Origin: Methylotenera sp.
GTDB taxonomy: Bacteria > Pseudomonadota > Gammaproteobacteria > Burkholderiales > Methylophilaceae
Direction of reading: 5' to 3'
DNA length: 64,000 bases
Assembly: GCF_030684185.1 (NCBI RefSeq)
Contig: NZ_JAUXOY010000028.1
Location: 1 to 64,000, forward strand
Shown here: positions 1 through 64,000 of the stretch, one piece after another
How positions within the stretch are numbered: the first letter of the stretch is position 1
How the letters are laid out: each line of letters begins with the position of its first letter
Translations under genes and position numbers: made by a program
Notes under the pieces: model-generated
What the model was told of the DNA's origin: nothing
Databases searched by the model: none
The model's input: only the letters and a program-made list of their open reading frames with translations

Positions 1-47
1 GTCATATATAAATTAACCTGTTTATCTGAAATGTGATTACCTGACAC
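1..47 (-). CDS. istA: IS21-family transposase IstA, N-terminal fragment (runs off the left edge)
   Basis: Reading the minus strand from 47, a GTG codon preceded by AAGGAGG (52-58, 4 nt spacing) opens a frame that stays open to the window edge and reads VSGNHISDKQVNLYM. This matches the usual N-terminus of IstA transposases of IS21-family elements, which begin with a short HI(T/S)DxQVxLYM segment ahead of a helix-turn-helix. Only 15 codons are visible, so the identification rests on this motif together with the repeated terminal sequences at 94-132, which lie between this gene and cas2 as expected for an IS21 end. The catalytic DDE domain and istB would lie to the left of the window. Confidence 0.72.
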   Translation of the reverse strand, partial: MSGNHISDKQVNLYM

Positions 48-92
48 AGCGCCTCCTTATGGTTTGCTGTGCAGAACTCTATCAGATCAACT

Positions 93-134
93 AGACAAGT
101 TAATTGTCGCTAGACCAGACAAGATAATTGTCGC
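93..134. repeat. Two terminal repeats of the IS21-like element (24 bp period)
   Basis: GACAAGTTAATTGTC (94-108) and GACAAGATAATTGTC (118-132) are each a GACAA/TTGTC dyad with a 5 nt centre, and each is followed by GC. The copies start exactly 24 bp apart. Multiple spaced copies of this kind at an IS end are the expected transposase-binding sites of IS21-type elements. They are too short and too few to be a CRISPR array and do not match the repeat predicted from the tracrRNA at 4.6 kb. Confidence 0.75.
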
Positions 135-383
135 TCAATAATCGGTTAAACATAAGGTGCGAATACTGCCTTCTGGCGGTAAATGTTGCCCTATGCGCAC
201 CAAATGTTTTTGTGATTGATCCATGCCGTTACATAAGCGGCTATACACTGAAAATTGCAACATATCGTAACCATCGCGCAGTAAAAAAGCATGAAAACGC
301 GTGTAATGGCGACGCGCCTCCTTAGTGGTGACGGGCAAATCAAAAAACAGTACGATGCGCATAAATGGTTGCCCGTTTTTCAT
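135..383 (-). CDS. cas2: CRISPR-associated endonuclease Cas2, C-terminally truncated by the IS
   Basis: Cas2 forms the adaptor dimer of the Cas1-Cas2 spacer-integration complex. The 82-residue product begins MKNGQPFMRIVLFFDLPV, with the ferredoxin-fold first strand FFDLP and its conserved Asp, and continues with the family segments FHAFLLRDGYDMLQFSVYSR and LPPEGSIRTL. Type II-C Cas2 proteins known to me are about 100-110 residues and continue after the I(T)E/DKQY segment; here the frame stops directly after LTDY, and the stop codon is supplied by the IS21 terminus. About 25 C-terminal residues, including the last strand used in dimer packing and Cas1 contact, seem to be missing. It is the last gene of the cas9-cas1-cas2 set, 109 bp after cas1, with a repeat hairpin between them. 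Spacer acquisition is probably impaired; whether residual function remains cannot be seen. Confidence 0.9.
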   Translation of the reverse strand: MKNGQPFMRIVLFFDLPVTTKEARRHYTRFHAFLLRDGYDMLQFSVYSRLCNGMDQSQKHLVRIGQHLPPEGSIRTLCLTDY

Positions 384-418
384 GGTTTAATATCCCAGCT
401 AAAGATGTAGCACTTCTA

Positions 419-482
419 TTTTGTAGGAGCGGTCTGTGACCGCGAACCCTCGCTTTCGCGGTCACAGACCGCTCCTACAAAA
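419..482. repeat. Long perfect palindrome, family-1 repeat (REP/BIME-like)
   Basis: Arms of 28 bp (419-446 and 455-482) are perfectly complementary around an 8 nt centre. The core GTAGGAGCGGTCTGTGACC recurs at 18.5-18.7 and 27.7 kb, and variants with the same GTAGGAGCG outer end occur at 24.7, 49.1 and 53.2 kb. It sits between cas2 and cas1, and its transcript would form a very stable hairpin that could reduce cas2 expression or act as a weak terminator. Confidence 0.85.
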
Positions 483-492
483 AACTTACCGC

Positions 493-1425
493 TCAACTCA
501 TTAGCTTAATACCAAATACTTTTGGCATGGTTGGTAGCAACAATTTATCTGGTTTAGCCAACTCTGTTGCCGTGCTTAAGCTTTTAACTAACAAATGAAT
601 AGTGTGTAATAAAGTATGTTTTTCACCTGCCGCCATGCAGGCCAATTGCAGGCTTTGTACTAGGCTGGCACGTTCTGGCAAGGTTAATTTTGCTTCCTCA
701 CTTTGCCCATGTAGGCCAATGTTATTTAAGCTTACATAAGCATCTACAAACGGGCGAAACGGCTCAATTAAATCATCCGCCAAGTTAAAGGCGTTAAGTT
801 CACTGCAATGGTGGATGCCAAGGGCTGGTATAAAGCCAAACTGCACTAATTCACGCGCAATGGCGGCGCGTATAATAGCGTAGCCATAATTGAGTGCTGC
901 GTTGGGTAAATCTTCACCATGCCGCTTAAACGCATCGTGGTTTACGCCATCAAACAGCACATTAAAATACAGCCGTGCGGCTTGTGCTTCACAATTTTGG
1001 CTATCGCCACTATCCACCTCAGTGGCTAATTTCGTTAAACGGGCGTGTTCTTTACCACATAGTTTTAAAGTGGCGGCTTGATTGTTAATTTTTTGCTTAA
1101 TAACCAACTGCCATAATCGCTTGGTAAATGGTTTAGACCATGCTACTTGCGCACGCAACATGCCTGCTTGACGGCTGTGCGGTAAAAAGCTGGTGAATAA
1201 GCCGTTAGGCGTGTGCGTTTCATCGCAGGTGATAATGGCGATATTTTCATCGGCACAGGCAGAAATCAAGGCACTGGTGAGCGTAATTTGCGGCGATTCC
1301 AACACGATGCTGGCAATGTCTTCTAGCGCCAAATTCACCTCGCCAGTGTCTTGCTCGCAACGCAACTGGCGGTTTTTAAGCGAGAGCCGCGCAGGGCGGC
1401 TAATCAGAAGATTCTGCCAAGCCAT
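493..1425 (-). CDS. cas1: CRISPR-associated endonuclease Cas1, subtype II-C
   Basis: Cas1 is the metal-dependent integrase that inserts new spacers. I chose the ATG at 1425, giving 310 residues beginning MAWQNLLISRPARLSLKNRQL. This matches the family N-terminus (W..v..spakLSlknnqL), and AGGAG lies 8 nt upstream; an in-frame ATG at 1467 would add 14 residues that the family does not have. The predicted metal ligands are present: E146 in CEAQAARLYF, H205/H206 in GIHHCSE and E221 in LADDLIEPFRPFVD. The start overlaps the end of cas9 by 26 bp, so the two are translationally coupled. No frameshift is visible and the gene looks intact, unlike cas2. Confidence 0.95.
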   Translation of the reverse strand: MAWQNLLISRPARLSLKNRQLRCEQDTGEVNLALEDIASIVLESPQITLTSALISACADENIAIITCDETHTPNGLFTSFLPHSRQAGMLRAQVAWSKPFTKRLWQLVIKQKINNQAATLKLCGKEHARLTKLATEVDSGDSQNCEAQAARLYFNVLFDGVNHDAFKRHGEDLPNAALNYGYAIIRAAIARELVQFGFIPALGIHHCSELNAFNLADDLIEPFRPFVDAYVSLNNIGLHGQSEEAKLTLPERASLVQSLQLACMAAGEKHTLLHTIHLLVKSLSTATELAKPDKLLLPTMPKVFGIKLMS

Positions 1426-4400
1426 GGCGTGGCTCCTGTTTAACTTCAAACACTTCGCCCAGCACATCCACTTGAAGTTTTTTGAAAATGCCGATATTTT
1501 GAACTCCTACACCAGTTCTAGCCCATGACCTATCATGCGCCTCAATGGAAATATTGCCGTTAGCTCTATCTGTACCTTTGTAATAACCTCGGATAAATGA
1601 GCCTTTTTCACCTTTTTTATCAGCAATCAAAATCAAATCATTATTACAAAGGCTAAAGGAAAATTGGTATGTTGCATCCATTTCAGGCCAATCTTGCTCT
1701 AGCGTTGCTTGCTTAATCGCTTTATTCGGCAGCACGCCACTGACGCGGTCAGCCAAATAAATGGGCACTAGGTAAAACTTGCCTGCTTTGGTGAATACAT
1801 CCACACGTAACATTTCGCCGTTATCTGCCAAGCCCCCACGCACGAGTACGCCAGTTTTGGTGGTGCGCTCAAGCTTAACACCTTTAATTAAACGGCCAAA
1901 AGCATCGTCACTTTCTTCCCCGTTTTTGCCTAAATAAAATGGCTTGGCAAATGGCTCTTTGCCACCTGTTTCTATTCGCTTTTTCAACGCTTGGTATAAA
2001 TTAGCGTTGCGCGTTTCTTTTTCAGGAATGTTTTCTAAGCTTGCCAGCGTTAATGCTTGCAATTTCGTTTTGCTGGTCGTAATTGGGTTTTCTTTACTCA
2101 TGCGCTTAGTGGAGCGAATGTTGGCATCATGCACGCCACCTGTCGCCTTGCGTGTAGGCGCACGCGAGACAAAAATTTCAGTCAACGCATCTTTAACATC
2201 TGCCCTAAAACTATCCCAAGGGAGCGGAAAATCTCGCCCTTCTTTTTTCTGATAATTAGTGGCAGTAATTTCGCCCGTATCGGTATCAATAATTTCTAGG
2301 TTTCGAGAGTAATCGCCAGATTTTTTATCACTCGCCCAAAGCTCTTTTTTACGTGAATAATCTGATACTCGTTTAACAAAGCCTTGTGTGGTACAAGCCA
2401 CTACGGCGGCATCAAGCGCATGGTGCAAATCACCATCGGCACGCACTTTATGTAAACCCCAATGGGCGCGTAAAAACGAAGTGACTGCGCCATTGCGGGT
2501 TTGCACTTTGATTTTGTTTTCACTGGGTGCAAATTGCAGATTAAGCTTTAAAAACTCCTGCAAAAAGCGCGAGATATAACGCGTGTCATTTAAATTACGC
2601 TCTCTAAATTCCTGTTCGGCTTTTTCGTCAAAATCTACCCGTAATAAGCGGTTGCGCTTGGATTGCCTAAAGGCGTTGTGCGTTTCAATGCGTACCTTGT
2701 AGTCATGCCATTGCTGGCTGGCGAACGCGCCATTTAAATACTCATAAGGTGTTTTGTTGCCTTTATCGCGGTTGGCTTTGCTGGTGCATAACACTTTGTT
2801 TTTTAAGCTGTCATCCATACTGCGGCTGTACGGCAGAATATGGTCAATTTCGGCGTAGCCTTCTTCTAACAAACGCGCTGGCTCTAAATACACACCACTA
2901 TAAGCACAGTAATTATATTCACGCCATAACCTGAATTTTGTAAACTCATCACCGCGTGGGTCACGCCCAAAAGTGCCGTTAAACTGCTTAACTGTGCGCT
3001 CTTTTTCCGCCTGAAACTCTTTTTGTTTACCTTCAATGTCTTTGCGCTCGCTATAAGGTTGCGATAACTCACGCGATAGCTCAATGTTAATCTGCGTAGG
3101 GCTGCCATAACGGCGAATCATGGCATTTATTACCTTGCGGGCTTGGGTAAGCGCACGTAACACCACGGGGTTACGTACTTCATCGGTTGGAATGTAAGGC
3201 AAAAATTGCTGTGGTTGTGCTTCGGTGGGCGCGGAGTGGTCATAGCCTGCCGCCGTGCAAGCTTCGTCATAACGTAGCCCTTGCGCTAAAAAGGGGTTGA
3301 TATTGCGTAAGGCTTTGAGTGACAATGCCACGGCTTTATCAAATGACAACGCTAACACCGACTCTAGCAAGGCTGGTTCTAGTTGCTCAGGTGCGAGCAT
3401 TTCACGAATTTTGTCATCGCTTTTGTACCAAGTAAGTGCAGTGGCAATGGCATCTAGCTTATCGGGCTGGCTGGTAAGGTTGCCCCACGCAAGCTCACCA
3501 CAAGCCTTAGTTACTACACCACGCAACTGGTGGTAAGCTTTAAGTTCTGCAAAAGCCGCGTCTTCAGATTTATCAATTTCACCGCTTTTATATTGCACTA
3601 AGTTAAAACGAACTGATGCAGATAAATCTAAAGCTGTACGAATTTGACTATACTTAACTTTGGTTAATTTATACGCCATCGTTTCAATGGTTTTGCGTTG
3701 CGCTGCATCTAATGCGCGGCGTTCACCTGCTTCAATCAACATCAAGTTATTTAAGCGTGAAAGCAATACAAAACGCTCTGCGCTATAAGTAGCTTTTGCT
3801 GCACGTTTTTCATCAGGCTCAAACGTGCAAAAGCCCACCATATCTGCAATTTCGCCATCATCTACAGGTCGTTGCGAGGCGAAAATATTGGTGTAATCTT
3901 CCTCAAAACCAGTGCTTGCAAAAGCATTGCCAAGACCACGCTGCGCTTCAAACAAAGCTTTAATTTCAAGCAGTAAATCATCACGTGCTACGGTGTGGCT
4001 GTAATCTCCGCCTTTATTGCGCTTATGTTGCGCAAATTTTTCATCTTTCCACACCATTTCACCAATGGTGCGGTAATTTTTTTCATGCAAAAGCTTAGCA
4101 TTGCCCGTTACGCCTTGTAATAATTTGCCGCCTTCTTTATCGCCAGCTTCACTTTTACGGTTAGATTTAAAACCACGGTGTTTGGCAATATGCAATAACA
4201 CACGTGCCCAATCACGTTGGTTTAGTTTGCGTTCTAACCCGTCAGCACGTAGCAACCAAGGCGTTAAGTCATCCGCAGTAATCTCAGATAAGACTTCTGG
4301 CACAACATCATTGATTAAGCCTACGCGATAAAATAATCGTCGAATACGCGCCATACGATGCGCTCTGCGGCGAATGCGGCGGCGCATTCCTCGCGCCTCC

Positions 4401-4558
4401 CTTCTTGGTTTTGCTAGCGACTCTCCTGTTTTTGGCACTTCAGCCGCCACAAAAATGCGCGACCCTAAACCAATTAACGGTGTTATTTCTTGCGTGTCAT
4501 CAATCGCCGCCCAACCAATAGATGCAACGCCAATATCTAAACCAAAAACAAGTGCCAT
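1400..4558 (-). CDS. cas9: Cas9, subtype II-C CRISPR RNA-guided endonuclease (1052 aa)
   Basis: Cas9 uses a crRNA:tracrRNA duplex to cut double-stranded DNA. All nuclease motifs are visible. RuvC-I is GLDIGVASIGWA with D8; the arginine-rich bridge helix follows at about residues 50-80; RuvC-II is INIELSREL with E493. The HNH domain runs from YCAYSGVYL to ANRDKGNKTPYEY with D572, H573 and N596; RuvC-III is LHHALDAAVVAC with H713 and D716. The C-terminal 200 or so residues would be the wedge/PAM-interacting region. The length of 1052 and the cas9-cas1-cas2 order without csn2 or cas4 place it in II-C, like the roughly 1080-residue Neisseria protein. The start has AGGGAG 4 nt upstream. The gene is intact, so interference could still work if an array exists outside the window. 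Downstream cas1 overlaps its end. Confidence 0.97.
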   Translation of the reverse strand: MALVFGLDIGVASIGWAAIDDTQEITPLIGLGSRIFVAAEVPKTGESLAKPRREARGMRRRIRRRAHRMARIRRLFYRVGLINDVVPEVLSEITADDLTPWLLRADGLERKLNQRDWARVLLHIAKHRGFKSNRKSEAGDKEGGKLLQGVTGNAKLLHEKNYRTIGEMVWKDEKFAQHKRNKGGDYSHTVARDDLLLEIKALFEAQRGLGNAFASTGFEEDYTNIFASQRPVDDGEIADMVGFCTFEPDEKRAAKATYSAERFVLLSRLNNLMLIEAGERRALDAAQRKTIETMAYKLTKVKYSQIRTALDLSASVRFNLVQYKSGEIDKSEDAAFAELKAYHQLRGVVTKACGELAWGNLTSQPDKLDAIATALTWYKSDDKIREMLAPEQLEPALLESVLALSFDKAVALSLKALRNINPFLAQGLRYDEACTAAGYDHSAPTEAQPQQFLPYIPTDEVRNPVVLRALTQARKVINAMIRRYGSPTQINIELSRELSQPYSERKDIEGKQKEFQAEKERTVKQFNGTFGRDPRGDEFTKFRLWREYNYCAYSGVYLEPARLLEEGYAEIDHILPYSRSMDDSLKNKVLCTSKANRDKGNKTPYEYLNGAFASQQWHDYKVRIETHNAFRQSKRNRLLRVDFDEKAEQEFRERNLNDTRYISRFLQEFLKLNLQFAPSENKIKVQTRNGAVTSFLRAHWGLHKVRADGDLHHALDAAVVACTTQGFVKRVSDYSRKKELWASDKKSGDYSRNLEIIDTDTGEITATNYQKKEGRDFPLPWDSFRADVKDALTEIFVSRAPTRKATGGVHDANIRSTKRMSKENPITTSKTKLQALTLASLENIPEKETRNANLYQALKKRIETGGKEPFAKPFYLGKNGEESDDAFGRLIKGVKLERTTKTGVLVRGGLADNGEMLRVDVFTKAGKFYLVPIYLADRVSGVLPNKAIKQATLEQDWPEMDATYQFSFSLCNNDLILIADKKGEKGSFIRGYYKGTDRANGNISIEAHDRSWARTGVGVQNIGIFKKLQVDVLGEVFEVKQEPRHGLAESSD

Positions 4559-4584
4559 AGAACTCCCTTTTTAGTATTATTTAG

Positions 4585-4593
4585 TGCTATCAT
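4585..4593 (+). promoter_or_regulatory. Extended -10 promoter candidate for the tracrRNA
   Basis: TGCTATCAT at 4585-4593 fits an extended -10 element (TG, one base, then TATCAT). It places a start site near 4600, directly before the anti-repeat. No good -35 is seen 17 bp upstream, which extended -10 promoters tolerate. Confidence 0.4.
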
Positions 4594-4599
4594 TCTTTC

Positions 4600-4688
4600 A
4601 ACGTAATCCTTCGGAATGGGGCACGTTGCTATAATAAGACTTAAATGTCGTAAGGTATCCCCCAAGAATGAAAATTTTTGGGGGTATC
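4600..4688 (+). ncRNA. Predicted type II-C tracrRNA
   Basis: The 177 bp gap between cas9 and mfd holds a sequence organised like the Neisseria-type tracrRNA. There is an anti-repeat (about 4600-4636) ending GTTGCTATAATAAG, compared with GTTGCTACAATAAGG in the Neisseria RNA. A short stem GAC-TTAAAT-GTC follows, and then a 10 bp terminal hairpin with arms 4659-4668 (CCCCCAAGAA) and 4675-4684 (TTTTTGGGGG) around a TGAAAA loop. It predicts crRNA repeats starting GTTATAGC and containing CCCCATTCCGAAGG. Its location next to cas9, divergent from it, is common for II-C loci. There is no T-run after the hairpin, so the exact 3' end is uncertain. Confidence 0.78.
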
Positions 4689-4734
4689 CTCCAAAAAAAC
4701 TCAATATCAGTCAACAAATTACTAAATCTAACTC

Positions 4735-7700
4735 ATGTCGCAGACTTCACTGCAAGTTCCAAAATCAGGTCAATCTTCTCGTGCTGAGCTTTTTAGCGAT
4801 GGTGAAGATGGCCTTGCGCTGGCTGATTTAGCGCTTAAACTCAAAAACTCCAGCCCAGCTAAACCATTAATCATAATCACAGCTAACGCGTTTGATGCAC
4901 AGCGCCTGTTAGAAGAAATCCCCTACTTTGCCCCGAGCTTAAGTGTGCATTTGTTACCCGATTGGGAAACACTGCCTTATGACCAGTTTTCGCCGCACCC
5001 TGATTTAATTTCAGACCGCCTGACTACGCTTTATCACATTGCGCAAAATGCTTGTGATGTAATTATTGTGCCGCTATCTACAGCGCTGATTCGCTTGAGT
5101 CCAAAAGCCTTTTTGAGTGCAAACACCTTTATGCTTAAAAAAGGCCAAACGCTGGATACCGAAGCATTGCGGCGTCAGTGTGCGGAAGCAGGTTATCACC
5201 ATGTCACACAAGTGATTTCTCACGGTGAGTTTAGCGTGCGCGGCGGGCTGGTGGATTTATTTCCAATGGGTTCTGCGCTGCCCTACCGCATTGATTTATT
5301 TGATAACGAAATTGAAACCATCCGCACGTTTGATGTAGATACGCAGCGCAGCTTGTACCCTGTACCTGAAATTCGCTTGTTGCCTGCGCGTGAGTTTCCG
5401 TTAGATGAAACTGGTATTACACTCTTCCGAGGGCAGTTTAGAGAAGCTTTTGAAGGCGACCCGCAGCGCGCTAAGATTTATAAAGATGTCAGTAAGGGTG
5501 TGGCTTCTGGCGGCATTGAGTGGTATTTACCGTTATTTTTTGAACAAACCGCAACATTTTTAGATTATCTGCCAGCAGATGGTTTGCTTTGCCTACATGG
5601 CGACCTTGACCACAGTGCGCAGCAATTTTGGCGTGAGGCGCAATCACGCTATCGTACGCTGGCACATGATGCTGAACGACCTTTATTAACCCCCGAAAAA
5701 TTACTGATTAAAACAGAAGACTTTTTTAGCGCCACTCATGCGTTTACACGCATTTTGTTGACGACTAATAACAAGTCAACTGGTTTACCTGCGCTAGACA
5801 TTGAACGCCGTGCTGAACAGCCATTGCATAAACTTCAAAGCTACATTTCAGATTTCGCAGGGCGTATTTTAGTCGCTGCTGAAAGCCTTGGGCGTCGAGA
5901 AACCATCTCACAACTATTTGCCGAGCATAGTTTGCAGCCTGCCGTGATAGAAACCTGGGCAGAATTCAAAGACTCAAAAGAAAAGTTCATGCTGGGTGTT
6001 TCGCCACTACATCATGGATTTTGTTTAGAGAACACTGCAACTAGCAAATCGATTGCCGTCATTACCGAAGCAGAGCTATACGCTGCTACTGTACGCCAAC
6101 AGCGTAGACGCGAAAAGGAAAAAGCGCGCAGCACTGAAGGCATGCTCAAAGACTTATCCGAACTGCGTATAGACGACCCGGTAGTGCATGAGCAGCACGG
6201 TGTTGGCCGTTACAAAGGGTTGGTGAATTTAGACTTTGGCGAAGGTGAAACGGAGCTTTTACTGCTGGAATATTTTGGCGAAGATAAGCTTTATGTACCA
6301 GTCTCGCAGTTGTTCCTAATTTCACGTTATTCTGGCGGACCGCCAGAATCTGCACCGTTACACCGCTTAGGTAGTGGCAACTGGGAAAAAGCCAAGAAGA
6401 AAGCCCTTAAACAAATCCGTGATACAGCGGCAGAACTCCTCAATTTATATGCGCAGCGCGCTTCACGGCGCGGTCATGCGTTTACGCTTAGCTTGCACGA
6501 TTATGAATCGTTCTGCGAAGGTTTTCCGTTTGAAGAAACGCCAGACCAACTAGAAGCGATTGAAAACGTCATCAAAGACATGCAGTCCGGGCGCCCGATG
6601 GACAGACTAGTGTGTGGCGATGTAGGTTTTGGTAAAACCGAAGTTGCTCTGCGCGCTGCTTTTGTCGCGGTGATGGGCGGTAGGCAAGTGGCGGTTCTAG
6701 TGCCTACAACATTATTGGCTGAACAACACTTTAATAACTTTAAAGATCGCTTTGCTGAATGGCCAATCAAGATTGCAGAAATATCACGCTTTAGAACCGC
6801 AAAAGAACAAAAAGAAGCGCTGGCTGGATTAGAAGCAGGGCAAATTGACATCATTATCGGTACACACCGCCTCATTCAAAAAGACGTTAAATTCAAAAAT
6901 CTGGGCTTAGTGGTATTAGATGAAGAACACCGTTTTGGTGTGCGTCAAAAAGAGCAACTCAAAGCTTTACGCGCCGAGGTTGATGTGCTCACACTCACCG
7001 CCACACCGATTCCACGCACGCTCAGTATGGCGATGGAAGGTTTACGCGAGTTCTCTATCATCACCACCCCGCCACAAAAACGCTTAAGCATTAAAACCTT
7101 CCATACCGATTATTCTGAAGGCATCATTCGCGAGGCTGCCATGCGTGAATTCAAGCGCGGCGGTCAGGTGTATTTTCTGCATAATGAAGTTGATACCATT
7201 CATTCCATGCGTGAGAAATTAGAGCGCATATTGCCTGATGCACGCATTGCAGTCGCTCACGGGCAGTTACGAGAGCGCGAGCTGGAACACGTGATGCGCG
7301 ACTTCTACAACCAACGTTATAACCTGCTGCTGTGTACTACGATTATTGAAACTGGCATTGATGTACCTACTGCCAACACCATTATTTTGAACAAAGCAGA
7401 TATGTTTGGGCTGGCACAAATGCACCAGCTACGTGGCCGTGTTGGTCGATCACATCACCAAGCGTATGCATATTTACTTACCGACCCTGACCGAAAAATT
7501 ACCGTGCAGGCGCAAAAACGCTTAGATGCGATTCAACTCATGGAAGACCTGGGCGCGGGTTTCCACCTTGCCATGCACGATCTGGAAATTCGGGGTGCAG
7601 GTGAATTGTTAGGTGACTCACAAAGTGGCGAGATGCAGGAAATTGGCTTTCATTTATATTCAGACATGTTGAACCATGCAGTTAAACAACTCAAAGCAGG

Positions 7701-8163
7701 TAAGGAGCCAGATTTAAACGCACCGCTTGGCGTTACTACAGAAATTAACCTGCATACACCCGCCCTGCTCACCAATAAGTATTGTCCTGATGTACATGAA
7801 CGTTTAGTCATTTATAAACGTTTAGCCAACTGTAACGATGATGACGAACTGGACGGCTTGCAAGAAGAACTGATAGACCGCTTTGGATTATTGCCGGAAC
7901 AAGGCGAAGCACTCATCGCATGCCATAGGCTGCGCATAGCAGCCAAAGCAATAGGCATCATTAAAATTGACGCCAGTGCTGATGCGATTCAACTGCAGTT
8001 TAACCCGAAAGCAGATATTGACCCGCTTAAACTAATTAACCTGCTTCAGCGCGACAGACGCTGCCGAATGAATGGTCCGGATAAGCTGAGAGTAAGTGTG
8101 GGCTTGGAAGCAATTAACCTGCGAACTGACTTTGTAAAAACTTTATTGAAAGAGTTTATTTAG
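4735..8163 (+). CDS. mfd: Transcription-repair coupling factor Mfd
   Basis: Mfd removes RNA polymerase stalled at DNA lesions and recruits UvrA. The 1142-residue length is typical of the family. Visible parts in order: UvrB-homology region (about 1-350), the RNA-polymerase-interacting domain starting near residue 479 (DPVVHEQHGVGRYKGL), the helicase core with Walker A GDVGFGKTEVALRA near 628, DEEHRFGV near 727, LTATPIPRTL, the TRG-type motif RGRVGRSHHQAYAYLL near 899, and the TRCF domain after about 1000. No strong ribosome-binding site precedes the ATG at 4735; the start was chosen because it gives the family N-terminus with SRAELFSDGEDGLALADLAL. It is transcribed away from cas9 and may share transcripts with the tracrRNA if termination leaks. 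Confidence 0.97.
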   Translation: MSQTSLQVPKSGQSSRAELFSDGEDGLALADLALKLKNSSPAKPLIIITANAFDAQRLLEEIPYFAPSLSVHLLPDWETLPYDQFSPHPDLISDRLTTLYHIAQNACDVIIVPLSTALIRLSPKAFLSANTFMLKKGQTLDTEALRRQCAEAGYHHVTQVISHGEFSVRGGLVDLFPMGSALPYRIDLFDNEIETIRTFDVDTQRSLYPVPEIRLLPAREFPLDETGITLFRGQFREAFEGDPQRAKIYKDVSKGVASGGIEWYLPLFFEQTATFLDYLPADGLLCLHGDLDHSAQQFWREAQSRYRTLAHDAERPLLTPEKLLIKTEDFFSATHAFTRILLTTNNKSTGLPALDIERRAEQPLHKLQSYISDFAGRILVAAESLGRRETISQLFAEHSLQPAVIETWAEFKDSKEKFMLGVSPLHHGFCLENTATSKSIAVITEAELYAATVRQQRRREKEKARSTEGMLKDLSELRIDDPVVHEQHGVGRYKGLVNLDFGEGETELLLLEYFGEDKLYVPVSQLFLISRYSGGPPESAPLHRLGSGNWEKAKKKALKQIRDTAAELLNLYAQRASRRGHAFTLSLHDYESFCEGFPFEETPDQLEAIENVIKDMQSGRPMDRLVCGDVGFGKTEVALRAAFVAVMGGRQVAVLVPTTLLAEQHFNNFKDRFAEWPIKIAEISRFRTAKEQKEALAGLEAGQIDIIIGTHRLIQKDVKFKNLGLVVLDEEHRFGVRQKEQLKALRAEVDVLTLTATPIPRTLSMAMEGLREFSIITTPPQKRLSIKTFHTDYSEGIIREAAMREFKRGGQVYFLHNEVDTIHSMREKLERILPDARIAVAHGQLRERELEHVMRDFYNQRYNLLLCTTIIETGIDVPTANTIILNKADMFGLAQMHQLRGRVGRSHHQAYAYLLTDPDRKITVQAQKRLDAIQLMEDLGAGFHLAMHDLEIRGAGELLGDSQSGEMQEIGFHLYSDMLNHAVKQLKAGKEPDLNAPLGVTTEINLHTPALLTNKYCPDVHERLVIYKRLANCNDDDELDGLQEELIDRFGLLPEQGEALIACHRLRIAAKAIGIIKIDASADAIQLQFNPKADIDPLKLINLLQRDRRCRMNGPDKLRVSVGLEAINLRTDFVKTLLKEFI

Positions 8164-8167
8164 GAAA

Positions 8168-8233
8168 ATGCTGATTTCACCAGTTTCGTCATGCCGGTCT
8201 GCTCTGAAATGACGGGGGTGAGTAAATCAGCAT
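8168..8233. repeat. Nested inverted repeat between convergent mfd and yqaA-like genes
   Basis: ATGCTGATTT (8168-8177) pairs with AAATCAGCAT (8224-8233), and CGTCAT/ATGACG pair inside. The position between two converging genes suggests a bidirectional terminator or a small repeat element. The TGCTGATTT end resembles the ends of the MITE-like element at 47.9 kb. Confidence 0.5.
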
Positions 8234-8236
8234 AAC

Positions 8237-8812
8237 TTATCGAAATACCAACACCGCAATAGCAACCAAACCTACCGTTATCCAGCCAATGCGGTCCACG
8301 TACTGATGCAATGATTGTTCCATTTTTGCCCCACCCCATTTCATTAAGCCTGCCACCATATAAAAGCGCATGCCTCGCCCGATGACTGATGCAATAGTGA
8401 ACGGCAGTAATGCCATTGAAAGCGAACCAGCGGCTATGGTAAAGACTTTGTAAGGAATCGGCGAAAAGCCTGCAACAAATATCGCCCAAAAACCCCATTT
8501 TTCAAACCAAACCACTGCGGTTTGGTAAGCATCCCAATAATGGCTGGCTTTAAGGTGTGGTTGAATGATATCAAATAATGTTGCACCAATGAAATAGCCC
8601 AACAAACCGCCCAGCACTGAAGCCACAGTGGTAATCAAAGCAAATCGCCAGGCGCGTTCAGGTTTGGCTAAACTCATGGGGGCTAACATCACATCAGGCG
8701 GAATCGGGAAGAATGACGACTCAGCAAAACTAAGCGCGCTCAAATACCATGGTGCATTTGGTAACCTTGCCCATACCATGGCACGCTGATACATCAGTGA
8801 GAATATTTTCAT
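8237..8812 (-). CDS. DedA/YqaA-type small membrane protein
   Basis: The 191-residue product has the SNARE-associated/DedA (VTT) pattern: an N-terminal amphipathic region (ALSFAESSFFPIPPDVMLAPM), a helix rich in glycine (TTVASVLGGLLGYFIGA), and the segment FVAGFSPIPYKVFTIAAG, followed by hydrophobic helices to the C-terminus. DedA-family proteins are inner-membrane proteins linked to lipid flipping and membrane homeostasis; the YqaA branch is poorly characterised. It stands alone, convergent with mfd and followed upstream by a 100 bp gap to the helicase gene. The proline/charged motif F.PIPP/SPIPYK is conserved in YqaA-like members. I give no gene symbol because branch assignment was not tested. 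Confidence 0.85.
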   Translation of the reverse strand: MKIFSLMYQRAMVWARLPNAPWYLSALSFAESSFFPIPPDVMLAPMSLAKPERAWRFALITTVASVLGGLLGYFIGATLFDIIQPHLKASHYWDAYQTAVVWFEKWGFWAIFVAGFSPIPYKVFTIAAGSLSMALLPFTIASVIGRGMRFYMVAGLMKWGGAKMEQSLHQYVDRIGWITVGLVAIAVLVFR

Positions 8813-8915
8813 TTATTATTTAACCTTTTAAAGTATTCCTATCAACTAAGGGCCTTCCTAGATAACACATAGCCCCAGATGACCCATGGATTCAAACAGC
8901 CTAACCTGGGTTATA

Positions 8916-11900
8916 TCAATCCAATAAAACTAACTTACTTATCGCCATAAAAAACACAGCGCATTTTACCTGTTTACTTTCATCTGCAAACAATATCGCA
9001 TAGTTTTTTAGTTGCTCCCGATAATTTTCTGCAGCAATTTTTAATGTGGCGTTTGAGGCATCTGCTGTTAAAGCAATCGTCTTATAGTCAACAATCCATC
9101 TCACATCATTTTCAATAAAAGTACGGTCAACAATATAGTTTTTAACTTCGCCATTGTGCATGGATGTGATGCCTAGCTCTGCCTCACCGCGTGCTTTAAG
9201 TAACCACTGACCATCTTCACTTTGCAAGGTAACTTCAAGCAAATTTTGCACTCGCTGGCCTGCTTCCATGGCAATTTTTTCAGCATGCCCTTGTTGACGC
9301 AGCCAATGCTGCATGGCAGGGTTAAGTGTCGCAATACGTGCTGCCGACCAGGCTGCTAAACCTTGCTGTGCTATCATTTCCATATACCGATGAGCCAAAG
9401 TGCCAATATCAGCTTCCAGGCTCTGAACAAGGCTGGGCTGAGCGGCAAAGTTGTTTTGTGAAGTGGCTGCTATGGAATGTTTCGTTTGTAAAACCGCAGG
9501 GACTTGTAGCTGCTTTAAGCGCACCAAACGTGGCGTAAAGTTGGCAATGGTATCTTCTGTATCTACTTGTTGTTGAGGCGGTTCTGCTGATTCATACACC
9601 GTTGCTACCGCAGGCCATAGTAAATCTAAATAAGTGTTTTTGGTTGGGGAAACTTCACCTTTTGCGTTTTTATTAGCAATGCCCACCAGATGCAGTTGGC
9701 GCTCTGCGCGGGTGGCGGCTACGTACAGCACCCTTGCGTCTTCATTTGCATCGCGTGCGCTTTCGCGCGATTCTAAATAGTCATAAGCGCTGACTTTATC
9801 TTTATCACGCAAACCTTTGGGTATAAATGGCGCCGCCAGCAACTCATATTGGGCATGGTCATGATGTGGATTAACAAGGACCTCTTCCCACAATACAATC
9901 GGCTTATCACCATGATTACCGCCTATGCTTGCGCCCAACCCTGGCAAAATGACGGTATCAAATTCCAGCCCTTTAGATTTATGTATCGTCATCATTTGCA
10001 AACTTTCACCCTGGGTTTCTGGTGCGGCAAACAGTTTGGTGATTTCGGTTTGCATACGCTCGGGTGAAAACTGATTGCTACGGTCTAAATTATCTAAACA
10101 CGCAAAAAACGCCTGTACATCAACGACGTCAGATTGCTCCCACAGGCAAGCAGTGCCGTTTAACATGAGCCACACACCGCGCACCCAGCGGCTAACATTC
10201 ATGCGTCCCTGTGTTTCAAATGCCTCAGCAAATATCTCGCGCACATGGTGCAAACGCATTTTTCCATCAGCAGATAAGCCTTTCACGACTTCATCATTTT
10301 GCATCAGCGACCAGATGCTGTCGTGTTGATTATGCCCCGCCAGCGCATGCAAATCGTGCAAGGTTAGCCCACACCAAGGCGCGCGCAATATACTAAGCCA
10401 ATGCACACGATCCGCTCTATGATGCAGCGCATGGGTGAGCGAGAGCAAATCCTGCACAATCTGGCGCCCTTCTAACGCCTCAATCTCAACCGCCTGAAAA
10501 GCGATTTCAGGGTGATTTCGACGCAACTTTGTCACCAGCGATGCCAAGTGCTTTTTAGCCCGCACCAACACCGCAATTTTTTTATTTGGGTCTGCTGCGC
10601 GCTCGCGTTGAATGATTTTGATCACCGCATCGGCTTCACGCTGGCTTGCAAGGGCTGATGATTCATCGACCAAACTCACAATAGGATGCACTTCAACCCC
10701 CGCTTGAATCGCATCAGGCTTAGTCGCAATAAACGGGCGATACTGAATTGCGCCTTGCGTTACGGCATCACTTGCCGGAAAAATTGGCGCGAACGTCTGG
10801 TTAATCCAATCGACTACCGCAGGACATGAGCGGTTATTGCGGTAAAGCTGTAATTTCTCAAGTTTTATATCACCGATACCATGGTTTGCTGCTTCAATAA
10901 ACAGCCCGACATTGGCTTTACGGAAGCGATAAATCGATTGCATGGGATCACCCACGGTAAACAGTGTGCGACTATCACCCACTTGCCAGCCTAAAGTAAG
11001 CTGCTCTAACAGCTTGATCTGGCTTGGGCTGGTATCCTGAAACTCATCAACCAGCAAATGCTGAATTTGGTAATCAAGTTTCAATGCCAACTCGGTGGGT
11101 TCACCAAAGTTATCTGATAACGCACGCGTGGCACGATAAGCAATCTCCACAAAATCAACCTCACCTGCACGCTGAAACACCAGCCACAATTCAGCAACAG
11201 CCAAGTTGAGCAGCCTGGAAAGCGTGGTGATGATTTGCCAGCCTTCCTGATTGGTAGAAACAGCAGGTAATGTTCTGGTTTTAGCTAAAGACTCCGCAAA
11301 ACTACCACCTGCCTCTAGTGAGGCTAAAAATGCATTAAAGCTGGCTTTCTCATCTTTATATTCTGCCGGAAAACCGGTGTTTTTATCAACTCTGGCACGG
11401 ATTTTATCGTCTTTGGTGAGAACAAGCTCACGTACCGCCAGCCACATTGGCAATGCGTCAGCATGCGTCGGCAATGTGGACTCCCAATCTCTTAACAAGG
11501 CAATCGGGTGTTCACATGGCAACTGGCTAGCGGCAAATCTTGCTAACGGCATTAACTCATATTGAATGCGCGAATTAAAAACTGAAGCAATGGCTTCAAG
11601 CTCCTGTTCTACCAAATAACGCAAAGTGCTTTGTAATTGTTCGGCATCCACTTCATGTTGCGCATGATGCAGCCATTGGTCACGCTTTTCTAACATTGCA
11701 ATCAGCAAATTCTTGAGCTGATTGGCGTCATTATCCACATAGCGCAACGCGTCTTTTACCACATCGCAATGTGTGGCATCTTCTAACAAAGCTAGCGTTT
11801 GCTCGGCCGCTTGGCCATACAGGGCGCTCGCCTCGTCAGTGACTCGGGGCTGCGAGCCAAAACGGCTCATCAGCGGCATTTGCCTGGCTAAGTGCGCGCA

Positions 11901-12281
11901 CAAACTATCAATGGTAAAAATTCGCAGGCGCGCTGGGTTTTCAATCAGTTGCCAATTATTTTCTTGCGACTTCTGCAAGGCTTTCAGGCTCAATTCATAA
12001 GTAATCTGTTTATGAGCCTGCTCTGGCACATCTTCATTATCCGCCCTAATCAAACTATCCAAAATGCGTAAACGCATTTCTGCCGCCGCCTTATTGGTAA
12101 AAGTGATTGCGATAATTTCTTCTGGCGCGTTAACGGTTTGTAGCAGCTTCAAATAACGCTGTGTAAGCAGCTCGGTTTTACCCGCACCCGCTGGCGCTTC
12201 AACAATGAATGAAGTTAACTCGAGCGCGCGTGAACGGTTTTTTTCATCGGCTTCAAGATTTAAAGCTTGCGGAGTCGTCAT
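8916..12281 (-). CDS. AddA-like UvrD-family helicase with C-terminal nuclease domain
   Basis: This is a 1121-residue superfamily 1 helicase. Walker A is VEAPAGAGKTELLTQRYL near residue 35; later motifs are AITFTNKAAAEMR, LLVDEFQDTSPSQ, VGDPMQSIYRFRKANV, MTIHKSKGLEFDTVILPG and VLYVAATRAERQLHL. The C-terminus has a RecB-type PD-(D/E)XK nuclease signature, RWIVDYKT. The next gene overlaps it by 4 bp and encodes an AddB-like partner, so the pair probably forms a recombination helicase-nuclease that resects double-strand breaks, as AddAB or RecBCD do. The fold and motifs are clear; equivalence to characterised AddA is inference because this betaproteobacterial type is divergent. Confidence 0.9.
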   Translation of the reverse strand: MTTPQALNLEADEKNRSRALELTSFIVEAPAGAGKTELLTQRYLKLLQTVNAPEEIIAITFTNKAAAEMRLRILDSLIRADNEDVPEQAHKQITYELSLKALQKSQENNWQLIENPARLRIFTIDSLCAHLARQMPLMSRFGSQPRVTDEASALYGQAAEQTLALLEDATHCDVVKDALRYVDNDANQLKNLLIAMLEKRDQWLHHAQHEVDAEQLQSTLRYLVEQELEAIASVFNSRIQYELMPLARFAASQLPCEHPIALLRDWESTLPTHADALPMWLAVRELVLTKDDKIRARVDKNTGFPAEYKDEKASFNAFLASLEAGGSFAESLAKTRTLPAVSTNQEGWQIITTLSRLLNLAVAELWLVFQRAGEVDFVEIAYRATRALSDNFGEPTELALKLDYQIQHLLVDEFQDTSPSQIKLLEQLTLGWQVGDSRTLFTVGDPMQSIYRFRKANVGLFIEAANHGIGDIKLEKLQLYRNNRSCPAVVDWINQTFAPIFPASDAVTQGAIQYRPFIATKPDAIQAGVEVHPIVSLVDESSALASQREADAVIKIIQRERAADPNKKIAVLVRAKKHLASLVTKLRRNHPEIAFQAVEIEALEGRQIVQDLLSLTHALHHRADRVHWLSILRAPWCGLTLHDLHALAGHNQHDSIWSLMQNDEVVKGLSADGKMRLHHVREIFAEAFETQGRMNVSRWVRGVWLMLNGTACLWEQSDVVDVQAFFACLDNLDRSNQFSPERMQTEITKLFAAPETQGESLQMMTIHKSKGLEFDTVILPGLGASIGGNHGDKPIVLWEEVLVNPHHDHAQYELLAAPFIPKGLRDKDKVSAYDYLESRESARDANEDARVLYVAATRAERQLHLVGIANKNAKGEVSPTKNTYLDLLWPAVATVYESAEPPQQQVDTEDTIANFTPRLVRLKQLQVPAVLQTKHSIAATSQNNFAAQPSLVQSLEADIGTLAHRYMEMIAQQGLAAWSAARIATLNPAMQHWLRQQGHAEKIAMEAGQRVQNLLEVTLQSEDGQWLLKARGEAELGITSMHNGEVKNYIVDRTFIENDVRWIVDYKTIALTADASNATLKIAAENYREQLKNYAILFADESKQVKCAVFFMAISKLVLLD

Positions 12282-14962
12282 GCCTTCTCCCCTTGAAACC
12301 GCTCAAACTGCAACTTACGTTCAGGCAATCGCAACAACGGCGTCACCTCGCAATAAGCCAACTCATTCTCATCGTTAAACCGCACCGCAGATTCACCTGC
12401 TTTAATCTCTTCGGCAATCTCTTCAATACTGGTTTTCCAGTGCATTAGCAGGTGCTGCCAATCAATAAAAGCTTTGGTGAAAGCAGGTTTGCGTTTATCC
12501 GGTTCAGCCTCAAAGTTCTCCTCTCCCACCCCTGAAAAAGCATGCTCTGCAATTTTAACCATACCGAAATAAACGCCTGCAACCTGCGCGATGTCTTCCG
12601 CATAAAAAGCTGCGTAAATGGGCAACTGAGGCTCGGTGATGCGGTCTTCCCCCCAACTTTTTGTTTTTGGAATCTGCCCGGTTTTATAGTCAACAAACAC
12701 CAGTCCGCCGCTTTCAAGTTGGTGAATCCTGTCAATTTTAAGCGTGACTTCTATGCCGCAAATCTGTACTTGCTTCTCTGCCTCGCAAGCAACAATGTTA
12801 AACGCAACACCACGCGTTTTTTCAAATTGCAACCAGTCACCAATCAGCTTGCTTAGTCGTTCATGCTCAAGCTCCAACACTGTAGGCGAGGCAACGCTAC
12901 TCTCGGCAGCAAAAGCTTGTAGCGTGCTTTGGATGGCTGCAATCAGCGCTTGTGAAAAATCAGCTTCACTCATATCTCGCAAGTCTGCAAAGTGCCGTTT
13001 ACGCCAAAACCGCTCTAATACATCATGTACTAGTGAACCACGCTCCATGCTATCTAAACCGCTGGTGGGCGTTTTAAGCGCTTTTGCAGCTAGCCGATAT
13101 TGGTAAAAAGCCCACGCAGGGCAAATGGCTTGTGCTTTAAGCAATCCTGTACCGCCTGAAACGTGATCACCAACTTGCACAGCTGGTGCGATGTGGTCAT
13201 CAATCGTGGTTAAGTCTGCGTTACCGGCGTGGCTTAGCTGTTCGGCTAAAGTTTCCGCGAGTGGCATATCAGCTTCAATCATGACCACATCTTTCATGAG
13301 TGGCGAAGCACGGAGCTGGCTCTCGCCTTCTGTTTTGCTACTGGAAAAAACAATGTGTTTTGCAGAGTGCAGCAAGCGTTGGTGTATGGTCGCGGCGAAT
13401 GCCGCTTGCACACTGTTATCTGCATTAGGCAATGCGGCAGCGCGCTGAATAGATGCAGGCAAAAGCGGATTAGGTCGTGCTGGCGGCGGCCAAATATGGT
13501 CGTTCATATTCATACACCACATAGCATCCACAGGCGCGCTCAATGCCTCCATAATACCTAGAATCTGTATGGCAGATTCATGCTCGGTTTCTGCCTGAAA
13601 TACTTGTTCAGTGCATATCTGCTGTATCAAGTGTGCGGCCTCAGCGATTGACAGGGTTTTGCCGAGTACGTCTAATTTAGCCATTTGCTGCAAGGCTTTT
13701 TTCCATGCGTTAACGGCTTGATATTCAAGGCTGCTGATATTGCGCTCACCAGGCCAATTAAGGGCTGTAAGCAAGTTAGTTAAGATTTGCGCCCAATTTG
13801 AAGGCATTGCCTTTTTGGTTGGAACGGCAGAGGCCGCACGTAAATGTGTCAATAAACCTGAAATTCCCAAACCATTATCATGCTGCTGCTCTGCAAATTC
13901 CATAAAGCGTTGTAAGGTAAATTGCATAGGCAGCTTTTCGCGCATTTTGGCATCAAGCATGGCGCGCGCATCGGCCTCTTTTGTACTGGCTGACCAAAAT
14001 GGTGATAACAAAACATGAGACACGTCAGCCTGCTGTAGTTGGTACGCGCTTAATAAACGAATCAGGTTTAATGCTGCCTGAATAATAGGTTGCTGGGCTA
14101 ACGGCGTACCAAGCGAGAAATTATAATGGCGTGGCATCTCCGCCATGCCGGGGCGCACGCTGGCAGGGTAAAAACCGTCATCGAGCAAATCAGCCAATTG
14201 ATTTCTAATATCACTTAATCTTGGCGAAACAATGGCAAGTTTCGCGTTTGGATTAGCTTCTAGCATGTGTTGCGCCCATGCCACCGCAGCGCGACATTCT
14301 GCCTCTTGGTTTTCCAAACTTATATGCTGTGTTTGCGCGGGTTCTACACAGATAGTAGCGTAATCCTCCACCTGCACTGCACGTGCCAGCAATACCTCAC
14401 GCAGACGCTTTTCTTGCGGTGCCGTTTGGTCAAAACCCGCAAATGCAATTTGAGCAGGTAACGCAGCCGTGCTTTGCGCGATGCAATCCAGCTGCCAATC
14501 TATAAAACGCACATTCTCTAGCGCATTTAACTGAATACAACGTTGCCTGAAAGCCCATTGCCACTGCATAAACTGGCGTGATTCCTCTGCTGCAAGTTCA
14601 CGTGGAATGTGCAAATTCCACGCAACCATGTAACGGTTTGCCTCCATGGCCGCACTCGCCAAACCAGACACATCAAACAACTCACCAAACGCATTCTTTT
14701 TGAGCGATTGCGTAATCACGTCTTCCCACAGCAATTGCTCATTAAACGGACTTAGCGCATAAGGCGGCATTTGCGCAGCATTTTGATTAGTCAGTAACTC
14801 TGCTTCTATAACAGCCTCTAACCATTGCGTTAGTGTGAGCACTGTCGGGCTAAGCCACTGCGCTTCACCCGCCTGTATATGTTGTTGCGCTATGTCGTTT
14901 TGAATACTGCGTGCAAGACGAGCCGATGGGCAAATAATGATGGAATGTGTGGTTAAAGACAT
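12278..14962 (-). CDS. AddB-like PD-(D/E)XK nuclease subunit
   Basis: The roughly 894-residue product starts MSLTTHSIIICPSARLARSIQ. An in-frame ATG at 14989 is possible, but neither start has a clear ribosome-binding site, and the shorter one fits the family. It resembles inactivated helicase/nuclease subunits of the AddB type: no Walker A is visible at the N-terminus, the middle carries ALSAPVDAMWCMNMNDHIWPP, and the C-terminal nuclease part has GSLVHDVLERFW and LVFVDYKTGQIP. The four cysteines that hold the iron-sulfur cluster in Firmicutes AddB are not evident; I see only one nearby (QAICPAWAFYQ). It is translationally coupled to the AddA-like gene by a 4 bp overlap (12278-12281). Confidence 0.86.
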   Translation of the reverse strand: MSLTTHSIIICPSARLARSIQNDIAQQHIQAGEAQWLSPTVLTLTQWLEAVIEAELLTNQNAAQMPPYALSPFNEQLLWEDVITQSLKKNAFGELFDVSGLASAAMEANRYMVAWNLHIPRELAAEESRQFMQWQWAFRQRCIQLNALENVRFIDWQLDCIAQSTAALPAQIAFAGFDQTAPQEKRLREVLLARAVQVEDYATICVEPAQTQHISLENQEAECRAAVAWAQHMLEANPNAKLAIVSPRLSDIRNQLADLLDDGFYPASVRPGMAEMPRHYNFSLGTPLAQQPIIQAALNLIRLLSAYQLQQADVSHVLLSPFWSASTKEADARAMLDAKMREKLPMQFTLQRFMEFAEQQHDNGLGISGLLTHLRAASAVPTKKAMPSNWAQILTNLLTALNWPGERNISSLEYQAVNAWKKALQQMAKLDVLGKTLSIAEAAHLIQQICTEQVFQAETEHESAIQILGIMEALSAPVDAMWCMNMNDHIWPPPARPNPLLPASIQRAAALPNADNSVQAAFAATIHQRLLHSAKHIVFSSSKTEGESQLRASPLMKDVVMIEADMPLAETLAEQLSHAGNADLTTIDDHIAPAVQVGDHVSGGTGLLKAQAICPAWAFYQYRLAAKALKTPTSGLDSMERGSLVHDVLERFWRKRHFADLRDMSEADFSQALIAAIQSTLQAFAAESSVASPTVLELEHERLSKLIGDWLQFEKTRGVAFNIVACEAEKQVQICGIEVTLKIDRIHQLESGGLVFVDYKTGQIPKTKSWGEDRITEPQLPIYAAFYAEDIAQVAGVYFGMVKIAEHAFSGVGEENFEAEPDKRKPAFTKAFIDWQHLLMHWKTSIEEIAEEIKAGESAVRFNDENELAYCEVTPLLRLPERKLQFERFQGEKA

Positions 14963-15017
14963 GCCATGATTGTAGCGTTTAGTCGGCATTTATAGCGTTA
15001 AAACCAGATAAATATAA

Positions 15018-15048
15018 TTAAAAAAGACCGCATTAGCGGCCTTTTTTA
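15018..15048. terminator. Bidirectional Rho-independent terminator candidate
   Basis: A GC-rich hairpin (GACCGC-ATTA-GCGGCC) is flanked by an A-run before and TTTTTT after. It lies upstream of the AddB-like gene and downstream of the first chemoreceptor gene, which is read on the minus strand toward it, so it probably ends the long chemotaxis transcript. It would work in both directions. Confidence 0.75.
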
Positions 15049-15087
15049 ATTAGCTCAGATGTATAACTAAGTTCTTAGCAAATTACC

Positions 15088-15184
15088 TGCCGTTGACCCT
15101 GAGCCTACCTAAGGGCTGCTCCCTGAGCCTGTCGAAGGGTGTCGTGTTCAACATTCCCTTCGACAGGCTCAGGGAACGGCAGGG
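15088..15184. repeat. Family-2 palindromic repeat cluster
   Basis: TCCCTGAGCCTGTCGAAGGG (15120-15139) is exactly inverted at 15156-15175, and a degenerate extra half copy lies at 15095-15115. It directly abuts the stop codon of the chemoreceptor gene at 15185. Other members of this family are at 18.75, 21.5, 31.0 and 41.7-41.9 kb. Confidence 0.85.
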
Positions 15185-18100
15185 TCAGAACTCTTCCCAA
15201 TCCCCATCATCGGTGCCGGATTTCACACTAGCCACTTTCACTGGTCTGGCAGGTGATGGGCTTGATTCTGCTGATTTTGAGGCTAATGGTCGGGCTGACC
15301 TGCCTGCTGAACCTCGCATCGGGTTGTTGATGACGCGTCGGTCACTTTGCTTGTTGATCTGGCTTCTATTCTGACTTTCACCTTCAAGCTGAAACACACT
15401 GACCGCATTCATCAGTTCATCGGCTTGTTCCATCATCGATTCAGCTGCAGCAGCGGCTTCTTCTACCAGAGCGGTGTTTTGCTGGGTCATGTCGTCCATC
15501 TTCATCACTGCGTCATTGACTTGTTCAATGCCGATACTTTGTTCCTGCGATGCAGCGGCGATTTCACTGATGATGTCGGATACCCGTTTGACTGAGGTGA
15601 CGATTTCCTGCATGGTGTTACCGGCATTTTCAACTTGCTTGGTGCCTGCTGCGGTTTTGCTGACAGAGTCTGAAATTAGATCTTTAATCTCTTTGGCGGC
15701 ACTGGCGGAGCGTTGTGCGAGATTACGCACTTCACCAGCCACCACAGCAAAGCCGCGACCTTGTTCACCTGCTCTGGCGGCTTCTACTGCGGCATTGAGG
15801 GCGAGAATGTTGGTTTGGAAGGCAATACCGTCGATGACTGAAATAATGTCTTCAATCTTTTTGGCACTGGCATTGATTGAGCTCATGGTACCGACCACTT
15901 CAGAGACCACATCGCCGCCTTTAACTGCCACGCTGGAAGCCGCTGTAGCAAGCTGGTTGGCTTGTTTGGCGTTGTCGGCATTTTGTTTAACGGTAGAAGA
16001 AAGCTCTTCCATGCTGGCGGCGGTTTTCTCCAGTGATGCTGCTTGCTCTTCAGTACGACGTGATAAATCGGCATTACCTTGAGCAATCTCTTTAGCCGCA
16101 GTGCTGATGGTTTCTATTGCTACTTTAACGGTGGCAATCGGGCTGACAATCATTTCCAGCGTTTCATTCACGCCTTCTACTATCTTGCGGAAGTCGCCTG
16201 AATGGGCGCTTGCATCAGCACGTACAGAAACACGGCCATCGTTGGCGGCGTTGGCTAACATTTGCACATCACCCACTAAGGCATTGATAGACTCGATACA
16301 GGTGTTGAGGTTGTCTTTAATATTGTTAAAGTCGCCGTTATAGTGGTCGGTAATCCTGTCTGGAATATCGCCACTGGCAATGTTTTCCAGCTTGCTAGCC
16401 GCCATATTCAGTGGCGTTACAATCGCATCCAGCGTTGCGTTTAAGCCTTCGACTACTTTACGATATTCACCCAAGTGTTTTTCAGCATCAGCTCGTGTCG
16501 TCAGATTGCCTGACTCCGCTGCTTCGGCCAACAAGTTGCCATCGGCCACCAGCGCTTTGATTGCATGTCCACATGCATTCAGGTTGTTTTTAATAATATT
16601 GAAATCACCATTATAGTTTGCGGTAATCTCAGCAGGAATAACCCCTTTAGAAAGGTTATCCACATAAGTGGCAGCCATATTTAACGGACCAATTACAGCC
16701 TCTAACAGGCGATTAGTGCCTTCACTGATATCACGTAAAAAGCCTGGCGGTAAGCTGGAAGCATCGATGCGTTGCTTCAAATTACCCGCCACCGTCTGCT
16801 CTATCAGTGCGGCTACTTTTTGCTCAGCCGCCACTTCTGCCGTGCGATCGACCCATTGCGTCATACGGCCCAGATATCGACCATCGTCAGCATCGTGAAC
16901 CGGGTTAAGCAAAAGCTCGAGGTGATGACCCGCATTTACGGTATTTATTTGTTTAGGGCCCTGAAGTTCCAGCGCAAAATTTTCGCGGTCGGCATCGTTT
17001 TCAAGATACTGCCCTACTTTTGTTCGCAACATTTTATCTACAGAAAAGCCAGGATGACGCACAGCGATGCCTGTCGCCATGTTCTGGAACAATGCCTTAG
17101 CGCCTTTATTCATATAGATAAGCAAGTTATGTTCGTTAGAAATAGTCACCGCCATTGAGGCGTTGTCTAACGCGGCGGTAATACGATTAACGCCATTCAA
17201 TGTTTCAACATGATCAAAATCCAGCCGTGTCTTTAAGGCGCGGTAAGAATCCATAACATCGGTCAACTCATCTCTATGCCCGGTGCGTCGCACGGATTCA
17301 TGATCGAGGCCTTGTGCACTTGCCAGCAAATACCTGACGGCATCTTGCACGCGCGGTATAATCGCCTGATAGAGCATCCAGCCTAGCAGTCCAGCTAGCG
17401 CAACTCCAATGAGAATAAAGGCAATGCTGAGATTGCGCTGATAGCTGTAATTACTCTCTGCAGCTGCAAACTCATCGCCCGCCACTTTAAGTTGCAGGTT
17501 AATCAGTTCACTGATTTTATCTGACAACGGGTCTATGGTCGGATAAAGCTCAGAACTGGTAAATGTGGCGATGCGCTTAGCATCCTGGCTACGCAGTATG
17601 CTTTGCAAGGTGGCAGTAGTTGCATTAGCCTTGGCAAATAAAATTTCCGCTTCAGCCACCAGTTTTTTTTCCTCAACCACCAGATAAGTGCTGGTATAGG
17701 CTTTCCATTGCTTGTCCACTTCACCTAATGCTTTATCAACACTCGCCTCGCCCTGTGCCCACGTCATATTGCCGTTGCGCACTTTGTGCGAGGTATCGAC
17801 TATATTCACCGCATACATATCAGCAACGACTTTGAGTTGTTGTAAGGGAATCACTCTATCTTGATAAACCGTGGTAAGTTTATCGTTACTATATTGAGTA
17901 CCAGCCAGGCCGTTATATCCAACTGCCAGGCTGGACAATGCCACCACCATAAAAATGGAAATGATTCTGGATTTCAAGCTAAACTTGCTCTTGAAACTGT
18001 GGAATTTACCCAACATGCTCGCAGCCCAGCCCTGGCCTTCTTTGATGACACGGTGATAGCGCATGGCCCCCTCAATCTGCTGGCGCGATGCTTTTTTCCG

Positions 18101-18442
18101 CACAGAAATAAAGCCTACTACCTGACCACCTTCATTCACCGGCGAAACAACCGCCTCTACCCAATAGAAATCGCCGTTTTTACAGCGATTTTTCACTATG
18201 CCGATCCACGGCTTGCCTGTTTTCACGGTATTCCATAAATCGGCAAACGCCTCGGGCGGCATATCGGGATGGCGCACAATATTATGGCTCTGGCCAATCA
18301 ACTCTGCTTCAGCAAACCCGCTAACCTCTATAAAATCTCGATTCACAAAGGTAATTTTACCTTTCAGATCGGTTTTAGAGACAATTTGTGACGACTCTTT
18401 TAACTCAATCTCGTGTTGAGTGACAGGCATATTGATTTTCAT
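15185..18442 (-). CDS. Methyl-accepting chemotaxis protein with PAS, membrane sensor and multiple HAMP domains
   Basis: This 1085-residue receptor passes sensory input to CheA through CheW. Domains in order: an Aer-type N-terminal PAS (about 15-125, with [17 protein letters not shown] and [13 protein letters not shown]), TM1 near 160, a four-helix periplasmic bundle (about 180-330), TM2 near 340, and a HAMP segment. A second PAS-like region (about 420-540) is followed by at least three HAMP-like repeats containing [14 protein letters not shown] and [14 protein letters not shown], and then the cytoplasmic signalling tip with [20 protein letters not shown]. The C-terminus DDGDWEEF matches the xWxxF tether that binds CheR/CheB in other receptors. 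AAGGAA precedes the ATG. It is the last of three receptor genes at the end of the che operon. Ligand unknown; redox or aerotaxis is suggested only by the Aer-like PAS. Confidence 0.93.
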
Positions 18443-18508
18443 TTTAGTTCCTTTTTAACTTGGCGGATTCAAGGTTGAATCCGCGTTTAAATCTACATTC
18501 GCTTTTTT

Positions 18509-18690
18509 TAGTGGTCTGTGACCGCAAATAACACCGCAACAATATTCAACATCGCATTCGGGGTGAAGCACCCCTCCTACAATAAACCCTTAAAATTCTT
18601 CCAATTTTCTTTGTACCACAAGGGCACTCCGATTTTCTAAGAGATAAATCTCTTGAAAAGTCGTATGTAGGAGCGGTCTGTGACCGCGAA
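18509..18690. repeat. Scattered family-1 repeat fragments between receptor genes
   Basis: This stretch holds GTGGTCTGTGACCGC (from 18511), the variant end GGGGTGAAGCACCCCTCCTAC (18560-18580) and a fuller copy GTAGGAGCGGTCTGTGACC (from 18668). No open frame of interest lies in 18443-18857. The copies look like partly decayed members of the family seen intact at 419-482. Confidence 0.7.
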
Positions 18691-18750
18691 TAACACCTAA
18701 TTCAAACTCCCTCGATTCCACTTCATTTCATCGAGGCTACACTTGCTAAC

Positions 18751-18811
18751 CGTTCCCTGAGCTTGTCGAAGGGAATACTCAAATACTGCCCTTCGACAAG
18801 CTCAGGGAACG
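18751..18811. repeat. Family-2 palindromic repeat (23 bp arms)
   Basis: CGTTCCCTGAGCTTGTCGAA plus GGG (18751-18773) is perfectly inverted at 18789-18811 with a 15 nt centre. It lies 3' of the second chemoreceptor gene and could form a strong hairpin in its transcript. Confidence 0.85.
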
Positions 18812-18857
18812 ACTTGAGGCTCATGGAACAGTTTGAGGCTCAAGAAATCCAATGTTT

Positions 18858-21440
18858 CTAATGTCCAAGTGCATGCACAACTTTTTCGGCTATCACGTTA
18901 AGTTTTGGCGATGCTCTACCCACGCTTTTATTGCTAATTTTACGCACGTCACCATCCAACACAAACACACTCACCACCGCTGTCATTTCTTCCGCTTGTT
19001 CCATCAACGATTCAGCGGCGGCGGCGGCTTCTTCAACCAATGCCGTGTTTTGTTGTGTGACATCATCCATTTTCATAATGGCATCGTTAATCTGCGCAAT
19101 ACCTGCACTTTGCTCGGTTGATGCGGCGGCAATTTCACCAATAATGTCAGAAACTCGTTTTACCGAGCCGACGATTTCCTGCATGGTTTCACCAGCCATT
19201 TCAACTTGCTTGGTGCCTTCTGTGGTTTTGCTCACGGAATCGTTAATCAGCTCTTTAATCTCTTTAGCCGCACCTGCTGAACGTTGCGCCAGGTTACGCA
19301 CCTCGGCTGCCACTACCGCAAAACCCCGACCTTGTTCACCTGCCCTTGCCGCTTCTACCGCCGCATTCAAGGCTAGAATATTGGTTTGGAAAGCAATACC
19401 ATCAATCACAGAAATAATATCTTCAATCTTTTTCGCGCTGGCATTAATAGCACTCATAGTGCTCACTACCTCACCAACCGCATCCCCACCTTTTACCGCC
19501 ACACCGGAAGCTGCAATGGCAAGCTGATTGGCTTGTTTGGCATTATCCGCATTCTGTTTAACGGTCGATGAAAGTTGATCCATGCTGGAAGCGGTTTTTT
19601 CCAAACTTGCCGCCTGATCTTCAGTACGGCGTGATAAATCCGCATTACCTTGCGCGATTTCTTTAGCCGCAGTGTTAATCGCTTCTGCTGATTGTTTAAC
19701 CGTGACGATTGGTTTAACAATCATCTCCAGCGTTTCATTCATACCCATGACGATTTTTCGGTAATCGCCCATGTGTCTGGCAATATCAGCGCGGACCATT
19801 ACACGGCCTTCACGTGCGGCATCTGCCAGCATTTGTGCATCCGCATTCAATGCTTTCAAGTTGCTGCGCACTTGCTCAATCGCTTCATTGACGAATGCTT
19901 TTTTACCTGGGAATTGTTCAAGCGGCGCATCAAAATTACCTTCACCAAATTCTTTAACGCAAGCCAACGCTTTCTCGGTAAGTTCTATTTGCCCCGCTAC
20001 AATATGATTGACTGATGAAGCAATTTCACTGAAACCACCTTTGAACATATGCGCATGCAAAGTCATATCAATATTGCCTTTTTCATGCTCTGCCGTCACC
20101 CATTTCACTGAATCTACAATACCCTTGAGTTTGCCGTTGAGTCTGTCTAAATTCTTGTTAATTTCAGCTTTTTTGCCCGGATATTGCTGCATTTTGACGT
20201 CAAAATCGCCATCCCCCAGCGCACGGACTAACTGAATCATCTGCTCTTTTTCTTGCACATGGCCACCCACCATATTATTTACGCCATGCACCATTTCTGC
20301 ATAAGCGCCTTGATATTTGGTTTCATCAATCACCACCTCTATATCGCCAGCGTCATGCTCTTTAGCCATGTGCTGCATATCGGCAATAAAGGTTTTAATG
20401 TTGCTGCGTAACAGCTCTACACCTTCATTGATAAATGCACGCTGACCTGGAAATCGCTCCAACGGCGCTTCAAAATTACCATTTGAAAACTCAGCAATAC
20501 ATGCCGTGACTTTGCGCATGACGTCTGCCTGATTTGCGGCCATTTCATTCACATTTTCTGCCATGGTTTTATAGCTGCCATGAAATTTATCTGTATTGAT
20601 AGTTGCTTTGATGTTGCCTAACTTGTTCTCTTTTGACATCGAACTTTGCTCGTCAATCACTGCTTTAAGGGTTTGCTGCATGGTAAGCATGGTTGCCATT
20701 AGGCTGTTTTTATCGCCACTTGCAAGTTCTATCTGGTAACTTAAATCACCTTCAGCAATCGTGTTGGCAATATTAGCCACCTCATCAGGCTCGCCGCCTA
20801 ACTGTTTGCGCAAGTTACGTGTAATCATAAAACCCAAGATTGCGATAGCAAGCAAAATCAGGGCTCCAGTTATTAAGGACACATTTTTAGCTGCCTTTTT
20901 AATTACAGCTGCTTCTTCAGCCATATCCTTACCGAGCGCGACTTTATAGTCCATGTGCGCTGCAATATCATTATTGGCTTTTTCTGCAGTTGCACGAATA
21001 TCAACATATAACTGATGTGCAAGGTCTTTTTTGTTGTTACGTGAGGCAGCTAAAATAGGCTCTAATCGCACATAGTATTCTTTCAAGCCAGCTTTATCGG
21101 CCTCAAGCATTTGCGCTTCTTTGTCATCAACCACATAAGCCTCATAGCCTTTGAAAAGTGTGCCTAGCTCATCCTGTAGATTTTTAATCGCCACTTCCAC
21201 TTCGGCCATCTTGCTTGCATCAGTAATGATGGTGTGATTAGCCGTACGGATACGCAAGGTATTGAATTTGTACCTAACCTTATCCAGCTCAATAATGCTA
21301 GGCGCAATATTGGTATTGGCGTAATTGGTGTTGGTATAAACCTTTTCCATTTGCTGCTGGTTTAATACCATCATCCCTATCAGGCCTATCATGGCGATAA
21401 AGGTTAATAGCAACATTTTTTTGGCAACGGTCATATTCAT
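18858..21440 (-). CDS. Methyl-accepting chemotaxis protein with a long poly-HAMP array
   Basis: The 860-residue receptor has TM1 (about 8-25), a periplasmic helical bundle (about 30-185), TM2 (about 190-207) and then a run of repeated HAMP-like modules over about 210-600. The repeats alternate between two types, one with [38 protein letters not shown] and [19 protein letters not shown], the other with KHxxGDI/NI segments such as [14 protein letters not shown]. The conserved signalling tip ([20 protein letters not shown]) follows. The C-terminus ends VVHALGH and, unlike the other two receptors here, has no xWxxF tether. Poly-HAMP chains transmit signals over distance in Aer2-type receptors; the role here is inferred. 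The signalling-tip DNA is strongly similar to both neighbours, which suggests duplication or gene conversion. Confidence 0.92.
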
Positions 21441-21508
21441 TTCGCTCTCACATTTCGATACATAATAATTATCAAATTAAATTTTATTGCTAACGTATTC
21501 CACCATTT

Positions 21509-21603
21509 CGTTCCCTGAGCTTGTCGAAGGGCGTTCCCTGAGCTTGTCGAAGGGGACACTCACTGCCCTTCGACAAGCTCAGGGAACGACAGGCTCAGGG
21601 AAC
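21509..21603. repeat. Family-2 repeat with a tandem extra copy
   Basis: Two direct copies (21509-21531 and 21532-21554) of the 23 bp unit starting CGTTCCCTGAGC are followed by an inverted copy (21566-21588) and a partial copy. It lies between the second and third receptor genes, 8 bp from the stop of the latter. Confidence 0.85.
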
Positions 21604-21610
21604 CGCCATC

Positions 21611-24600
21611 TTAAAACTCTTCCCAATCGCCATCATCCGTACCTGTTTTTAACGCTACTTTGGCCGTACTGGGTTTAACCACTGCTTTAGGTGCCAGACG
21701 CACGGCTGGCTGGCTAGACGCCCTCATTGGGTTACTCACTGTGCGGCGGTTATTGCTTACTGGGTTCCCACCGCTCAATTTAAACGCACTCACCACATCA
21801 ATTAAGCTTTCAGCTTGCTCTACTAATGATTCTGCCGCTGCTGCCGCTTCTTCAACCAAGGCGGCATTCTGTTGCGTCACTTCGTCCATGCTGGTCACTG
21901 CAGTATTCACCTGGTCGATTCCTGCGCTTTGTTCTACTGAGGCTGCAGTAATTTCGCCCATGATGTCGGTGACACGTTGTACAGATGAAACAATTTCTTG
22001 CATGGTTTTACCTGCTTGTTCAACCTGTATGGTGCCTTCGGCAGTTTTATTCACGGAGTCTGCAATAAGCTCTTTAATCTCTTTTGCTGCGGTGGCAGAA
22101 CGTTGCGCCAGATTGCGCACTTCACCTGCGACCACCGCAAAACCTCGGCCTTGTTCACCCGCTCTGGCGGCTTCAACCGCTGCATTTAAAGCAAGAATGT
22201 TGGTTTGAAAGGCAATGCCGTCAATGACTGAGATAATGTCTTCAATCTTTTTCGCACTGCTGTTAATGGCACTCATAGTATTAACCACCTGGCCGACAAC
22301 TTCACCGCCTTTAACTGCGACACCTGAAGCCGCTGCGGCAAGCTGGTTGGCTTGTTTGGCGTTTTCTGCGTTGTTCTTCACGGTTGAAGCGAGTTGTTCC
22401 ATGCTGGCTGCGGTTTCTTCTAAACTTGAAGCCTGCTGTTCAGTACGTTCTGAGAGGTCATTATTACCAGATGATATTTCACCTGCGGCGGTGTTGATGG
22501 TTTCACCCGCTTCACGCACCTGCACGATAACTTCGGTCATTTTGTCCATCAGTGCATTGACGCCGTCGCAAAGCGAAGCAATCGCGCCTGTTTTACCGTC
22601 TAGTGAAACACGGCTGGTTAAATCACCGGCTTTTGCGCCTTCAATAACGCCTCGGGTTTCTTCAACTGCATTGGCGAGTGTTTCTGCGCTGTTATGCTGC
22701 TCGGTAATATCCGTCGCGTATTTCACCACTTTGAATGGTTTGCCATTCATGTCTAAAATCGGGTTGTAAATGGCCTGTAGCCAGACTACCTTACCACCTT
22801 TACCAATACGTTTGACTTGACCTATTTGCGCTTCGCCACGGCCTAACGCATCCCAGAAGGCTTTGTATTCGTGGCTGCTACGGTAAGCAGGTTCTACAAA
22901 CATACTATGATGATTACCGACGATTTCTTTTTCGCTGTAGCCAGTCACGTTGGCAAAGTTGTCATTCACTGCAAGAATTTTACCTGTGAGGTCAAACTCA
23001 ATCACACCCTGCGTTTTTTGAATGCCGGATATCTGGCCTGCATTATCAGCCGCTTGTAGTTTAGCTTCGGTAATATCCATGGTGTAATTAACGATTTTGT
23101 ATGGCTTACCATTTAAATCGACAATCGGGTTGTAAGAAGCTTGAATCCACACTTCTCTACCACCTTTGGCAATACGTTTGTACTGGCCTGCATCGGTGCC
23201 GCCTTTTACCAGTTTATCCCATAAGGTTTTATAGGCGTCACTCTTGGCAAAGCTTGGGTCTAGCACCATGCTCACATGTTTACCAAGCAATTCAGCTTCT
23301 TTGTAGCCCAGCATATCTAAGTAAACCTGGTTGACCTTAATGACAATGCCATCCAGACAAACTTCAATCACGCCTTGCGATTTACTGATGGCCGAGATTT
23401 GGCCTTCATAATCGGCATTTTTGATTTTTTGCGCGGTAATGTCGGTGGCGTATTTCACCACTTTGTATGGCTTGCCTGCTGCACATAAAATCGGGTTGTA
23501 TGAAGCTTGTATCCAAATCTCTTTGCCACCTTTACCAAATCGCTGAAATTCACCGGCAATAGCCTCACCACGATTAAGTTTTTCCCAAAACTGTTTGAAC
23601 TCGGTGCTGGCAGCGTATTCAGGTGCTACAACTGCGCTGTGGTGCTGGCCTACTACTTCAGCCAGGCTGTAACCCAGCACATTTAAGAAAATATCGTTGG
23701 CGGCAATCACTTTACCATCCATGCTGAACTCAATCACGCCGGTAGATTTACTGATGGCGGCCAGCTGGCCTTCATACTGAACTGATTGCTCTTTCACTTT
23801 GTCTGCCAACTCATGCTGGGCACTAATATCCGCGCCCAGCCTGGTTTGCATACCTTTTAATGACTGCAATACACTGCTCAACTCACTATTGCCTTGCACA
23901 TCAATCGCTGTGTCGAATTTGCCTTCCTCAATTTGTCCAAACACTTGAATGGATTTTTCTAACGGTTTAGTAATGGAACGTGACACGACCAATCCGAGCC
24001 AGAACAAAATAGCAATGGCGCCACTTAACCCACCCAATGTAAGCAGGCGTATATTTTCATAGTTTGTGGCAGCTGCCTGATATTCTTGTTTGGCTACATC
24101 GCCTTGCAATTTAAGCAGCGCCGTCATTTCAGGAGCAGCTACGTCGTAGAGTTCACGCGCCTTGCCAGACAGTGCTTTTGTTTCTTCATAGTTATTTGCC
24201 CGCAATGCAGTCACAGCTGGATTCAACGCCTCTTTGACAAACTTGCCACGACTTTCTGCAAACTTATCCGCCAGTATTTTTTCTTCAGGCGTCAGGTAGG
24301 TCGCCATGTAACCTTTCCATAATCCGGTGATAAGCTCTATGTTATGTTCAATAGCATCAGCAGATTTTGCAGCCATTTCAGGGTTCATGACCAGCGAGGT
24401 TTTCTTTCCCGCAGTATCAATTTCCACTTCACTGAGCGCGATTCTCAAATATGTCCGGTTTTCCAGCATGAGGTTGGAGATTTTGCCTAAATCCCCTAAT
24501 GGCACCATGCGGTCTTCATACACGGTTTTAAGGCTGTTGTTTGCCATGGATAGCTCGTAAAGACCTAATCCTGCCTGCGTCATAACCACCAGAGCCGCCA

Positions 24601-24658
24601 GTCCGACCATACCAGCCAGACGTTGGCTTACTTTCATGTTTTGCATAGAAAATTTCAT
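21611..24658 (-). CDS. Methyl-accepting chemotaxis protein with three tandem PAS domains
   Basis: I chose the ATG at 24658 ([14 protein letters not shown], 1015 residues) because AAAGGA lies just before it; a start at 24676 would place that site inside the gene. Domains: TM1 (about 15-37), four-helix periplasmic bundle (about 40-185), TM2 near 205-225, HAMP-like segment, then three near-identical PAS units beginning [36 protein letters not shown] and [18 protein letters not shown], each with a GY..xE(I/V/L)xGxH core and a KGGxxxWxQAxYNPI segment. A HAMP-like stretch and the conserved signalling tip follow. The C-terminus [10 protein letters not shown] carries the CheR/CheB tether. It is first of the three receptor genes, after cheW. 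Confidence 0.93.
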
Positions 24659-24698
24659 TTTTAGTCCTTTAATCAAAAGTTCTTTGTTATTGGTTTTA

Positions 24699-24759
24699 TG
24701 TAGGAGCGACGACTCGTCGCGATTGCACCACTGCTTCGCGACGAGTCGTCGCTCCTACA
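24699..24759. repeat. Family-1 repeat variant between cheW and the receptor gene
   Basis: Arms of 24 bp (24699-24722 and 24736-24759) start TGTAGGAGCG as in the other family members, but the inner part is GACGACTCGTCGCGA instead of GTCTGTGACCGCGA. The spacer is 13 nt. It lies inside the che operon and could act as an mRNA stabiliser or partial terminator between cheW and the receptors. Confidence 0.85.
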
Positions 24760-24764
24760 AAACT

Positions 24765-25283
24765 TTAATGCACTGCCACGTTGTCCATCAACGCCATTTC
24801 CTGACTGCTCATGAGTTGTTCTATATCTACCAAAATAAACATCTGCGTTTCTACTGAAGCTAAACCTACGATGTATTTAGTATCAATATTTGAAACTAAC
24901 GATGGCACGTCACGAATTTGATCTTCTTTTAAGGCCATTACGTCTGAAACACCATCCACCACAATGCCGACCACGCGACCGTTGAGATTCAAAATAATCA
25001 CCACGGTGAATTCGTCGTATTCAACTTTGCCGAGATGAAACTTGATGCGCAAATCGACAATCGGCACGATTTTGCCGCGCAGGTTTACTACGCCTTTAAT
25101 GAAATCCGGCGTGTTGGCGATTTGCGTTACTGCGTCGTAACCACGAATCTCCTGCACTTTTAAAATCTCTAAGCCATATTGCTCATCACCCAAAACAAAA
25201 GTCAGGTATTCCCCTGCTGCATTTTTTGTTTTTGTTGAAGCGGTTTTTGAATTGGCTGCGTTATTTACGATATCTGTACTCAT
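24765..25283 (-). CDS. cheW: Chemotaxis coupling protein CheW
   Basis: CheW bridges receptors and the CheA kinase. The 172-residue protein has a roughly 22-residue polar N-terminal extension and then the CheW fold with the family blocks [45 protein letters not shown] and [12 protein letters not shown]. Its first four bases overlap the end of cheA (25280-25283), which implies translational coupling and matched dosage. A palindromic repeat follows the gene before the receptors. Confidence 0.96.
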
Positions 25284-27679
25284 TTTGTAAGCTCCTTTGG
25301 TATTGCTTGGTTTGCGTAGTGTGAGAAGGCAAAAGCGCCAGTGAGGTAGTTGGTTGTTTGCCCCATTTGAATAATGGCTGAAACATCCAGAATCAACGCT
25401 ACACCGCCATCACCCATGATGGTGGCGCCAGATACGCCCGGCACTTTTCTATAATTGGTTTCAAGGCTCTTAATCACTACTTGTTGCTGACCGACTAATC
25501 GATCTACAAACAGCGCGGATTTTTTACCGTCTGATTCAAGCAACACCAGTACGCCTTCAGTAGGGTCGGTAATATCGGTGTGGTGATTAAATAAACTATG
25601 TAGCGCGATAATGGGCAAATACTCACCGCGCACATGCACCATGCGACCTTCGCCTGTCACAGTCTTAATATCCTCCGCACGTGGCTGTAAGGTTTCTACA
25701 ATGAGATTTAACGGGATAACATAAATGCTGTTACCCAATGACACTGACATGCCGTCTAAAATAGCCAAAGTCAGCGGCAGTGAGATTGAAATAGTGGTGC
25801 CGTAACCAAGGGCCGAGCGAATTTCAACTACGCCATTCATCGCGGCGATATTACGCTTCACAACATCCATGCCTACACCACGGCCTGAAACGTCTGTGAC
25901 GACTTCTGCCGTTGAAAAACCTGGTGCAAAAATGAGTCCGAACACTTCGGTATCGGTCATGTTCTCGCTGACTGTCAGCCCATTCGCTTTAGCTTTTGCG
26001 AGTAATTTTTCACGGTTTAGCCCAGCGCCATCATCAGTCACTTCAATGACGATACTGCCGCCTTTATGTGCGGCAGAAAGCGTCAGCGTACCTACTTCAC
26101 TCTTACCTGCAGCCCTTCGGCCGGCTGGCATTTCAATACCATGGTCCACGCTATTGCGTACTAAATGAGTAAGCGGATCTACAATGCGCTCGATTAAACC
26201 TTTGTCTAGCTCAGTAGCCGCACCTACAGTAACAAACTCTACTTTTTTGCCTAATTTGGCGGCTAAGTCGCGCACCATGCGCGGAAAACGTGAGAACACA
26301 AAGTCCATCGGCATCATGCGAATCGACATAACAGATTCTTGCAAATCACGCGTGTTACGTGTGAGTTGCCCTACACTGTTAATGAGTGGCTCATATTGAA
26401 CAGGGTCAAGATTGCTAATACGCTGCTCTATCATGGCTTGTGTAATCACCAGCTCGCCAACCAGGTTAATCAATTGGTCTACCTTTTCTATGCCTACGCG
26501 TATGGATGAAGTTTCTGCACTGGCTGGTGCTTTATCAGATTCACGGCGACCTTGATTTCTCCTTTCTACAGCCTCTGCTGCTGTCTTTGTCGCTGCTTCT
26601 GCTTCAACCTTAACAGCCACTTCTGCCTTGCCTGAATTCGCTTCTGTAGTTAGCGTGTCATCACCAATCAGGGTAGCAACCGCTGCATCAGGGTGCGGTT
26701 TAAACGGCGCAAAAAAACCGTAACCTTCTTCTACATTTTCTTTGCCTTCTATAGCAAATAGCCCGTAACCCACTTCTTCATGAATGGCCACTTTACCTTT
26801 AGTTCCTGCATCTGCAACAACTGGTGTACTTGCTAATACTGGTTTATCGCTAACATCATCCTCAAATAATCCAAAACCGGCATCTTCAACGATTACCGCC
26901 TTTGCCTCAGCAATCACCGGCCTTACGTGTGCCGCTGTATGCGGTGCCAATGAAATAACTAAGTCATTAGGGTCAAGCACAAATGAGCAGATTGAAACAA
27001 TGTCGTCTTGCGTTGAATCCGTACTGAGTACTAATACATAACGACCATGTTCATTTTTACTGGATGCCACTTCACCTAACAGGCCAAGCTCCTCTTGAAG
27101 ATTGGTCGCATCTTTATCTGAAATTTCCGGCAAGAAAATATGAAAATGTGTTAATCCATCAGCAGGCACTTGATCTGCCGCCTGAGTTGCCACTTGTGCA
27201 GCGACTTCTGGCACAGCTGCCTTTTTCTCATCTACTACAGGTGTTGTTTGCGGTGCACTAACACTGGTCGCAGGCTTGTTTACCAAACCACCTGCTTCAG
27301 AAAGCGATTTCAGCATCATCTTGACGTCAGCTACCTGCTCCTGGTCAACCTCTGTAGCGAATCGGTGACCGTCCACTTCCATTTTTAGTACGTCTTTAGC
27401 TGCCAAAAAGGCATCAACATGCTCGGCTGTGAGCGCCATTTCATGTTTTCGGATTTTATCCAGCAAATTTTCAAGCACATGGGTAATTTCGGTCATATCC
27501 ATGAAGCCGAATGTAGCTGCACCGCCTTTAATAGAGTGGGCGGCGCGAAAAATCGCATTCAAATCTTCGGTATCGGGGTTTTCTATATCGATGCCAAGAA
27601 GTAAACGCTCAGCTTCAGCTAACAGCTCTTCTGCTTCATCAAAGAAGACCTCATAAAACTGACTCATATCAATTGTCAT
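25280..27679 (-). CDS. cheA: Chemotaxis histidine kinase CheA
   Basis: CheA autophosphorylates and passes phosphate to CheY. The 799-residue protein has an N-terminal HPt domain with H48 in [16 protein letters not shown] long acidic linker contains a P2-like region and three short repeats (GFGLFEDD near 266, GYGLFAIE near 303, GYGFFAPF near 318). P3 follows ([20 protein letters not shown]), then a HATPase with [24 protein letters not shown] and [10 protein letters not shown], and a C-terminal CheW-like regulatory domain. GGAG lies 7 nt before the ATG at 27679. It is coupled to cheW by a 4 bp overlap and preceded by cheY. The repeated aromatic linker motifs may be extra docking points, but this is a guess. 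Confidence 0.97.
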
Positions 27680-27711
27680 TGCTGTACTCCGTTTATGTAT
27701 TTAACTGCTTC

Positions 27712-27787
27712 TGTAGGAGTGGTCTGTGACCGCGAAAAAACGTGACCATCAACCGTCAATATTCGGGGTGAAACACCCCTCCTACAA
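27712..27787. repeat. Hybrid family-1 repeat between cheY and cheA
   Basis: One end reads TGTAGGAGTGGTCTGTGACC, the other GGGGTGAAACACCCCTCCTAC. Only the outer TGTAGGAG/CTCCTACA parts pair, while each inner part is its own small palindrome, so two sub-types of the repeat are paired here. The same second sub-type occurs at 18560. Confidence 0.7.
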
Positions 27788-27793
27788 ATATAA

Positions 27794-28162
27794 TTACGAC
27801 CCAATCACCTTTTGCACTACTTCGATTAAGCGTTTTGGATCAAACGGTTTAACCAGCCAGCCATTGGCACCTGCGGCTTTTCCTTTAGCTTTCATTTCAT
27901 CGCTGGATTCTGTGGTGAGCATTAAAATCGGCACTTTTTGATATGAACCTAATTCACGCAAGTTTTTAATGAGCGTGAGGCCATCCATAATCGGCATGTT
28001 TTGGTCAGTCAGCACTAAATCTACGGTCTTTTCCTTGGCTTTATCCAAGCCATCTTGCCCATCAACGGCCTGAACCACATCGTAACCAGCGGCTTTAAGA
28101 CTAAATGCCACCATCTGGCGAAGAGAACCTGAGTCATCTACTGCTAGAATTGTTTTTGCCAT
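27794..28162 (-). CDS. cheY: Response regulator CheY
   Basis: CheY-P binds the flagellar switch. The single receiver domain (122 residues from MAKTILAVDDSG; an upstream in-frame ATG at 28171 is possible) has the acidic pair D9-D10, the phosphoacceptor D53 in LVLTDQNMP, TT at the switch position (LMLTTESS) and the conserved Lys in WLVKPFDPKRL. It lies between the CheZ-like gene and cheA, which supports the motor-signalling role rather than an orphan regulator. Confidence 0.94.
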   Translation of the reverse strand: MAKTILAVDDSGSLRQMVAFSLKAAGYDVVQAVDGQDGLDKAKEKTVDLVLTDQNMPIMDGLTLIKNLRELGSYQKVPILMLTTESSDEMKAKGKAAGANGWLVKPFDPKRLIEVVQKVIGS

Positions 28163-28315
28163 TTCATTCACTCACTTTTTTCATTGTTAATCTTGCTTAT
28201 CATTAATAAAGAACTCTTATTTTTAAGGAATTCTTTAAGCGTTTTAAGACTTATCACATACTACTTAACGGCATAAATTTCAGAATTTTTAGCCGTACTA
28301 ATTAAAAAATATTGG

Positions 28316-28870
28316 CTAAAAAAGTTCAATATCTCCTGTTGCCATATCTTGAGACTTGACCGAAGGCCGCGACCCAGCTGCCAGGTTGTGACTACTGGCA
28401 TGCAATTTACGGTCAACCTCTTCAAGAAAGTTAATCAACTGTTCTTGCTCATTACCTAGCTCTACTACTTCGTCATGTGTAACCAACTCTTGAAGCAAAT
28501 CTTTTAATCCATTCACATGATTGACGGTTCTGGTTAACAACTGGCTAGTGAGATCTTGAAATTGCAAGCCAGTAATCACCGCATTCACTTCATTCACTAT
28601 ATTTTGCTTAAACACTTCAAGCTGCTTAGTTTCCGCATGATTAAAATGGTGTTGTTCAATCAATGAATCTAATATTTGCTGCTGCTTGGTGACAGAGTCA
28701 TGCACTGAAATAAAACTTGCGCTTAAGTCTTCAATCGCTTTATTGAGTAAATATGTGGTCTGCAATAAATCAGCCTCCACTCGAAGCAGATGCTGCTTAC
28801 CATGCCCTGATACTGCTGCAAGTAGGTGCCTTAATTTTAAAATCGGTGGAGTATCCATACGCATAATCAT
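28316..28870 (-). CDS. cheZ: CheZ-like phosphatase candidate
   Basis: CheZ dephosphorylates CheY-P. This 184-residue, mostly helical protein contains GLQFQDLTSQLLTR, which matches the CheZ active segment (FQDLTGQVIKR in E. coli). Both the catalytic Asp and Gln (DLTxQ) are retained. The C-terminus ends DIELF, a hydrophobic tail that could be the CheY-docking peptide, again as in CheZ. It is shorter than the 214-residue E. coli protein. Position directly upstream of cheY and downstream of motAB supports the call. Overall similarity outside the active segment is weak to my eye, so it could be another chemotaxis helical protein; moderate confidence. Confidence 0.62.
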   Translation of the reverse strand: MIMRMDTPPILKLRHLLAAVSGHGKQHLLRVEADLLQTTYLLNKAIEDLSASFISVHDSVTKQQQILDSLIEQHHFNHAETKQLEVFKQNIVNEVNAVITGLQFQDLTSQLLTRTVNHVNGLKDLLQELVTHDEVVELGNEQEQLINFLEEVDRKLHASSHNLAAGSRPSVKSQDMATGDIELF

Positions 28871-28956
28871 GTTCCAAAGTGCTTAATTTCAATTTAGTGA
28901 ATACGACCAGTTAAACGAATCAATTCTATTTTTATTGTTTTAACCTGCAATAAGCG

Positions 28957-29892
28957 TTATGGATTCTTGATCGCTTCACTTACATCTGCTGCGGTTGAAT
29001 CTGTTGACACGCTGACCGCTGCGCTGTCTTTTAACGCATTTTCTTCAGCTTGCTTGTTCATAATGATGATGCTGATGCGGCGGTTAGTAGCATTAAACGG
29101 ATTTTCTTTATCAAACAAGCTTGCAGAAGAAAGTCCCACTACCCGCAATAATTTTGTTTCATCCATGCCACCCGCCACCAATTCACGGCGTGAAGCATTG
29201 GCGCGGTCTGAAGATAATTCCCAATTACTATATGATTTTTCACCAGTTGGGTATGGCGTTGCATCGGTGTGGCCTGACAAGCTTATTTTGTTAGGCACGT
29301 CATTAAACATTTGCCCCAGCTCTTGCAAAATCTGCTTGGCATAGGGCTGCATATCAGCTTTGGAAGAATTAAACATCGCTCGGTTTTGCTCATCTACAAT
29401 CTGCACACGCAAACCATCAGAGGTAATATCCAGCAATAGCTGATTTTTAAATTTCTTTAAATTTGGACTATCATCAATCGCCGCTTCTATTTTCTTTTTT
29501 AGTTCTTCTAACTTTACTTTCTCTACTTTTTCCAAGGCTTTCTTCGCATCTTCTGCATCAAGCGTTTTTTTCTTGCCGTCAGGTCCGTCAACAGGTTTTA
29601 CCTGCCCTTGTTTTTTAGTCAGGTCTTTACCGCCGCCGCCTTTTATCAAAGTGTCACTCGCGCCAACGGAAGTGCCGCCCATCATTGCCACTTTTAAAGG
29701 TGTTTTAAAGTAATCAGAAATGCCTTCTTTTTGCGCCTTTGAAGTAGAACCTAATAGCCACATCAGCAAAAAGAACGCCATCATGGCGGTCACAAAGTCG
29801 GCGTAAGCAATTTTCCATGCGCCACCGTGGTGCCCACCACCGCCTTTTTTAATCTTTTTTACGATAATCGGTCTTACGCGTTCTTCAGCCAT
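28957..29892 (-). CDS. motB: Flagellar stator protein MotB
   Basis: MotB anchors the proton-driven stator to peptidoglycan. The 311-residue protein has one N-terminal membrane helix with the proton-carrying residue D32 in AYADFVTAMMAFFLLMW, a plug and lysine-rich linker, and a C-terminal OmpA-like domain with ISLSGHTDATPYP, NWELSSDRANASRRELV and NRRISIIIM. It follows motA after a 95 bp gap that contains two stable hairpins. The first 25 residues are unusually basic and glycine-rich (KKIKKGGGGHHGG), typical of cytoplasmic MotB tails. Confidence 0.96.
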   Translation of the reverse strand: MAEERVRPIIVKKIKKGGGGHHGGAWKIAYADFVTAMMAFFLLMWLLGSTSKAQKEGISDYFKTPLKVAMMGGTSVGASDTLIKGGGGKDLTKKQGQVKPVDGPDGKKKTLDAEDAKKALEKVEKVKLEELKKKIEAAIDDSPNLKKFKNQLLLDITSDGLRVQIVDEQNRAMFNSSKADMQPYAKQILQELGQMFNDVPNKISLSGHTDATPYPTGEKSYSNWELSSDRANASRRELVAGGMDETKLLRVVGLSSASLFDKENPFNATNRRISIIIMNKQAEENALKDSAAVSVSTDSTAADVSEAIKNP

Positions 29893-29920
29893 TACATGCT
29901 CCGTATTCAGTCACTGTTTT

Positions 29921-29975
29921 ATGGATGTCTCTAAAATTTAAACTTTTAGAGACATCCATCACTATCAAAGTGATG
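29921..29975. promoter_or_regulatory. Two hairpins between motA and motB
   Basis: ATGGATGTCTCTAAAA (29921-29936) pairs perfectly with TTTTAGAGACATCCAT (29944-29959) around a 7 nt loop. CATCACT (29957-29963) pairs with AGTGATG (29969-29975). They share three bases, so they cannot both be fully formed. Sitting inside the motAB transcript, they may set the MotA:MotB ratio by stabilising motA mRNA or by partial termination. Confidence 0.7.
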
Positions 29976-29987
29976 CTTAATAATTTG

Positions 29988-30848
29988 CTATTTGTTTTTA
30001 GTTTGTTTAACGTGTGTTTCAAGCTCAGCAAAACCTGGGCGCTCAGTTGAATAAAGAATTTTTCGACCAAACTCCACTGCAATCGCTGGCGCGTAACCAT
30101 TAAGGCTTGAAATCAGCGTCACTTTTACCGTGTTATACATCTTGGTGCTCTCTTCAAGCTTTTGTTCCAGCAACCCAGAAAGCGGACCAACAAAACCATA
30201 AGCCAGCAAAATACCCAGGAATGTACCTACCAGCGCATGGCCAATCAAAACGCCTAATTCATTTGGTGGTAAATGCAAACTTTCCATGGTGTGCACCACC
30301 CCCATCACCGCCGCCACAATACCAAATGCCGGAAGCGCATCACCAAGCTTGGCAATACAATGAGCTGGCACATGGCCTTCCATGTGATGTGTTTCAATTT
30401 CGCTATCCATCAGATTTTCAATCTGAAAAGCATCCATATTTCCTGAACCCATGAGACGCAAGTAATCGGTGATAAACTCTGTCAGATGGTGATCATGAAG
30501 CAGTTTTGGGTACTTGCTGAATAGCGGGCTGGCTTCTGGATTTTCCACGTCGTTTTCAATCGACATCATGCCGTCTTTGCGAATTTTGGATAAAATTTCA
30601 AATAACAGTGCGAGTAAATCCATATAAAGTGCTTTGTTAAACTTAGAGCCTTTAAACAAGCTAGGTAGCGCCTTGACTGTGGCCTTGAGTGCTTTATTGT
30701 CATTACCAACAATAAATGCGCCTAATGCCCCGCCAAAAATCATCAGCACTTCCAACGGCTGCCACAAGCCACCCAAATGGCCGCCAGCCATAGCATAGCC
30801 GCCAAAAATGGTGGCGCATATCACAACGTATCCAATAATGACAAACAT
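29988..30848 (-). CDS. motA: Flagellar stator protein MotA
   Basis: MotA forms the ring of the proton channel and pushes on FliG. The 286-residue length and four-helix layout are standard: two helices in the first 50 residues (MFVIIGYVVICATIFGG, LEVLMIFGGALGAFIVG), a large cytoplasmic loop with the SIENDVENPEASPLFSKYP signature, and helices 3-4 with FGIVAAVMGVVHTM and LVGTFLGILLAYGFVGPL. It is the first gene of the motA-motB-cheZ-cheY-cheA-cheW-receptor unit. I found no sigma-28 promoter in the 150 bp upstream. Confidence 0.97.
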   Translation of the reverse strand: MFVIIGYVVICATIFGGYAMAGGHLGGLWQPLEVLMIFGGALGAFIVGNDNKALKATVKALPSLFKGSKFNKALYMDLLALLFEILSKIRKDGMMSIENDVENPEASPLFSKYPKLLHDHHLTEFITDYLRLMGSGNMDAFQIENLMDSEIETHHMEGHVPAHCIAKLGDALPAFGIVAAVMGVVHTMESLHLPPNELGVLIGHALVGTFLGILLAYGFVGPLSGLLEQKLEESTKMYNTVKVTLISSLNGYAPAIAVEFGRKILYSTERPGFAELETHVKQTKNK

Positions 30849-30999
30849 ACTTGCGTACTCCAGAATTGATAAATGAAAATTACTAAAGTTAAATAAAGGG
30901 TTGAATAATTAGATTCAGAATATCAATCTATTGAGCAAATCAATCTGTGGAATAAAGGGGGATTTTCAGGCTTATATTGTGTTTAATCATTAACCTGCT

Positions 31000-31060
31000 G
31001 TTCCCTGAGCTTGTCGAAGGGAGTGCTCAAATACTACCCTTCGACAAGCTCAGGGAACGG
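31000..31060. repeat. Family-2 palindromic repeat upstream of motA
   Basis: GTTCCCTGAGCTTGTCGAAG plus GG (31000-31021) is inverted at 31037-31058 with a 15 nt centre. It lies between the methyltransferase gene and motA, both on the minus strand, so it is 3' of the former and upstream of the latter. Confidence 0.85.
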
Positions 31061-31110
31061 CTTATTTACCCGTCGCAATTGTTGCATTGCTTCGTGGCAG
31101 GTCGTTACTC

Positions 31111-32007
31111 CTAAGCTATTTTCCACACATAAATTGCAGGAGAACTTTTACTGCCTTCAATATGCATTGTCGGCACGATGCCAGGAATCTCAAACTCCAG
31201 GCTAATCAGCAAGCTGCCTGGTAACATCTCCTGACTGGCTTTTTCCCACAAAGTTAGCATGGCTGCAGGCGACAAATAGGCAAAAATAACATCGTAATTT
31301 GCAAAGTCCAGCGCAGTGTAATCGCCCAGTTTAAATACGGCAGAAGATCGGCGAAATTTTGCGCGGACAAAACTTACCATCCACGGTAGCGGCGCAATTT
31401 CAATGCCTTCAATATGGCTGTCTGGCCTTATTTTGGCAATGTACATAGACATGTCGCCCAAGCCGCTGCCAATATCAATCAGGCGCACTGGTTTAGTTTG
31501 CGGAATGATTTTGGCGACCTGTTGCCAGACAATCGGGCGAGATGGAAAAAATGGCACTTGAGTGCGAAATGTAGTCCAAAATAGACTCAAGCTGATGATG
31601 AAACCTGCTAGATATAGCTCGCTGGGCACATGCCATTGGGACATACCCCATGCCGCAACCGGAAAACATAAGTGTATCCAGCGCCACCAGCTATCCATAC
31701 CGGCTATATAAGAAAATATCGCGGCTAAAAGTGCCTGCATCAGCACCAAAGTGAAAATAGAAAAATTTAAATCTGTTTTAAAATAAGCTGCTGCAAGCCA
31801 GCCAGCCAGCCAATAACCCGCAACCAGCGTGATAAAAGCAGCGCATTGAATCAAAATTGCAAGTGTCGCAGGCGCTAAGTGTATTTTTGCGCGTAATGAT
31901 TCAACAGTACGTTTTAATAATGCCTTTTTACTGACCAACCGCTCTGACTTAATCACTTGATTAAGGAACCGTTGAGACGAGCCAAACTTATTCAGTACTT
32001 TTTGCAT
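31111..32007 (-). CDS. Membrane-anchored class I SAM-dependent methyltransferase, function unknown
   Basis: The 298-residue protein has a basic N-terminal 45 residues, then four to five hydrophobic helices (about 45-165), then a compact Rossmann methyltransferase domain (about 170-298) with motif I LIDIGSGLGDMS, acidic motif IEGIEIAP and the segment FANYDVIFAYLSP. It follows flhC by 54 bp on the same strand and may be co-transcribed with flhDC, although nothing in the sequence ties it to flagella. Substrate not identifiable. Similar membrane-plus-methyltransferase proteins are usually annotated only by the domain. Confidence 0.82.
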   Translation of the reverse strand: MQKVLNKFGSSQRFLNQVIKSERLVSKKALLKRTVESLRAKIHLAPATLAILIQCAAFITLVAGYWLAGWLAAAYFKTDLNFSIFTLVLMQALLAAIFSYIAGMDSWWRWIHLCFPVAAWGMSQWHVPSELYLAGFIISLSLFWTTFRTQVPFFPSRPIVWQQVAKIIPQTKPVRLIDIGSGLGDMSMYIAKIRPDSHIEGIEIAPLPWMVSFVRAKFRRSSAVFKLGDYTALDFANYDVIFAYLSPAAMLTLWEKASQEMLPGSLLISLEFEIPGIVPTMHIEGSKSSPAIYVWKIA

Positions 32008-32061
32008 GATTCAATAAAATGCCGTATTCATTAAAATACTGTATCAATTGTCAGTACGTGC

Positions 32062-32619
32062 TTACGCTGACATCGCAACAATTTTATAAGTCAGTTCTTT
32101 TGCTTTTTTAGTTTTACCGGCACGTGAAGGTACGTGGCATAAGTTACATACATATTTGTGATTTAAATCATAAGTGTTCACAATAAAACTACCGCCGCAG
32201 CAATTACAGTTTTGCATTTTCAACATTTTGCTTTCAACAAAACGTACCAATGTCCAGGCACGGGTCATTGATAAAACAGGTTCTTCTTCACCTTCTTGCA
32301 CTACCTGTTGCAGGTAAAGACTATAAGCTTTGATAATGGCATGTATGCCTTTTTCATCGGTGTAGTCCACCATGAATTTATAAATATTGTAGAAAATAGA
32401 CGAATGGATATTGGGCTGCCAAGTTAAGAACCAGTCTGTTGAGAAAGGCAACATCCCTTTAGGAGGCGATACACCTTTTAACTCTTTGTATAGTTTAATC
32501 AAACGCTCACGTGACAAACTTGTTTGTGACTCAAGCAATTGTAATCTAGCGCCAAGATTAATCATCTTAATAGCCAACTGGATTTGCTCTGATTCATTTA
32601 CTACGCTTTTCTTTTCCAT
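32062..32619 (-). CDS. flhC: Flagellar transcriptional regulator FlhC
   Basis: FlhC pairs with FlhD in the heterohexamer that activates early flagellar genes. The product is about 185 residues with the family blocks QLAIKMINLGARLQLLES, RLIKLYKELKGVSPPKGMLP and FSTDWFLTW. The zinc-binding cysteines are present as NCNCCGG and CNLCHV. The start at 32619 has AAGGAG 6 nt upstream; an ATG directly before it (32622) is too close to that site but cannot be excluded. It follows flhD by 41 bp. Confidence 0.96.
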   Translation of the reverse strand: MEKKSVVNESEQIQLAIKMINLGARLQLLESQTSLSRERLIKLYKELKGVSPPKGMLPFSTDWFLTWQPNIHSSIFYNIYKFMVDYTDEKGIHAIIKAYSLYLQQVVQEGEEEPVLSMTRAWTLVRFVESKMLKMQNCNCCGGSFIVNTYDLNHKYVCNLCHVPSRAGKTKKAKELTYKIVAMSA

Positions 32620-32660
32620 CATATTCTCCTTAACCTAAAGTCAAATTCAATGTACGTTAA

Positions 32661-32981
32661 CTAATGCGCTATTGCCTCAGCGTTTTGGCCTGCCATTAAA
32701 ACAGCCGTATGCAAGTGAGCTTGTGAACGGTCTTTTGTGTAGTTGGTCAGCATGCCTAAAATTGCACTGTCATCAAAACGGAAACGTGCTAGCATCATAT
32801 TTGTGCTGCTGAGTTTTAATAACTGCAAGTTGCTTAAACCTTCTAACAGATCGGCAATATCTTTGCTGATACCTAAACGGAAGATTGCGGTTGCTTTATC
32901 AGAACGGATTAATTGTTGAGCCAACATTAGGTAGTTTAAATTGGCATCTTTAATTTCTGACATCATTTCAAATTCATTCAT
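32661..32981 (-). CDS. flhD: Flagellar transcriptional regulator FlhD
   Basis: FlhD is the partner of FlhC. I chose ATG 32981 (MNEFEMMSEIKDANLNYLML, 106 residues) because GGGGA lies about 7 nt upstream and the family begins close to this point. Starts at 32999 and a TTG at 33017 are also in frame. The family segment NLNYLMLAQQLIRSDKATAIFRLGIS is present. The gene heads the flhDC unit and is divergent from flhB across a roughly 700 bp AT-rich region with regulatory structure. Confidence 0.94.
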   Translation of the reverse strand: MNEFEMMSEIKDANLNYLMLAQQLIRSDKATAIFRLGISKDIADLLEGLSNLQLLKLSSTNMMLARFRFDDSAILGMLTNYTKDRSQAHLHTAVLMAGQNAEAIAH

Positions 32982-33092
32982 TTTTATTTCCCCATTCATT
33001 TTTACTTCGGTTGACAATAATGTGTTGCGCGTATGGGTTGTACTTTGAGCTTATTAACATGAGTTAACAATTAGTGTTTGTCGGTTTATTAA

Positions 33093-33147
33093 GTAAGACA
33101 AGCGGACGCACCCTTGTAGGTGTTTGTCTTACAAACACCTACAAGGG
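33093..33147 (-). promoter_or_regulatory. Overlapping hairpins upstream of flhD
   Basis: CCCTTGTAGGTGTTTG (33111-33126) pairs perfectly over 16 bp with 33132-33147 around a TCTTA loop. GTAAGACAA (33093-33101) is also an exact complement of 33124-33132, which covers that loop and the inner stem. In a minus-strand leader RNA, the loop TAAGA could pair with the downstream TCTTA as a pseudoknot, or the two stems could alternate. No T-run follows, so a simple terminator is less likely. Whether it is transcribed is unknown. Confidence 0.55.
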
Positions 33148-33717
33148 GCTAATGGAATCTATATTTTTCATACACTTAGGTGACGCTGCCACCTTCAAGT
33201 GCGGTTATAATTTATTTAAGTTAGTAATATCATTCTAAAAATATCCTAAAATTTCTCTAAAGTTTTACAAAACTTCACCGTTACCTCTGTCTGCTCATTT
33301 GTGTCAAATACTTAAAATACAGCGCTTCATTCAAAGTTACGGTATCAATTTCAAGTTCTTTAATTACCTGGCGAAAACAATTTCGGTTTCATCTAATAAA
33401 TATTTATCGGCAGCACTTTAAAAAACTTTAGGGTTATTTCAAATAATAATTTAATTTAATTTACAAGCTATTGAATTAATTCACTAAATTATATAAAAAT
33501 AATTTTAAAAACACCTTTTTTTAACCATTTATCACCTTCAAATAGTCACTTCCGCTTTAAGAAAGGGCGGCTTTCACCCTTTTATTCCAAAGATGCAATC
33601 GCATCAATTCGCCTAATAATTCATCCCATGCAGTAAAAAAAGTATTCAAAAAAGTAACACCAAAATTAACAGGCGTTCATCAGCAGTACGTGAACCACTT
33701 AAACATTAGGAATCGTC
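33148..33717. promoter_or_regulatory. AT-rich divergent region between flhDC and flhB
   Basis: This stretch of about 570 bp has no coding frame I can support. It is very AT-rich (especially 33400-33540) and must contain promoters for flhDC (leftward) and the flhB operon (rightward). The only distinct element I see besides the hairpins to its left is the dyad at 33561-33584. Confidence 0.5.
33561..33584. promoter_or_regulatory. Dyad motif AAAGGG-N9-CCCTTT shared with the flgA/flgB region
   Basis: AAAGGG (33562-33567) and CCCTTT (33577-33582) flank 9 nt, 136 bp before the flhB start. The same arrangement (AAAAGGG-N9-CCCTTTT, preceded by TAAG and with AAATAG a little further upstream) occurs at 50071-50093, 127 bp before flgB. 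Both lie in divergent flagellar promoter regions. A regulator-binding site, perhaps for FlhDC, is inferred. Confidence 0.5.
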
Positions 33718-34893
33718 ATGGCAGAAGACAGCGATTTAGAAAAAACAGAACAGGCCTCGCCCAAGCGCATAGAAAAAGCGCGGGAAGAAGGTGATGTACC
33801 CCGCTCTCGCGAGCTGGCGACTGTTGCTGTGCTGTTCACTACCGGCATGACTGTACTCATGATGGGCGAACATCTTAATGCAGCATTAAAAACATCGATG
33901 AGTGCAGGCTTACGTTTTGATCGCCAGGCGGCTTTTGACCCTATCGTATTGCTGATGAAAACAGCCGATACACTTTATTCATTATTATTGGCGTTTGCAC
34001 CGTTGGCACTCATCATAGTCTTTGTGGCCATTGCTTCGCCAATATTTATTGGTGGCTGGGTGTTTAGCGGTAAATCATTTATGCCACAATTTAACCGCCT
34101 TAACCCAATAAAAGGCCTGGGCAATATTGTTTCTAAAAGATCAGCCGTAGAACTTATTAAATCTATCGCTAAAGTAACCCTGGTAGGAACTGTGGCCTAC
34201 TTTGTAGTTTCACATGATATTGAACCTATCCTTTCGCTTTCAATGTTGCCGCTAAAAACAGGCGTATCACTAATCAATGATTTGATGATTACAGGATTTT
34301 TGACGATTGTGAGCACATTGGTGTTTATTGCTGCCATTGACGTGCCCTACCAGCTCTACCAATATGCCCACAAACTAAAAATGACTAAGGAAGAAGTGCG
34401 TCAGGAATCTAAAGAAACCGAAGGTAACCCTGAAATCAAAGCCAAGATTCGTCAGCAACAACGTGAAATGGCTAGACGCAGAATGATGTCTGAAATACCA
34501 AATGCAGATGTTGTGATTACCAACCCGACTCACTATGCAGTAGCCATTAAATATCAGGATGAAGGTATGCGCGCACCTGTGGTAGTCGCTAAAGGTGCAG
34601 ATGCAGTAGCTTTGAAGATTCGTGAAATAGCCACAGATCACAATGTACTTATCATGGAATCACCAAAGCTGGCGCGTGCCCTATATGCACACACAGAACT
34701 TGGCAGTGAAATTCCCGAGGCTTTATATTCAGCGGTTGCAGAAGTATTGGCCTATGTATTTCAAATGCGTATTTTCAAGAAAGATGGCGGCTTCCGCCCG
34801 GAAACGCCAACAACTGTGCCAGTACCAGATGCGTTAGATCCGCACAGTTTATTGCCGGCACCTAATAATATGGATGCAGGAGTACCTGCCTGA
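33718..34893 (+). CDS. flhB: Flagellar export switch protein FlhB
   Basis: FlhB sits at the export gate and switches substrate class after self-cleavage. The 391-residue protein has the typical N-terminus (EDSDLEKTEQASPKRIEKAREEGDVPRSREL), four membrane helices (about 30-210), and the cytoplasmic autocleavage motif NPTH with cleavage between N269 and P270. The C-terminal tail is rich in proline. It heads the flhB-flhA-flhF-flhG-fliA-motC-motD unit; its last base is the first base of flhA. Confidence 0.97.
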   Translation: MAEDSDLEKTEQASPKRIEKAREEGDVPRSRELATVAVLFTTGMTVLMMGEHLNAALKTSMSAGLRFDRQAAFDPIVLLMKTADTLYSLLLAFAPLALIIVFVAIASPIFIGGWVFSGKSFMPQFNRLNPIKGLGNIVSKRSAVELIKSIAKVTLVGTVAYFVVSHDIEPILSLSMLPLKTGVSLINDLMITGFLTIVSTLVFIAAIDVPYQLYQYAHKLKMTKEEVRQESKETEGNPEIKAKIRQQQREMARRRMMSEIPNADVVITNPTHYAVAIKYQDEGMRAPVVVAKGADAVALKIREIATDHNVLIMESPKLARALYAHTELGSEIPEALYSAVAEVLAYVFQMRIFKKDGGFRPETPTTVPVPDALDPHSLLPAPNNMDAGVPA

Positions 34894-36977
34894 TGAACTC
34901 GAGTAACTTACCTAGCTGGATGAAAACATTCGGCAGCCGCAATGTGGCAGCACCGCTGATTATCGTCTTGCTGTTAGCAATGATGATATTGCCATTGCCG
35001 GCCATAATGCTGGACGTATTGTTTAGCTTTAATATCGCCATTTCAATCATGGTGCTGCTCATCGGTTTGCAAACCAAAAAGGCGCTGGATTTTATTGCTT
35101 TCCCTATCGTTTTGCTGATGACCACCATGTTGCGCTTATCACTTAACGTAGCTTCAACCCGCGTGGTGCTGGCGGAAGGCCATAACGGCCCAGACGCTGC
35201 GGGTAAAGTGATTGAAGCATTTGGTCACTTTTTAATCGGTGGTAACTACACTGTCGGTATCGTGGTATTCGTGATTCTTACCATCATCAACTTTACGGTT
35301 GTCACTAAAGGTGCTGGCCGTATCGCTGAAGTTGGCGCACGCTTTACTTTGGACGCAATGCCAGGTAAACAAATGGCGATTGATGCTGACCTGAACGCGG
35401 GCTTGATTGGCGAAGATGAAGCACGCCGTCGCCGCGCTGAAGTAAGCCAGGAATCAGAATTTTACGGGGCAATGGACGGTGCAAGTAAATATGTACGTGG
35501 TGATGCGATCGCCGGCATCATCATCATCATCATCAATATCGTAGGCGGTTTAGTGGTCGGTATCGTACAGCATGACATGTCGTTTGCTGATGCGGTTAAG
35601 AACTATACAATGCTGGCGATTGGTGACGGCTTAGTCGCTCAGATTCCTTCACTCATTATCTCAGTGGCAGCCGGTGTGGTGGTATCTCGCGTCGCCAATA
35701 ATGAAGACATTGGCGGTCAGTTAGTCACACAATTATTCTCTAATTCTAAAGTGGTTTACATTACTGCCGCTATTCTCGGTGGCATGGGCGCAATTCCTGG
35801 CATGCCACACTTTGCATTTCTACTATTGGCAGCAATCTTGGCTGGCATGGCTTATATCATCGCGGAACAGAAAAAAGCAGCCGATGCTGAACCTATCGTT
35901 GAAGAAAAAGTTGAAGTAATCTCTGGGACAGAAGAAGCCAGTTGGGATGATGTGACACCGGTGGACGTAGTTGGTCTTGAGGTTGGTTATCGCTTGATTC
36001 CGCTGGTAGACAAAGCTCAAGGCGGTGATCTGCTTAAACGTATTAAAGGCTTACGCAAGAAATTTGCCCAAGAAGTTGGCTTTTTAGCGCCTACAGTACA
36101 TATTAGAGACAATCTTGAACTCAAGCCTTCAAGCTATCGCATCACATTAAAAGGTGTAGAAATTGCCAGCGGAGAATCTAATTTTGGCCAATATCTAGCC
36201 ATTGATCCCGGCATGGTATCTGGCACATTGCCTGGTGCTGTGACTACAGACCCTGCATTTGGCCTGCCAGCGGTGTGGATAGATAGCAACGTGCGTGACG
36301 AAGCGCAAAACATGGGCTACACAGTAGTTGATGCGGGCACTGTGATTGCTACGCATTTGAACCACATCATCTCATTACATGCTGCCGAATTATTAGGTCG
36401 CCAGGAAGTACAGCAACTGCTGGACCATATCAGCAAAGATGCACCCAAACTGGTTGAAGACCTCACGCCAAAACTGTTATCACTCTCTGTCATTCAAAAA
36501 GTGCTGCAAAACTTGTTGACTGAAGGCGTGCATATTCGCGATATGCGCACGATTGTTGAGACATTATCTGAATATGCAACACAAACACAAGATACCAGCG
36601 AACTGACAGCCGTTGTGCGTGTTCAGCTTGGCCGCGCCATCGTACAGCAATTATTCCCTACCGGAAATGAAGTCACAGTAATGACCTTGGACAGCAACCT
36701 TGAACGCTTGCTAACACAAGCCATGCAAGGTAATAGCACTACAGGTTCTGCCATTGAACCTGGCATGGCAGAAACGCTATCAAGACAAGCCGAAGCTGCA
36801 GCTAAACAGCAAGAACAAATGGGAATGACGCCAGTATTGCTGGTATCAGCCCCGCTGCGCGCTGCGCTTTCTAAATTTTTACGCCGCGCTATCCCGCATC
36901 TTCGTGTGCTATCTCACGAAGAGTTACCAGATTCAAAAACCATACGTGTCACTAGTCTTATTGGAGGTTCAGCATGA
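34893..36977 (+). CDS. flhA: Flagellar export gate protein FlhA
   Basis: FlhA forms the nonameric export-gate ring that receives chaperone-substrate complexes. The 694-residue product has eight predicted membrane helices in the first 320 residues, the conserved segment GRIAEVGARFTLDAMPGKQMAIDADLNAG in the FHIPEP cytoplasmic loop, EDEARRRRAEVSQESEFYGAMDGASKYVRGDAI, and a large cytoplasmic domain. Its start overlaps the flhB stop by 1 bp, and its end overlaps flhF by 4 bp. Confidence 0.97.
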   Translation: MNSSNLPSWMKTFGSRNVAAPLIIVLLLAMMILPLPAIMLDVLFSFNIAISIMVLLIGLQTKKALDFIAFPIVLLMTTMLRLSLNVASTRVVLAEGHNGPDAAGKVIEAFGHFLIGGNYTVGIVVFVILTIINFTVVTKGAGRIAEVGARFTLDAMPGKQMAIDADLNAGLIGEDEARRRRAEVSQESEFYGAMDGASKYVRGDAIAGIIIIIINIVGGLVVGIVQHDMSFADAVKNYTMLAIGDGLVAQIPSLIISVAAGVVVSRVANNEDIGGQLVTQLFSNSKVVYITAAILGGMGAIPGMPHFAFLLLAAILAGMAYIIAEQKKAADAEPIVEEKVEVISGTEEASWDDVTPVDVVGLEVGYRLIPLVDKAQGGDLLKRIKGLRKKFAQEVGFLAPTVHIRDNLELKPSSYRITLKGVEIASGESNFGQYLAIDPGMVSGTLPGAVTTDPAFGLPAVWIDSNVRDEAQNMGYTVVDAGTVIATHLNHIISLHAAELLGRQEVQQLLDHISKDAPKLVEDLTPKLLSLSVIQKVLQNLLTEGVHIRDMRTIVETLSEYATQTQDTSELTAVVRVQLGRAIVQQLFPTGNEVTVMTLDSNLERLLTQAMQGNSTTGSAIEPGMAETLSRQAEAAAKQQEQMGMTPVLLVSAPLRAALSKFLRRAIPHLRVLSHEELPDSKTIRVTSLIGGSA

Positions 36978-38491
36978 ACATTAAACGTTTTTTCGGAAAA
37001 AACTCACGCGAAGCACTAAGCATGGTGCGAAAAGAGCTGGGTGACGATGCCGTCATACTCTCTAACCGGGCAATGAATGGCGGCAACGAAATCATGGCCT
37101 TCAAAGAAGAAGACATGAACGCGATGGTTGCCAGAGAAGAAAGCCGAAATCATTCGGTGAGTAATGAGAGCATAGACCCACCTACGCTACTTTCACTACT
37201 GCATAAGAATAATAGAACACAGGCTACGAATATTCATGCCAATAGCAATGAATCTTTTACAACAGAACCTTTTACAACAGAACCTTTTACAACAGAGCCA
37301 TTTACAACAGAGCCATTTTCAGCTGGACCTTTTTCAGCTGAAATAGATGATTATGATGAAATCGTTAAACGTGCTGAGTTAAAAAGAAATACTCCGGTGA
37401 ATAAACCGTTAGCAGCGCAAAAACAAGTCGCTTCACAAGCTGCGACACAAGCAGCTCAGCCAAAACAGGCAAGCGCACAAGCCAGCCGTCCAGCGATGCC
37501 TGGACATCAATCAAACCTGCAAATGACTGAAATGCTGAACGAGATGCGCAATATGCGCAGTGTGATTGAATCACAACTCACTGCAATCTCCTGGGCAAAT
37601 ATTCAGCAACGTGACCCAGTCAAATCAAAAATATTAAGCAAGCTTTTATCTGCAGGCTTTAGTGCCGCGTTATCAAGACAATTGACTGAAAAAATGCCTG
37701 AAAACTTGGCTGAAGATAAAGCAACCGCATGGATTAAAGCCATACTTGCCATCAATTTAAATACCATAGAAAACGAAACAGAAGTGTTAGACCAAGGCGG
37801 AATTTTTGCCCTGATAGGCCCGACAGGAGTAGGTAAAACCACCACTACTGCTAAGCTGGCAGCCCGTTATGTGATGAAGCATGGCACGCAAAATTTAGGC
37901 ATTATCACGACCGATGCCTATCGTATCGGCGGTCATGAGCAACTTAGAATTTACGGAAAGATTCTTGGCGTGATGGTGCATGCCGTTAAAGACGAAGCTG
38001 ATCTGAAAATTGCACTGAATGAACTTAAAAACAAACACACTATATTGATTGATACCGTTGGCGTTAGTCAGCGTGACCGCATGGTAGCTGAACAAATCGC
38101 CATGCTTTCAAGCACTAATTTACCTGTAAAAAAACTGTTATGCCTGAATGCAACCAGTACAGGCGAAACTCTGGCGGATGTGATTAAAGCTTACAAACGC
38201 AAGGGATTGGATGGCTGCATCATTACAAAACTGGATGAAGCCGCCACCATTGGCAATGCCTTAGATGTGGTCATCAGAGAAAAACTAAAACTATTTTACG
38301 TGGCTAACGGGCAACGCGTGCCGGAAGATATTCATCTCGCCAATAAAGCGTATTTGATTCAGCATGCATTGAATCTAAAATCCGTCAGTAATCAACCATT
38401 CCAGTTTCTGTCAGATGAGCTGCCTTTTGTCATGGGCAACACAGTAGGCAATACCATGCCGACTCAATTCGCGGGGATGAGCCATGTCTAA
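36974..38491 (+). CDS. flhF: SRP-type GTPase FlhF
   Basis: FlhF sets the place and number of flagella. The 505-residue protein has an N-terminal B domain (MNIKRFFGKNSREALSMVRKELGDDAVILSN), a long low-complexity linker containing a six-fold pentapeptide repeat, and the NG GTPase domain with G1 GPTGVGKTTTTAKLA near 282, DTVGVSQRDR as G3 (usually DTAGM) and TKLDEA as G4. It overlaps flhA by 4 bp and flhG by 8 bp. The linker repeat (PFTTE units) is unusual and is described separately. Confidence 0.95.
   Translation: MNIKRFFGKNSREALSMVRKELGDDAVILSNRAMNGGNEIMAFKEEDMNAMVAREESRNHSVSNESIDPPTLLSLLHKNNRTQATNIHANSNESFTTEPFTTEPFTTEPFTTEPFSAGPFSAEIDDYDEIVKRAELKRNTPVNKPLAAQKQVASQAATQAAQPKQASAQASRPAMPGHQSNLQMTEMLNEMRNMRSVIESQLTAISWANIQQRDPVKSKILSKLLSAGFSAALSRQLTEKMPENLAEDKATAWIKAILAINLNTIENETEVLDQGGIFALIGPTGVGKTTTTAKLAARYVMKHGTQNLGIITTDAYRIGGHEQLRIYGKILGVMVHAVKDEADLKIALNELKNKHTILIDTVGVSQRDRMVAEQIAMLSSTNLPVKKLLCLNATSTGETLADVIKAYKRKGLDGCIITKLDEAATIGNALDVVIREKLKLFYVANGQRVPEDIHLANKAYLIQHALNLKSVSNQPFQFLSDELPFVMGNTVGNTMPTQFAGMSHV
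37253..37342 (+). repeat. 15 bp x 6 in-frame tandem repeat in flhF
   Basis: Six exact-length 15 bp units encode SFTTE, PFTTE, PFTTE, PFTTE, PFSAG and PFSAE. The first four units are nearly identical in DNA. Being in-frame, the array can change copy number without breaking the gene. Confidence 0.9.
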
Positions 38492-39308
38492 TTTTCAGAA
38501 CGATCAAGCCGCAGGTCTACGCCGTATCATGGCGGCACCAAAGCCTAGAGTAGTGTCTATTATTTCTGCGGCGTCTACCCATGACCAACCACGCATGATG
38601 ACAAATCTAGCAGCTTCAATAGGCAATCAAGGGTGTGATGTGCTGATTGTGCATGCTTCACAAGACTCACGTGAATCAGGCTACGGTACAAACAAGTTGC
38701 CGTCCTTATTTGATGTGGTGGATGAAGGGTATTCTGTGGCGAACGCTGTTGCAAGCTCTAGCCAAGGCTTTTACGTAACTAAGCTCATGCAAAAAAATCA
38801 GTTTAATACATCGTTAGAGAGTGATGTAAGCAAGCAGGTTAACCATATTTTTAACGAGCTGGCGCGTCAGTATGAAATTGTATTAGTAGATGCAATGCTA
38901 AATGAAAATCACCTATTACCATTAAAAATTCTTAATGAAGGTGAAATTATTATTCAGTTAACGCGCCAACCAGAATCCATCAAACAGGCCTACACACTGA
39001 TCAAGCGAATATGCAGCCAGTTAGGCAGACGCGCATTCGGCATTATTGTTGATGAAGCCACCGATGCTCAGGCGCAAATCGTGTTTCGTAATATCTCTCA
39101 GGTTGCAAGACGATTTATGCAAATCGAATTAGAGTTTTTTGGTGCGATTCCTAATGATGACCATGTTAGCCGTGCCGCCAAACTTGGGCGTACTGTGATT
39201 GATGCGTTTCCAATGGCATCCGCTTCAAGCGCCTTTAAACAGATTGCTCAACGCTTAGACTATAAAAATAGTTTTGACGCTGGCATCAAGCAGGCATCAT
39301 TTACCTAG
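38484..39308 (+). CDS. flhG: FlhG/FleN-like MinD-family protein with a degenerate P-loop
   Basis: FlhG normally is an ATPase that limits flagellum number by stimulating the FlhF GTPase. The 274-residue protein keeps the FlhF-activating motif DQAAGLRR (residues 7-14) and the MinD-like fold, including YEIVLVDA at the Walker B position. The deviant Walker A KGGxGKT/S is replaced by SAASTHDQPRMMTNLA, with no lysine pair. ATP binding in the usual way is therefore doubtful. Position between flhF and fliA supports the identity. It starts inside the end of flhF (8 bp overlap). Confidence 0.88.
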   Translation: MSNFQNDQAAGLRRIMAAPKPRVVSIISAASTHDQPRMMTNLAASIGNQGCDVLIVHASQDSRESGYGTNKLPSLFDVVDEGYSVANAVASSSQGFYVTKLMQKNQFNTSLESDVSKQVNHIFNELARQYEIVLVDAMLNENHLLPLKILNEGEIIIQLTRQPESIKQAYTLIKRICSQLGRRAFGIIVDEATDAQAQIVFRNISQVARRFMQIELEFFGAIPNDDHVSRAAKLGRTVIDAFPMASASSAFKQIAQRLDYKNSFDAGIKQASFT

Positions 39309-39322
39309 GTTAGAGGAACACT

Positions 39323-40060
39323 ATGTATACCGTTCATGGGAAAAAAGATCAAAAAGACGAGTTGCTGAATAAGCATGCTGTTCTGGTAAAAAAACTAGCC
39401 TATCAACTCAAGGCAAAACTGCCGCCCAGTGTAGAACTGGATGATTTAGTACAAGCTGGCATGATGGGTTTACTGGATGCAATCAATCGTTATGAAGATA
39501 CGCACGGCGCCCAGTTTGAGACCTATGCAGTACAAAGAATCAGGGGCGCTATGCTAGACGAATTGCGCAGTGCAGACTGGCTGCCACGCAGTGTTAGAAA
39601 GAATATGCGTGACGTAGAAACAGCCATCAGTCAGCTCGAACAGCAGCTAGGCAAACCCCCTACTGAAAACGAAGTGGCGAAAAAACTACAGTTATCGCTT
39701 GATGATTATTATGAAATGCTGGGTGACAGCAGCGGTCATCAGCTTATTTATTATGAAGATTTTCATGATTCAGAAAATGGCGAGCATTTTCTGGACCGTT
39801 TTAATACAGACAATAACAGCGGCGACCCAATCAAAAGCTTATTAGACGGCGATTTTCGTGATGCGCTGGTTGGCGCTATCACCGCACTGCCTGAACGGGA
39901 AAAAATACTGATGGGCCTTTATTACGAACAAGAACTTAACCTTAAAGAAATTGGTGCTGTGATGAATGTGTCTGAATCACGCGTTTGCCAATTACATAGT
40001 CAGGCCGTTGCCAGACTGCGTGCAAATCTAAAAGAGAAATCATGGACTGGAGCAGTTTAA
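39323..40060 (+). CDS. fliA: Flagellar sigma factor FliA (sigma-28)
   Basis: FliA transcribes late flagellar and chemotaxis genes and is held in check by FlgM. The 245-residue protein has region 2 (LAYQLKAKLPPSVELDDLVQAGMMGLLDAI, FETYAVQRIRGAMLDELR), region 3 (VRKNMRDVETAISQLEQQLGKPPTENEVA) and region 4 (LPEREKILMGLYYEQELNLKEIGAVMNVSESRVCQLHSQA). AGAGGAA precedes the ATG. It overlaps motC by 19 bp. Two sigma-28 consensus promoters are found at 49054-49080 and 50145-50171. Confidence 0.97.
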   Translation: MYTVHGKKDQKDELLNKHAVLVKKLAYQLKAKLPPSVELDDLVQAGMMGLLDAINRYEDTHGAQFETYAVQRIRGAMLDELRSADWLPRSVRKNMRDVETAISQLEQQLGKPPTENEVAKKLQLSLDDYYEMLGDSSGHQLIYYEDFHDSENGEHFLDRFNTDNNSGDPIKSLLDGDFRDALVGAITALPEREKILMGLYYEQELNLKEIGAVMNVSESRVCQLHSQAVARLRANLKEKSWTGAV

Positions 40061-40782
40061 GCGGCTTAGCCATTGCCTTAATCGGCATACTGTTAGGGCA
40101 AGCCATCGAAGGCGGGCAAATAGGCTCATTAATCCAGCCTGCTGCCTTTTTGATTGTTATGTGCGGCACTTTTGGCGCGGTGTTATTACAAACAAACTCC
40201 AAGAATTTTATCGCTGGCTTGCTCATGGTGCGTCAGGTGTTTTATCCGCCTGCCGATGACAGACAAGCGCTCGCCAATCGTATCAACGTATGGAGCCATT
40301 TCGCCCGTAAAGAAGGCATTTTTATGCTGGAGCCTTATTTGAAAAAAGAAACAGATTCTTTTATCAGGAAAGGCTTACAACTCATGATAGATGGCACACC
40401 ACCAGAAAAAATACGGCAAGTGATTGCTATTGATATACACTTTTTCGAAATTCAGCAACGCAATGCCGCAAAAATATGGAATGCAGCAGGAGGCTATGCA
40501 CCCACTGTCGGCATTTTGGGTGCTGTGCTTGGTTTAATTCATGTCATGGAAAATCTTTCAGACCCTAGCAAACTTGGTAGCGGTATCGCGGTGGCATTTG
40601 TTGCCACCATCTATGGCGTAGGTCTGGCAAACCTGGTGTTCTTGCCCATTTCAAATAAACTGAAAGCATTGATACAACATGAAATGATGCGTCGCGAAAT
40701 GTTATTAAACGCATGGGTTTCTATCGCCAGCGGCGATCACCCCAGAGTTGTTGAAGAACGTCTGTTAGCCTACCTGCGATAG
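40042..40782 (+). CDS. motC: Second stator ring protein MotC (MotA-like)
   Basis: The 246-residue protein has the MotA/TolQ/ExbB fold: two N-terminal helices (LSGLAIALIGILLGQAIEG, AAFLIVMCGTFGAVLL), a cytoplasmic loop, and helices with YAPTVGILGAVLGLIHVME and IAVAFVATIYGVGLANLVFLPI. With the following gene it forms a second stator pair in addition to motAB at 29-31 kb; MotCD pairs of this kind in pseudomonads sit after fliA/flhF and matter for swarming or high load. It starts inside fliA. Confidence 0.93.
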   Translation: MDWSSLSGLAIALIGILLGQAIEGGQIGSLIQPAAFLIVMCGTFGAVLLQTNSKNFIAGLLMVRQVFYPPADDRQALANRINVWSHFARKEGIFMLEPYLKKETDSFIRKGLQLMIDGTPPEKIRQVIAIDIHFFEIQQRNAAKIWNAAGGYAPTVGILGAVLGLIHVMENLSDPSKLGSGIAVAFVATIYGVGLANLVFLPISNKLKALIQHEMMRREMLLNAWVSIASGDHPRVVEERLLAYLR

Positions 40783-40810
40783 TCTAAAATAACTTGCCGC
40801 TGAAGCTATT

Positions 40811-41671
40811 ATGATTAGAAGACCGCCCCCAGAAGACGACGAAGAAAGCACGGACCGCTGGCTGGTTTCTTATGCCGATTTCATCACGCTGCTATTTGCC
40901 TTTTTTGTGGTGATGTATTCTATTTCATCGGTCAATCAAGGTAAATATAACGAATTAACGTCTTCCATGGGCACTGCTTTTACTGGCGGAAGCGCTTCAA
41001 GCCAGTTAAAGATAAACACCAAGCCAAGCCCAGGCGCCGATAGCAAACTTAAAGGTCAGCCATACTCAATGATTAAACCGCTGCCACTCTCACATCTTTA
41101 CAATGAAAAAATGCGCCGTGAGCGTGAGGCTATGACTGGCATGGGAGTCGATCTATCCAACAAGCTTTCACCACTCATTAATGAAGGTAAAGTACGTGTG
41201 GTACAAAACAACCGCGGTATTCGCATCGACATCAATGACAGTCTGTTATTCAACCCGGGTTCGGCAGATTTAGCGGGTGCAGCATCGGGCGTACTGAATG
41301 AAATTGCCCCGATGATAAAAGACAACCAGCGTCTGATTCAGGTAGAAGGCCATACCGACAATATCGCCATTCATAATGATACGTTCTTCTCAAACTGGGA
41401 GCTTTCTGCGGTACGTGCCAGCAGTGTAGTGAGAATGTTAAGCGAAGCAGGTATTGCAGACGGCAGGCTAAGCGCATTAGGCTTTGGCTCTACCCAGCCT
41501 ATCTCTGAAAACGCAACCGTATCAGGTCGCGCTAAAAATCGTCGCGTGTCGATTATGATACTTTACGAAGCACAAAGTGAAGCGCAGAACCAGGCTGGAT
41601 TTAGTCTGGAAATAACGCCACAAACAGAATCGCAAAAAATTATATCCCCCGATAAAACAAGCAATCCCTAG
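40811..41671 (+). CDS. motD: Second stator protein MotD (MotB-like)
   Basis: The 286-residue partner of MotC has a short acidic N-terminus (RRPPPEDDEEST), one membrane helix with the proton-carrying D23 in SYADFITLLFAFFVVMY, and a C-terminal OmpA-like peptidoglycan-binding domain (LIQVEGHTDNIAIHN, SNWELSAVRASSVVRMLS, NRRVSIMI). It is the last gene of the flhB operon, and repeat elements follow it. Confidence 0.94.
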   Translation: MIRRPPPEDDEESTDRWLVSYADFITLLFAFFVVMYSISSVNQGKYNELTSSMGTAFTGGSASSQLKINTKPSPGADSKLKGQPYSMIKPLPLSHLYNEKMRREREAMTGMGVDLSNKLSPLINEGKVRVVQNNRGIRIDINDSLLFNPGSADLAGAASGVLNEIAPMIKDNQRLIQVEGHTDNIAIHNDTFFSNWELSAVRASSVVRMLSEAGIADGRLSALGFGSTQPISENATVSGRAKNRRVSIMILYEAQSEAQNQAGFSLEITPQTESQKIISPDKTSNP

Positions 41672-41697
41672 AAGAAACGCTGGACTCTGTCATCCCA

Positions 41698-41886
41698 GCC
41701 GTACCCTGAGCCTGTCGAAGGGTAGCTGGTATCCAGCCAAGCAACATGCCAGTCTTTGTAACGATTAAACTGGTGCATTACCAATATTGAGGTTTGTACT
41801 TCAACATCAATTAATTAATCCGATGATGTAGAAAATTACGCTTATCCGTCATACAAAGCCACCCTTCGACAGGCTCAGGGTACGGC
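41698..41886. repeat. Family-2 half-repeats bracketing 140 bp
   Basis: GTACCCTGAGCCTGTCGAAG plus GGT (41701-41723) is inverted at 41861-41883. Unlike the other members, the two arms are separated by about 137 bp of sequence in which I see no gene. Read as one unit, it resembles a small non-autonomous element bounded by REP ends. Confidence 0.7.
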
Positions 41887-41939
41887 GGGAATGAAGGGTT
41901 ATTTAGCGGAATAGCTATAAATCCACACTTCCCAAACAA

Positions 41940-44900
41940 TCAACCCTGCCTTAAAAGCACTTCAAACTGCTCAATAGGCACGGGTCTGCCAAAGAAATAG
42001 CCTTGATAATGTGTGCAGCCGTTGTTCAACAGTAAGCCCTGCTGCTCTTCTGTTTCCACCCCTTCGGCAATCACATTTAAGTTCAGGGTATGCGCTATGG
42101 CAATAATAGTACGCACAATGGCTTGGTCGCTGCTATCAACAGCAATATCGCGCACAAATGACTGGTCAATTTTCAACTGATACAAGGGCAAGCGTTTGAG
42201 ATATTGCAGTGATGAGTAGCCAGTGCCAAAATCATCTAATGAGAAGCGAATGCCAACCTCTTTTAATTGGTTCATGGTGGCAACGGTGTCCTCAATATTA
42301 TCCAGCAACATACTCTCAGTCAGTTCCAGTTTGAGATTCATCGGGTTAATATCATAACGCTGCACTGCATCTTGCACTTGATTGACAAAGTCTGCCTGGC
42401 GGAATTGTTTAGCGCTGACGTTAATTGATAAAGTCAAATCACGAGTGATTTCATCACGCTCCCAGGCTTTAAGCTGGGCGCAAGCGGTATCCAGTACCCA
42501 TTGCCCTATAGGCAATATCAAACCAGTCTCTTCTGCCAGTGGGATGAAATGGAAAGGTGAGACTAAACCATGTTCAGGATGCAGCCAGCGAATAAGCGCC
42601 TCCGCACCCATTGCGCGACCCGAGATATCGACTTGAATCTGGTAATACAGATGCATCTGATGTTTCTCAATGGCTTTGCGTAATTCACGCTCAAGATCCA
42701 CACGTGTATTGATGACTTCTTGCATCTTGGGGTCAAAGAATCGAATGGTGTTGCGACCCGCTTTTTTCGCCTGATACATGGCAATATCAGCATGTTTCAG
42801 TAACTCTTCTTGAGACTGATTGTGATTGCTAAACAGCGCCACGCCAATACTAGGGGTACAGTGGTACTCATGCTGACCAAGCTGATATGATTGATTCAAT
42901 GAAGTCAGAATCTTTTCGCCGACCATTTCAACCTGCGTCGCCGCCTCAACAGGGTCTTCGCTTAAGTCTTCCAGCAGCACCACATACTCATCACCACCTA
43001 GACGAGCCACAGTATCACCTTCACGTACGCAGGCCGTCAAACGCTCTGCCACCTGCTGGAGCAGTAAATCGCCAACATCATGTCCCAGGGAATCATTCAG
43101 TGTTTTAAAGTGGTCAAGGTCTAAAAACAGAACTGCGCCATCTCTACCTGTTCGGCCACTAAATACCAAGGCTTGGTTGAGCCTATCCACCATCAGGCGT
43201 CGATTGGGTAAACTGGTAAGCGAGTCGTAAAATGCCAGGTGCTTAATTTCCTCGGCAGCGGCCTTGTTCATCGTAATGTCAGTCAAGGTGGCTACATGGT
43301 TGGTCACCACACCATAGGAATCTTTCACCACGGTCACGGTAAGATGTTGTGGAAACACTTCACCATTTTTACGTCGGTTATACACCTCACCCGCCCAGTG
43401 GCCCGTGGTATGCACACACTCCCACATTGCATCATAAAAGCCTTCAGTATGCTGGCTAGAGCTTAGCAAGCGCGGAGTATGACCAATCGCCTCGTCAACA
43501 GTGTAGCCAGTAATGTCACAGAATGCTTTATTCACTTTTAAAATGATATTTTTGGCATCGGTCACCATCATGCCTTCTTGAGACTCAAAAGCAATAGAAG
43601 CAATACGCAAGTCATCTTCTGCACGCTTACGTTCAATGGCGATACTTGCAAGATTCGCAATTTGTTCAATCATCGCAATATCAGTATCCGAAGCCGTGTG
43701 TGCCTGGCGATGATAGATAGCAAATGTACCCAGCACTTTCCCGCTAGAAGCAAAGATAGGCTGCGACCAACATGCACCCAGACCAGAATTTTGCGCTAAC
43801 TCTTTATAGTTCTCCCAATAAGGGTGCGTTGCAATATCACTCACAATGACACGTTTACCGGTAAAGGCGGCGGTTCCACAGGAGCCAACACCCTCGCCAA
43901 TTTCAACTCCGTCAATCGCTGCATTATAAAAAGTAGGCAAAGTCGGCGCGGCGGCACTCATAAGATGCTTGCCATCGGCATCTAGCAACAAAATGCTACA
44001 GAGCATGTCGGGGTTACATTTCTCCACCCCCAACACAAGTGACTCAAGAATACTATTGAGTTTCATATCCTCAATGAGTAGCTCAAGTATGCGGCTACGG
44101 AACTGCTCAAACATCTCGGCGCGCTTACGAACATGAATGTCACGTGCAAAGCCAACTGTACCCACTACATTGCCATCTATCGTCACTGGTGATCTATAGG
44201 TTTCAAACCAAACTGGTTTTCCATTGATTTGTACAATCTCTTCGGTGGACTTTACTTCCAAACCATTAATAACAGCGATATCATCTTCACGGTATTTCTT
44301 CGCTAATTCCCGCGGCCATATCTCCAAATCAGACTTACCCGAAACCTGTTCTTCAGACGCAAAGCCGCCAGCTTTAGCAAATGCCTGGTTCACTGTGAGG
44401 TAACGATGCTTACTATCTTTCAACCAAACCATGAACGGGAAATTATCCAGCAGCGAACGCTGATAACCTTCACGCAACTGCATCATTTGCTCTGCTTGCT
44501 TAAGCTCTGTGACATCTTCAAGTGTGATGCGTAATACCGGCTGTTCAGCTTCGTCATCCATACGCAAACAATTAAGTTTAGCATTGAATAATGAGCCATC
44601 ATCATGCATAAGCCTTAGCTCCAACCCTAGTTCCTCGCCACCCTGCAGTTCTTTCATCATGGCAAACTGGCGACGCCAGCGACCTTTATCATCCTCAGCC
44701 ACAAATTGCTCAAACCGATGCTGATTAATCTGTTTGCGAGATAATCCCAGCAATGCTGTCACCCTCCAGTTAACCTCGTCAATCATGCCGTGCTTGTTCA
44801 CAGATAAATATCCAATAGGCGCAAATTCATACAGATCCACATAGCGCTCATGTGATTCCTGCAGGGCTACCTGAGTCTGTTTTAGCTTTTCTTCTGCTTG

Positions 44901-47663
44901 CTTACGCTCAGTAATGTCCTCTTGCGTACCTATCATGCGCAAAGCCTTGCCGTCGTCGCTGTGACTGACCACCATGCCTCGACTCAACATCCATTTATAG
45001 CTCTCGTCTTTGCACTTCAAGCGATATTCAACGACATACGCATCAGACTTGCCATCCATGTAGTCTAGTCCTGCATTTAACACCCTATTCTTATCCTCCG
45101 GGTGAATACGCGTTATCCATTCCTCACGACTTGGTAAAATATCGTCTTCAGCATAACCTAGCATTTCAATCCAACGTTTAGAGTATTTAGCTTCATTGGT
45201 TTGAACATTCACATCCCATACGCCATCGCCTGCGCCTTCAATTGCAAACTTCCAGCGATATTCGCTTTCGATTAAATCTTGTTCGGTTTTCTTGCGTTTA
45301 GTAATATCAACCACGGAGCCCACATAAAAAATAACGATGCCGTTAGTATCTTTTACCGCGGTGATAGTGAGCTGTTCAGGATAAATCTCGCCGTTTTTGC
45401 GCTTATTCCAAACTTCACCACTCCAAGAGCCAGTGCTATTAATAGTCGCCCACATCGCTTTATAAAAAGCGGCATCATGTCGGCCAGAACTAAGCATGTG
45501 CGGCGTTTGGCCGACGACCTCTTCAGCGGTGTAGCCAGTCGTATTGATAAATGCATTATTGACCCGAACCATTTTTTTATTAGCATCGGTAATCATAATG
45601 CTTTCTTGAGACTCAAAGGCCGTGGCGGCTATTTGAAGTTCAAGCTCTGAGTGTTTGCGTTTAGAAATGTCACTCGAGGTACCTACCATCCGCAAAGGTT
45701 TGCCATTGCTGCTTCGGCTTAATATGATGCCGCGGTCGAGTACCCACTTATAACTTCCATCTTTGCACAGTGTTCGGTATTCGCTTATATAAGTTGGTGT
45801 TCTGCCATCAAGGCAATCCTGCGCTGCGGCAAGCGTGGCCACCTTGTCATCTGGGTGAATTCGCGACTCCCAATCTTTCAGGCTATTGCCAACCTCAGCC
45901 TTGGAAAAACCGATTATTTCATACCAGGTTTTAGAGTAAGTGATTGTTTGTTCTACTTCGTTGGTATCCCACAGACAATCACCAAAACCTTCAATCGCAA
46001 ATTTCCAGCGCAAATCACGCTCGGCCAAATCTTGCTCAATCTTTTTACGCTCAGTAATATCGACAACACTGATAATAAATCCATCTACATTACGATGCTG
46101 GTCTAAATTTGGAACAATGTGCACCAGCCCAAACATCTCTCCAAAATGTTGAATATTGGTCTTCACTTCAAAACTGGCAGACTCGCCAGCCAGCACTTTT
46201 TTGAGGTAAGGTTCTTCCTGTTTGTATAGTTCTTCACCTACAACTTCTTGCATGGTGCGCCCAATAATTTCTGAGAGGGGCTTACCAAAAAGTATTGAAT
46301 AATGATGACTGACAAAAACGTAACGAAGGTTATTATCTACCCGGGCAAAAGTAATCGGTAGGTTATCCATGATAAATTGAAGATTGCTATCACTATCTCT
46401 AATTTTCTTGGTCATCTCGTCAAACGTTTGCGATGTTTTGGCGATTTCGTCGTCGCCTTCTATATTTGCATGGACATTCAGCTCACCTGAACCATACCTG
46501 CGTAAGGTATTTGCCAGTGTTTTTAAGCGATTAACAATATTACGCTGCACTGCCACTTCTATCAGAAAACCTATGAGCAACCCGCTAATAAGTACCAACG
46601 CCATTAATTCATAAAACAACTTGCGTAAAGGCGCCAAAATTTCATCTATTGGAATTAAGCGGATATACCGCCAACCAAGGCTCTCCATAGACGCATCAAC
46701 AGCCAAATATTTGCGCCCCTGAAATGTCACAGCCTGATCATAGGAATGCGGTTGTGAATTTAGCTCCTTGCGGGCTAAGAGTATGGCTAATTCCGATTCT
46801 TTGCTTAAGTCTGGTTTAAAGCTTTGTGGATTGGTTTCCAGTGTTTTTTGCCATGGCCCGGCATCCATGTAATTACCTTGTGCATCAAGTAAAAAGTGTT
46901 GCTCCCCAGGGTAACGATTACTACTAGCGAGTAACTCAGGAAGCGCTTTACTGATGCTGATATCACGCCCTGCGTTACCAATCCAGCGACTATTGACATC
47001 AAGGGGTTTGATAACACTCACTATCCAGCTTTTAGATACTGGATCAAATAGCGGCGGTGTCCAGCGTATGCCTCGTTCAGGATTCGTTGCGGGGTCGCCC
47101 AAAGTGAGCCAAGGGGTTTTGGTGTAATCTGTATCTGCTTGCATCAACGAGACAAAGTCTGGATATAGATGGTCGTAGATAATTTCAGTTTTGCCGTGCG
47201 TGAGTAGCCAAATATTGCCAAAAGAAGTAGTAATTGAAGTGCCGAAAACATCCATAATCTGCTTACTGCGCAAGTGCAGAATTTTCTGTTCCGCATCCAG
47301 CGGGGCATCAGGCGGCAAAAAAATACCCGCTTCCAAATGTCCATCAAAACCATTAGCTTGGTTACGCCAGGCTTGGTCTGGGTCGCGTTGTATCAAACGA
47401 TCAAAAGCTTTTTCTTCGCCAGCTTTAGGTGGTTCGGAGAGGGCTTTTTCGAGACTGCCTGATAATGCCTTCAGGCTAAGCTCATATCTCATCAAATTTT
47501 GTATACTTGATGTTACCAGCGTTTTAGTTTCAGCAGTTAATGTCGTTGTTTCAGTGGCCAGCAACTTCTGCTTTGTATACAGATAAATCGCCCCTGCAGA
47601 GGGTATAGTTACCAGTGCAACGCTAGCAACTACAGTTAAAAATAACTTACGGCCGATGTTCAT
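41940..47663 (-). CDS. Giant multi-sensor GGDEF-EAL protein (7 PAS, 1 GAF)
   Basis: The 1907-residue inner-membrane protein probably makes or breaks c-di-GMP. Order with rough residues: TM1 (8-28), periplasmic Cache-type sensor (30-340), TM2 (345-368), HAMP (370-422), PAS1 (423), PAS2 (552), PAS3 (674), PAS4 (802), PAS5 (933), PAS6 (1066), GAF (1189), PAS7 (1353), GGDEF (1476-1640), EAL (1650-1907). The cyclase motif reads GGDEY. The phosphodiesterase motifs EALIRW, NVSAKQF, LELTES, DDFGTGYSS, LKIDQSFV and EGVETEEQ are intact, so phosphodiesterase activity is more likely. PAS2/PAS4 and PAS3/PAS7 are near copies, a sign of internal duplication. It lies between motCD and flgN, alone on its strand segment. 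Confidence 0.93.
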   Translation of the reverse strand: MNIGRKLFLTVVASVALVTIPSAGAIYLYTKQKLLATETTTLTAETKTLVTSSIQNLMRYELSLKALSGSLEKALSEPPKAGEEKAFDRLIQRDPDQAWRNQANGFDGHLEAGIFLPPDAPLDAEQKILHLRSKQIMDVFGTSITTSFGNIWLLTHGKTEIIYDHLYPDFVSLMQADTDYTKTPWLTLGDPATNPERGIRWTPPLFDPVSKSWIVSVIKPLDVNSRWIGNAGRDISISKALPELLASSNRYPGEQHFLLDAQGNYMDAGPWQKTLETNPQSFKPDLSKESELAILLARKELNSQPHSYDQAVTFQGRKYLAVDASMESLGWRYIRLIPIDEILAPLRKLFYELMALVLISGLLIGFLIEVAVQRNIVNRLKTLANTLRRYGSGELNVHANIEGDDEIAKTSQTFDEMTKKIRDSDSNLQFIMDNLPITFARVDNNLRYVFVSHHYSILFGKPLSEIIGRTMQEVVGEELYKQEEPYLKKVLAGESASFEVKTNIQHFGEMFGLVHIVPNLDQHRNVDGFIISVVDITERKKIEQDLAERDLRWKFAIEGFGDCLWDTNEVEQTITYSKTWYEIIGFSKAEVGNSLKDWESRIHPDDKVATLAAAQDCLDGRTPTYISEYRTLCKDGSYKWVLDRGIILSRSSNGKPLRMVGTSSDISKRKHSELELQIAATAFESQESIMITDANKKMVRVNNAFINTTGYTAEEVVGQTPHMLSSGRHDAAFYKAMWATINSTGSWSGEVWNKRKNGEIYPEQLTITAVKDTNGIVIFYVGSVVDITKRKKTEQDLIESEYRWKFAIEGAGDGVWDVNVQTNEAKYSKRWIEMLGYAEDDILPSREEWITRIHPEDKNRVLNAGLDYMDGKSDAYVVEYRLKCKDESYKWMLSRGMVVSHSDDGKALRMIGTQEDITERKQAEEKLKQTQVALQESHERYVDLYEFAPIGYLSVNKHGMIDEVNWRVTALLGLSRKQINQHRFEQFVAEDDKGRWRRQFAMMKELQGGEELGLELRLMHDDGSLFNAKLNCLRMDDEAEQPVLRITLEDVTELKQAEQMMQLREGYQRSLLDNFPFMVWLKDSKHRYLTVNQAFAKAGGFASEEQVSGKSDLEIWPRELAKKYREDDIAVINGLEVKSTEEIVQINGKPVWFETYRSPVTIDGNVVGTVGFARDIHVRKRAEMFEQFRSRILELLIEDMKLNSILESLVLGVEKCNPDMLCSILLLDADGKHLMSAAAPTLPTFYNAAIDGVEIGEGVGSCGTAAFTGKRVIVSDIATHPYWENYKELAQNSGLGACWSQPIFASSGKVLGTFAIYHRQAHTASDTDIAMIEQIANLASIAIERKRAEDDLRIASIAFESQEGMMVTDAKNIILKVNKAFCDITGYTVDEAIGHTPRLLSSSQHTEGFYDAMWECVHTTGHWAGEVYNRRKNGEVFPQHLTVTVVKDSYGVVTNHVATLTDITMNKAAAEEIKHLAFYDSLTSLPNRRLMVDRLNQALVFSGRTGRDGAVLFLDLDHFKTLNDSLGHDVGDLLLQQVAERLTACVREGDTVARLGGDEYVVLLEDLSEDPVEAATQVEMVGEKILTSLNQSYQLGQHEYHCTPSIGVALFSNHNQSQEELLKHADIAMYQAKKAGRNTIRFFDPKMQEVINTRVDLERELRKAIEKHQMHLYYQIQVDISGRAMGAEALIRWLHPEHGLVSPFHFIPLAEETGLILPIGQWVLDTACAQLKAWERDEITRDLTLSINVSAKQFRQADFVNQVQDAVQRYDINPMNLKLELTESMLLDNIEDTVATMNQLKEVGIRFSLDDFGTGYSSLQYLKRLPLYQLKIDQSFVRDIAVDSSDQAIVRTIIAIAHTLNLNVIAEGVETEEQQGLLLNNGCTHYQGYFFGRPVPIEQFEVLLRQG

Positions 47664-48178
47664 TGCAGGTTTTTGCTACTTGGCGAAAAAATAGAAATTA
47701 CTAAAGATTCTTGCAAGTTACACATCAACAAATAAGCACTATTTAAAATACTTAATCTTTTAATAGCTGTTGAAGTTTTACAACCTATGGGAAATATGAA
47801 GCAGGACTGGTTAAGGGTTACCAATGATGACGCCATGAATATGTGCCTAGGGATGTGCTGATTTATTCCCTCCCCCTTACAGGGGGAGGAGTTTTGATTG
47901 GTTGAATAAATCAGCGTTTCCCTAGCGGAATTTGCTATGGCTAGTGGCATAAACTGTAATGAAATGAAAAATTCTTTCAACCAATTCATCGCGCTTAAGT
48001 AACTGAGCACGCCCCTTTTATTTTTGCTTTTAAAAAAAGTTCAAATTTTTTGAATATAAAGACGCTATCGTGCTACTTTTTTAAAGGTAAGTCAACCCAA
48101 AGTGCCTACCGCTTTGCTGTTCTGGCTAATGAACAATTTAATTCCATTAAGATACCATAATTTAATGATTGACAACAC
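47664..48178. other. Gene-free gap with a small repeat element
   Basis: This interval of about 515 bp holds the MITE-like element at 47847-47925 and AT-rich sequence. An open frame on the minus strand (47660-48010) overlaps the element and has no recognisable protein character, so I do not call it a gene. Confidence 0.5.
47847..47925. mobile_element. MITE-like element with IS5-type ends and CTAG duplication
   Basis: A 71 bp unit is flanked by CTAG on both sides (47847-47850 and 47922-47925). Its ends, GGATGTGCTGATTTATTC and the inverse of GGAAACGCTGATTTATTC, are near-perfect terminal inverted repeats starting with GG. The centre contains a second hairpin (CCTCCCCC-TTA-CAGGGGGAGG). IS5-group elements duplicate a YTAR target such as CTAG and begin with GG, so a non-autonomous derivative is inferred. 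Confidence 0.6.
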
Positions 48179-48652
48179 TTAGGCCATTAAAGTTGAGCGT
48201 GAAGTAGCGTATGATTTTGCCTGACCGCTTTTACTATAAACATCACCAGCGCCAGAATTACCTTGCAGGTGATTAAGTAATTGTTGATTTCGACTGAAAT
48301 GCTTGCTAATCAGCATGCCATTCAGCCGATTCATTTCTTTGGCTTGGCTGATTGATTGTTGAAATTTATCCCACGCCGCGTTTAGGGCTGGTTTTGTCTG
48401 GCTTTTGAGCCATGCAGTCATTCCTGATTCATTTTGCTCAAAACCGCTTGCTGCCAGGGCTGCATAACGACTTTTTGCAGCTGTATTAATATGTTGCAAC
48501 AATTCGGACTTTTCTTCCATTAACACTTCTATCGCATCTACATCCACCATTACCAAGCTTGATTGCTCGCGCGTTAATAGTTCCAGCAGATTGTTCACTA
48601 ATTGTGCGTCTTGCTCAAAAGTGATTACTTGATTAGAAGTCGTTATGTTCAT
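48179..48652 (-). CDS. flgN: Flagellar chaperone FlgN
   Basis: FlgN escorts the hook-filament junction proteins FlgK and FlgL to the export gate. The 157-residue, largely alpha-helical product (NLLELLTREQSSLVMVDVDAIEVLMEEKSELLQHI) has the FlgN-family pattern of charged heptads and a variable serine-rich tail. It directly follows flgM (8 bp), the standard flgMN arrangement. GAGGAC precedes the ATG. Assignment rests mostly on context and helical pattern. Confidence 0.9.
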   Translation of the reverse strand: MNITTSNQVITFEQDAQLVNNLLELLTREQSSLVMVDVDAIEVLMEEKSELLQHINTAAKSRYAALAASGFEQNESGMTAWLKSQTKPALNAAWDKFQQSISQAKEMNRLNGMLISKHFSRNQQLLNHLQGNSGAGDVYSKSGQAKSYATSRSTLMA

Positions 48653-48659
48653 GTTGTCC

Positions 48660-48995
48660 TCATGATTTTTGAGTGGTTAGCAAATCTTTCACGGTTGCAA
48701 TAAGGCCATCGGCCACTTTTTCAGCGTCTACTTTAAATTGGCCGCTTGCAATAGCCGATTTAATCGCATCTACTTTTTCGGCATCAAATACGCTGCTGCT
48801 GGCTACTTTAGCTTCCAGTGATTTCAACTGGGCTGATAGTGGTGATAAGGTCACGCTCTCAGCTGGCTTGATATCGACTTGTGCGGCCTGAGCATTTTTA
48901 CCTGCTGAATCTAATTTCCCTGCACCCGCTTTATCAACGCTTGACTTATCAGCGCCTACAGCAGCTACATTTTTGATTGAGTCATTAATTTTCAT
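48660..48995 (-). CDS. flgM: Anti-sigma-28 factor FlgM
   Basis: FlgM binds FliA until it is exported through the finished hook. The 111-residue protein has a disordered, alanine/lysine-rich N-terminal half and the C-terminal sigma-binding helices VDAIKSAIASGQFKVDAEKV followed by ADGLI. AAGGAT lies before the ATG. A sigma-28 promoter (49054-49080) is correctly placed upstream, giving the usual feedback loop. Confidence 0.95.
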   Translation of the reverse strand: MKINDSIKNVAAVGADKSSVDKAGAGKLDSAGKNAQAAQVDIKPAESVTLSPLSAQLKSLEAKVASSSVFDAEKVDAIKSAIASGQFKVDAEKVADGLIATVKDLLTTQKS

Positions 48996-49053
48996 GATGT
49001 TCTATCCTTTTTCGCTAAAGTTACTATGCGTATTAAACGCATCCATATTGCTT

Positions 49054-49080
49054 ATATCGGCATAGTTTAAGCGAACTTTA
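49054..49080 (-). promoter_or_regulatory. Sigma-28 (FliA) promoter of flgMN
   Basis: On the minus strand TAAAGTTC (49080-49073), 11 nt, GCCGATAT (49061-49054) matches the FliA consensus TAAAGTTT-N11-GCCGATAA at 14 of 16 positions with exact spacing. The predicted start site is about 50 nt before the flgM ATG. Confidence 0.85.
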
Positions 49081-49138
49081 ATACTTTGTGAGTTTTTTAT
49101 TGAATCCTGTTTATTTAAAAACTGACATCAATAAACTT

Positions 49139-49206
49139 GGTAGGAGCGATCTTTAAAATTGTGAAAAAAACGTGGCTTACACGCCCTATCCCATTCGCTC
49201 CTACAA
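49139..49206. repeat. Degenerate family-1 repeat between flgM promoter and flgA
   Basis: The ends GGTAGGAGCGA and TCGCTCCTAC pair, but the inside has diverged. It lies 3' of flgA and upstream of the flgMN promoter and could separate the two transcripts. Confidence 0.65.
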
Positions 49207-49220
49207 TAATAATCGTATCT

Positions 49221-50000
49221 CTAAAAACCCACCTCTACCTGCCCGCCATTTCTGGCAATGCCCGTCACCACCTGACCACTGGCCACTTTAACCTGTACAA
49301 CCTGGCCTTCATTCGCCTTAGCCATCGCGAGCCCTTCAGCCGAAACACTAAAGCCGCTGCCTTTTGTGGTCAGCATCACGGTTTGACCTTGCTGAACCAC
49401 TGGTGCTATTTTCAACATTTCTTGCCTTAGCACGGTGCCAGCATTCATTGAAATATTGACAGTGCGGCCGATGGCCTGCGCTTGGTCGGTAAAAACACCT
49501 GCCGGCAACTGCGTTAAGTCACCACTTTGAAACAAAATATCTTGACTCGTTACCACCTGACCTTGCGCTAAGGGTGAGGCTGCCACCAAATATTGTGCGA
49601 TTACATTGACTGTTGCCTGCACATAGATGGTCCACACATTAGGCGCATTACAACGCACGCCTACACTGGTTTTACCCCATGCTTTGCTGCCAGTTGGCAT
49701 AAATACCTGTACATCCGGGCATTGTGCTAACTTCAAATTTGAATCTATCGCACCGGCCTGTACGCTCACTTTACCTGGATAACCTATGGTTTGTGTTTCT
49801 AAAAATTCGATGATTTTAGTTTTTACTATCACTAAGTTTTGCTTAGCTATTGGCGCAGGTGTTGATGCAGGTACAGATTCAGCAAAACATATCGAGGACA
49901 CCATTATGCCCGCCAGCATGTATATCAGTCCTTGTATATTTATTCGATGTATATTTATTCGGTGTATATTTACTCGAAAACGACCCTTGCCATCATACAT
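49221..50000 (-). CDS. flgA: Flagellar P-ring assembly chaperone FlgA
   Basis: FlgA is a periplasmic chaperone for FlgI. The protein has a hydrophobic signal segment (GLIYMLAGIMVSSICFAES) and the SAF and FlgA domains (YLVAASPLAQGQVVTSQDILFQ, IGRTVNISMNAGTVLRQEMLK, GFSVSAEGLAMAKANEGQVV). I tentatively start at ATG 50000 (TGGA about 7 nt upstream); starts at 50012 and 50039 are possible. The residues before the signal segment include a repeated NIHRI unit produced by a 15 bp DNA repeat. A sigma-28 promoter lies about 145 bp upstream. Confidence 0.9.
   Translation of the reverse strand: MYDGKGRFRVNIHRINIHRINIQGLIYMLAGIMVSSICFAESVPASTPAPIAKQNLVIVKTKIIEFLETQTIGYPGKVSVQAGAIDSNLKLAQCPDVQVFMPTGSKAWGKTSVGVRCNAPNVWTIYVQATVNVIAQYLVAASPLAQGQVVTSQDILFQSGDLTQLPAGVFTDQAQAIGRTVNISMNAGTVLRQEMLKIAPVVQQGQTVMLTTKGSGFSVSAEGLAMAKANEGQVVQVKVASGQVVTGIARNGGQVEVGF
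49933..49977. repeat. 15 bp x 3 tandem repeat at the flgA N-terminus
   Basis: Three units of TGTATATTTATTCGA (with one or two changes) run in frame ahead of the signal-peptide core of flgA and encode NIHRI, NIHRI and NI(Q/H) on the minus strand. Copy-number change would alter the length of the region before the signal peptide. Confidence 0.85.
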
Positions 50001-50070
50001 ATTGAATTCCATTCTTAATGGTAAAAACTCAATATGCATTCTACGACTGCACCTAAATAGCAAAACTAAG

Positions 50071-50093
50071 AAAAGGGCTGGATTTACCCTTTT
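50071..50093. promoter_or_regulatory. Dyad motif AAAAGGG-N9-CCCTTTT between flgA and flgB
   Basis: This is a perfect 7 bp dyad (50071-50077 and 50087-50093). It matches the motif at 33561-33584 before flhB in arm sequence, spacing and distance to the plus-strand start codon (127 versus 136 bp). AAATAG, which resembles half of an FlhDC box, lies at 50055-50060. Probably a flagellar regulator site. Confidence 0.5.
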
Positions 50094-50144
50094 ACTTTCA
50101 CAATTAAAGCTACTAGTTTAAACCTAGACTAGCACTCATATAAG

Positions 50145-50171
50145 TTATCGGCAAAAAGTGGCATTTCTTTA
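50145..50171 (-). promoter_or_regulatory. Sigma-28 (FliA) promoter reading toward flgA
   Basis: On the minus strand TAAAGAAA (50171-50164), 11 nt, GCCGATAA (50152-50145) has a perfect -10 and a near-perfect -35. It points at flgA even though it lies close to the flgB start, within the flgB leader. Confidence 0.75.
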
Positions 50172-50219
50172 AAGATGTTTTTAAAAAAATTTCACGAGCT
50201 GTTACGAAAGGATTTCATT

Positions 50220-50639
50220 ATGAATAGATTAGACGATGCTTTTAGTTTTCATCAAAACGTATTAAGGGTGCGTGGCCAGCGCCAGGAGTTAATCGCGGCA
50301 AATATCGCCAATGCGGACACACCTAATTACAAAGCACGTGACATAGACTTTAAATCTGCCATGCAAAGTGCAATAGCGGGTGTTAGTCGAGAAGCTTTTA
50401 AAACGACTAAAACCTCAGAACTTCACATGGATAGTTTACCTGCCAATTCCAACATCTCCAGTGGCGCGCCAGGTGCAGCCATGTTTCGCCCCATTATTCA
50501 AGGCAGTGTAGATGGCAATACGGTAGATATGGATGTAGAGCGCAACCAGTTTGCCGACAATGCGATTCGCTATGAAGCTAGCTTAAACATGATCAACGGC
50601 CAGCTCAAAAAAATGCTATCGGCGATACAAGGTCAATAA
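50220..50639 (+). CDS. flgB: Flagellar proximal rod protein FlgB
   Basis: FlgB forms the proximal rod. ATG 50220 (MNRLDDAFSFHQNVLRVRGQR, 139 residues) was chosen because AAAGGA lies 7 nt upstream and the family begins here; an upstream in-frame ATG at 50175 adds 15 unsupported residues. The rod motif QELIAANIANADTPNYKARDIDF and the C-terminal DGNTVDMDVERNQFADNAIRYEA are diagnostic. First gene of flgBCDEFGHIJKL. Confidence 0.96.
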   Translation: MNRLDDAFSFHQNVLRVRGQRQELIAANIANADTPNYKARDIDFKSAMQSAIAGVSREAFKTTKTSELHMDSLPANSNISSGAPGAAMFRPIIQGSVDGNTVDMDVERNQFADNAIRYEASLNMINGQLKKMLSAIQGQ

Positions 50640-50664
50640 AAACTTATTTTGACAGGAGAAAAAC

Positions 50665-51069
50665 ATGTCTTTATTTAACGTATTTAATATTTCCGGTTCT
50701 GCCATGAGCGCGCAATCGCAACGCTTAAACGCGGTAGCCAGCAACCTTGCCAATGCGGATAGTGCAACCAGTGCCAACGGCACACCTTACAAAGCCAAGC
50801 AGGTTGTTTTCAGTGCTACGCCAACAGCCTCTCAGGATGCCAGCGGCGTTAAGGTACTTAGAGTAGTCGAGGATTCTTCACCTGGTAAAGTGGTGTACGA
50901 CCCTAAACATCCGCTGGCCAATGAAAAAGGCTACGTCACCATGCCAAATGTCAATGTGACCGAAGAAATGGTGAATATGATTTCTGCCTCACGTGCTTAC
51001 CAAAACAACGTAGAAACTATGAATGCAGTCAAAACCATGCTGCTTAAAACTCTGTCCATGGGTCAGTAA
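50665..51069 (+). CDS. flgC: Flagellar proximal rod protein FlgC
   Basis: This 134-residue rod protein has the N-terminal motif SAMSAQSQRLNAVASNLANADSA and the C-terminal FlgC/FlgG coiled segment VNVTEEMVNMISASRAYQNNVETMNAVKTM. AGGAGA precedes the ATG. Its stop codon lies inside a 28 bp tandem duplication. Confidence 0.97.
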   Translation: MSLFNVFNISGSAMSAQSQRLNAVASNLANADSATSANGTPYKAKQVVFSATPTASQDASGVKVLRVVEDSSPGKVVYDPKHPLANEKGYVTMPNVNVTEEMVNMISASRAYQNNVETMNAVKTMLLKTLSMGQ

Positions 51070-51119
51070 TAAACTGACCTGTATTAAAGTTCAGTAATAA
51101 ACTGGCCTGTATTAAAGCT
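51064..51119 (+). repeat. 28 bp tandem duplication spanning the flgC stop
   Basis: Two copies of a 28 bp unit starting CAGTAATAAACTG (51064-51091 and 51092-51119) differ at two positions, and a third partial copy CAGTAAT follows. The first copy begins with the last codon and stop of flgC. Confidence 0.9.
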
Positions 51120-51167
51120 CAGTAATTACTTAAACCATTGACGCTTAAAAATTAAAAGGTAAACAAC

Positions 51168-51845
51168 ATGACCACTGTACAAAACACCACAAACACAGCT
51201 TCACAAGCCTTGCTGGATAGTGTTAATGGCAAGAAAAATACAACGACATCGAATGTGAACGAAACTCAGGACAGGTTCATGACTCTGCTGGTCACGCAGA
51301 TGAAAAACCAGGATCCGCTAAACCCAATGGATAACGCGCAAGTGACTAGCCAAATGGCACAGTTATCTACAGTCACAGGTATCAATAAGCTCAATAGCAC
51401 AGTGGAGTCACTCATCGGTAACGTGCAAACAGGCCAGTCGTATCAGGCCGCCAATATGATAGGCCATAACGTACTGGTGCCTGGCAATGCGGTCAGCACC
51501 ACAGGCACTGGCGGTTATTTTGGTGTAGATCTGCCGATAGGTGCAGATAAGCTCACCGTCAGCATTAAGGATTCCGCAGGTGCCACGATTAGAACGCTTA
51601 AACTTGGTGCGCAAGATGCCGGCAGTTCGCCTATCAACTGGGATGGCTTTACTGATGATGGCGCAGTAGCAAAAACCGGTAGCTATAAATTTGAAGTAGC
51701 AGCAACTATATCTGGTCAGACGGCTGCCGCTGAAGGACTTAATTACGCACAAGTAATGAGTGTTTCCAACAGCACAAGTGGTATTAAATTGAATTTGAGT
51801 AATTTAGCCAGTGTAAGTACCAGTGACGTGAAAGAAATTTTCTAA
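51168..51845 (+). CDS. flgD: Hook-capping scaffold protein FlgD
   Basis: FlgD caps the growing hook and directs FlgE assembly. The 225-residue protein has the conserved N-terminal export/cap region (QDRFMTLLVTQMKNQDPLNPMDNAQVTSQMAQLSTVTGI) and the C-terminal FlgD Ig-like and tudor parts with NWDGFTDDGAVAKTGSYKFEV. AAAAGGT precedes the ATG. Confidence 0.96.
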   Translation: MTTVQNTTNTASQALLDSVNGKKNTTTSNVNETQDRFMTLLVTQMKNQDPLNPMDNAQVTSQMAQLSTVTGINKLNSTVESLIGNVQTGQSYQAANMIGHNVLVPGNAVSTTGTGGYFGVDLPIGADKLTVSIKDSAGATIRTLKLGAQDAGSSPINWDGFTDDGAVAKTGSYKFEVAATISGQTAAAEGLNYAQVMSVSNSTSGIKLNLSNLASVSTSDVKEIF

Positions 51846-51928
51846 CATTACAAAACCAGTACATGTCAATCACCATTATTAACACCACTATTCACACCAT
51901 TATTAAATAGAAACAACAGGAGAACAGC

Positions 51929-53158
51929 ATGAGTTTTCAACAAGGTTTAAGCGGTTTAAATGCAGCGTCAAAACAACTGGAAGTCATCGGCAATAACGTA
52001 TCTAACGCTAACACGGTGGGGTTTAAGCAATCGCGCGCGGAGTTTGCCGATGTGTTTGCTAATTCACTCAATGGCAGTGGTGCATCACAAATCGGTATTG
52101 GTACTAAATTAGCCAATGTCGCCCAGCAATTTACCCAAGGCAACGTGACTGGTACCAACAACTCGCTTGACATCGCCATCAATGGCGGCGGGTTTTACCG
52201 CATGAGCAATAACGGTGCGATTACTTATTCTAGAAACGGTCAGTTCCAGATGGATAAATTTGGCTATATTGTAGATGCCGAAAACAAACGCCTCACAGGT
52301 TATGCTGCCGACGCTTCAGGTAATCTATCAACTGGTGCGCCAGCAGAACTCAACATCAGTACGGCAGATTTACAGCCTTCAGCCACCGCCAAAGTAGTCG
52401 GTTTAGTCAACATGGATTCACGTGGCAGCACACTCACTGCAGCGGGATTTAACCCCACTGACCCTACCACTTATAACAACTCAACGGCTGTTACTACATT
52501 TGACAGCCTGGGCAACTCACATACCTTACAAAGCTTTTTCGTAAAAACCGGGCCAGGTGTCTGGAATGTATACACAACAGCGAATGGCGTATCTACCACA
52601 GTGCTGCCAGCACCTACCGCCACGCTGACTTTTACTGGCACGGGCATGTCCCCCACCAGCGTACCAGCTAGTCCAACACCAGTCTCTTTCCCTGTCACCA
52701 CTGGGGCAACAACCCCACTTAATCTGACAATGGATTACTCAGGCAGCACCCAGTATGGTTCTAATTTCAGTATTAACAGTTTATCGCAGGATGGGTTCAC
52801 TTCTGGTCGTCTGGCAAGCTTCAATACAGGGGCAGATGGCACCATTGTTGGCCGTTATACCAACGGGCAATCTAAAACACTAGGGCAAGTGGTACTGGCA
52901 AACTTTGTTAATCCTAATGGCCTGCAATCTCTAGGCGGCAACGCCTGGTCTGAAAGTGCTACTTCGGGCGCACCACTGGTTGGTATTCCAAATACTGGAT
53001 TACTGGGCGTATTGCAATCATCGGCTCAGGAAGATTCAAACGTGGACCTTACCGCAGAGCTGGTCAATATGATTACAGCACAGCGTGTTTATCAGGCCAA
53101 TGCTCAAACTATTAAGACGCAGGACCAGGTATTGCAAACGCTGGTTAATCTGCGTTAG
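51929..53158 (+). CDS. flgE: Flagellar hook protein FlgE
   Basis: FlgE polymerises into the hook. The 409-residue length is normal for a compact hook protein. The N-terminus FQQGLSGLNAASKQLEVIGNNVSNANTVGFKQSR and the C-terminus LTAELVNMITAQRVYQANAQTIKTQDQVLQTLVNLR form the D0 coiled coils; the middle is the variable D1-D2 part, rich in Thr/Ser. CAGGAG lies 7 nt before the start. Confidence 0.97.
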   Translation: MSFQQGLSGLNAASKQLEVIGNNVSNANTVGFKQSRAEFADVFANSLNGSGASQIGIGTKLANVAQQFTQGNVTGTNNSLDIAINGGGFYRMSNNGAITYSRNGQFQMDKFGYIVDAENKRLTGYAADASGNLSTGAPAELNISTADLQPSATAKVVGLVNMDSRGSTLTAAGFNPTDPTTYNNSTAVTTFDSLGNSHTLQSFFVKTGPGVWNVYTTANGVSTTVLPAPTATLTFTGTGMSPTSVPASPTPVSFPVTTGATTPLNLTMDYSGSTQYGSNFSINSLSQDGFTSGRLASFNTGADGTIVGRYTNGQSKTLGQVVLANFVNPNGLQSLGGNAWSESATSGAPLVGIPNTGLLGVLQSSAQEDSNVDLTAELVNMITAQRVYQANAQTIKTQDQVLQTLVNLR

Positions 53159-53182
53159 AAATTGAGTTGTGAGCACGCTACG

Positions 53183-53246
53183 TTCGCGATCTAAAGATCG
53201 CTCCTACAAAAACCTGCCGTGGTAGGAGCGATCTTTAGATCGCGAA
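53183..53246. repeat. Family-1 repeat, inside-out variant
   Basis: TTCGCGATCTAAAGATCGCT plus CCTAC (53183-53207) is perfectly inverted at 53222-53246. Here the GTAGGAG ends face inward and the 14 nt centre joins them, the reverse of the copies at 419 and 24699. It lies between flgE and flgF and could form a strong hairpin in the flg transcript. Confidence 0.85.
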
Positions 53247-53285
53247 TGCGGTGCTGAATAAACTATAGCAACAGAGGAGAAAAAA

Positions 53286-54026
53286 ATGGATCGCATGATT
53301 TATACCGCAATGACAGGTGCAAAACACATACTTGAACAGCAAGCCACCACTGCGCATAACCTTGCCAACGTCACATCTACCGGCTTTAAGGCACAAGTGG
53401 ATTCGTTCAGGGCTGTGCCTGTTATGAGTGATGGTTTGGCGACGCGCGCCTTTGTGGTGGACTCTACCGTAGGTGCCGACTTTAATCCTGGGGCTATTCA
53501 ATCAACTAACCGCGAGTTAGATGTGGCGATTCAAGGCAAAGGCTGGCTATCTGTTCAGCGTGCTGATGGTTCTGAAGGCTACACCCGTAACGGTTCACTT
53601 AAAGTGAGTGAAAATGGTGTGCTGCAAACAGCAACAGGGTTAACAGTATTAGGCGATGGCGGCCCTATCAGCCTTCCGCCTGACGTTGCAGTGTCCATTG
53701 CCAAGGACGGCACTGTGTCATCAATCTCGACTGGCACTCAACCCGGGCCTTCCAATGTGCTGGGCCGTTTAAAGCTGGTAAATCCGCCAGAGGCAGACTT
53801 GGTGCGTGCCGAAGACGGGTTGTTTGTGACAAAAAATGGCAATCCGGCTGAAGCAGACACCAATGTGCATGTAGTGAGTGGTGCTTTAGAAAGCAGTAAC
53901 GTCAATGTGGTAGATGCCATGGTGACAATGATTAGCCTGGCCAGACAATTCGAAATGCAAATGAAACTGATGCAAAGCGCTGAGAATAACGCCAATAAAG
54001 CCGCTCAACTCCTCAGTTTGAGTTGA
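53286..54026 (+). CDS. flgF: Flagellar rod protein FlgF
   Basis: This is a proximal rod protein of 246 residues. It shows the MDRMIYTAMTGAKHILEQQATTAHNLANVTSTGFKAQVDSFR N-terminal rod motif and the C-terminal VVSGALESSNVNVVDAMVTMISLARQFEMQMKLMQSAENN segment. GAGGAG lies shortly before the ATG. It is separated from flgE by a palindromic repeat. Confidence 0.96.
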   Translation: MDRMIYTAMTGAKHILEQQATTAHNLANVTSTGFKAQVDSFRAVPVMSDGLATRAFVVDSTVGADFNPGAIQSTNRELDVAIQGKGWLSVQRADGSEGYTRNGSLKVSENGVLQTATGLTVLGDGGPISLPPDVAVSIAKDGTVSSISTGTQPGPSNVLGRLKLVNPPEADLVRAEDGLFVTKNGNPAEADTNVHVVSGALESSNVNVVDAMVTMISLARQFEMQMKLMQSAENNANKAAQLLSLS

Positions 54027-54126
54027 AACCTGTTGGATTAACATTGAGTTATAAGATTTTAAAATAAATCAGCAACAAAACAGCTGGTTTTTAACGGCTA
54101 GTTTTAAACCGGCAGCTAATTTTTGA

Positions 54127-54234
54127 TCAGAACAAACTGATAAGCGCAACTAACCCAGCTCCGCTGGCAAGTATTGCTAATCAGAACAAACTGATAAGCG
54201 CAACTAACCCAGCTCCGCTGGCAAGTATTGCTAA
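54127..54234 (+). repeat. Perfect 54 bp tandem duplication upstream of flgG
   Basis: A 54 bp unit (54127-54180) is repeated exactly at 54181-54234 and ends just before the flgG ribosome-binding site. No coding frame is affected. The lack of any difference between copies suggests a recent event. Confidence 0.95.
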
Positions 54235-54245
54235 AAGGAAATAAA

Positions 54246-55028
54246 ATGATACGCTCACTATGGATTTCAAAAACTGGCCTTGATGCCCAACAAACTCAAA
54301 TGGACGTCATTGCCAATAACTTGGCAAACGTCAGCACCAACGGCTTCAAGCGTTCACGCGCGGTATTTGAAGACTTGCTCTATCAAAATATCCGTCAGCC
54401 TGGCGCGCAAAGCTCACAACAAACACAGTTGCCATCTGGCCTGCAATTAGGTACGGGCGTACGACCGGTCGCGACAGAGCGCATTTTTACGCAAGGCAAT
54501 TTACAACAAACAGGCAATGACAAAGATGTTGCTATCAACGGCGCAGGCTTCTTTCAGGTATTGCTGCCTGATGGCACCGCGGCCTATACACGTGATGGTT
54601 CTTTTCAGGTAGATAGCCAAGGTCAGCTGGTGACTTCCAGCGGATTTCCTGTACAACCTGCGATTACTATTCCAGCTGGCGCAGAAAGCCTGAGTATCGG
54701 TCGCGATGGTACTGTTTCAGTGACTGTTGCAGGGTCAACTGCCGCCACACAGGTGGGGACATTGCAACTTTCAACATTCATCAATTCCGCCGGCCTACAG
54801 GCTAAAGGCGAAAACTTATATGTGGAAACCAGTGCATCCGGCAATGCTACTGCAAACGCACCTGGCGCTAATGGCGCGGGTTTGCTAACACAAAAATATG
54901 TTGAAACTTCTAACGTTAATGTAGTGGAAGAACTGGTGAACATGATTCAAACCCAGCGCGCTTATGAAATCAACAGCAAGGCGATTACAACCTCTGACCA
55001 AATGTTGCAAAAACTAACGCAGATGTAA
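54246..55028 (+). CDS. flgG: Flagellar distal rod protein FlgG
   Basis: FlgG builds the distal rod. I start at ATG 54246 ([20 protein letters not shown], 260 residues, the normal length) with AAAAGGA 6 nt upstream; an upstream in-frame start at 54228 lies in the duplicated leader. The rod motif [18 protein letters not shown] and the C-terminal [29 protein letters not shown] are present. Confidence 0.97.
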
Positions 55029-55090
55029 TTCTGCGTAAATAAAACTTGAGCAAGTAAAAATTAGAGTGTCAAAAACTTAAAGAGTCGATT

Positions 55091-55849
55091 ATGTTGAATA
55101 GCAACAATCATCAAGCAAGCAATATGTCATTAGCTGGTCTAAAAGTTGGCCGTTTTTGTGCGCGACTTTTCTCTGGAAAACTTGTTTCCGTGCAACGTGC
55201 ATTGATTGGCATGTTATTGGCTTCAGGTTTACTTGTAACGGGCTGTGCAATTACGCCTGATAGCATCGTTAAACAGCCTATGACAGCCAAGCCAACTGCA
55301 GTTGTGCCAGCTAAAGCCAGCAACGGCGCGATATTCAACTCTGCCGCTTACCGCCCTTTATTTGAAGACAGACGTCCTCGCTACGCAGGCGACATTGTCA
55401 CAATTAACATTGTAGAAAACACTTCTGCCACCAAAGTTGGTGAAAGCTCTGCCAGCAAAGACGGCAAAGCTGAAGGCTCCATTATCAGTCTGCTAGGAAA
55501 ACCGATGCCTAAGGCAAGCGTTTCTGGCACTTCATCACTTTCTTACAAAGATAAGGCCGATGAAAAATCCAGCAATGTGTTCAATGGCTCGATTACTGTC
55601 ACGGTGATTGAGGTGTTGTCTAACGGTTACTTAGTGGTTAGTGGTGAAAAACAGATTTCTCTGGATAAAGGTACCGAGTTTGTACGGTTTTCTGGCGTCA
55701 TCAATCCTGACAGCATTACTGTAGGTAATTTTGTACCCTCTAATAAAGTCGCTGACGCCCGCATTGAATATAGAACCAATAGCAAGATTGATGCGGCTAG
55801 CATTGTATCGATGCTTGCGCGCTTCTTCTTGAGCATTGCCCCACTGTAA
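55091..55849 (+). CDS. flgH: Flagellar L-ring lipoprotein FlgH
   Basis: FlgH forms the outer-membrane L-ring. The 252-residue protein has a lipoprotein signal with lipobox LVTG-C52 after a hydrophobic stretch (ALIGMLLASGL). The n-region of about 35 residues is unusually long, so an internal start is possible. The mature part carries YAGDIVTINIVENTSATK, NGSITVTVIEVLSNGYLVVSGEKQI and RFSGVINPDSI. flgI starts 9 bp downstream. Confidence 0.95.
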   Translation: MLNSNNHQASNMSLAGLKVGRFCARLFSGKLVSVQRALIGMLLASGLLVTGCAITPDSIVKQPMTAKPTAVVPAKASNGAIFNSAAYRPLFEDRRPRYAGDIVTINIVENTSATKVGESSASKDGKAEGSIISLLGKPMPKASVSGTSSLSYKDKADEKSSNVFNGSITVTVIEVLSNGYLVVSGEKQISLDKGTEFVRFSGVINPDSITVGNFVPSNKVADARIEYRTNSKIDAASIVSMLARFFLSIAPL

Positions 55850-55858
55850 GGGTTACTT

Positions 55859-56995
55859 ATGATGCATGATTATTTAAAATACGCTTATCACCTTATCCAT
55901 AAAAATCGGCTGGATAATTTATTCGTTTTGTTTTTATGCAGCTTGATGTTCATTCAGCCAGCTCATGCAGAAAGACTGAAAGACTTGGCTACAATTCAGG
56001 GAGTTAGAAACAACCAGCTCATGGGATATGGCTTAGTGGTCGGTTTAGATGGCACTGGTGACCAAACACCTTATACCGTGCAAAGTATGATTAGCATGAT
56101 GCAGCAAATGGGCATTAACTTACCTGCTGGCACCAGCGTGCAAATGAAAAATGTAGCCTCGGTAATTATCACCAGCAGCCTGCCTGCCTTCGCCCAGCCT
56201 GGACAAACCCTGGATGTAACGGTTTCGTCTATGGGCAGTGCAAAAAGCCTGCGTGGCGGCACGCTACTCATGACACCACTCAAAGGTGCTGACGGCCAGA
56301 TTTACGCCATGGCGCAGGGTAATCTGGTGGTAGGTGGTGTCGGTGCCTCAGCCAATGGCAGCCAAACACAAATCAATCATCTCAGCGTTGGACGTATTTC
56401 CGATGGCGCTACGGTAGAACGCGCGATTCCCAACACACTAAGCCAAACTGACAATGTAAATCTAGAGCTCAAAGAGTCTGATTTTTCTACTGCAACTTTA
56501 GTCGTAGACGCCATTAACCGCCGCTTTGGTCAAAATACCGCCTTTGCGCAAGATGGCCGTGTCATTCGTGTGCAGCCACCTGCCAATAGCAGCCGCGTAA
56601 GTTTTCTGGCCGCGCTGGAAACCATCAATGTTGCGCCAGCAGCTACCACTGCCAAAATTATTTTAAATGCACGCACTGGTTCAGTGGTGATGAACCAAGC
56701 CGTAACACTGGAAAATTGCGCTGTATCTCATGGCAATTTGTCAGTCGTTATCAATACAGACCCTGTTATCAGCCAGCCAGGTGCACTATCTAGCGGCCAA
56801 ACGGTCTCAACCGCCCGCTCTCAGATTGAAATCAATAAAGAGCCGGGCAAGGTATTAAAACTTAATAGTGGCGCAAATTTATCAGACGTCGTAAAAGCCC
56901 TAAACGCGATTGGCGCGACGCCACAAGACTTACTTGCCATATTGCAAGCGATGAAAGCCGCAGGCTCATTACGCGCAGATTTGGAAGTCATCTAA
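55859..56995 (+). CDS. flgI: Flagellar P-ring protein FlgI
   Basis: FlgI polymerises around the rod in the periplasm with help from FlgA. The 378-residue protein has a signal peptide (LFVLFLCSLMFIQPAHA, cleavage before ERLKDLA) and the family blocks ATIQGVRNNQLMGYGLVVGLDGTGDQTP, SVQMKNVASVIITSSLPAFAQPGQ and LVVGGVGASANGS. The ATG is 9 bp after flgH. Confidence 0.97.
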   Translation: MMHDYLKYAYHLIHKNRLDNLFVLFLCSLMFIQPAHAERLKDLATIQGVRNNQLMGYGLVVGLDGTGDQTPYTVQSMISMMQQMGINLPAGTSVQMKNVASVIITSSLPAFAQPGQTLDVTVSSMGSAKSLRGGTLLMTPLKGADGQIYAMAQGNLVVGGVGASANGSQTQINHLSVGRISDGATVERAIPNTLSQTDNVNLELKESDFSTATLVVDAINRRFGQNTAFAQDGRVIRVQPPANSSRVSFLAALETINVAPAATTAKIILNARTGSVVMNQAVTLENCAVSHGNLSVVINTDPVISQPGALSSGQTVSTARSQIEINKEPGKVLKLNSGANLSDVVKALNAIGATPQDLLAILQAMKAAGSLRADLEVI

Positions 56996-57034
56996 CATGA
57001 TAAATCTAAGCATGATTACTATAGAGCATTTGTT

Positions 57035-57994
57035 ATGATAAATGGCGCTGATCTATCTGGAAAAGTAGCCTTTGATGCCAACGGTTTAAATAATCTTAAG
57101 CAGGCTGCAAAAGAAAATTCGCCTGAAGCCATAAAAGGCGTAGCCAAGCAGTTTGAGGCTATTTTTATGAACATGATGCTGAAAAGCATGCGTGAAGCCT
57201 CACCGCAAGATAGTCCGTTCGATAATGAGCAAAGCCGTACATTCACTGCTATGCTTGATCAGCAGCTGAGTAGCAACCTGGCCTCAAAAGGGCTGGGGCT
57301 TGCAGATGTGCTTGCCAGACAGCTTAGCAAAGGCGGCGATTTTGCAAACAACACTATGGAACAGGCCGTTACAGATGTGCCGCCTAACATAGGAAGCAAC
57401 TCATCGTTTAACAATCCAATCATCAGCAATCCCCTTGCACCATCTCAAACCAGATTAACTGAAAGCAAAATAGAACAAAAAACTGTACCCACTTATGCAT
57501 TCCCAGCAGTAACCAATTCACTTACTAGCAATCCGTCTAATAGTTCTACTGAATTTAAAAATCGCATGGCACATCATGCAGCAGAAGCTAGCCGTGCTAC
57601 CGGTGTGCCTGCCCACCTGATGCTGGGTCAAGCGGCTCTGGAAAGCGGCTGGGGTAAACGTGAATTAAAAGGTGCGGATGGTTCACCAAGCAACAACCTA
57701 TTTGGCATCAAGGCTACCGGCAACTGGGAAGGCAAAGTAGTTGAAGCGACTACGACTGAATACATCAATGGCGTTAAACAAAAGCGTATCGAAAAATTCC
57801 GCGCCTACGATAGTTATGCAGACTCATTCAAAGATTTTGCCAATATGATGAGTAAGAATCCGCGCTACGAAAAAGTGATGGCTAATTTAGATGATGTGAA
57901 CGGCTACGCACAAGCGATGCAAAAAGCAGGATACGCCACCGACCCAAATTACGCGACCAAATTAGCCAGTGTGATACAGAAAGTTTCACCCTAA
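57035..57994 (+). CDS. flgJ: Rod cap and peptidoglycan hydrolase FlgJ
   Basis: FlgJ caps the rod and cuts peptidoglycan for its passage. The 319-residue protein is the two-domain form: rod-binding N-terminus (KGVAKQFEAIFMNMMLKSMREASP, about residues 27-60), a variable linker, and a glucosaminidase/muramidase domain (about 170-319) with the catalytic E203 in LGQAALESGWGKRE and the NLFGIKATGNWEG block. Single-domain FlgJ occurs in many other bacteria. Confidence 0.96.
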   Translation: MINGADLSGKVAFDANGLNNLKQAAKENSPEAIKGVAKQFEAIFMNMMLKSMREASPQDSPFDNEQSRTFTAMLDQQLSSNLASKGLGLADVLARQLSKGGDFANNTMEQAVTDVPPNIGSNSSFNNPIISNPLAPSQTRLTESKIEQKTVPTYAFPAVTNSLTSNPSNSSTEFKNRMAHHAAEASRATGVPAHLMLGQAALESGWGKRELKGADGSPSNNLFGIKATGNWEGKVVEATTTEYINGVKQKRIEKFRAYDSYADSFKDFANMMSKNPRYEKVMANLDDVNGYAQAMQKAGYATDPNYATKLASVIQKVSP

Positions 57995-58018
57995 TTTATT
58001 AACCCCTAATTTATTAAC
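57989..58018 (+). repeat. 15 bp tandem duplication spanning the flgJ stop
   Basis: CCCTAATTTATTAAC occurs twice back to back (57989-58003 and 58004-58018). The first copy contains the last codon and the TAA of flgJ. Confidence 0.9.
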
Positions 58019-58107
58019 ATAAAACAGATAAATAAAAATGCGGCCTAAAGTTTTCGATTTTTATACCGTCATCATAGATATACACGAGTTTTTAATGAGC
58101 AAACATC

Positions 58108-60069
58108 ATGGCCTCTAACATACTAAGCATAGGTAAAAGCGCACTTTCTGCCGCTCAAGTCGGCCTCAGTACCACTGGGCACAATATCGCCAACGCGTCT
58201 ACGCCTGGCTATTCCAGACAAGTGATTGTTCAGTCAGCTGCGCAATCACAAAACTTTGGCTATGGTTATGTAGGCCAGGGTACTGAAATATCTGCCGTAA
58301 CCCGTGTTTATAACGAAATACTGGCCAAACAAGTCGTCAGCAGTCAATCTGTGAGTGCTGGCATTAATGCCTATAGCACACAGCTTAACAGCATAGATAA
58401 TATGCTCTCTGACGCTGCCGCAGGCATTAATCCTGCGATGAATGATTTTTTTGGCAGCGTACAAGATTTGTCGGCGAATCCAAGCGATATTCCTACGCGA
58501 CAATCCATGCTGTCTAATGCGCAATCTTTGGTAAACCGTTTTCAAAGCGCCAGCAGCCGACTTAATGAGATTCGTGACAGTATCAATACACAGCTCACCT
58601 CTACCGTGAGTTTGGTCAACACCTATGCCAAACAGATTGCCAGCTTGAATGATGTGATTGATAAAGCCATCAGTGCAACGGGTAATCCGCCAAATGACTT
58701 AATGGATCAGCGCGACCAACTGGTATTAGAGCTGAGCAAACAGATCAAAACCACGGTAGTCCCACAGAACCAAGGCAGCTATAACATATTTGTCGGTAAT
58801 GGATTGCCATTGGTTGTGGGAGCTGATACCTATGCACTGACAACGGCTAGCAACCCTACCGACCCCAGCCGCCTGGAAGTAGCCTATCAAAGTAAAACTA
58901 AAACCACCATTTTAGGCGTAGATAGCCTGCCTGGCGGTACGATAGGCGGTTTATTACAATTTCGCGCAGAGTCTCTCGATGCTGTACAAAATCAGCTAGG
59001 ACAGATTGCGCTCGTACTCGCTGAGACTTTTAATACCCAGCATGCCCAAGGCCTTGACCTTAACGGCAAACCCGGTGGCGCTTTATTTACCATTCCAACG
59101 CCGGTGGTTAGCAGCAATAATGACAATACCGGCAATGCCGTTGTAAACAGCCAGATTGTAGATGCACGTTCACTTACCAGCAGTGATTATCGCCTGCAGT
59201 TTGATGGCAGCAATTATAAGATTACCCGCCTAAGTGATAAAACCGTACAAAGCTTTGCCAGCCTGCCTCAAACATTAGATGGTTTAAGCTTCAGCCAAGC
59301 TTCAGGCACCATGAATGCAGGCGATGACTTTGTAATTCGGCCTACGCAAAATGCAGCTACCGGCATTAAACTGACAATTACCGATGCCAGCAAACTGGCT
59401 GTTGGCGGACCAGCGTTAAGTTCAGCAACCTACATTACCAATACAGGCACGGCAACTATTAGCAGCCCAACTGCTGCCAGCAGTTATTCATCCAGCCCGA
59501 TGGTTGGTGCACTTGGGCTAACCTATAACTCTGGTATACCAGGTACGCTGACACTTGCGCCTTCTTCACAACCAGTGACAGTGACTTCTGGCGGTACCAG
59601 TACTACTTTCCCTGCCGGCGCAGCGGTCACTTATACCAGTGGTGCAACCATTACTGTGGGCGGTCTAAGTTTTGCTATCTCAGGGTCACCAACAAATGGT
59701 GATCAGTTTAACATCACACCGAACATCACTAATGGGCCAGGCGACAACCGCAACGGGCTCTTACTAGCGGGTCTGCAAGGACAAAGCACCGTTCAAAGTA
59801 CCGGCAGCAACAGTAAAATCAGCTACTCCAGCGCGTTTAGCCAACTGGTCAATAATGTAGGCAATAAAACTCGAGAATTAAAAGTGACAGGCGCTGCAGA
59901 GGCCAAAGTACTTGAACAGGCCACCGCAGCAGTGCAGTCTGAATCTGGCGTGAATTTGGATGAAGAAGCGACTAACCTTCTACGTTACCAACAGGCTTAT
60001 CAAGCTGCAGGAAAAATGATGCAAATTGCCAGTCAGCTGTTTGATGTCCTGCTTCAGTTAGGCAGATAG
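58108..60069 (+). CDS. flgK: Hook-filament junction protein FlgK
   Basis: FlgK is the first hook-associated protein and a FlgN client. The 653-residue protein starts SNILSIGKSALSAAQVGLSTTGHNIANASTPGYSRQ and ends with the D0 coiled segment SGVNLDEEATNLLRYQQAYQAAGKMMQIASQLFDVLLQL. The long Ser/Thr-rich middle (about 330-560) is an added variable domain. Confidence 0.97.
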   Translation: MASNILSIGKSALSAAQVGLSTTGHNIANASTPGYSRQVIVQSAAQSQNFGYGYVGQGTEISAVTRVYNEILAKQVVSSQSVSAGINAYSTQLNSIDNMLSDAAAGINPAMNDFFGSVQDLSANPSDIPTRQSMLSNAQSLVNRFQSASSRLNEIRDSINTQLTSTVSLVNTYAKQIASLNDVIDKAISATGNPPNDLMDQRDQLVLELSKQIKTTVVPQNQGSYNIFVGNGLPLVVGADTYALTTASNPTDPSRLEVAYQSKTKTTILGVDSLPGGTIGGLLQFRAESLDAVQNQLGQIALVLAETFNTQHAQGLDLNGKPGGALFTIPTPVVSSNNDNTGNAVVNSQIVDARSLTSSDYRLQFDGSNYKITRLSDKTVQSFASLPQTLDGLSFSQASGTMNAGDDFVIRPTQNAATGIKLTITDASKLAVGGPALSSATYITNTGTATISSPTAASSYSSSPMVGALGLTYNSGIPGTLTLAPSSQPVTVTSGGTSTTFPAGAAVTYTSGATITVGGLSFAISGSPTNGDQFNITPNITNGPGDNRNGLLLAGLQGQSTVQSTGSNSKISYSSAFSQLVNNVGNKTRELKVTGAAEAKVLEQATAAVQSESGVNLDEEATNLLRYQQAYQAAGKMMQIASQLFDVLLQLGR

Positions 60070-60103
60070 CGTAAGCTTAAGCAAGTAATCAAGGAAAATA
60101 ATC

Positions 60104-61018
60104 ATGCGTATTAGCACCAACACTATGTATCAGTCAGGCATTTCTAAAATCAATACCCTGCAAGCTGACCAAGTAAAGCTACAACAACAGATTTCTACTG
60201 GCAGGCGTATCGCATCCCCTTCTGATGACCCTGTAGCTTCAGCGCGCGCACTGGAAATATCCCACGCACAAGGCATTAATACAAAATTTGCAGATACCCG
60301 CCAAACCGCTCAACTAAAGCTTAATACACTAGAATCTAACCTGACCAGTGTCACCAACTTGCTCGTCTCCACGCAGTCATCCTTAGTTGGCGCGGGCAAT
60401 GGCACACTGTCAAATCTAGAAAGAAGTTTTATTGCGACTGATTTAACCAACTCGCTGCAAGCGTTAATTGGTCTTGCAAATACACAAGATGCCTCCGGAA
60501 ACTATCTTTACGCAGGTTTTCAAACCAGCACAAAACCCTTCGTTGCCAATGCAACAGGCGCAACTTACGCTGGAGACAGCAATCAGCAATTACTGCAAAT
60601 TGATACGCAACGTCAAATGGCGGTCAATGTCTCTGGCGATAATGTATTCCAGACAAATGGAAACGATGTATTTGCAACCATAAGTAACCTTGTCACACTA
60701 TTAAATACACCAATCACCGATGCTGCCTCACAAGCTGCGTTCAATGCCGGATTGGCAACCGCCATTGGCAAAATGCAAGGCTCGGTAGACAACGTGCTTA
60801 ATGTACGCGCTTCCATTGGCTCAAAACTGAATGAAATCGATGGACTAGACATCTCAGGCTCTGACCGCGCCTTGCAATACAGCAAAGCGCTCTCTGATTT
60901 ACAAGATACAGACTACGCAAGCGCTCTCTCCGACCTTGCCAAACAACAAACCATCATGGAAGCCGCACAAAAATCATTCGTTCAAGTTACTAGCCTGTCA
61001 CTGTTTAAATTTATCTAA
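60104..61018 (+). CDS. flgL: Hook-filament junction protein FlgL
   Basis: FlgL is the second junction protein. The 304-residue protein has flagellin-like termini: MRISTNTMYQSGISKINTLQADQVKLQQQISTGRRIASPSDDPVASARAL and the C-terminal DTDYASALSDLAKQQTIMEAAQKSFVQVTSLSLFKFI. AAGGAAA precedes the ATG. It is the last flg gene; a terminator follows. Confidence 0.97.
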   Translation: MRISTNTMYQSGISKINTLQADQVKLQQQISTGRRIASPSDDPVASARALEISHAQGINTKFADTRQTAQLKLNTLESNLTSVTNLLVSTQSSLVGAGNGTLSNLERSFIATDLTNSLQALIGLANTQDASGNYLYAGFQTSTKPFVANATGATYAGDSNQQLLQIDTQRQMAVNVSGDNVFQTNGNDVFATISNLVTLLNTPITDAASQAAFNAGLATAIGKMQGSVDNVLNVRASIGSKLNEIDGLDISGSDRALQYSKALSDLQDTDYASALSDLAKQQTIMEAAQKSFVQVTSLSLFKFI

Positions 61019-61038
61019 GCACTAAATCTAAGCACTAA
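61013..61038 (+). repeat. 13 bp tandem duplication spanning the flgL stop
   Basis: ATCTAAGCACTAA occurs twice in tandem (61013-61025 and 61026-61038). The first copy contains the last codon (ATC) and the TAA of flgL. Confidence 0.9.
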
Positions 61039-61086
61039 TAAACAATGAAATTTTAATTGCTTTAAAAACGCTGGTGATTAAGCAAA

Positions 61087-61112
61087 AAGTCAGCATTTAG
61101 CTGACTTTATTA
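61087..61112 (+). terminator. Rho-independent terminator after flgL
   Basis: AAGTCAGC (61087-61094) pairs perfectly with GCTGACTT (61100-61107) around ATTTA, followed by TATTATTT. It fits as the end of the flgBCDEFGHIJKL transcript. Confidence 0.8.
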
Positions 61113-61133
61113 TTTCTCACTTATGAATTGAAT

Positions 61134-61172
61134 TGGCCGGGATAGCAAGATTCGAACTTGTTTAATAAACAA
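61134..61172 (-). other. tRNA 3'-end-like fragment (possible old attachment site)
   Basis: On the minus strand the sequence reads as a T arm (ACAAG, loop TTCGAAT, CTTGC with one mismatch), then TATCCCGG and CCA. The matching 5' acceptor strand and the D and anticodon arms are not seen within 100 bp. It marks the border between the flagellar cluster and a degraded accessory segment, so an old integration site is possible. The rest of the 61113-61489 gap shows nothing I can name. Confidence 0.35.
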
Positions 61173-61489
61173 CTATGATTACCAATATCTAGTAATAGCA
61201 AGGCTTTAAGGGTAGGTTATTAATCATAATTAAGCATAAGTCATCTACACTTAGCCACTAAAATGCCACAAAGAATTCAGTTAAAATAAACCAAATTAGC
61301 ACTAATCAGTAATATGATTTAATCAATGCTGAAACCATAGAGTTGGAGTAACACAAATAAACATTAAACCTATTCACAACGAAAGTGATCATGTCAGAAA
61401 ATGATTCATTTGACTATTAAGTATATAAGCATACATGATAGTACCTCTTTAAGAATACAAATCAAGATATTTGGGACGGAGTATTTATT

Positions 61490-61810
61490 ATGAAACTGGG
61501 AATAGTCATCTATTCAAATGAGCCTGAAACAGTCTGGAATGCCTTTCGACTAGGTACGTTTTCGTGTAAACAAGGCGATATGGTTTCAGTGTTTCTACTT
61601 GGCATGGGGGTAGAGGCTGAAACGTTAAAAAGCGATAAGTTTGATGTCGTTGGACAGATGCACAGCTTTACAGAGGCTAGCGGTTCGATACTAGCTTGTG
61701 GCACGTGTTTCAAAATTCGTCAGTCAGAAGGGTCGGATATATGCCCAGTATCAACAATGCAGGATTTGCATGCGCTGATTCAAGAATCAGACAAAATTTT
61801 AAGTTTTTAA
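61490..61810 (+). CDS. DsrE-family small sulfur-relay-like protein
   Basis: The 106-residue protein (MKLGIVIYSNEPETVWNAFRLG, then DMVSVFLLGMGVEAE) has the DsrE/DsrF-like fold pattern of alternating strands and helices. It contains the cysteine-bearing segment ILACGTCFKIRQSEGSDICPVSTMQDL, whose Cys-x2-Cys and later Cys could carry sulfur. GGAG lies 9 nt before the ATG. It stands alone between the flg terminator and a methyltransferase pseudogene, so its partner is unknown. DsrE relatives act in sulfur transfer, but many are of unknown function. Confidence 0.75.
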   Translation: MKLGIVIYSNEPETVWNAFRLGTFSCKQGDMVSVFLLGMGVEAETLKSDKFDVVGQMHSFTEASGSILACGTCFKIRQSEGSDICPVSTMQDLHALIQESDKILSF

Positions 61811-61872
61811 GAAATTTTCTAGTGGATAAAAAATAACATTGGGAATAGGTATACATCTCAAAGACATCTGAT

Positions 61873-62442
61873 AGTGTAAGTTGGTTTCAGAAAAGTGCCG
61901 ACCAATCTTTAGCTTTAATTAACGATACAGGTGTTGCTAAAGATGCTGCGATTATCGATGTGGGCGGTGGGTGCATCAATACTTGTAGATGACCTTGTGC
62001 ATAAAGGCTATACCGATTTAACTGTGCTTGACTTGTCCACTTCAGCACTCGATGTAGCAAAACTGCGATTAGGAAACATTCTAAGCTAGTAAACTGGATA
62101 GTAGGTGATATTACCAAAGCAGTACTTCCAGAAAATCGCTTTGACGTTTGGAATGATCGTGCAGTGTTTCATTTTCTGACTGAACCATTAGATCGTCAGG
62201 CTTATGTAGCGCAAGTCATGCGTTCAGTTCGTCCAAATGGTCATGTCATTATTGCTACCTTCGCGGAAAATGGCCCAGAGAAATGTAGCGTCTACCTGTG
62301 ATGCGATATAAGCCTGAAACACTGCATGCAGAATTTGGAGATGATTTCTTGTTGCTTAAGCATAAAAAAAGAGGCGCATCAAACACTATTTGGCACGGTG
62401 CAGCAATTTGTCTATTGCTACTGCCGCAAGACAGAACTCTAG
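61873..62442 (+). pseudogene. Frameshifted class I SAM-dependent methyltransferase
   Basis: Joining three frames gives a continuous methyltransferase: SVSWFQKSADQSLALINDTG, AAIIDVGGG (motif I), then ASILVDDLVHKGYTDLTVLDLS, ALDVAKLRLG, NWIVGDITKAVLPENRFDVW, DRAVFHFLTEPLDRQAYV, RSVRPNGHVIIATFAENGPE, LPVMRYKPETLHAEFGDDF and EAHQTLFGTVQQFVYCYCRK. Single-base shifts are needed near 61970 (extra G in a G-run), 62075, 62290 and in the A7 run at 62364-62370. The start is unclear. Four shifts in under 600 bp suggest real decay, although homopolymer sequencing error could explain two of them. Confidence 0.8.
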
Positions 62443-62562
62443 TCCGCTTTCCTTAATTGGATTAACTCAGCTTCGAATATCTGCTTTTGCCGGTGACTTT
62501 GCTCCTTCATCACATGGTGCTAAACCAGCACCAAAGGATAATGTGCAAATATTACCCTGCTA
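62443..62562. other. Short gap without recognisable feature
   Basis: Between the pseudogene stop and the ABC ATPase stop I see neither a supported gene nor a clear hairpin. It may be remnant sequence of the decayed region. Confidence 0.3.
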
Positions 62563-63300
62563 TCACTCAAACGGCCGCCCTTCGCCAGCTTCCTCATGTG
62601 TTTTGCCATCTCGGATATGGTAAATACGTTTGAAGGTTGGGATGATTTTCTCGTCGTGCGTCACCACGATGATGGCAGTTTCATATTGCAGCGCCATTTG
62701 ATTGAGGATGCGAATCACGGCCAGCGCCCGCTCGCTATCTAGCGGTGCAGTGGGTTCATCAGCGAGAATCACCGGCGGGCGGTTCACTAGTGCACGCGCA
62801 ATCGAGACACGCTGCTGCTCACCACCTGATAACTGTGACGGCATTGCCTTGGCTCGGTGCGCAACATCCAGCGCCTGCAGCAAGGCTAATGCTCGACTTC
62901 TAGATTCCGCATTGGGATGTCCAGCCAGCATAGGTAACAAAGCAACGTTGTCAGTTACATCAAGAAACGGAATCAGGTATGGCGCCTGAAATACGAAACC
63001 GATCTTATCGCGGCGCAATGCCCGCAGGTCGCCAATCTTCCAGCCGTTATCGTAGATTACCTGCTCACCCAACGTCATACGCCCTGCAGTGGGCTCAATC
63101 ACAGCGCCTAGGCATTTCAGCAAAGTGCTTTTACCAGAACCTGATGGGCCAACCAAACCCACGACTTCGCCGGGTGCGACCCTCATATTTACCTCTTTAA
63201 GCGCATCAACGGCGGTGTCTCCTTCACCATAGCGCTTGCGCAAGCCTTCAATATTAATGCCTTTTGCCAAGTGTTCACCTATCAACAAGTTATCAGCCAC
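62563..63300 (-). CDS. ABC transporter ATPase (LolD/DevA/MacB-type)
   Basis: I chose the GTG at 63300 (VADNLLIGEHLAKGINIEGL, 245 residues) because it overlaps the permease stop by 8 bp and GGAG lies 6 nt upstream; a longer frame to 63363 would overlap the permease by 71 bp. The nucleotide-binding motifs are complete: Walker A GLVGPSGSGKSTLLK, Q-loop FVFQAPYLIPF, signature LSGGEQQRVSIARAL, Walker B VILADEPTAPLDS and switch His VVTHD. With the FtsX-like permease it would form a membrane exporter for a lipid, peptide or similar cargo; cargo unknown. Confidence 0.93.
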   Translation of the reverse strand: MADNLLIGEHLAKGINIEGLRKRYGEGDTAVDALKEVNMRVAPGEVVGLVGPSGSGKSTLLKCLGAVIEPTAGRMTLGEQVIYDNGWKIGDLRALRRDKIGFVFQAPYLIPFLDVTDNVALLPMLAGHPNAESRSRALALLQALDVAHRAKAMPSQLSGGEQQRVSIARALVNRPPVILADEPTAPLDSERALAVIRILNQMALQYETAIIVVTHDEKIIPTFKRIYHIRDGKTHEEAGEGRPFE

Positions 63301-64000
63301 CAATTGCCTCCGCTGGGTCAACCTTAAGTGCGGCACGGATTGCCAACAAACTGGCCAACACACAGATCACCATAACAGCAAAGAAGCCACGTATTGCGTC
63401 GCCAGGCTCAAGCAGTACGTATTTAGGAAATATAGGCGCCCAAAATGAAGCGGCGACTTTTCCGACCACAAAGCCGATAACGCCAAGGCCGACAGCCTGC
63501 TGCATAATCATGCCTGCGATAGTGCGATTTTTGGTGCCAATAAGTTTGAGAACAGCGATCTCACGTATTTTTCCTAAGGTTAACGTATAGATAATAAAAG
63601 CGACAATAGCCGCGCTAACGATAGCGAGGATTACTAAGAACATACCAATCTGCTTGGCCGAAGTGGCAATGAGTTTACCCACCAATATCCCCTCCATCTG
63701 CGTGCGAGTGTAAACCTGCAAGCGTTTCCAGCGGCGTATTGGTTCAGCAACCTCCTCTGCGGTAACGCCTGGTTTGATCTGCACTAACACCGCATTCACA
63801 AATGAATTGGTGCTTTGTGATGCGATGACCTGACTCAACAAATCAGGAACTCCTGGACGATTAAAGGCTGGGTTGCCAGCGGTGCGGCGGCGCTGTTGCA
63901 CAATAGCATCGTTGTCTTTGAGAAACTGTGCTTCCTGAGCATCTTTAAGCGGGATGAATACCATCGGGTCGCCACCTGAAGAGACCATGCGCCGCGTTAG
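63293..64000 (-). CDS. FtsX-like ABC transporter permease, C-terminal part (runs off the right edge)
   Basis: The frame is open to the window end with no stop upstream of the ATG at 63988, so the gene is partial. The visible 235 residues show a periplasmic region (PLKDAQEAQFLKDNDAIVQQ) and then three membrane helices of the FtsX/MacB C-terminal domain (IGMFLVILAIVSAAIVAFIIYTL, IAGMIMQQAVGLGVIGFVVG, AIRGFFAVMVICVLASLLAI). The segment GKIREIAVLKLIGTKNRTI is the conserved cytoplasmic loop that contacts the ATPase, and DPAEAIGG is the usual C-terminus. It is followed by its ATPase with an 8 bp overlap. A DevC-like exporter is likely. Confidence 0.92.
   Translation of the reverse strand, partial: LTRRMVSSGGDPMVFIPLKDAQEAQFLKDNDAIVQQRRRTAGNPAFNRPGVPDLLSQVIASQSTNSFVNAVLVQIKPGVTAEEVAEPIRRWKRLQVYTRTQMEGILVGKLIATSAKQIGMFLVILAIVSAAIVAFIIYTLTLGKIREIAVLKLIGTKNRTIAGMIMQQAVGLGVIGFVVGKVAASFWAPIFPKYVLLEPGDAIRGFFAVMVICVLASLLAIRAALKVDPAEAIGG

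Follow-up and report, generated by a model that had tools for sequence, protein, structure and literature searches.

Type II-C CRISPR-Cas9 loci of Neisseria follow the order cas9-cas1-cas2-array, which is also the order reconstructed below for the locus described here, and a U-tract terminator is a common but non-defining feature of tracrRNAs. For N. meningitidis, the accessible text of PMC8616872 describes crRNA biogenesis from promoters located inside the repeats, and exchange of dual-RNA and Cas9 is reported, in the available part of PMC3936727, solely between closely related systems. The accessible Methylotenera and Methylophilaceae literature on CRISPR-Cas9 (including part of PMC13059738; most subscription papers were out of reach) does not describe the system analysed here, and literature searches by the letters of its repeat and anti-repeat returned one chance match and no description of the system.

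We analysed a window (the whole stretch of 64,000 nucleotides) that forms the start of contig C12 in a Methylotenera genome of 30 contigs and 2,723,195 bases (G000 below). Judging from the sequence, positions 4600-4690 very probably encode the tracrRNA of a II-C CRISPR-Cas9 system of the Neisseria type. The kind is well known and this system is a divergent representative, in which an acquisition gene is broken and the position relative to mfd is unusual; we infer that it is transcribed, that Cas9 binds the RNA and that the 17 stored spacers confer immunity. The features referred to in the text are as follows, in window coordinates unless a locus is named.

1-140, no strand assigned: end of an IS21-family element, where the contig begins (flank comparison)
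141-383, minus strand: 5' part of cas2, cut after about codon 81 (TIGR01573 positions 1-71 of 96)
L037:10867-10959, on the C18 side: remainder of cas2
493-1467, minus strand: cas1, type II, open, listed start maybe too early (TIGR03639, E = 6.6 × 10−88)
1400-4558, minus strand: cas9, 1052 amino acids, open (TIGR01865, E = 2.9 × 10−228)
4585-4593, plus strand: extended −10 TGCTATCAT, same letters in the four close genomes
4600-4690, plus strand: predicted tracrRNA, about 91 nt (repeat pairing, four-genome alignment, fold z)
4600-4635, plus strand: anti-repeat (duplex with the C18 repeat)
4603-4622, plus strand: upper stem of the anti-repeat, 20 bp
4623-4627, plus strand: bulge of the anti-repeat, 5 nt
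4628-4635, plus strand: lower stem of the anti-repeat, 8 bp
4627-4635, plus strand: second, perfect extended −10 TGCTATAAT within the anti-repeat (by sequence), same in the four close genomes
4638-4649, plus strand: central stem-loop GAC-TTAAAT-GTC, invariant among the four close sequences
4653-4690, plus strand: terminal hairpin region, 11 bp and 3 outer pairs, without a U-tract
4735-8163, plus strand: mfd, which lies downstream of the tracrRNA and runs in its direction

The predicted tracrRNA and the repeat it pairs with

A whole-genome search for CCCCATTCCGAAGG, which the first-pass annotation had predicted from the anti-repeat alone as part of a repeat whose array was not visible to it (the array is on contig C18, the window on C12), returned 23 places with at most two mismatches. 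Nineteen of these are exact, namely the anti-repeat itself and 18 copies on C18, and the remaining four are inexact and scattered. The copies on C18 form an array of 18 identical 36-nt repeats (GTTATAGCCCCCAGCCCCATTCCGAAGGGTTATAAT) with a period of 66 bp and 17 spacers of 30 nt each, 15 of which are distinct (spacer 4 equals spacer 5, and 10 equals 11). As foretold, the repeat begins GTTATAGC and includes CCCCATTCCGAAGG; in this draft genome, a repeat predicted from its anti-repeat was thus found by genome search although the array and the cas genes sit on separate contigs. A genome search with GTTATAGCAACGTG, the strict complement of the 3' part of the anti-repeat, missed the array because the C18 repeat differs within the bulge. 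The 3' end of the repeat is TATAAT, a −10 element placed as reported for the in-repeat promoters of N. meningitidis.

The anti-repeat is complementary to the repeat of its own genome, the two forming 8 bp, a 5 × 5 loop and 20 bp (−46.1 kcal/mol). When positions 1-8000 were scanned on both strands in every window of 44 nt, the best partner of the C18 repeat begins at 4593 (plus strand), and the runner-up reaches −28.3 kcal/mol. Two thousand mononucleotide-shuffled repeats paired with the tracrRNA gave a mean of −15.0 (sd 3.1) and a best value of −29.7, compared to the observed −46.1. The C18 repeat pairs at −46.1 kcal/mol with the tracrRNAs of the four close genomes (G000, G143, G149 and G166), and at −19.1 to −23.9 with three distant tracrRNAs and with the second tracrRNA of the same genome. 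The repeat of G143 differs from the C18 repeat by one base, located in the unpaired loop. The first-pass annotation had held that its prediction would fail if a CRISPR array in the genome had a repeat unable to pair with 4600-4636; the C18 repeat does pair there. The repeat of the other array of the genome, on contig C10, pairs poorly with this RNA (−16.8), but that array is served by a separate tracrRNA.

The fold of the tracrRNA is more stable than expected (z = −3.74; none of 200 shuffles was as stable). The central stem consists of 3 bp (GAC/GUC, 4638-4640 with 4647-4649), and folding gives the terminal hairpin a main stem of 11 bp (4659-4684) and three outer pairs (4653-4655 with 4688-4690). 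The II-C plan described in the first pass is present with its anti-repeat and short central stem, and the terminal hairpin is 11 bp long instead of the 10 bp claimed. In the alignment of the four close genomes, which replaced a first alignment that had misplaced G166, most of the anti-repeat and the entire central stem are unchanged, and conservation stops at 4690, with divergence beyond. This edge is the same despite different neighbours: G000 and G143 have mfd there, G149 has an MgtC-family gene in convergent orientation, and G166 has a ppx-like gene (a name read from its sequence). All 44 main-stem cells of the terminal hairpin are paired across the four genomes, and one pair shows a double-sided change, which is thin covariation given that 121 of 500 shuffles equal it.

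The extended −10 that the first-pass annotation had assigned to the tracrRNA is indeed found at 4585-4593, identical in all four genomes, and a start near A4600, downstream of it, is expected. The −35/−10 scan of this stretch did not list the TGCTATCAT promoter, which has no −35 match. By the definition of the tool used, there are 0 U-tract terminators in the window stretch and in the corresponding locus of G143 (L126), and Rfam yielded nothing at gathering score within positions 1-12000. In the mechanism that we propose, the tracrRNA probably starts from TGCTATCAT and would pair with the repeat part of every crRNA, the crRNAs probably being initiated singly from the TATAAT at the 3' end of each repeat; the repeat duplex and the 3' hairpins would then form the guide scaffold that Cas9 binds for DNA cutting.

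The cas genes, the split cas2 and the array

The Cas9 encoded here contains RuvC and HNH domains (TIGR01865; HNH_4, RuvC_III and Cas9_a). The large minus-strand ORFs between the IS end and mfd are the cut cas2, cas1 and cas9, and a HicB-like ORF, a PIN ORF and tldD lie on the array side; among large ORFs, cas9, cas1 and cas2 are the only cas genes of the locus, and csn2 and cas4 are absent. Between cas1 and cas2 (419-482) lies an inverted repeat (TAGGAGCGGTCTGTGACCGCGA type) whose 28 bp match perfectly around a loop of 8 nt.

The cas2 gene is split by the IS21-family element, with a 5-bp target duplication (CCGAT at 141-145), and resumes on the C18 side with TDKQFGRMQHWIG...QQLILL. An uninterrupted 109-amino-acid Cas2 of G149 (PF09827) spans the two parts, the second of which differs by one substitution, and an array remnant lies directly beyond this Cas2. 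As the split leaves no complete Cas1-Cas2 acquisition pair, the locus has probably lost the acquisition of new spacers. Such a loss is compatible with interference and the rest of the locus is II-C, so we file the system as II-C with a broken acquisition module. A literature search returned no case of a II-C cas2 interrupted by an insertion sequence. The locus combines a broken acquisition gene with an open effector reading frame and a uniform array, so that it can serve to test stored memory in the absence of new uptake.

The IS copy on C18 encodes IstB (PF01695, E = 1.5 × 10−62), and its partner gene scores below the Pfam cut-off. In the examined stretches of the genome we identified 7 left and 8 right IS ends, among which 6 pairs share flank letters: C12-left with C18-right (CCGAT), C18-left with C9 (7 letters), C28 with C3 (6), C25 with C7 (8), C8 with the start of C5 (6) and C17 with the start of C1 (5). 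No partner was found for three ends: a left one in C1, and right ones in C26 and at the end of C5. Since the flanks of the C18 copy match other places (the left one C9, the right one cas2 on C12), C18 is joined across a repeated IS, through misassembly or recombination, and an originally remote array was rejected on these grounds. A link to CRISPR-associated Tn7 was rejected on the same mismatched flanks. C18 carries a Tn7-like gene set (TniQ, TniB, a Mu-type transposase and a TnsA-like protein; L037 1317-6979, minus strand), which an IS21-family copy separates from the array. At the end of C1 (L078), a short unit occurs in repeated copies (GTTCCCTGAGCTTGTCGAAG type).

From the IS flanks, the G149 cas2 and the placement of tldD, the ancestral arrangement would most simply have been tldD-array-cas2-cas1-cas9-tracrRNA-mfd, with the array adjacent to cas2. 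On C18, tldD (Pfam PmbA_TldD domains) lies beyond the array, and G143 has the same TldD protein followed by its array. Our mfd survey matched 52 genomes, from which 30 loci were fetched; 22 of these have a TldD-like C-terminus ahead of mfd, in 14 loci at no more than 150 bp, and the 8 loci without it include G000, G143 and G149. The 3' end of tldD on C18 is apparently part-duplicated (L037 about 12290-12384 and 13130-13230), flanking the HicB-like (12422-12658) and PIN-domain (12655-13029) ORFs as if these had been inserted. An AT-rich long hairpin with GC ends (GCGCCCAT...ATGGGCGC type) accompanies both arrays of the genome (L037 about 12205-12265; L111 about 13846-13889) and the arrays of relatives (L140, L141 and L142, ahead of the first repeat), always at the same end; judged by eye, it has undergone paired base changes from one genome to another.

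The C18 and G143 arrays gave no match to phages, and nothing was found in viral contigs with exact pieces of spacers, 6 of the 15 distinct ones of C18 and two from the G166 array. The array search of 52 genomes returned four arrays and one weak match (21 bases, G143), and that of 187 genomes returned 25 weak matches, several of which straddle repeat and spacer. A group of matches to spacer 17 in six genomes (20-22 of 30 positions identical), apparently at one conserved chromosomal site, was treated as chance and rejected. As no convincing protospacer was found in the phages, viral contigs and genomes searched, a PAM is not derivable.

On contig C8 of G149 (L112 and L142; about 25.4-61.9 kb), about 36 kb separate cas1 from the whole cas2, with phage genes (Mu F-like and Baseplate J) at both of the ends that were read; with cas9 in two frames and a remnant array, this is a second disruption in the lineage, by another element. 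Together, the broken cas2 here and the two-frame cas9 and array remnant of G149 suggest that the lineage may be decaying, and they are, with the phage genes between cas1 and cas2, what speaks for reading the tracrRNA gene as a relic of a nonworking system whose sequences persist passively. We consider this rather unlikely, because cas9 and cas1 are open in the genome studied, the 18 repeats are identical to the last copy, and the anti-repeat, for the most part, and the full central stem are the same in four genomes.

The mfd neighbourhood

Of the 30 regions upstream of mfd, 21 contain a CCGTTATAAT-type motif. It is missing in G000 and G143, where the cassette adjoins mfd, and retained in G149 and G166, where the cassette is elsewhere. 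Besides G000 and G143, the 9 motif-less loci comprise three that have tldD at about 50 bp, three that have a different TATAAT at 68 bp and one without anything recognised. Between tracrRNA and mfd, no hexamer with at least 5 of 6 matches to the −10 was found in G000, and the gap in G143 has TAAAAT at 24 bp. The lack of a U-tract terminator and the presence of TGCTATAAT in the anti-repeat suggest that mfd might also be expressed from the tracrRNA locus, with TGCTATAAT as a possible second start reading toward it. It is conceivable but doubtful that mfd now uses the tracrRNA gene as its promoter and leader, the cassette between tldD and mfd having displaced the usual −10; if true, the guide scaffold and the transcription-repair coupling factor would share one control region.

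We regard it as unlikely that the interval also serves as mfd promoter and leader, in which case a longer mfd transcript would begin with the tracrRNA. This reading would account for the missing terminator, for the perfect extended −10 at 4627-4635 and for the absence of the motif in both genomes with the cassette beside mfd, but the same RNA is present in G149 and G166, whose mfd genes lie elsewhere and keep the motif, and an mfd leader leaves the match to the array unexplained. It is further weakened by the absence of the motif from 7 of the 28 loci without a cassette beside mfd. A Cas9-associated regulatory RNA of the scaRNA kind, known with Cas9 in Neisseria and Francisella according to the accessible part of PMC13431127, is very improbable here, as the RNA pairs over a long stretch with the repeat of its own genome and lies opposite cas9, both of which are traits of a tracrRNA. 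In what follows, 4600-4690 is read as a tracrRNA.

Relatives and comparison with known systems

Cas9 matches were identified in 17 of 150 genomes of the family, the window's genome counted. The closest are those of G143 (86% identical) and G149 (92% and 85%, in two frames), and a separate search found the first 66 Cas9 residues of G166 at a contig end (94%). A tracrRNA model built from the four close sequences has matches in 4 of 52 genomes of the genus, exactly those four, which match by construction and under the stricter filters that apply at that number of genomes; arrays were found in the same four.

We further compared the locus to six II-C systems of the same family with more distant Cas9s (G010, G024, G043, G081, G122 and G145; 44-47% identical over the best segments); a seventh distant locus, L117, was left out because its RNA runs into N. 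As in the window, the tracrRNA is divergent from cas9 in all six, and a GTATCC linker follows the central stem in five. TATCAT or TATTAT stands just upstream of the tracrRNA in five of the six, and a central stem is predicted in five, with arms of other sequence. Unlike the window RNA, all six have CTTTC after the terminal hairpin, and the repeats of the three that were read run GTTGTAGCTCCCTCTCTCACCCCGG..., unlike the C18 repeat. A covariance model of the six tracrRNAs missed the window RNA both in the window and in a search of the genome, which we count as divergence and not as evidence against a tracrRNA.

The same genome holds a second II-C locus on contig C10 (L111, C10:198000-215000), two features of which are:

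L111 7417-10716, plus strand: cas9 of the second system, 1099 amino acids
L111 near 7376, minus strand: tracrRNA of the second system

Both systems have cas9, cas1, cas2, an array and a tracrRNA; in the one on C10, both cas1 and cas2 are whole ORFs (cas2, 110 amino acids), its array contains 27 exact repeats (GTTCCGATACCCC...), and its tracrRNA pairs with its repeat at −55.8. The two Cas9s are 26-30% identical over matched parts, and the two scaffolds cross-pair weakly (−21.7 and −16.8, the latter for the C10 repeat with the window RNA). Two weakly cross-pairing II-C scaffolds in one genome constitute a natural pair for the study of guide-scaffold specificity.

Among solved structures, the best match of the window's Cas9 is a Neisseria II-C Cas9 (6jdq, E = 1.5 × 10−236), and the likeness extends to the RNA. 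The Nme1 single guide, by the letters printed in the accessible part of PMC6594998, has the same 8-bp lower stem and 5 × 5 loop, followed, as in the window RNA, by GTTGCTAyAATAA and two stem loops. Compared to the Neisseria scaffold, stem loop 1 of the window RNA has just 3 bp, and the terminal hairpin differs. The N. lactamica repeat, as given in the available portion of PMC4607530, shares 25 of 36 letters with the C18 repeat, yet it pairs with the window tracrRNA at −22.4 kcal/mol vs. −46.1 for the genome's own repeat. The first-pass view of an anti-repeat clearly unlike that of Neisseria is supported by the weak cross-pairing and tempered by the similarity of the repeats, and its description of the tracrRNA as divergent is borne out at the level of the scaffold, both by this difference in pairing and by the failure of the six-relative model to find the RNA. 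From the co-occurrence of this RNA with its array in the same four genomes, and from the restriction of exchange to close relatives in PMC3936727, as far as that source was accessible, we infer that this Cas9 recognises its own guide scaffold.
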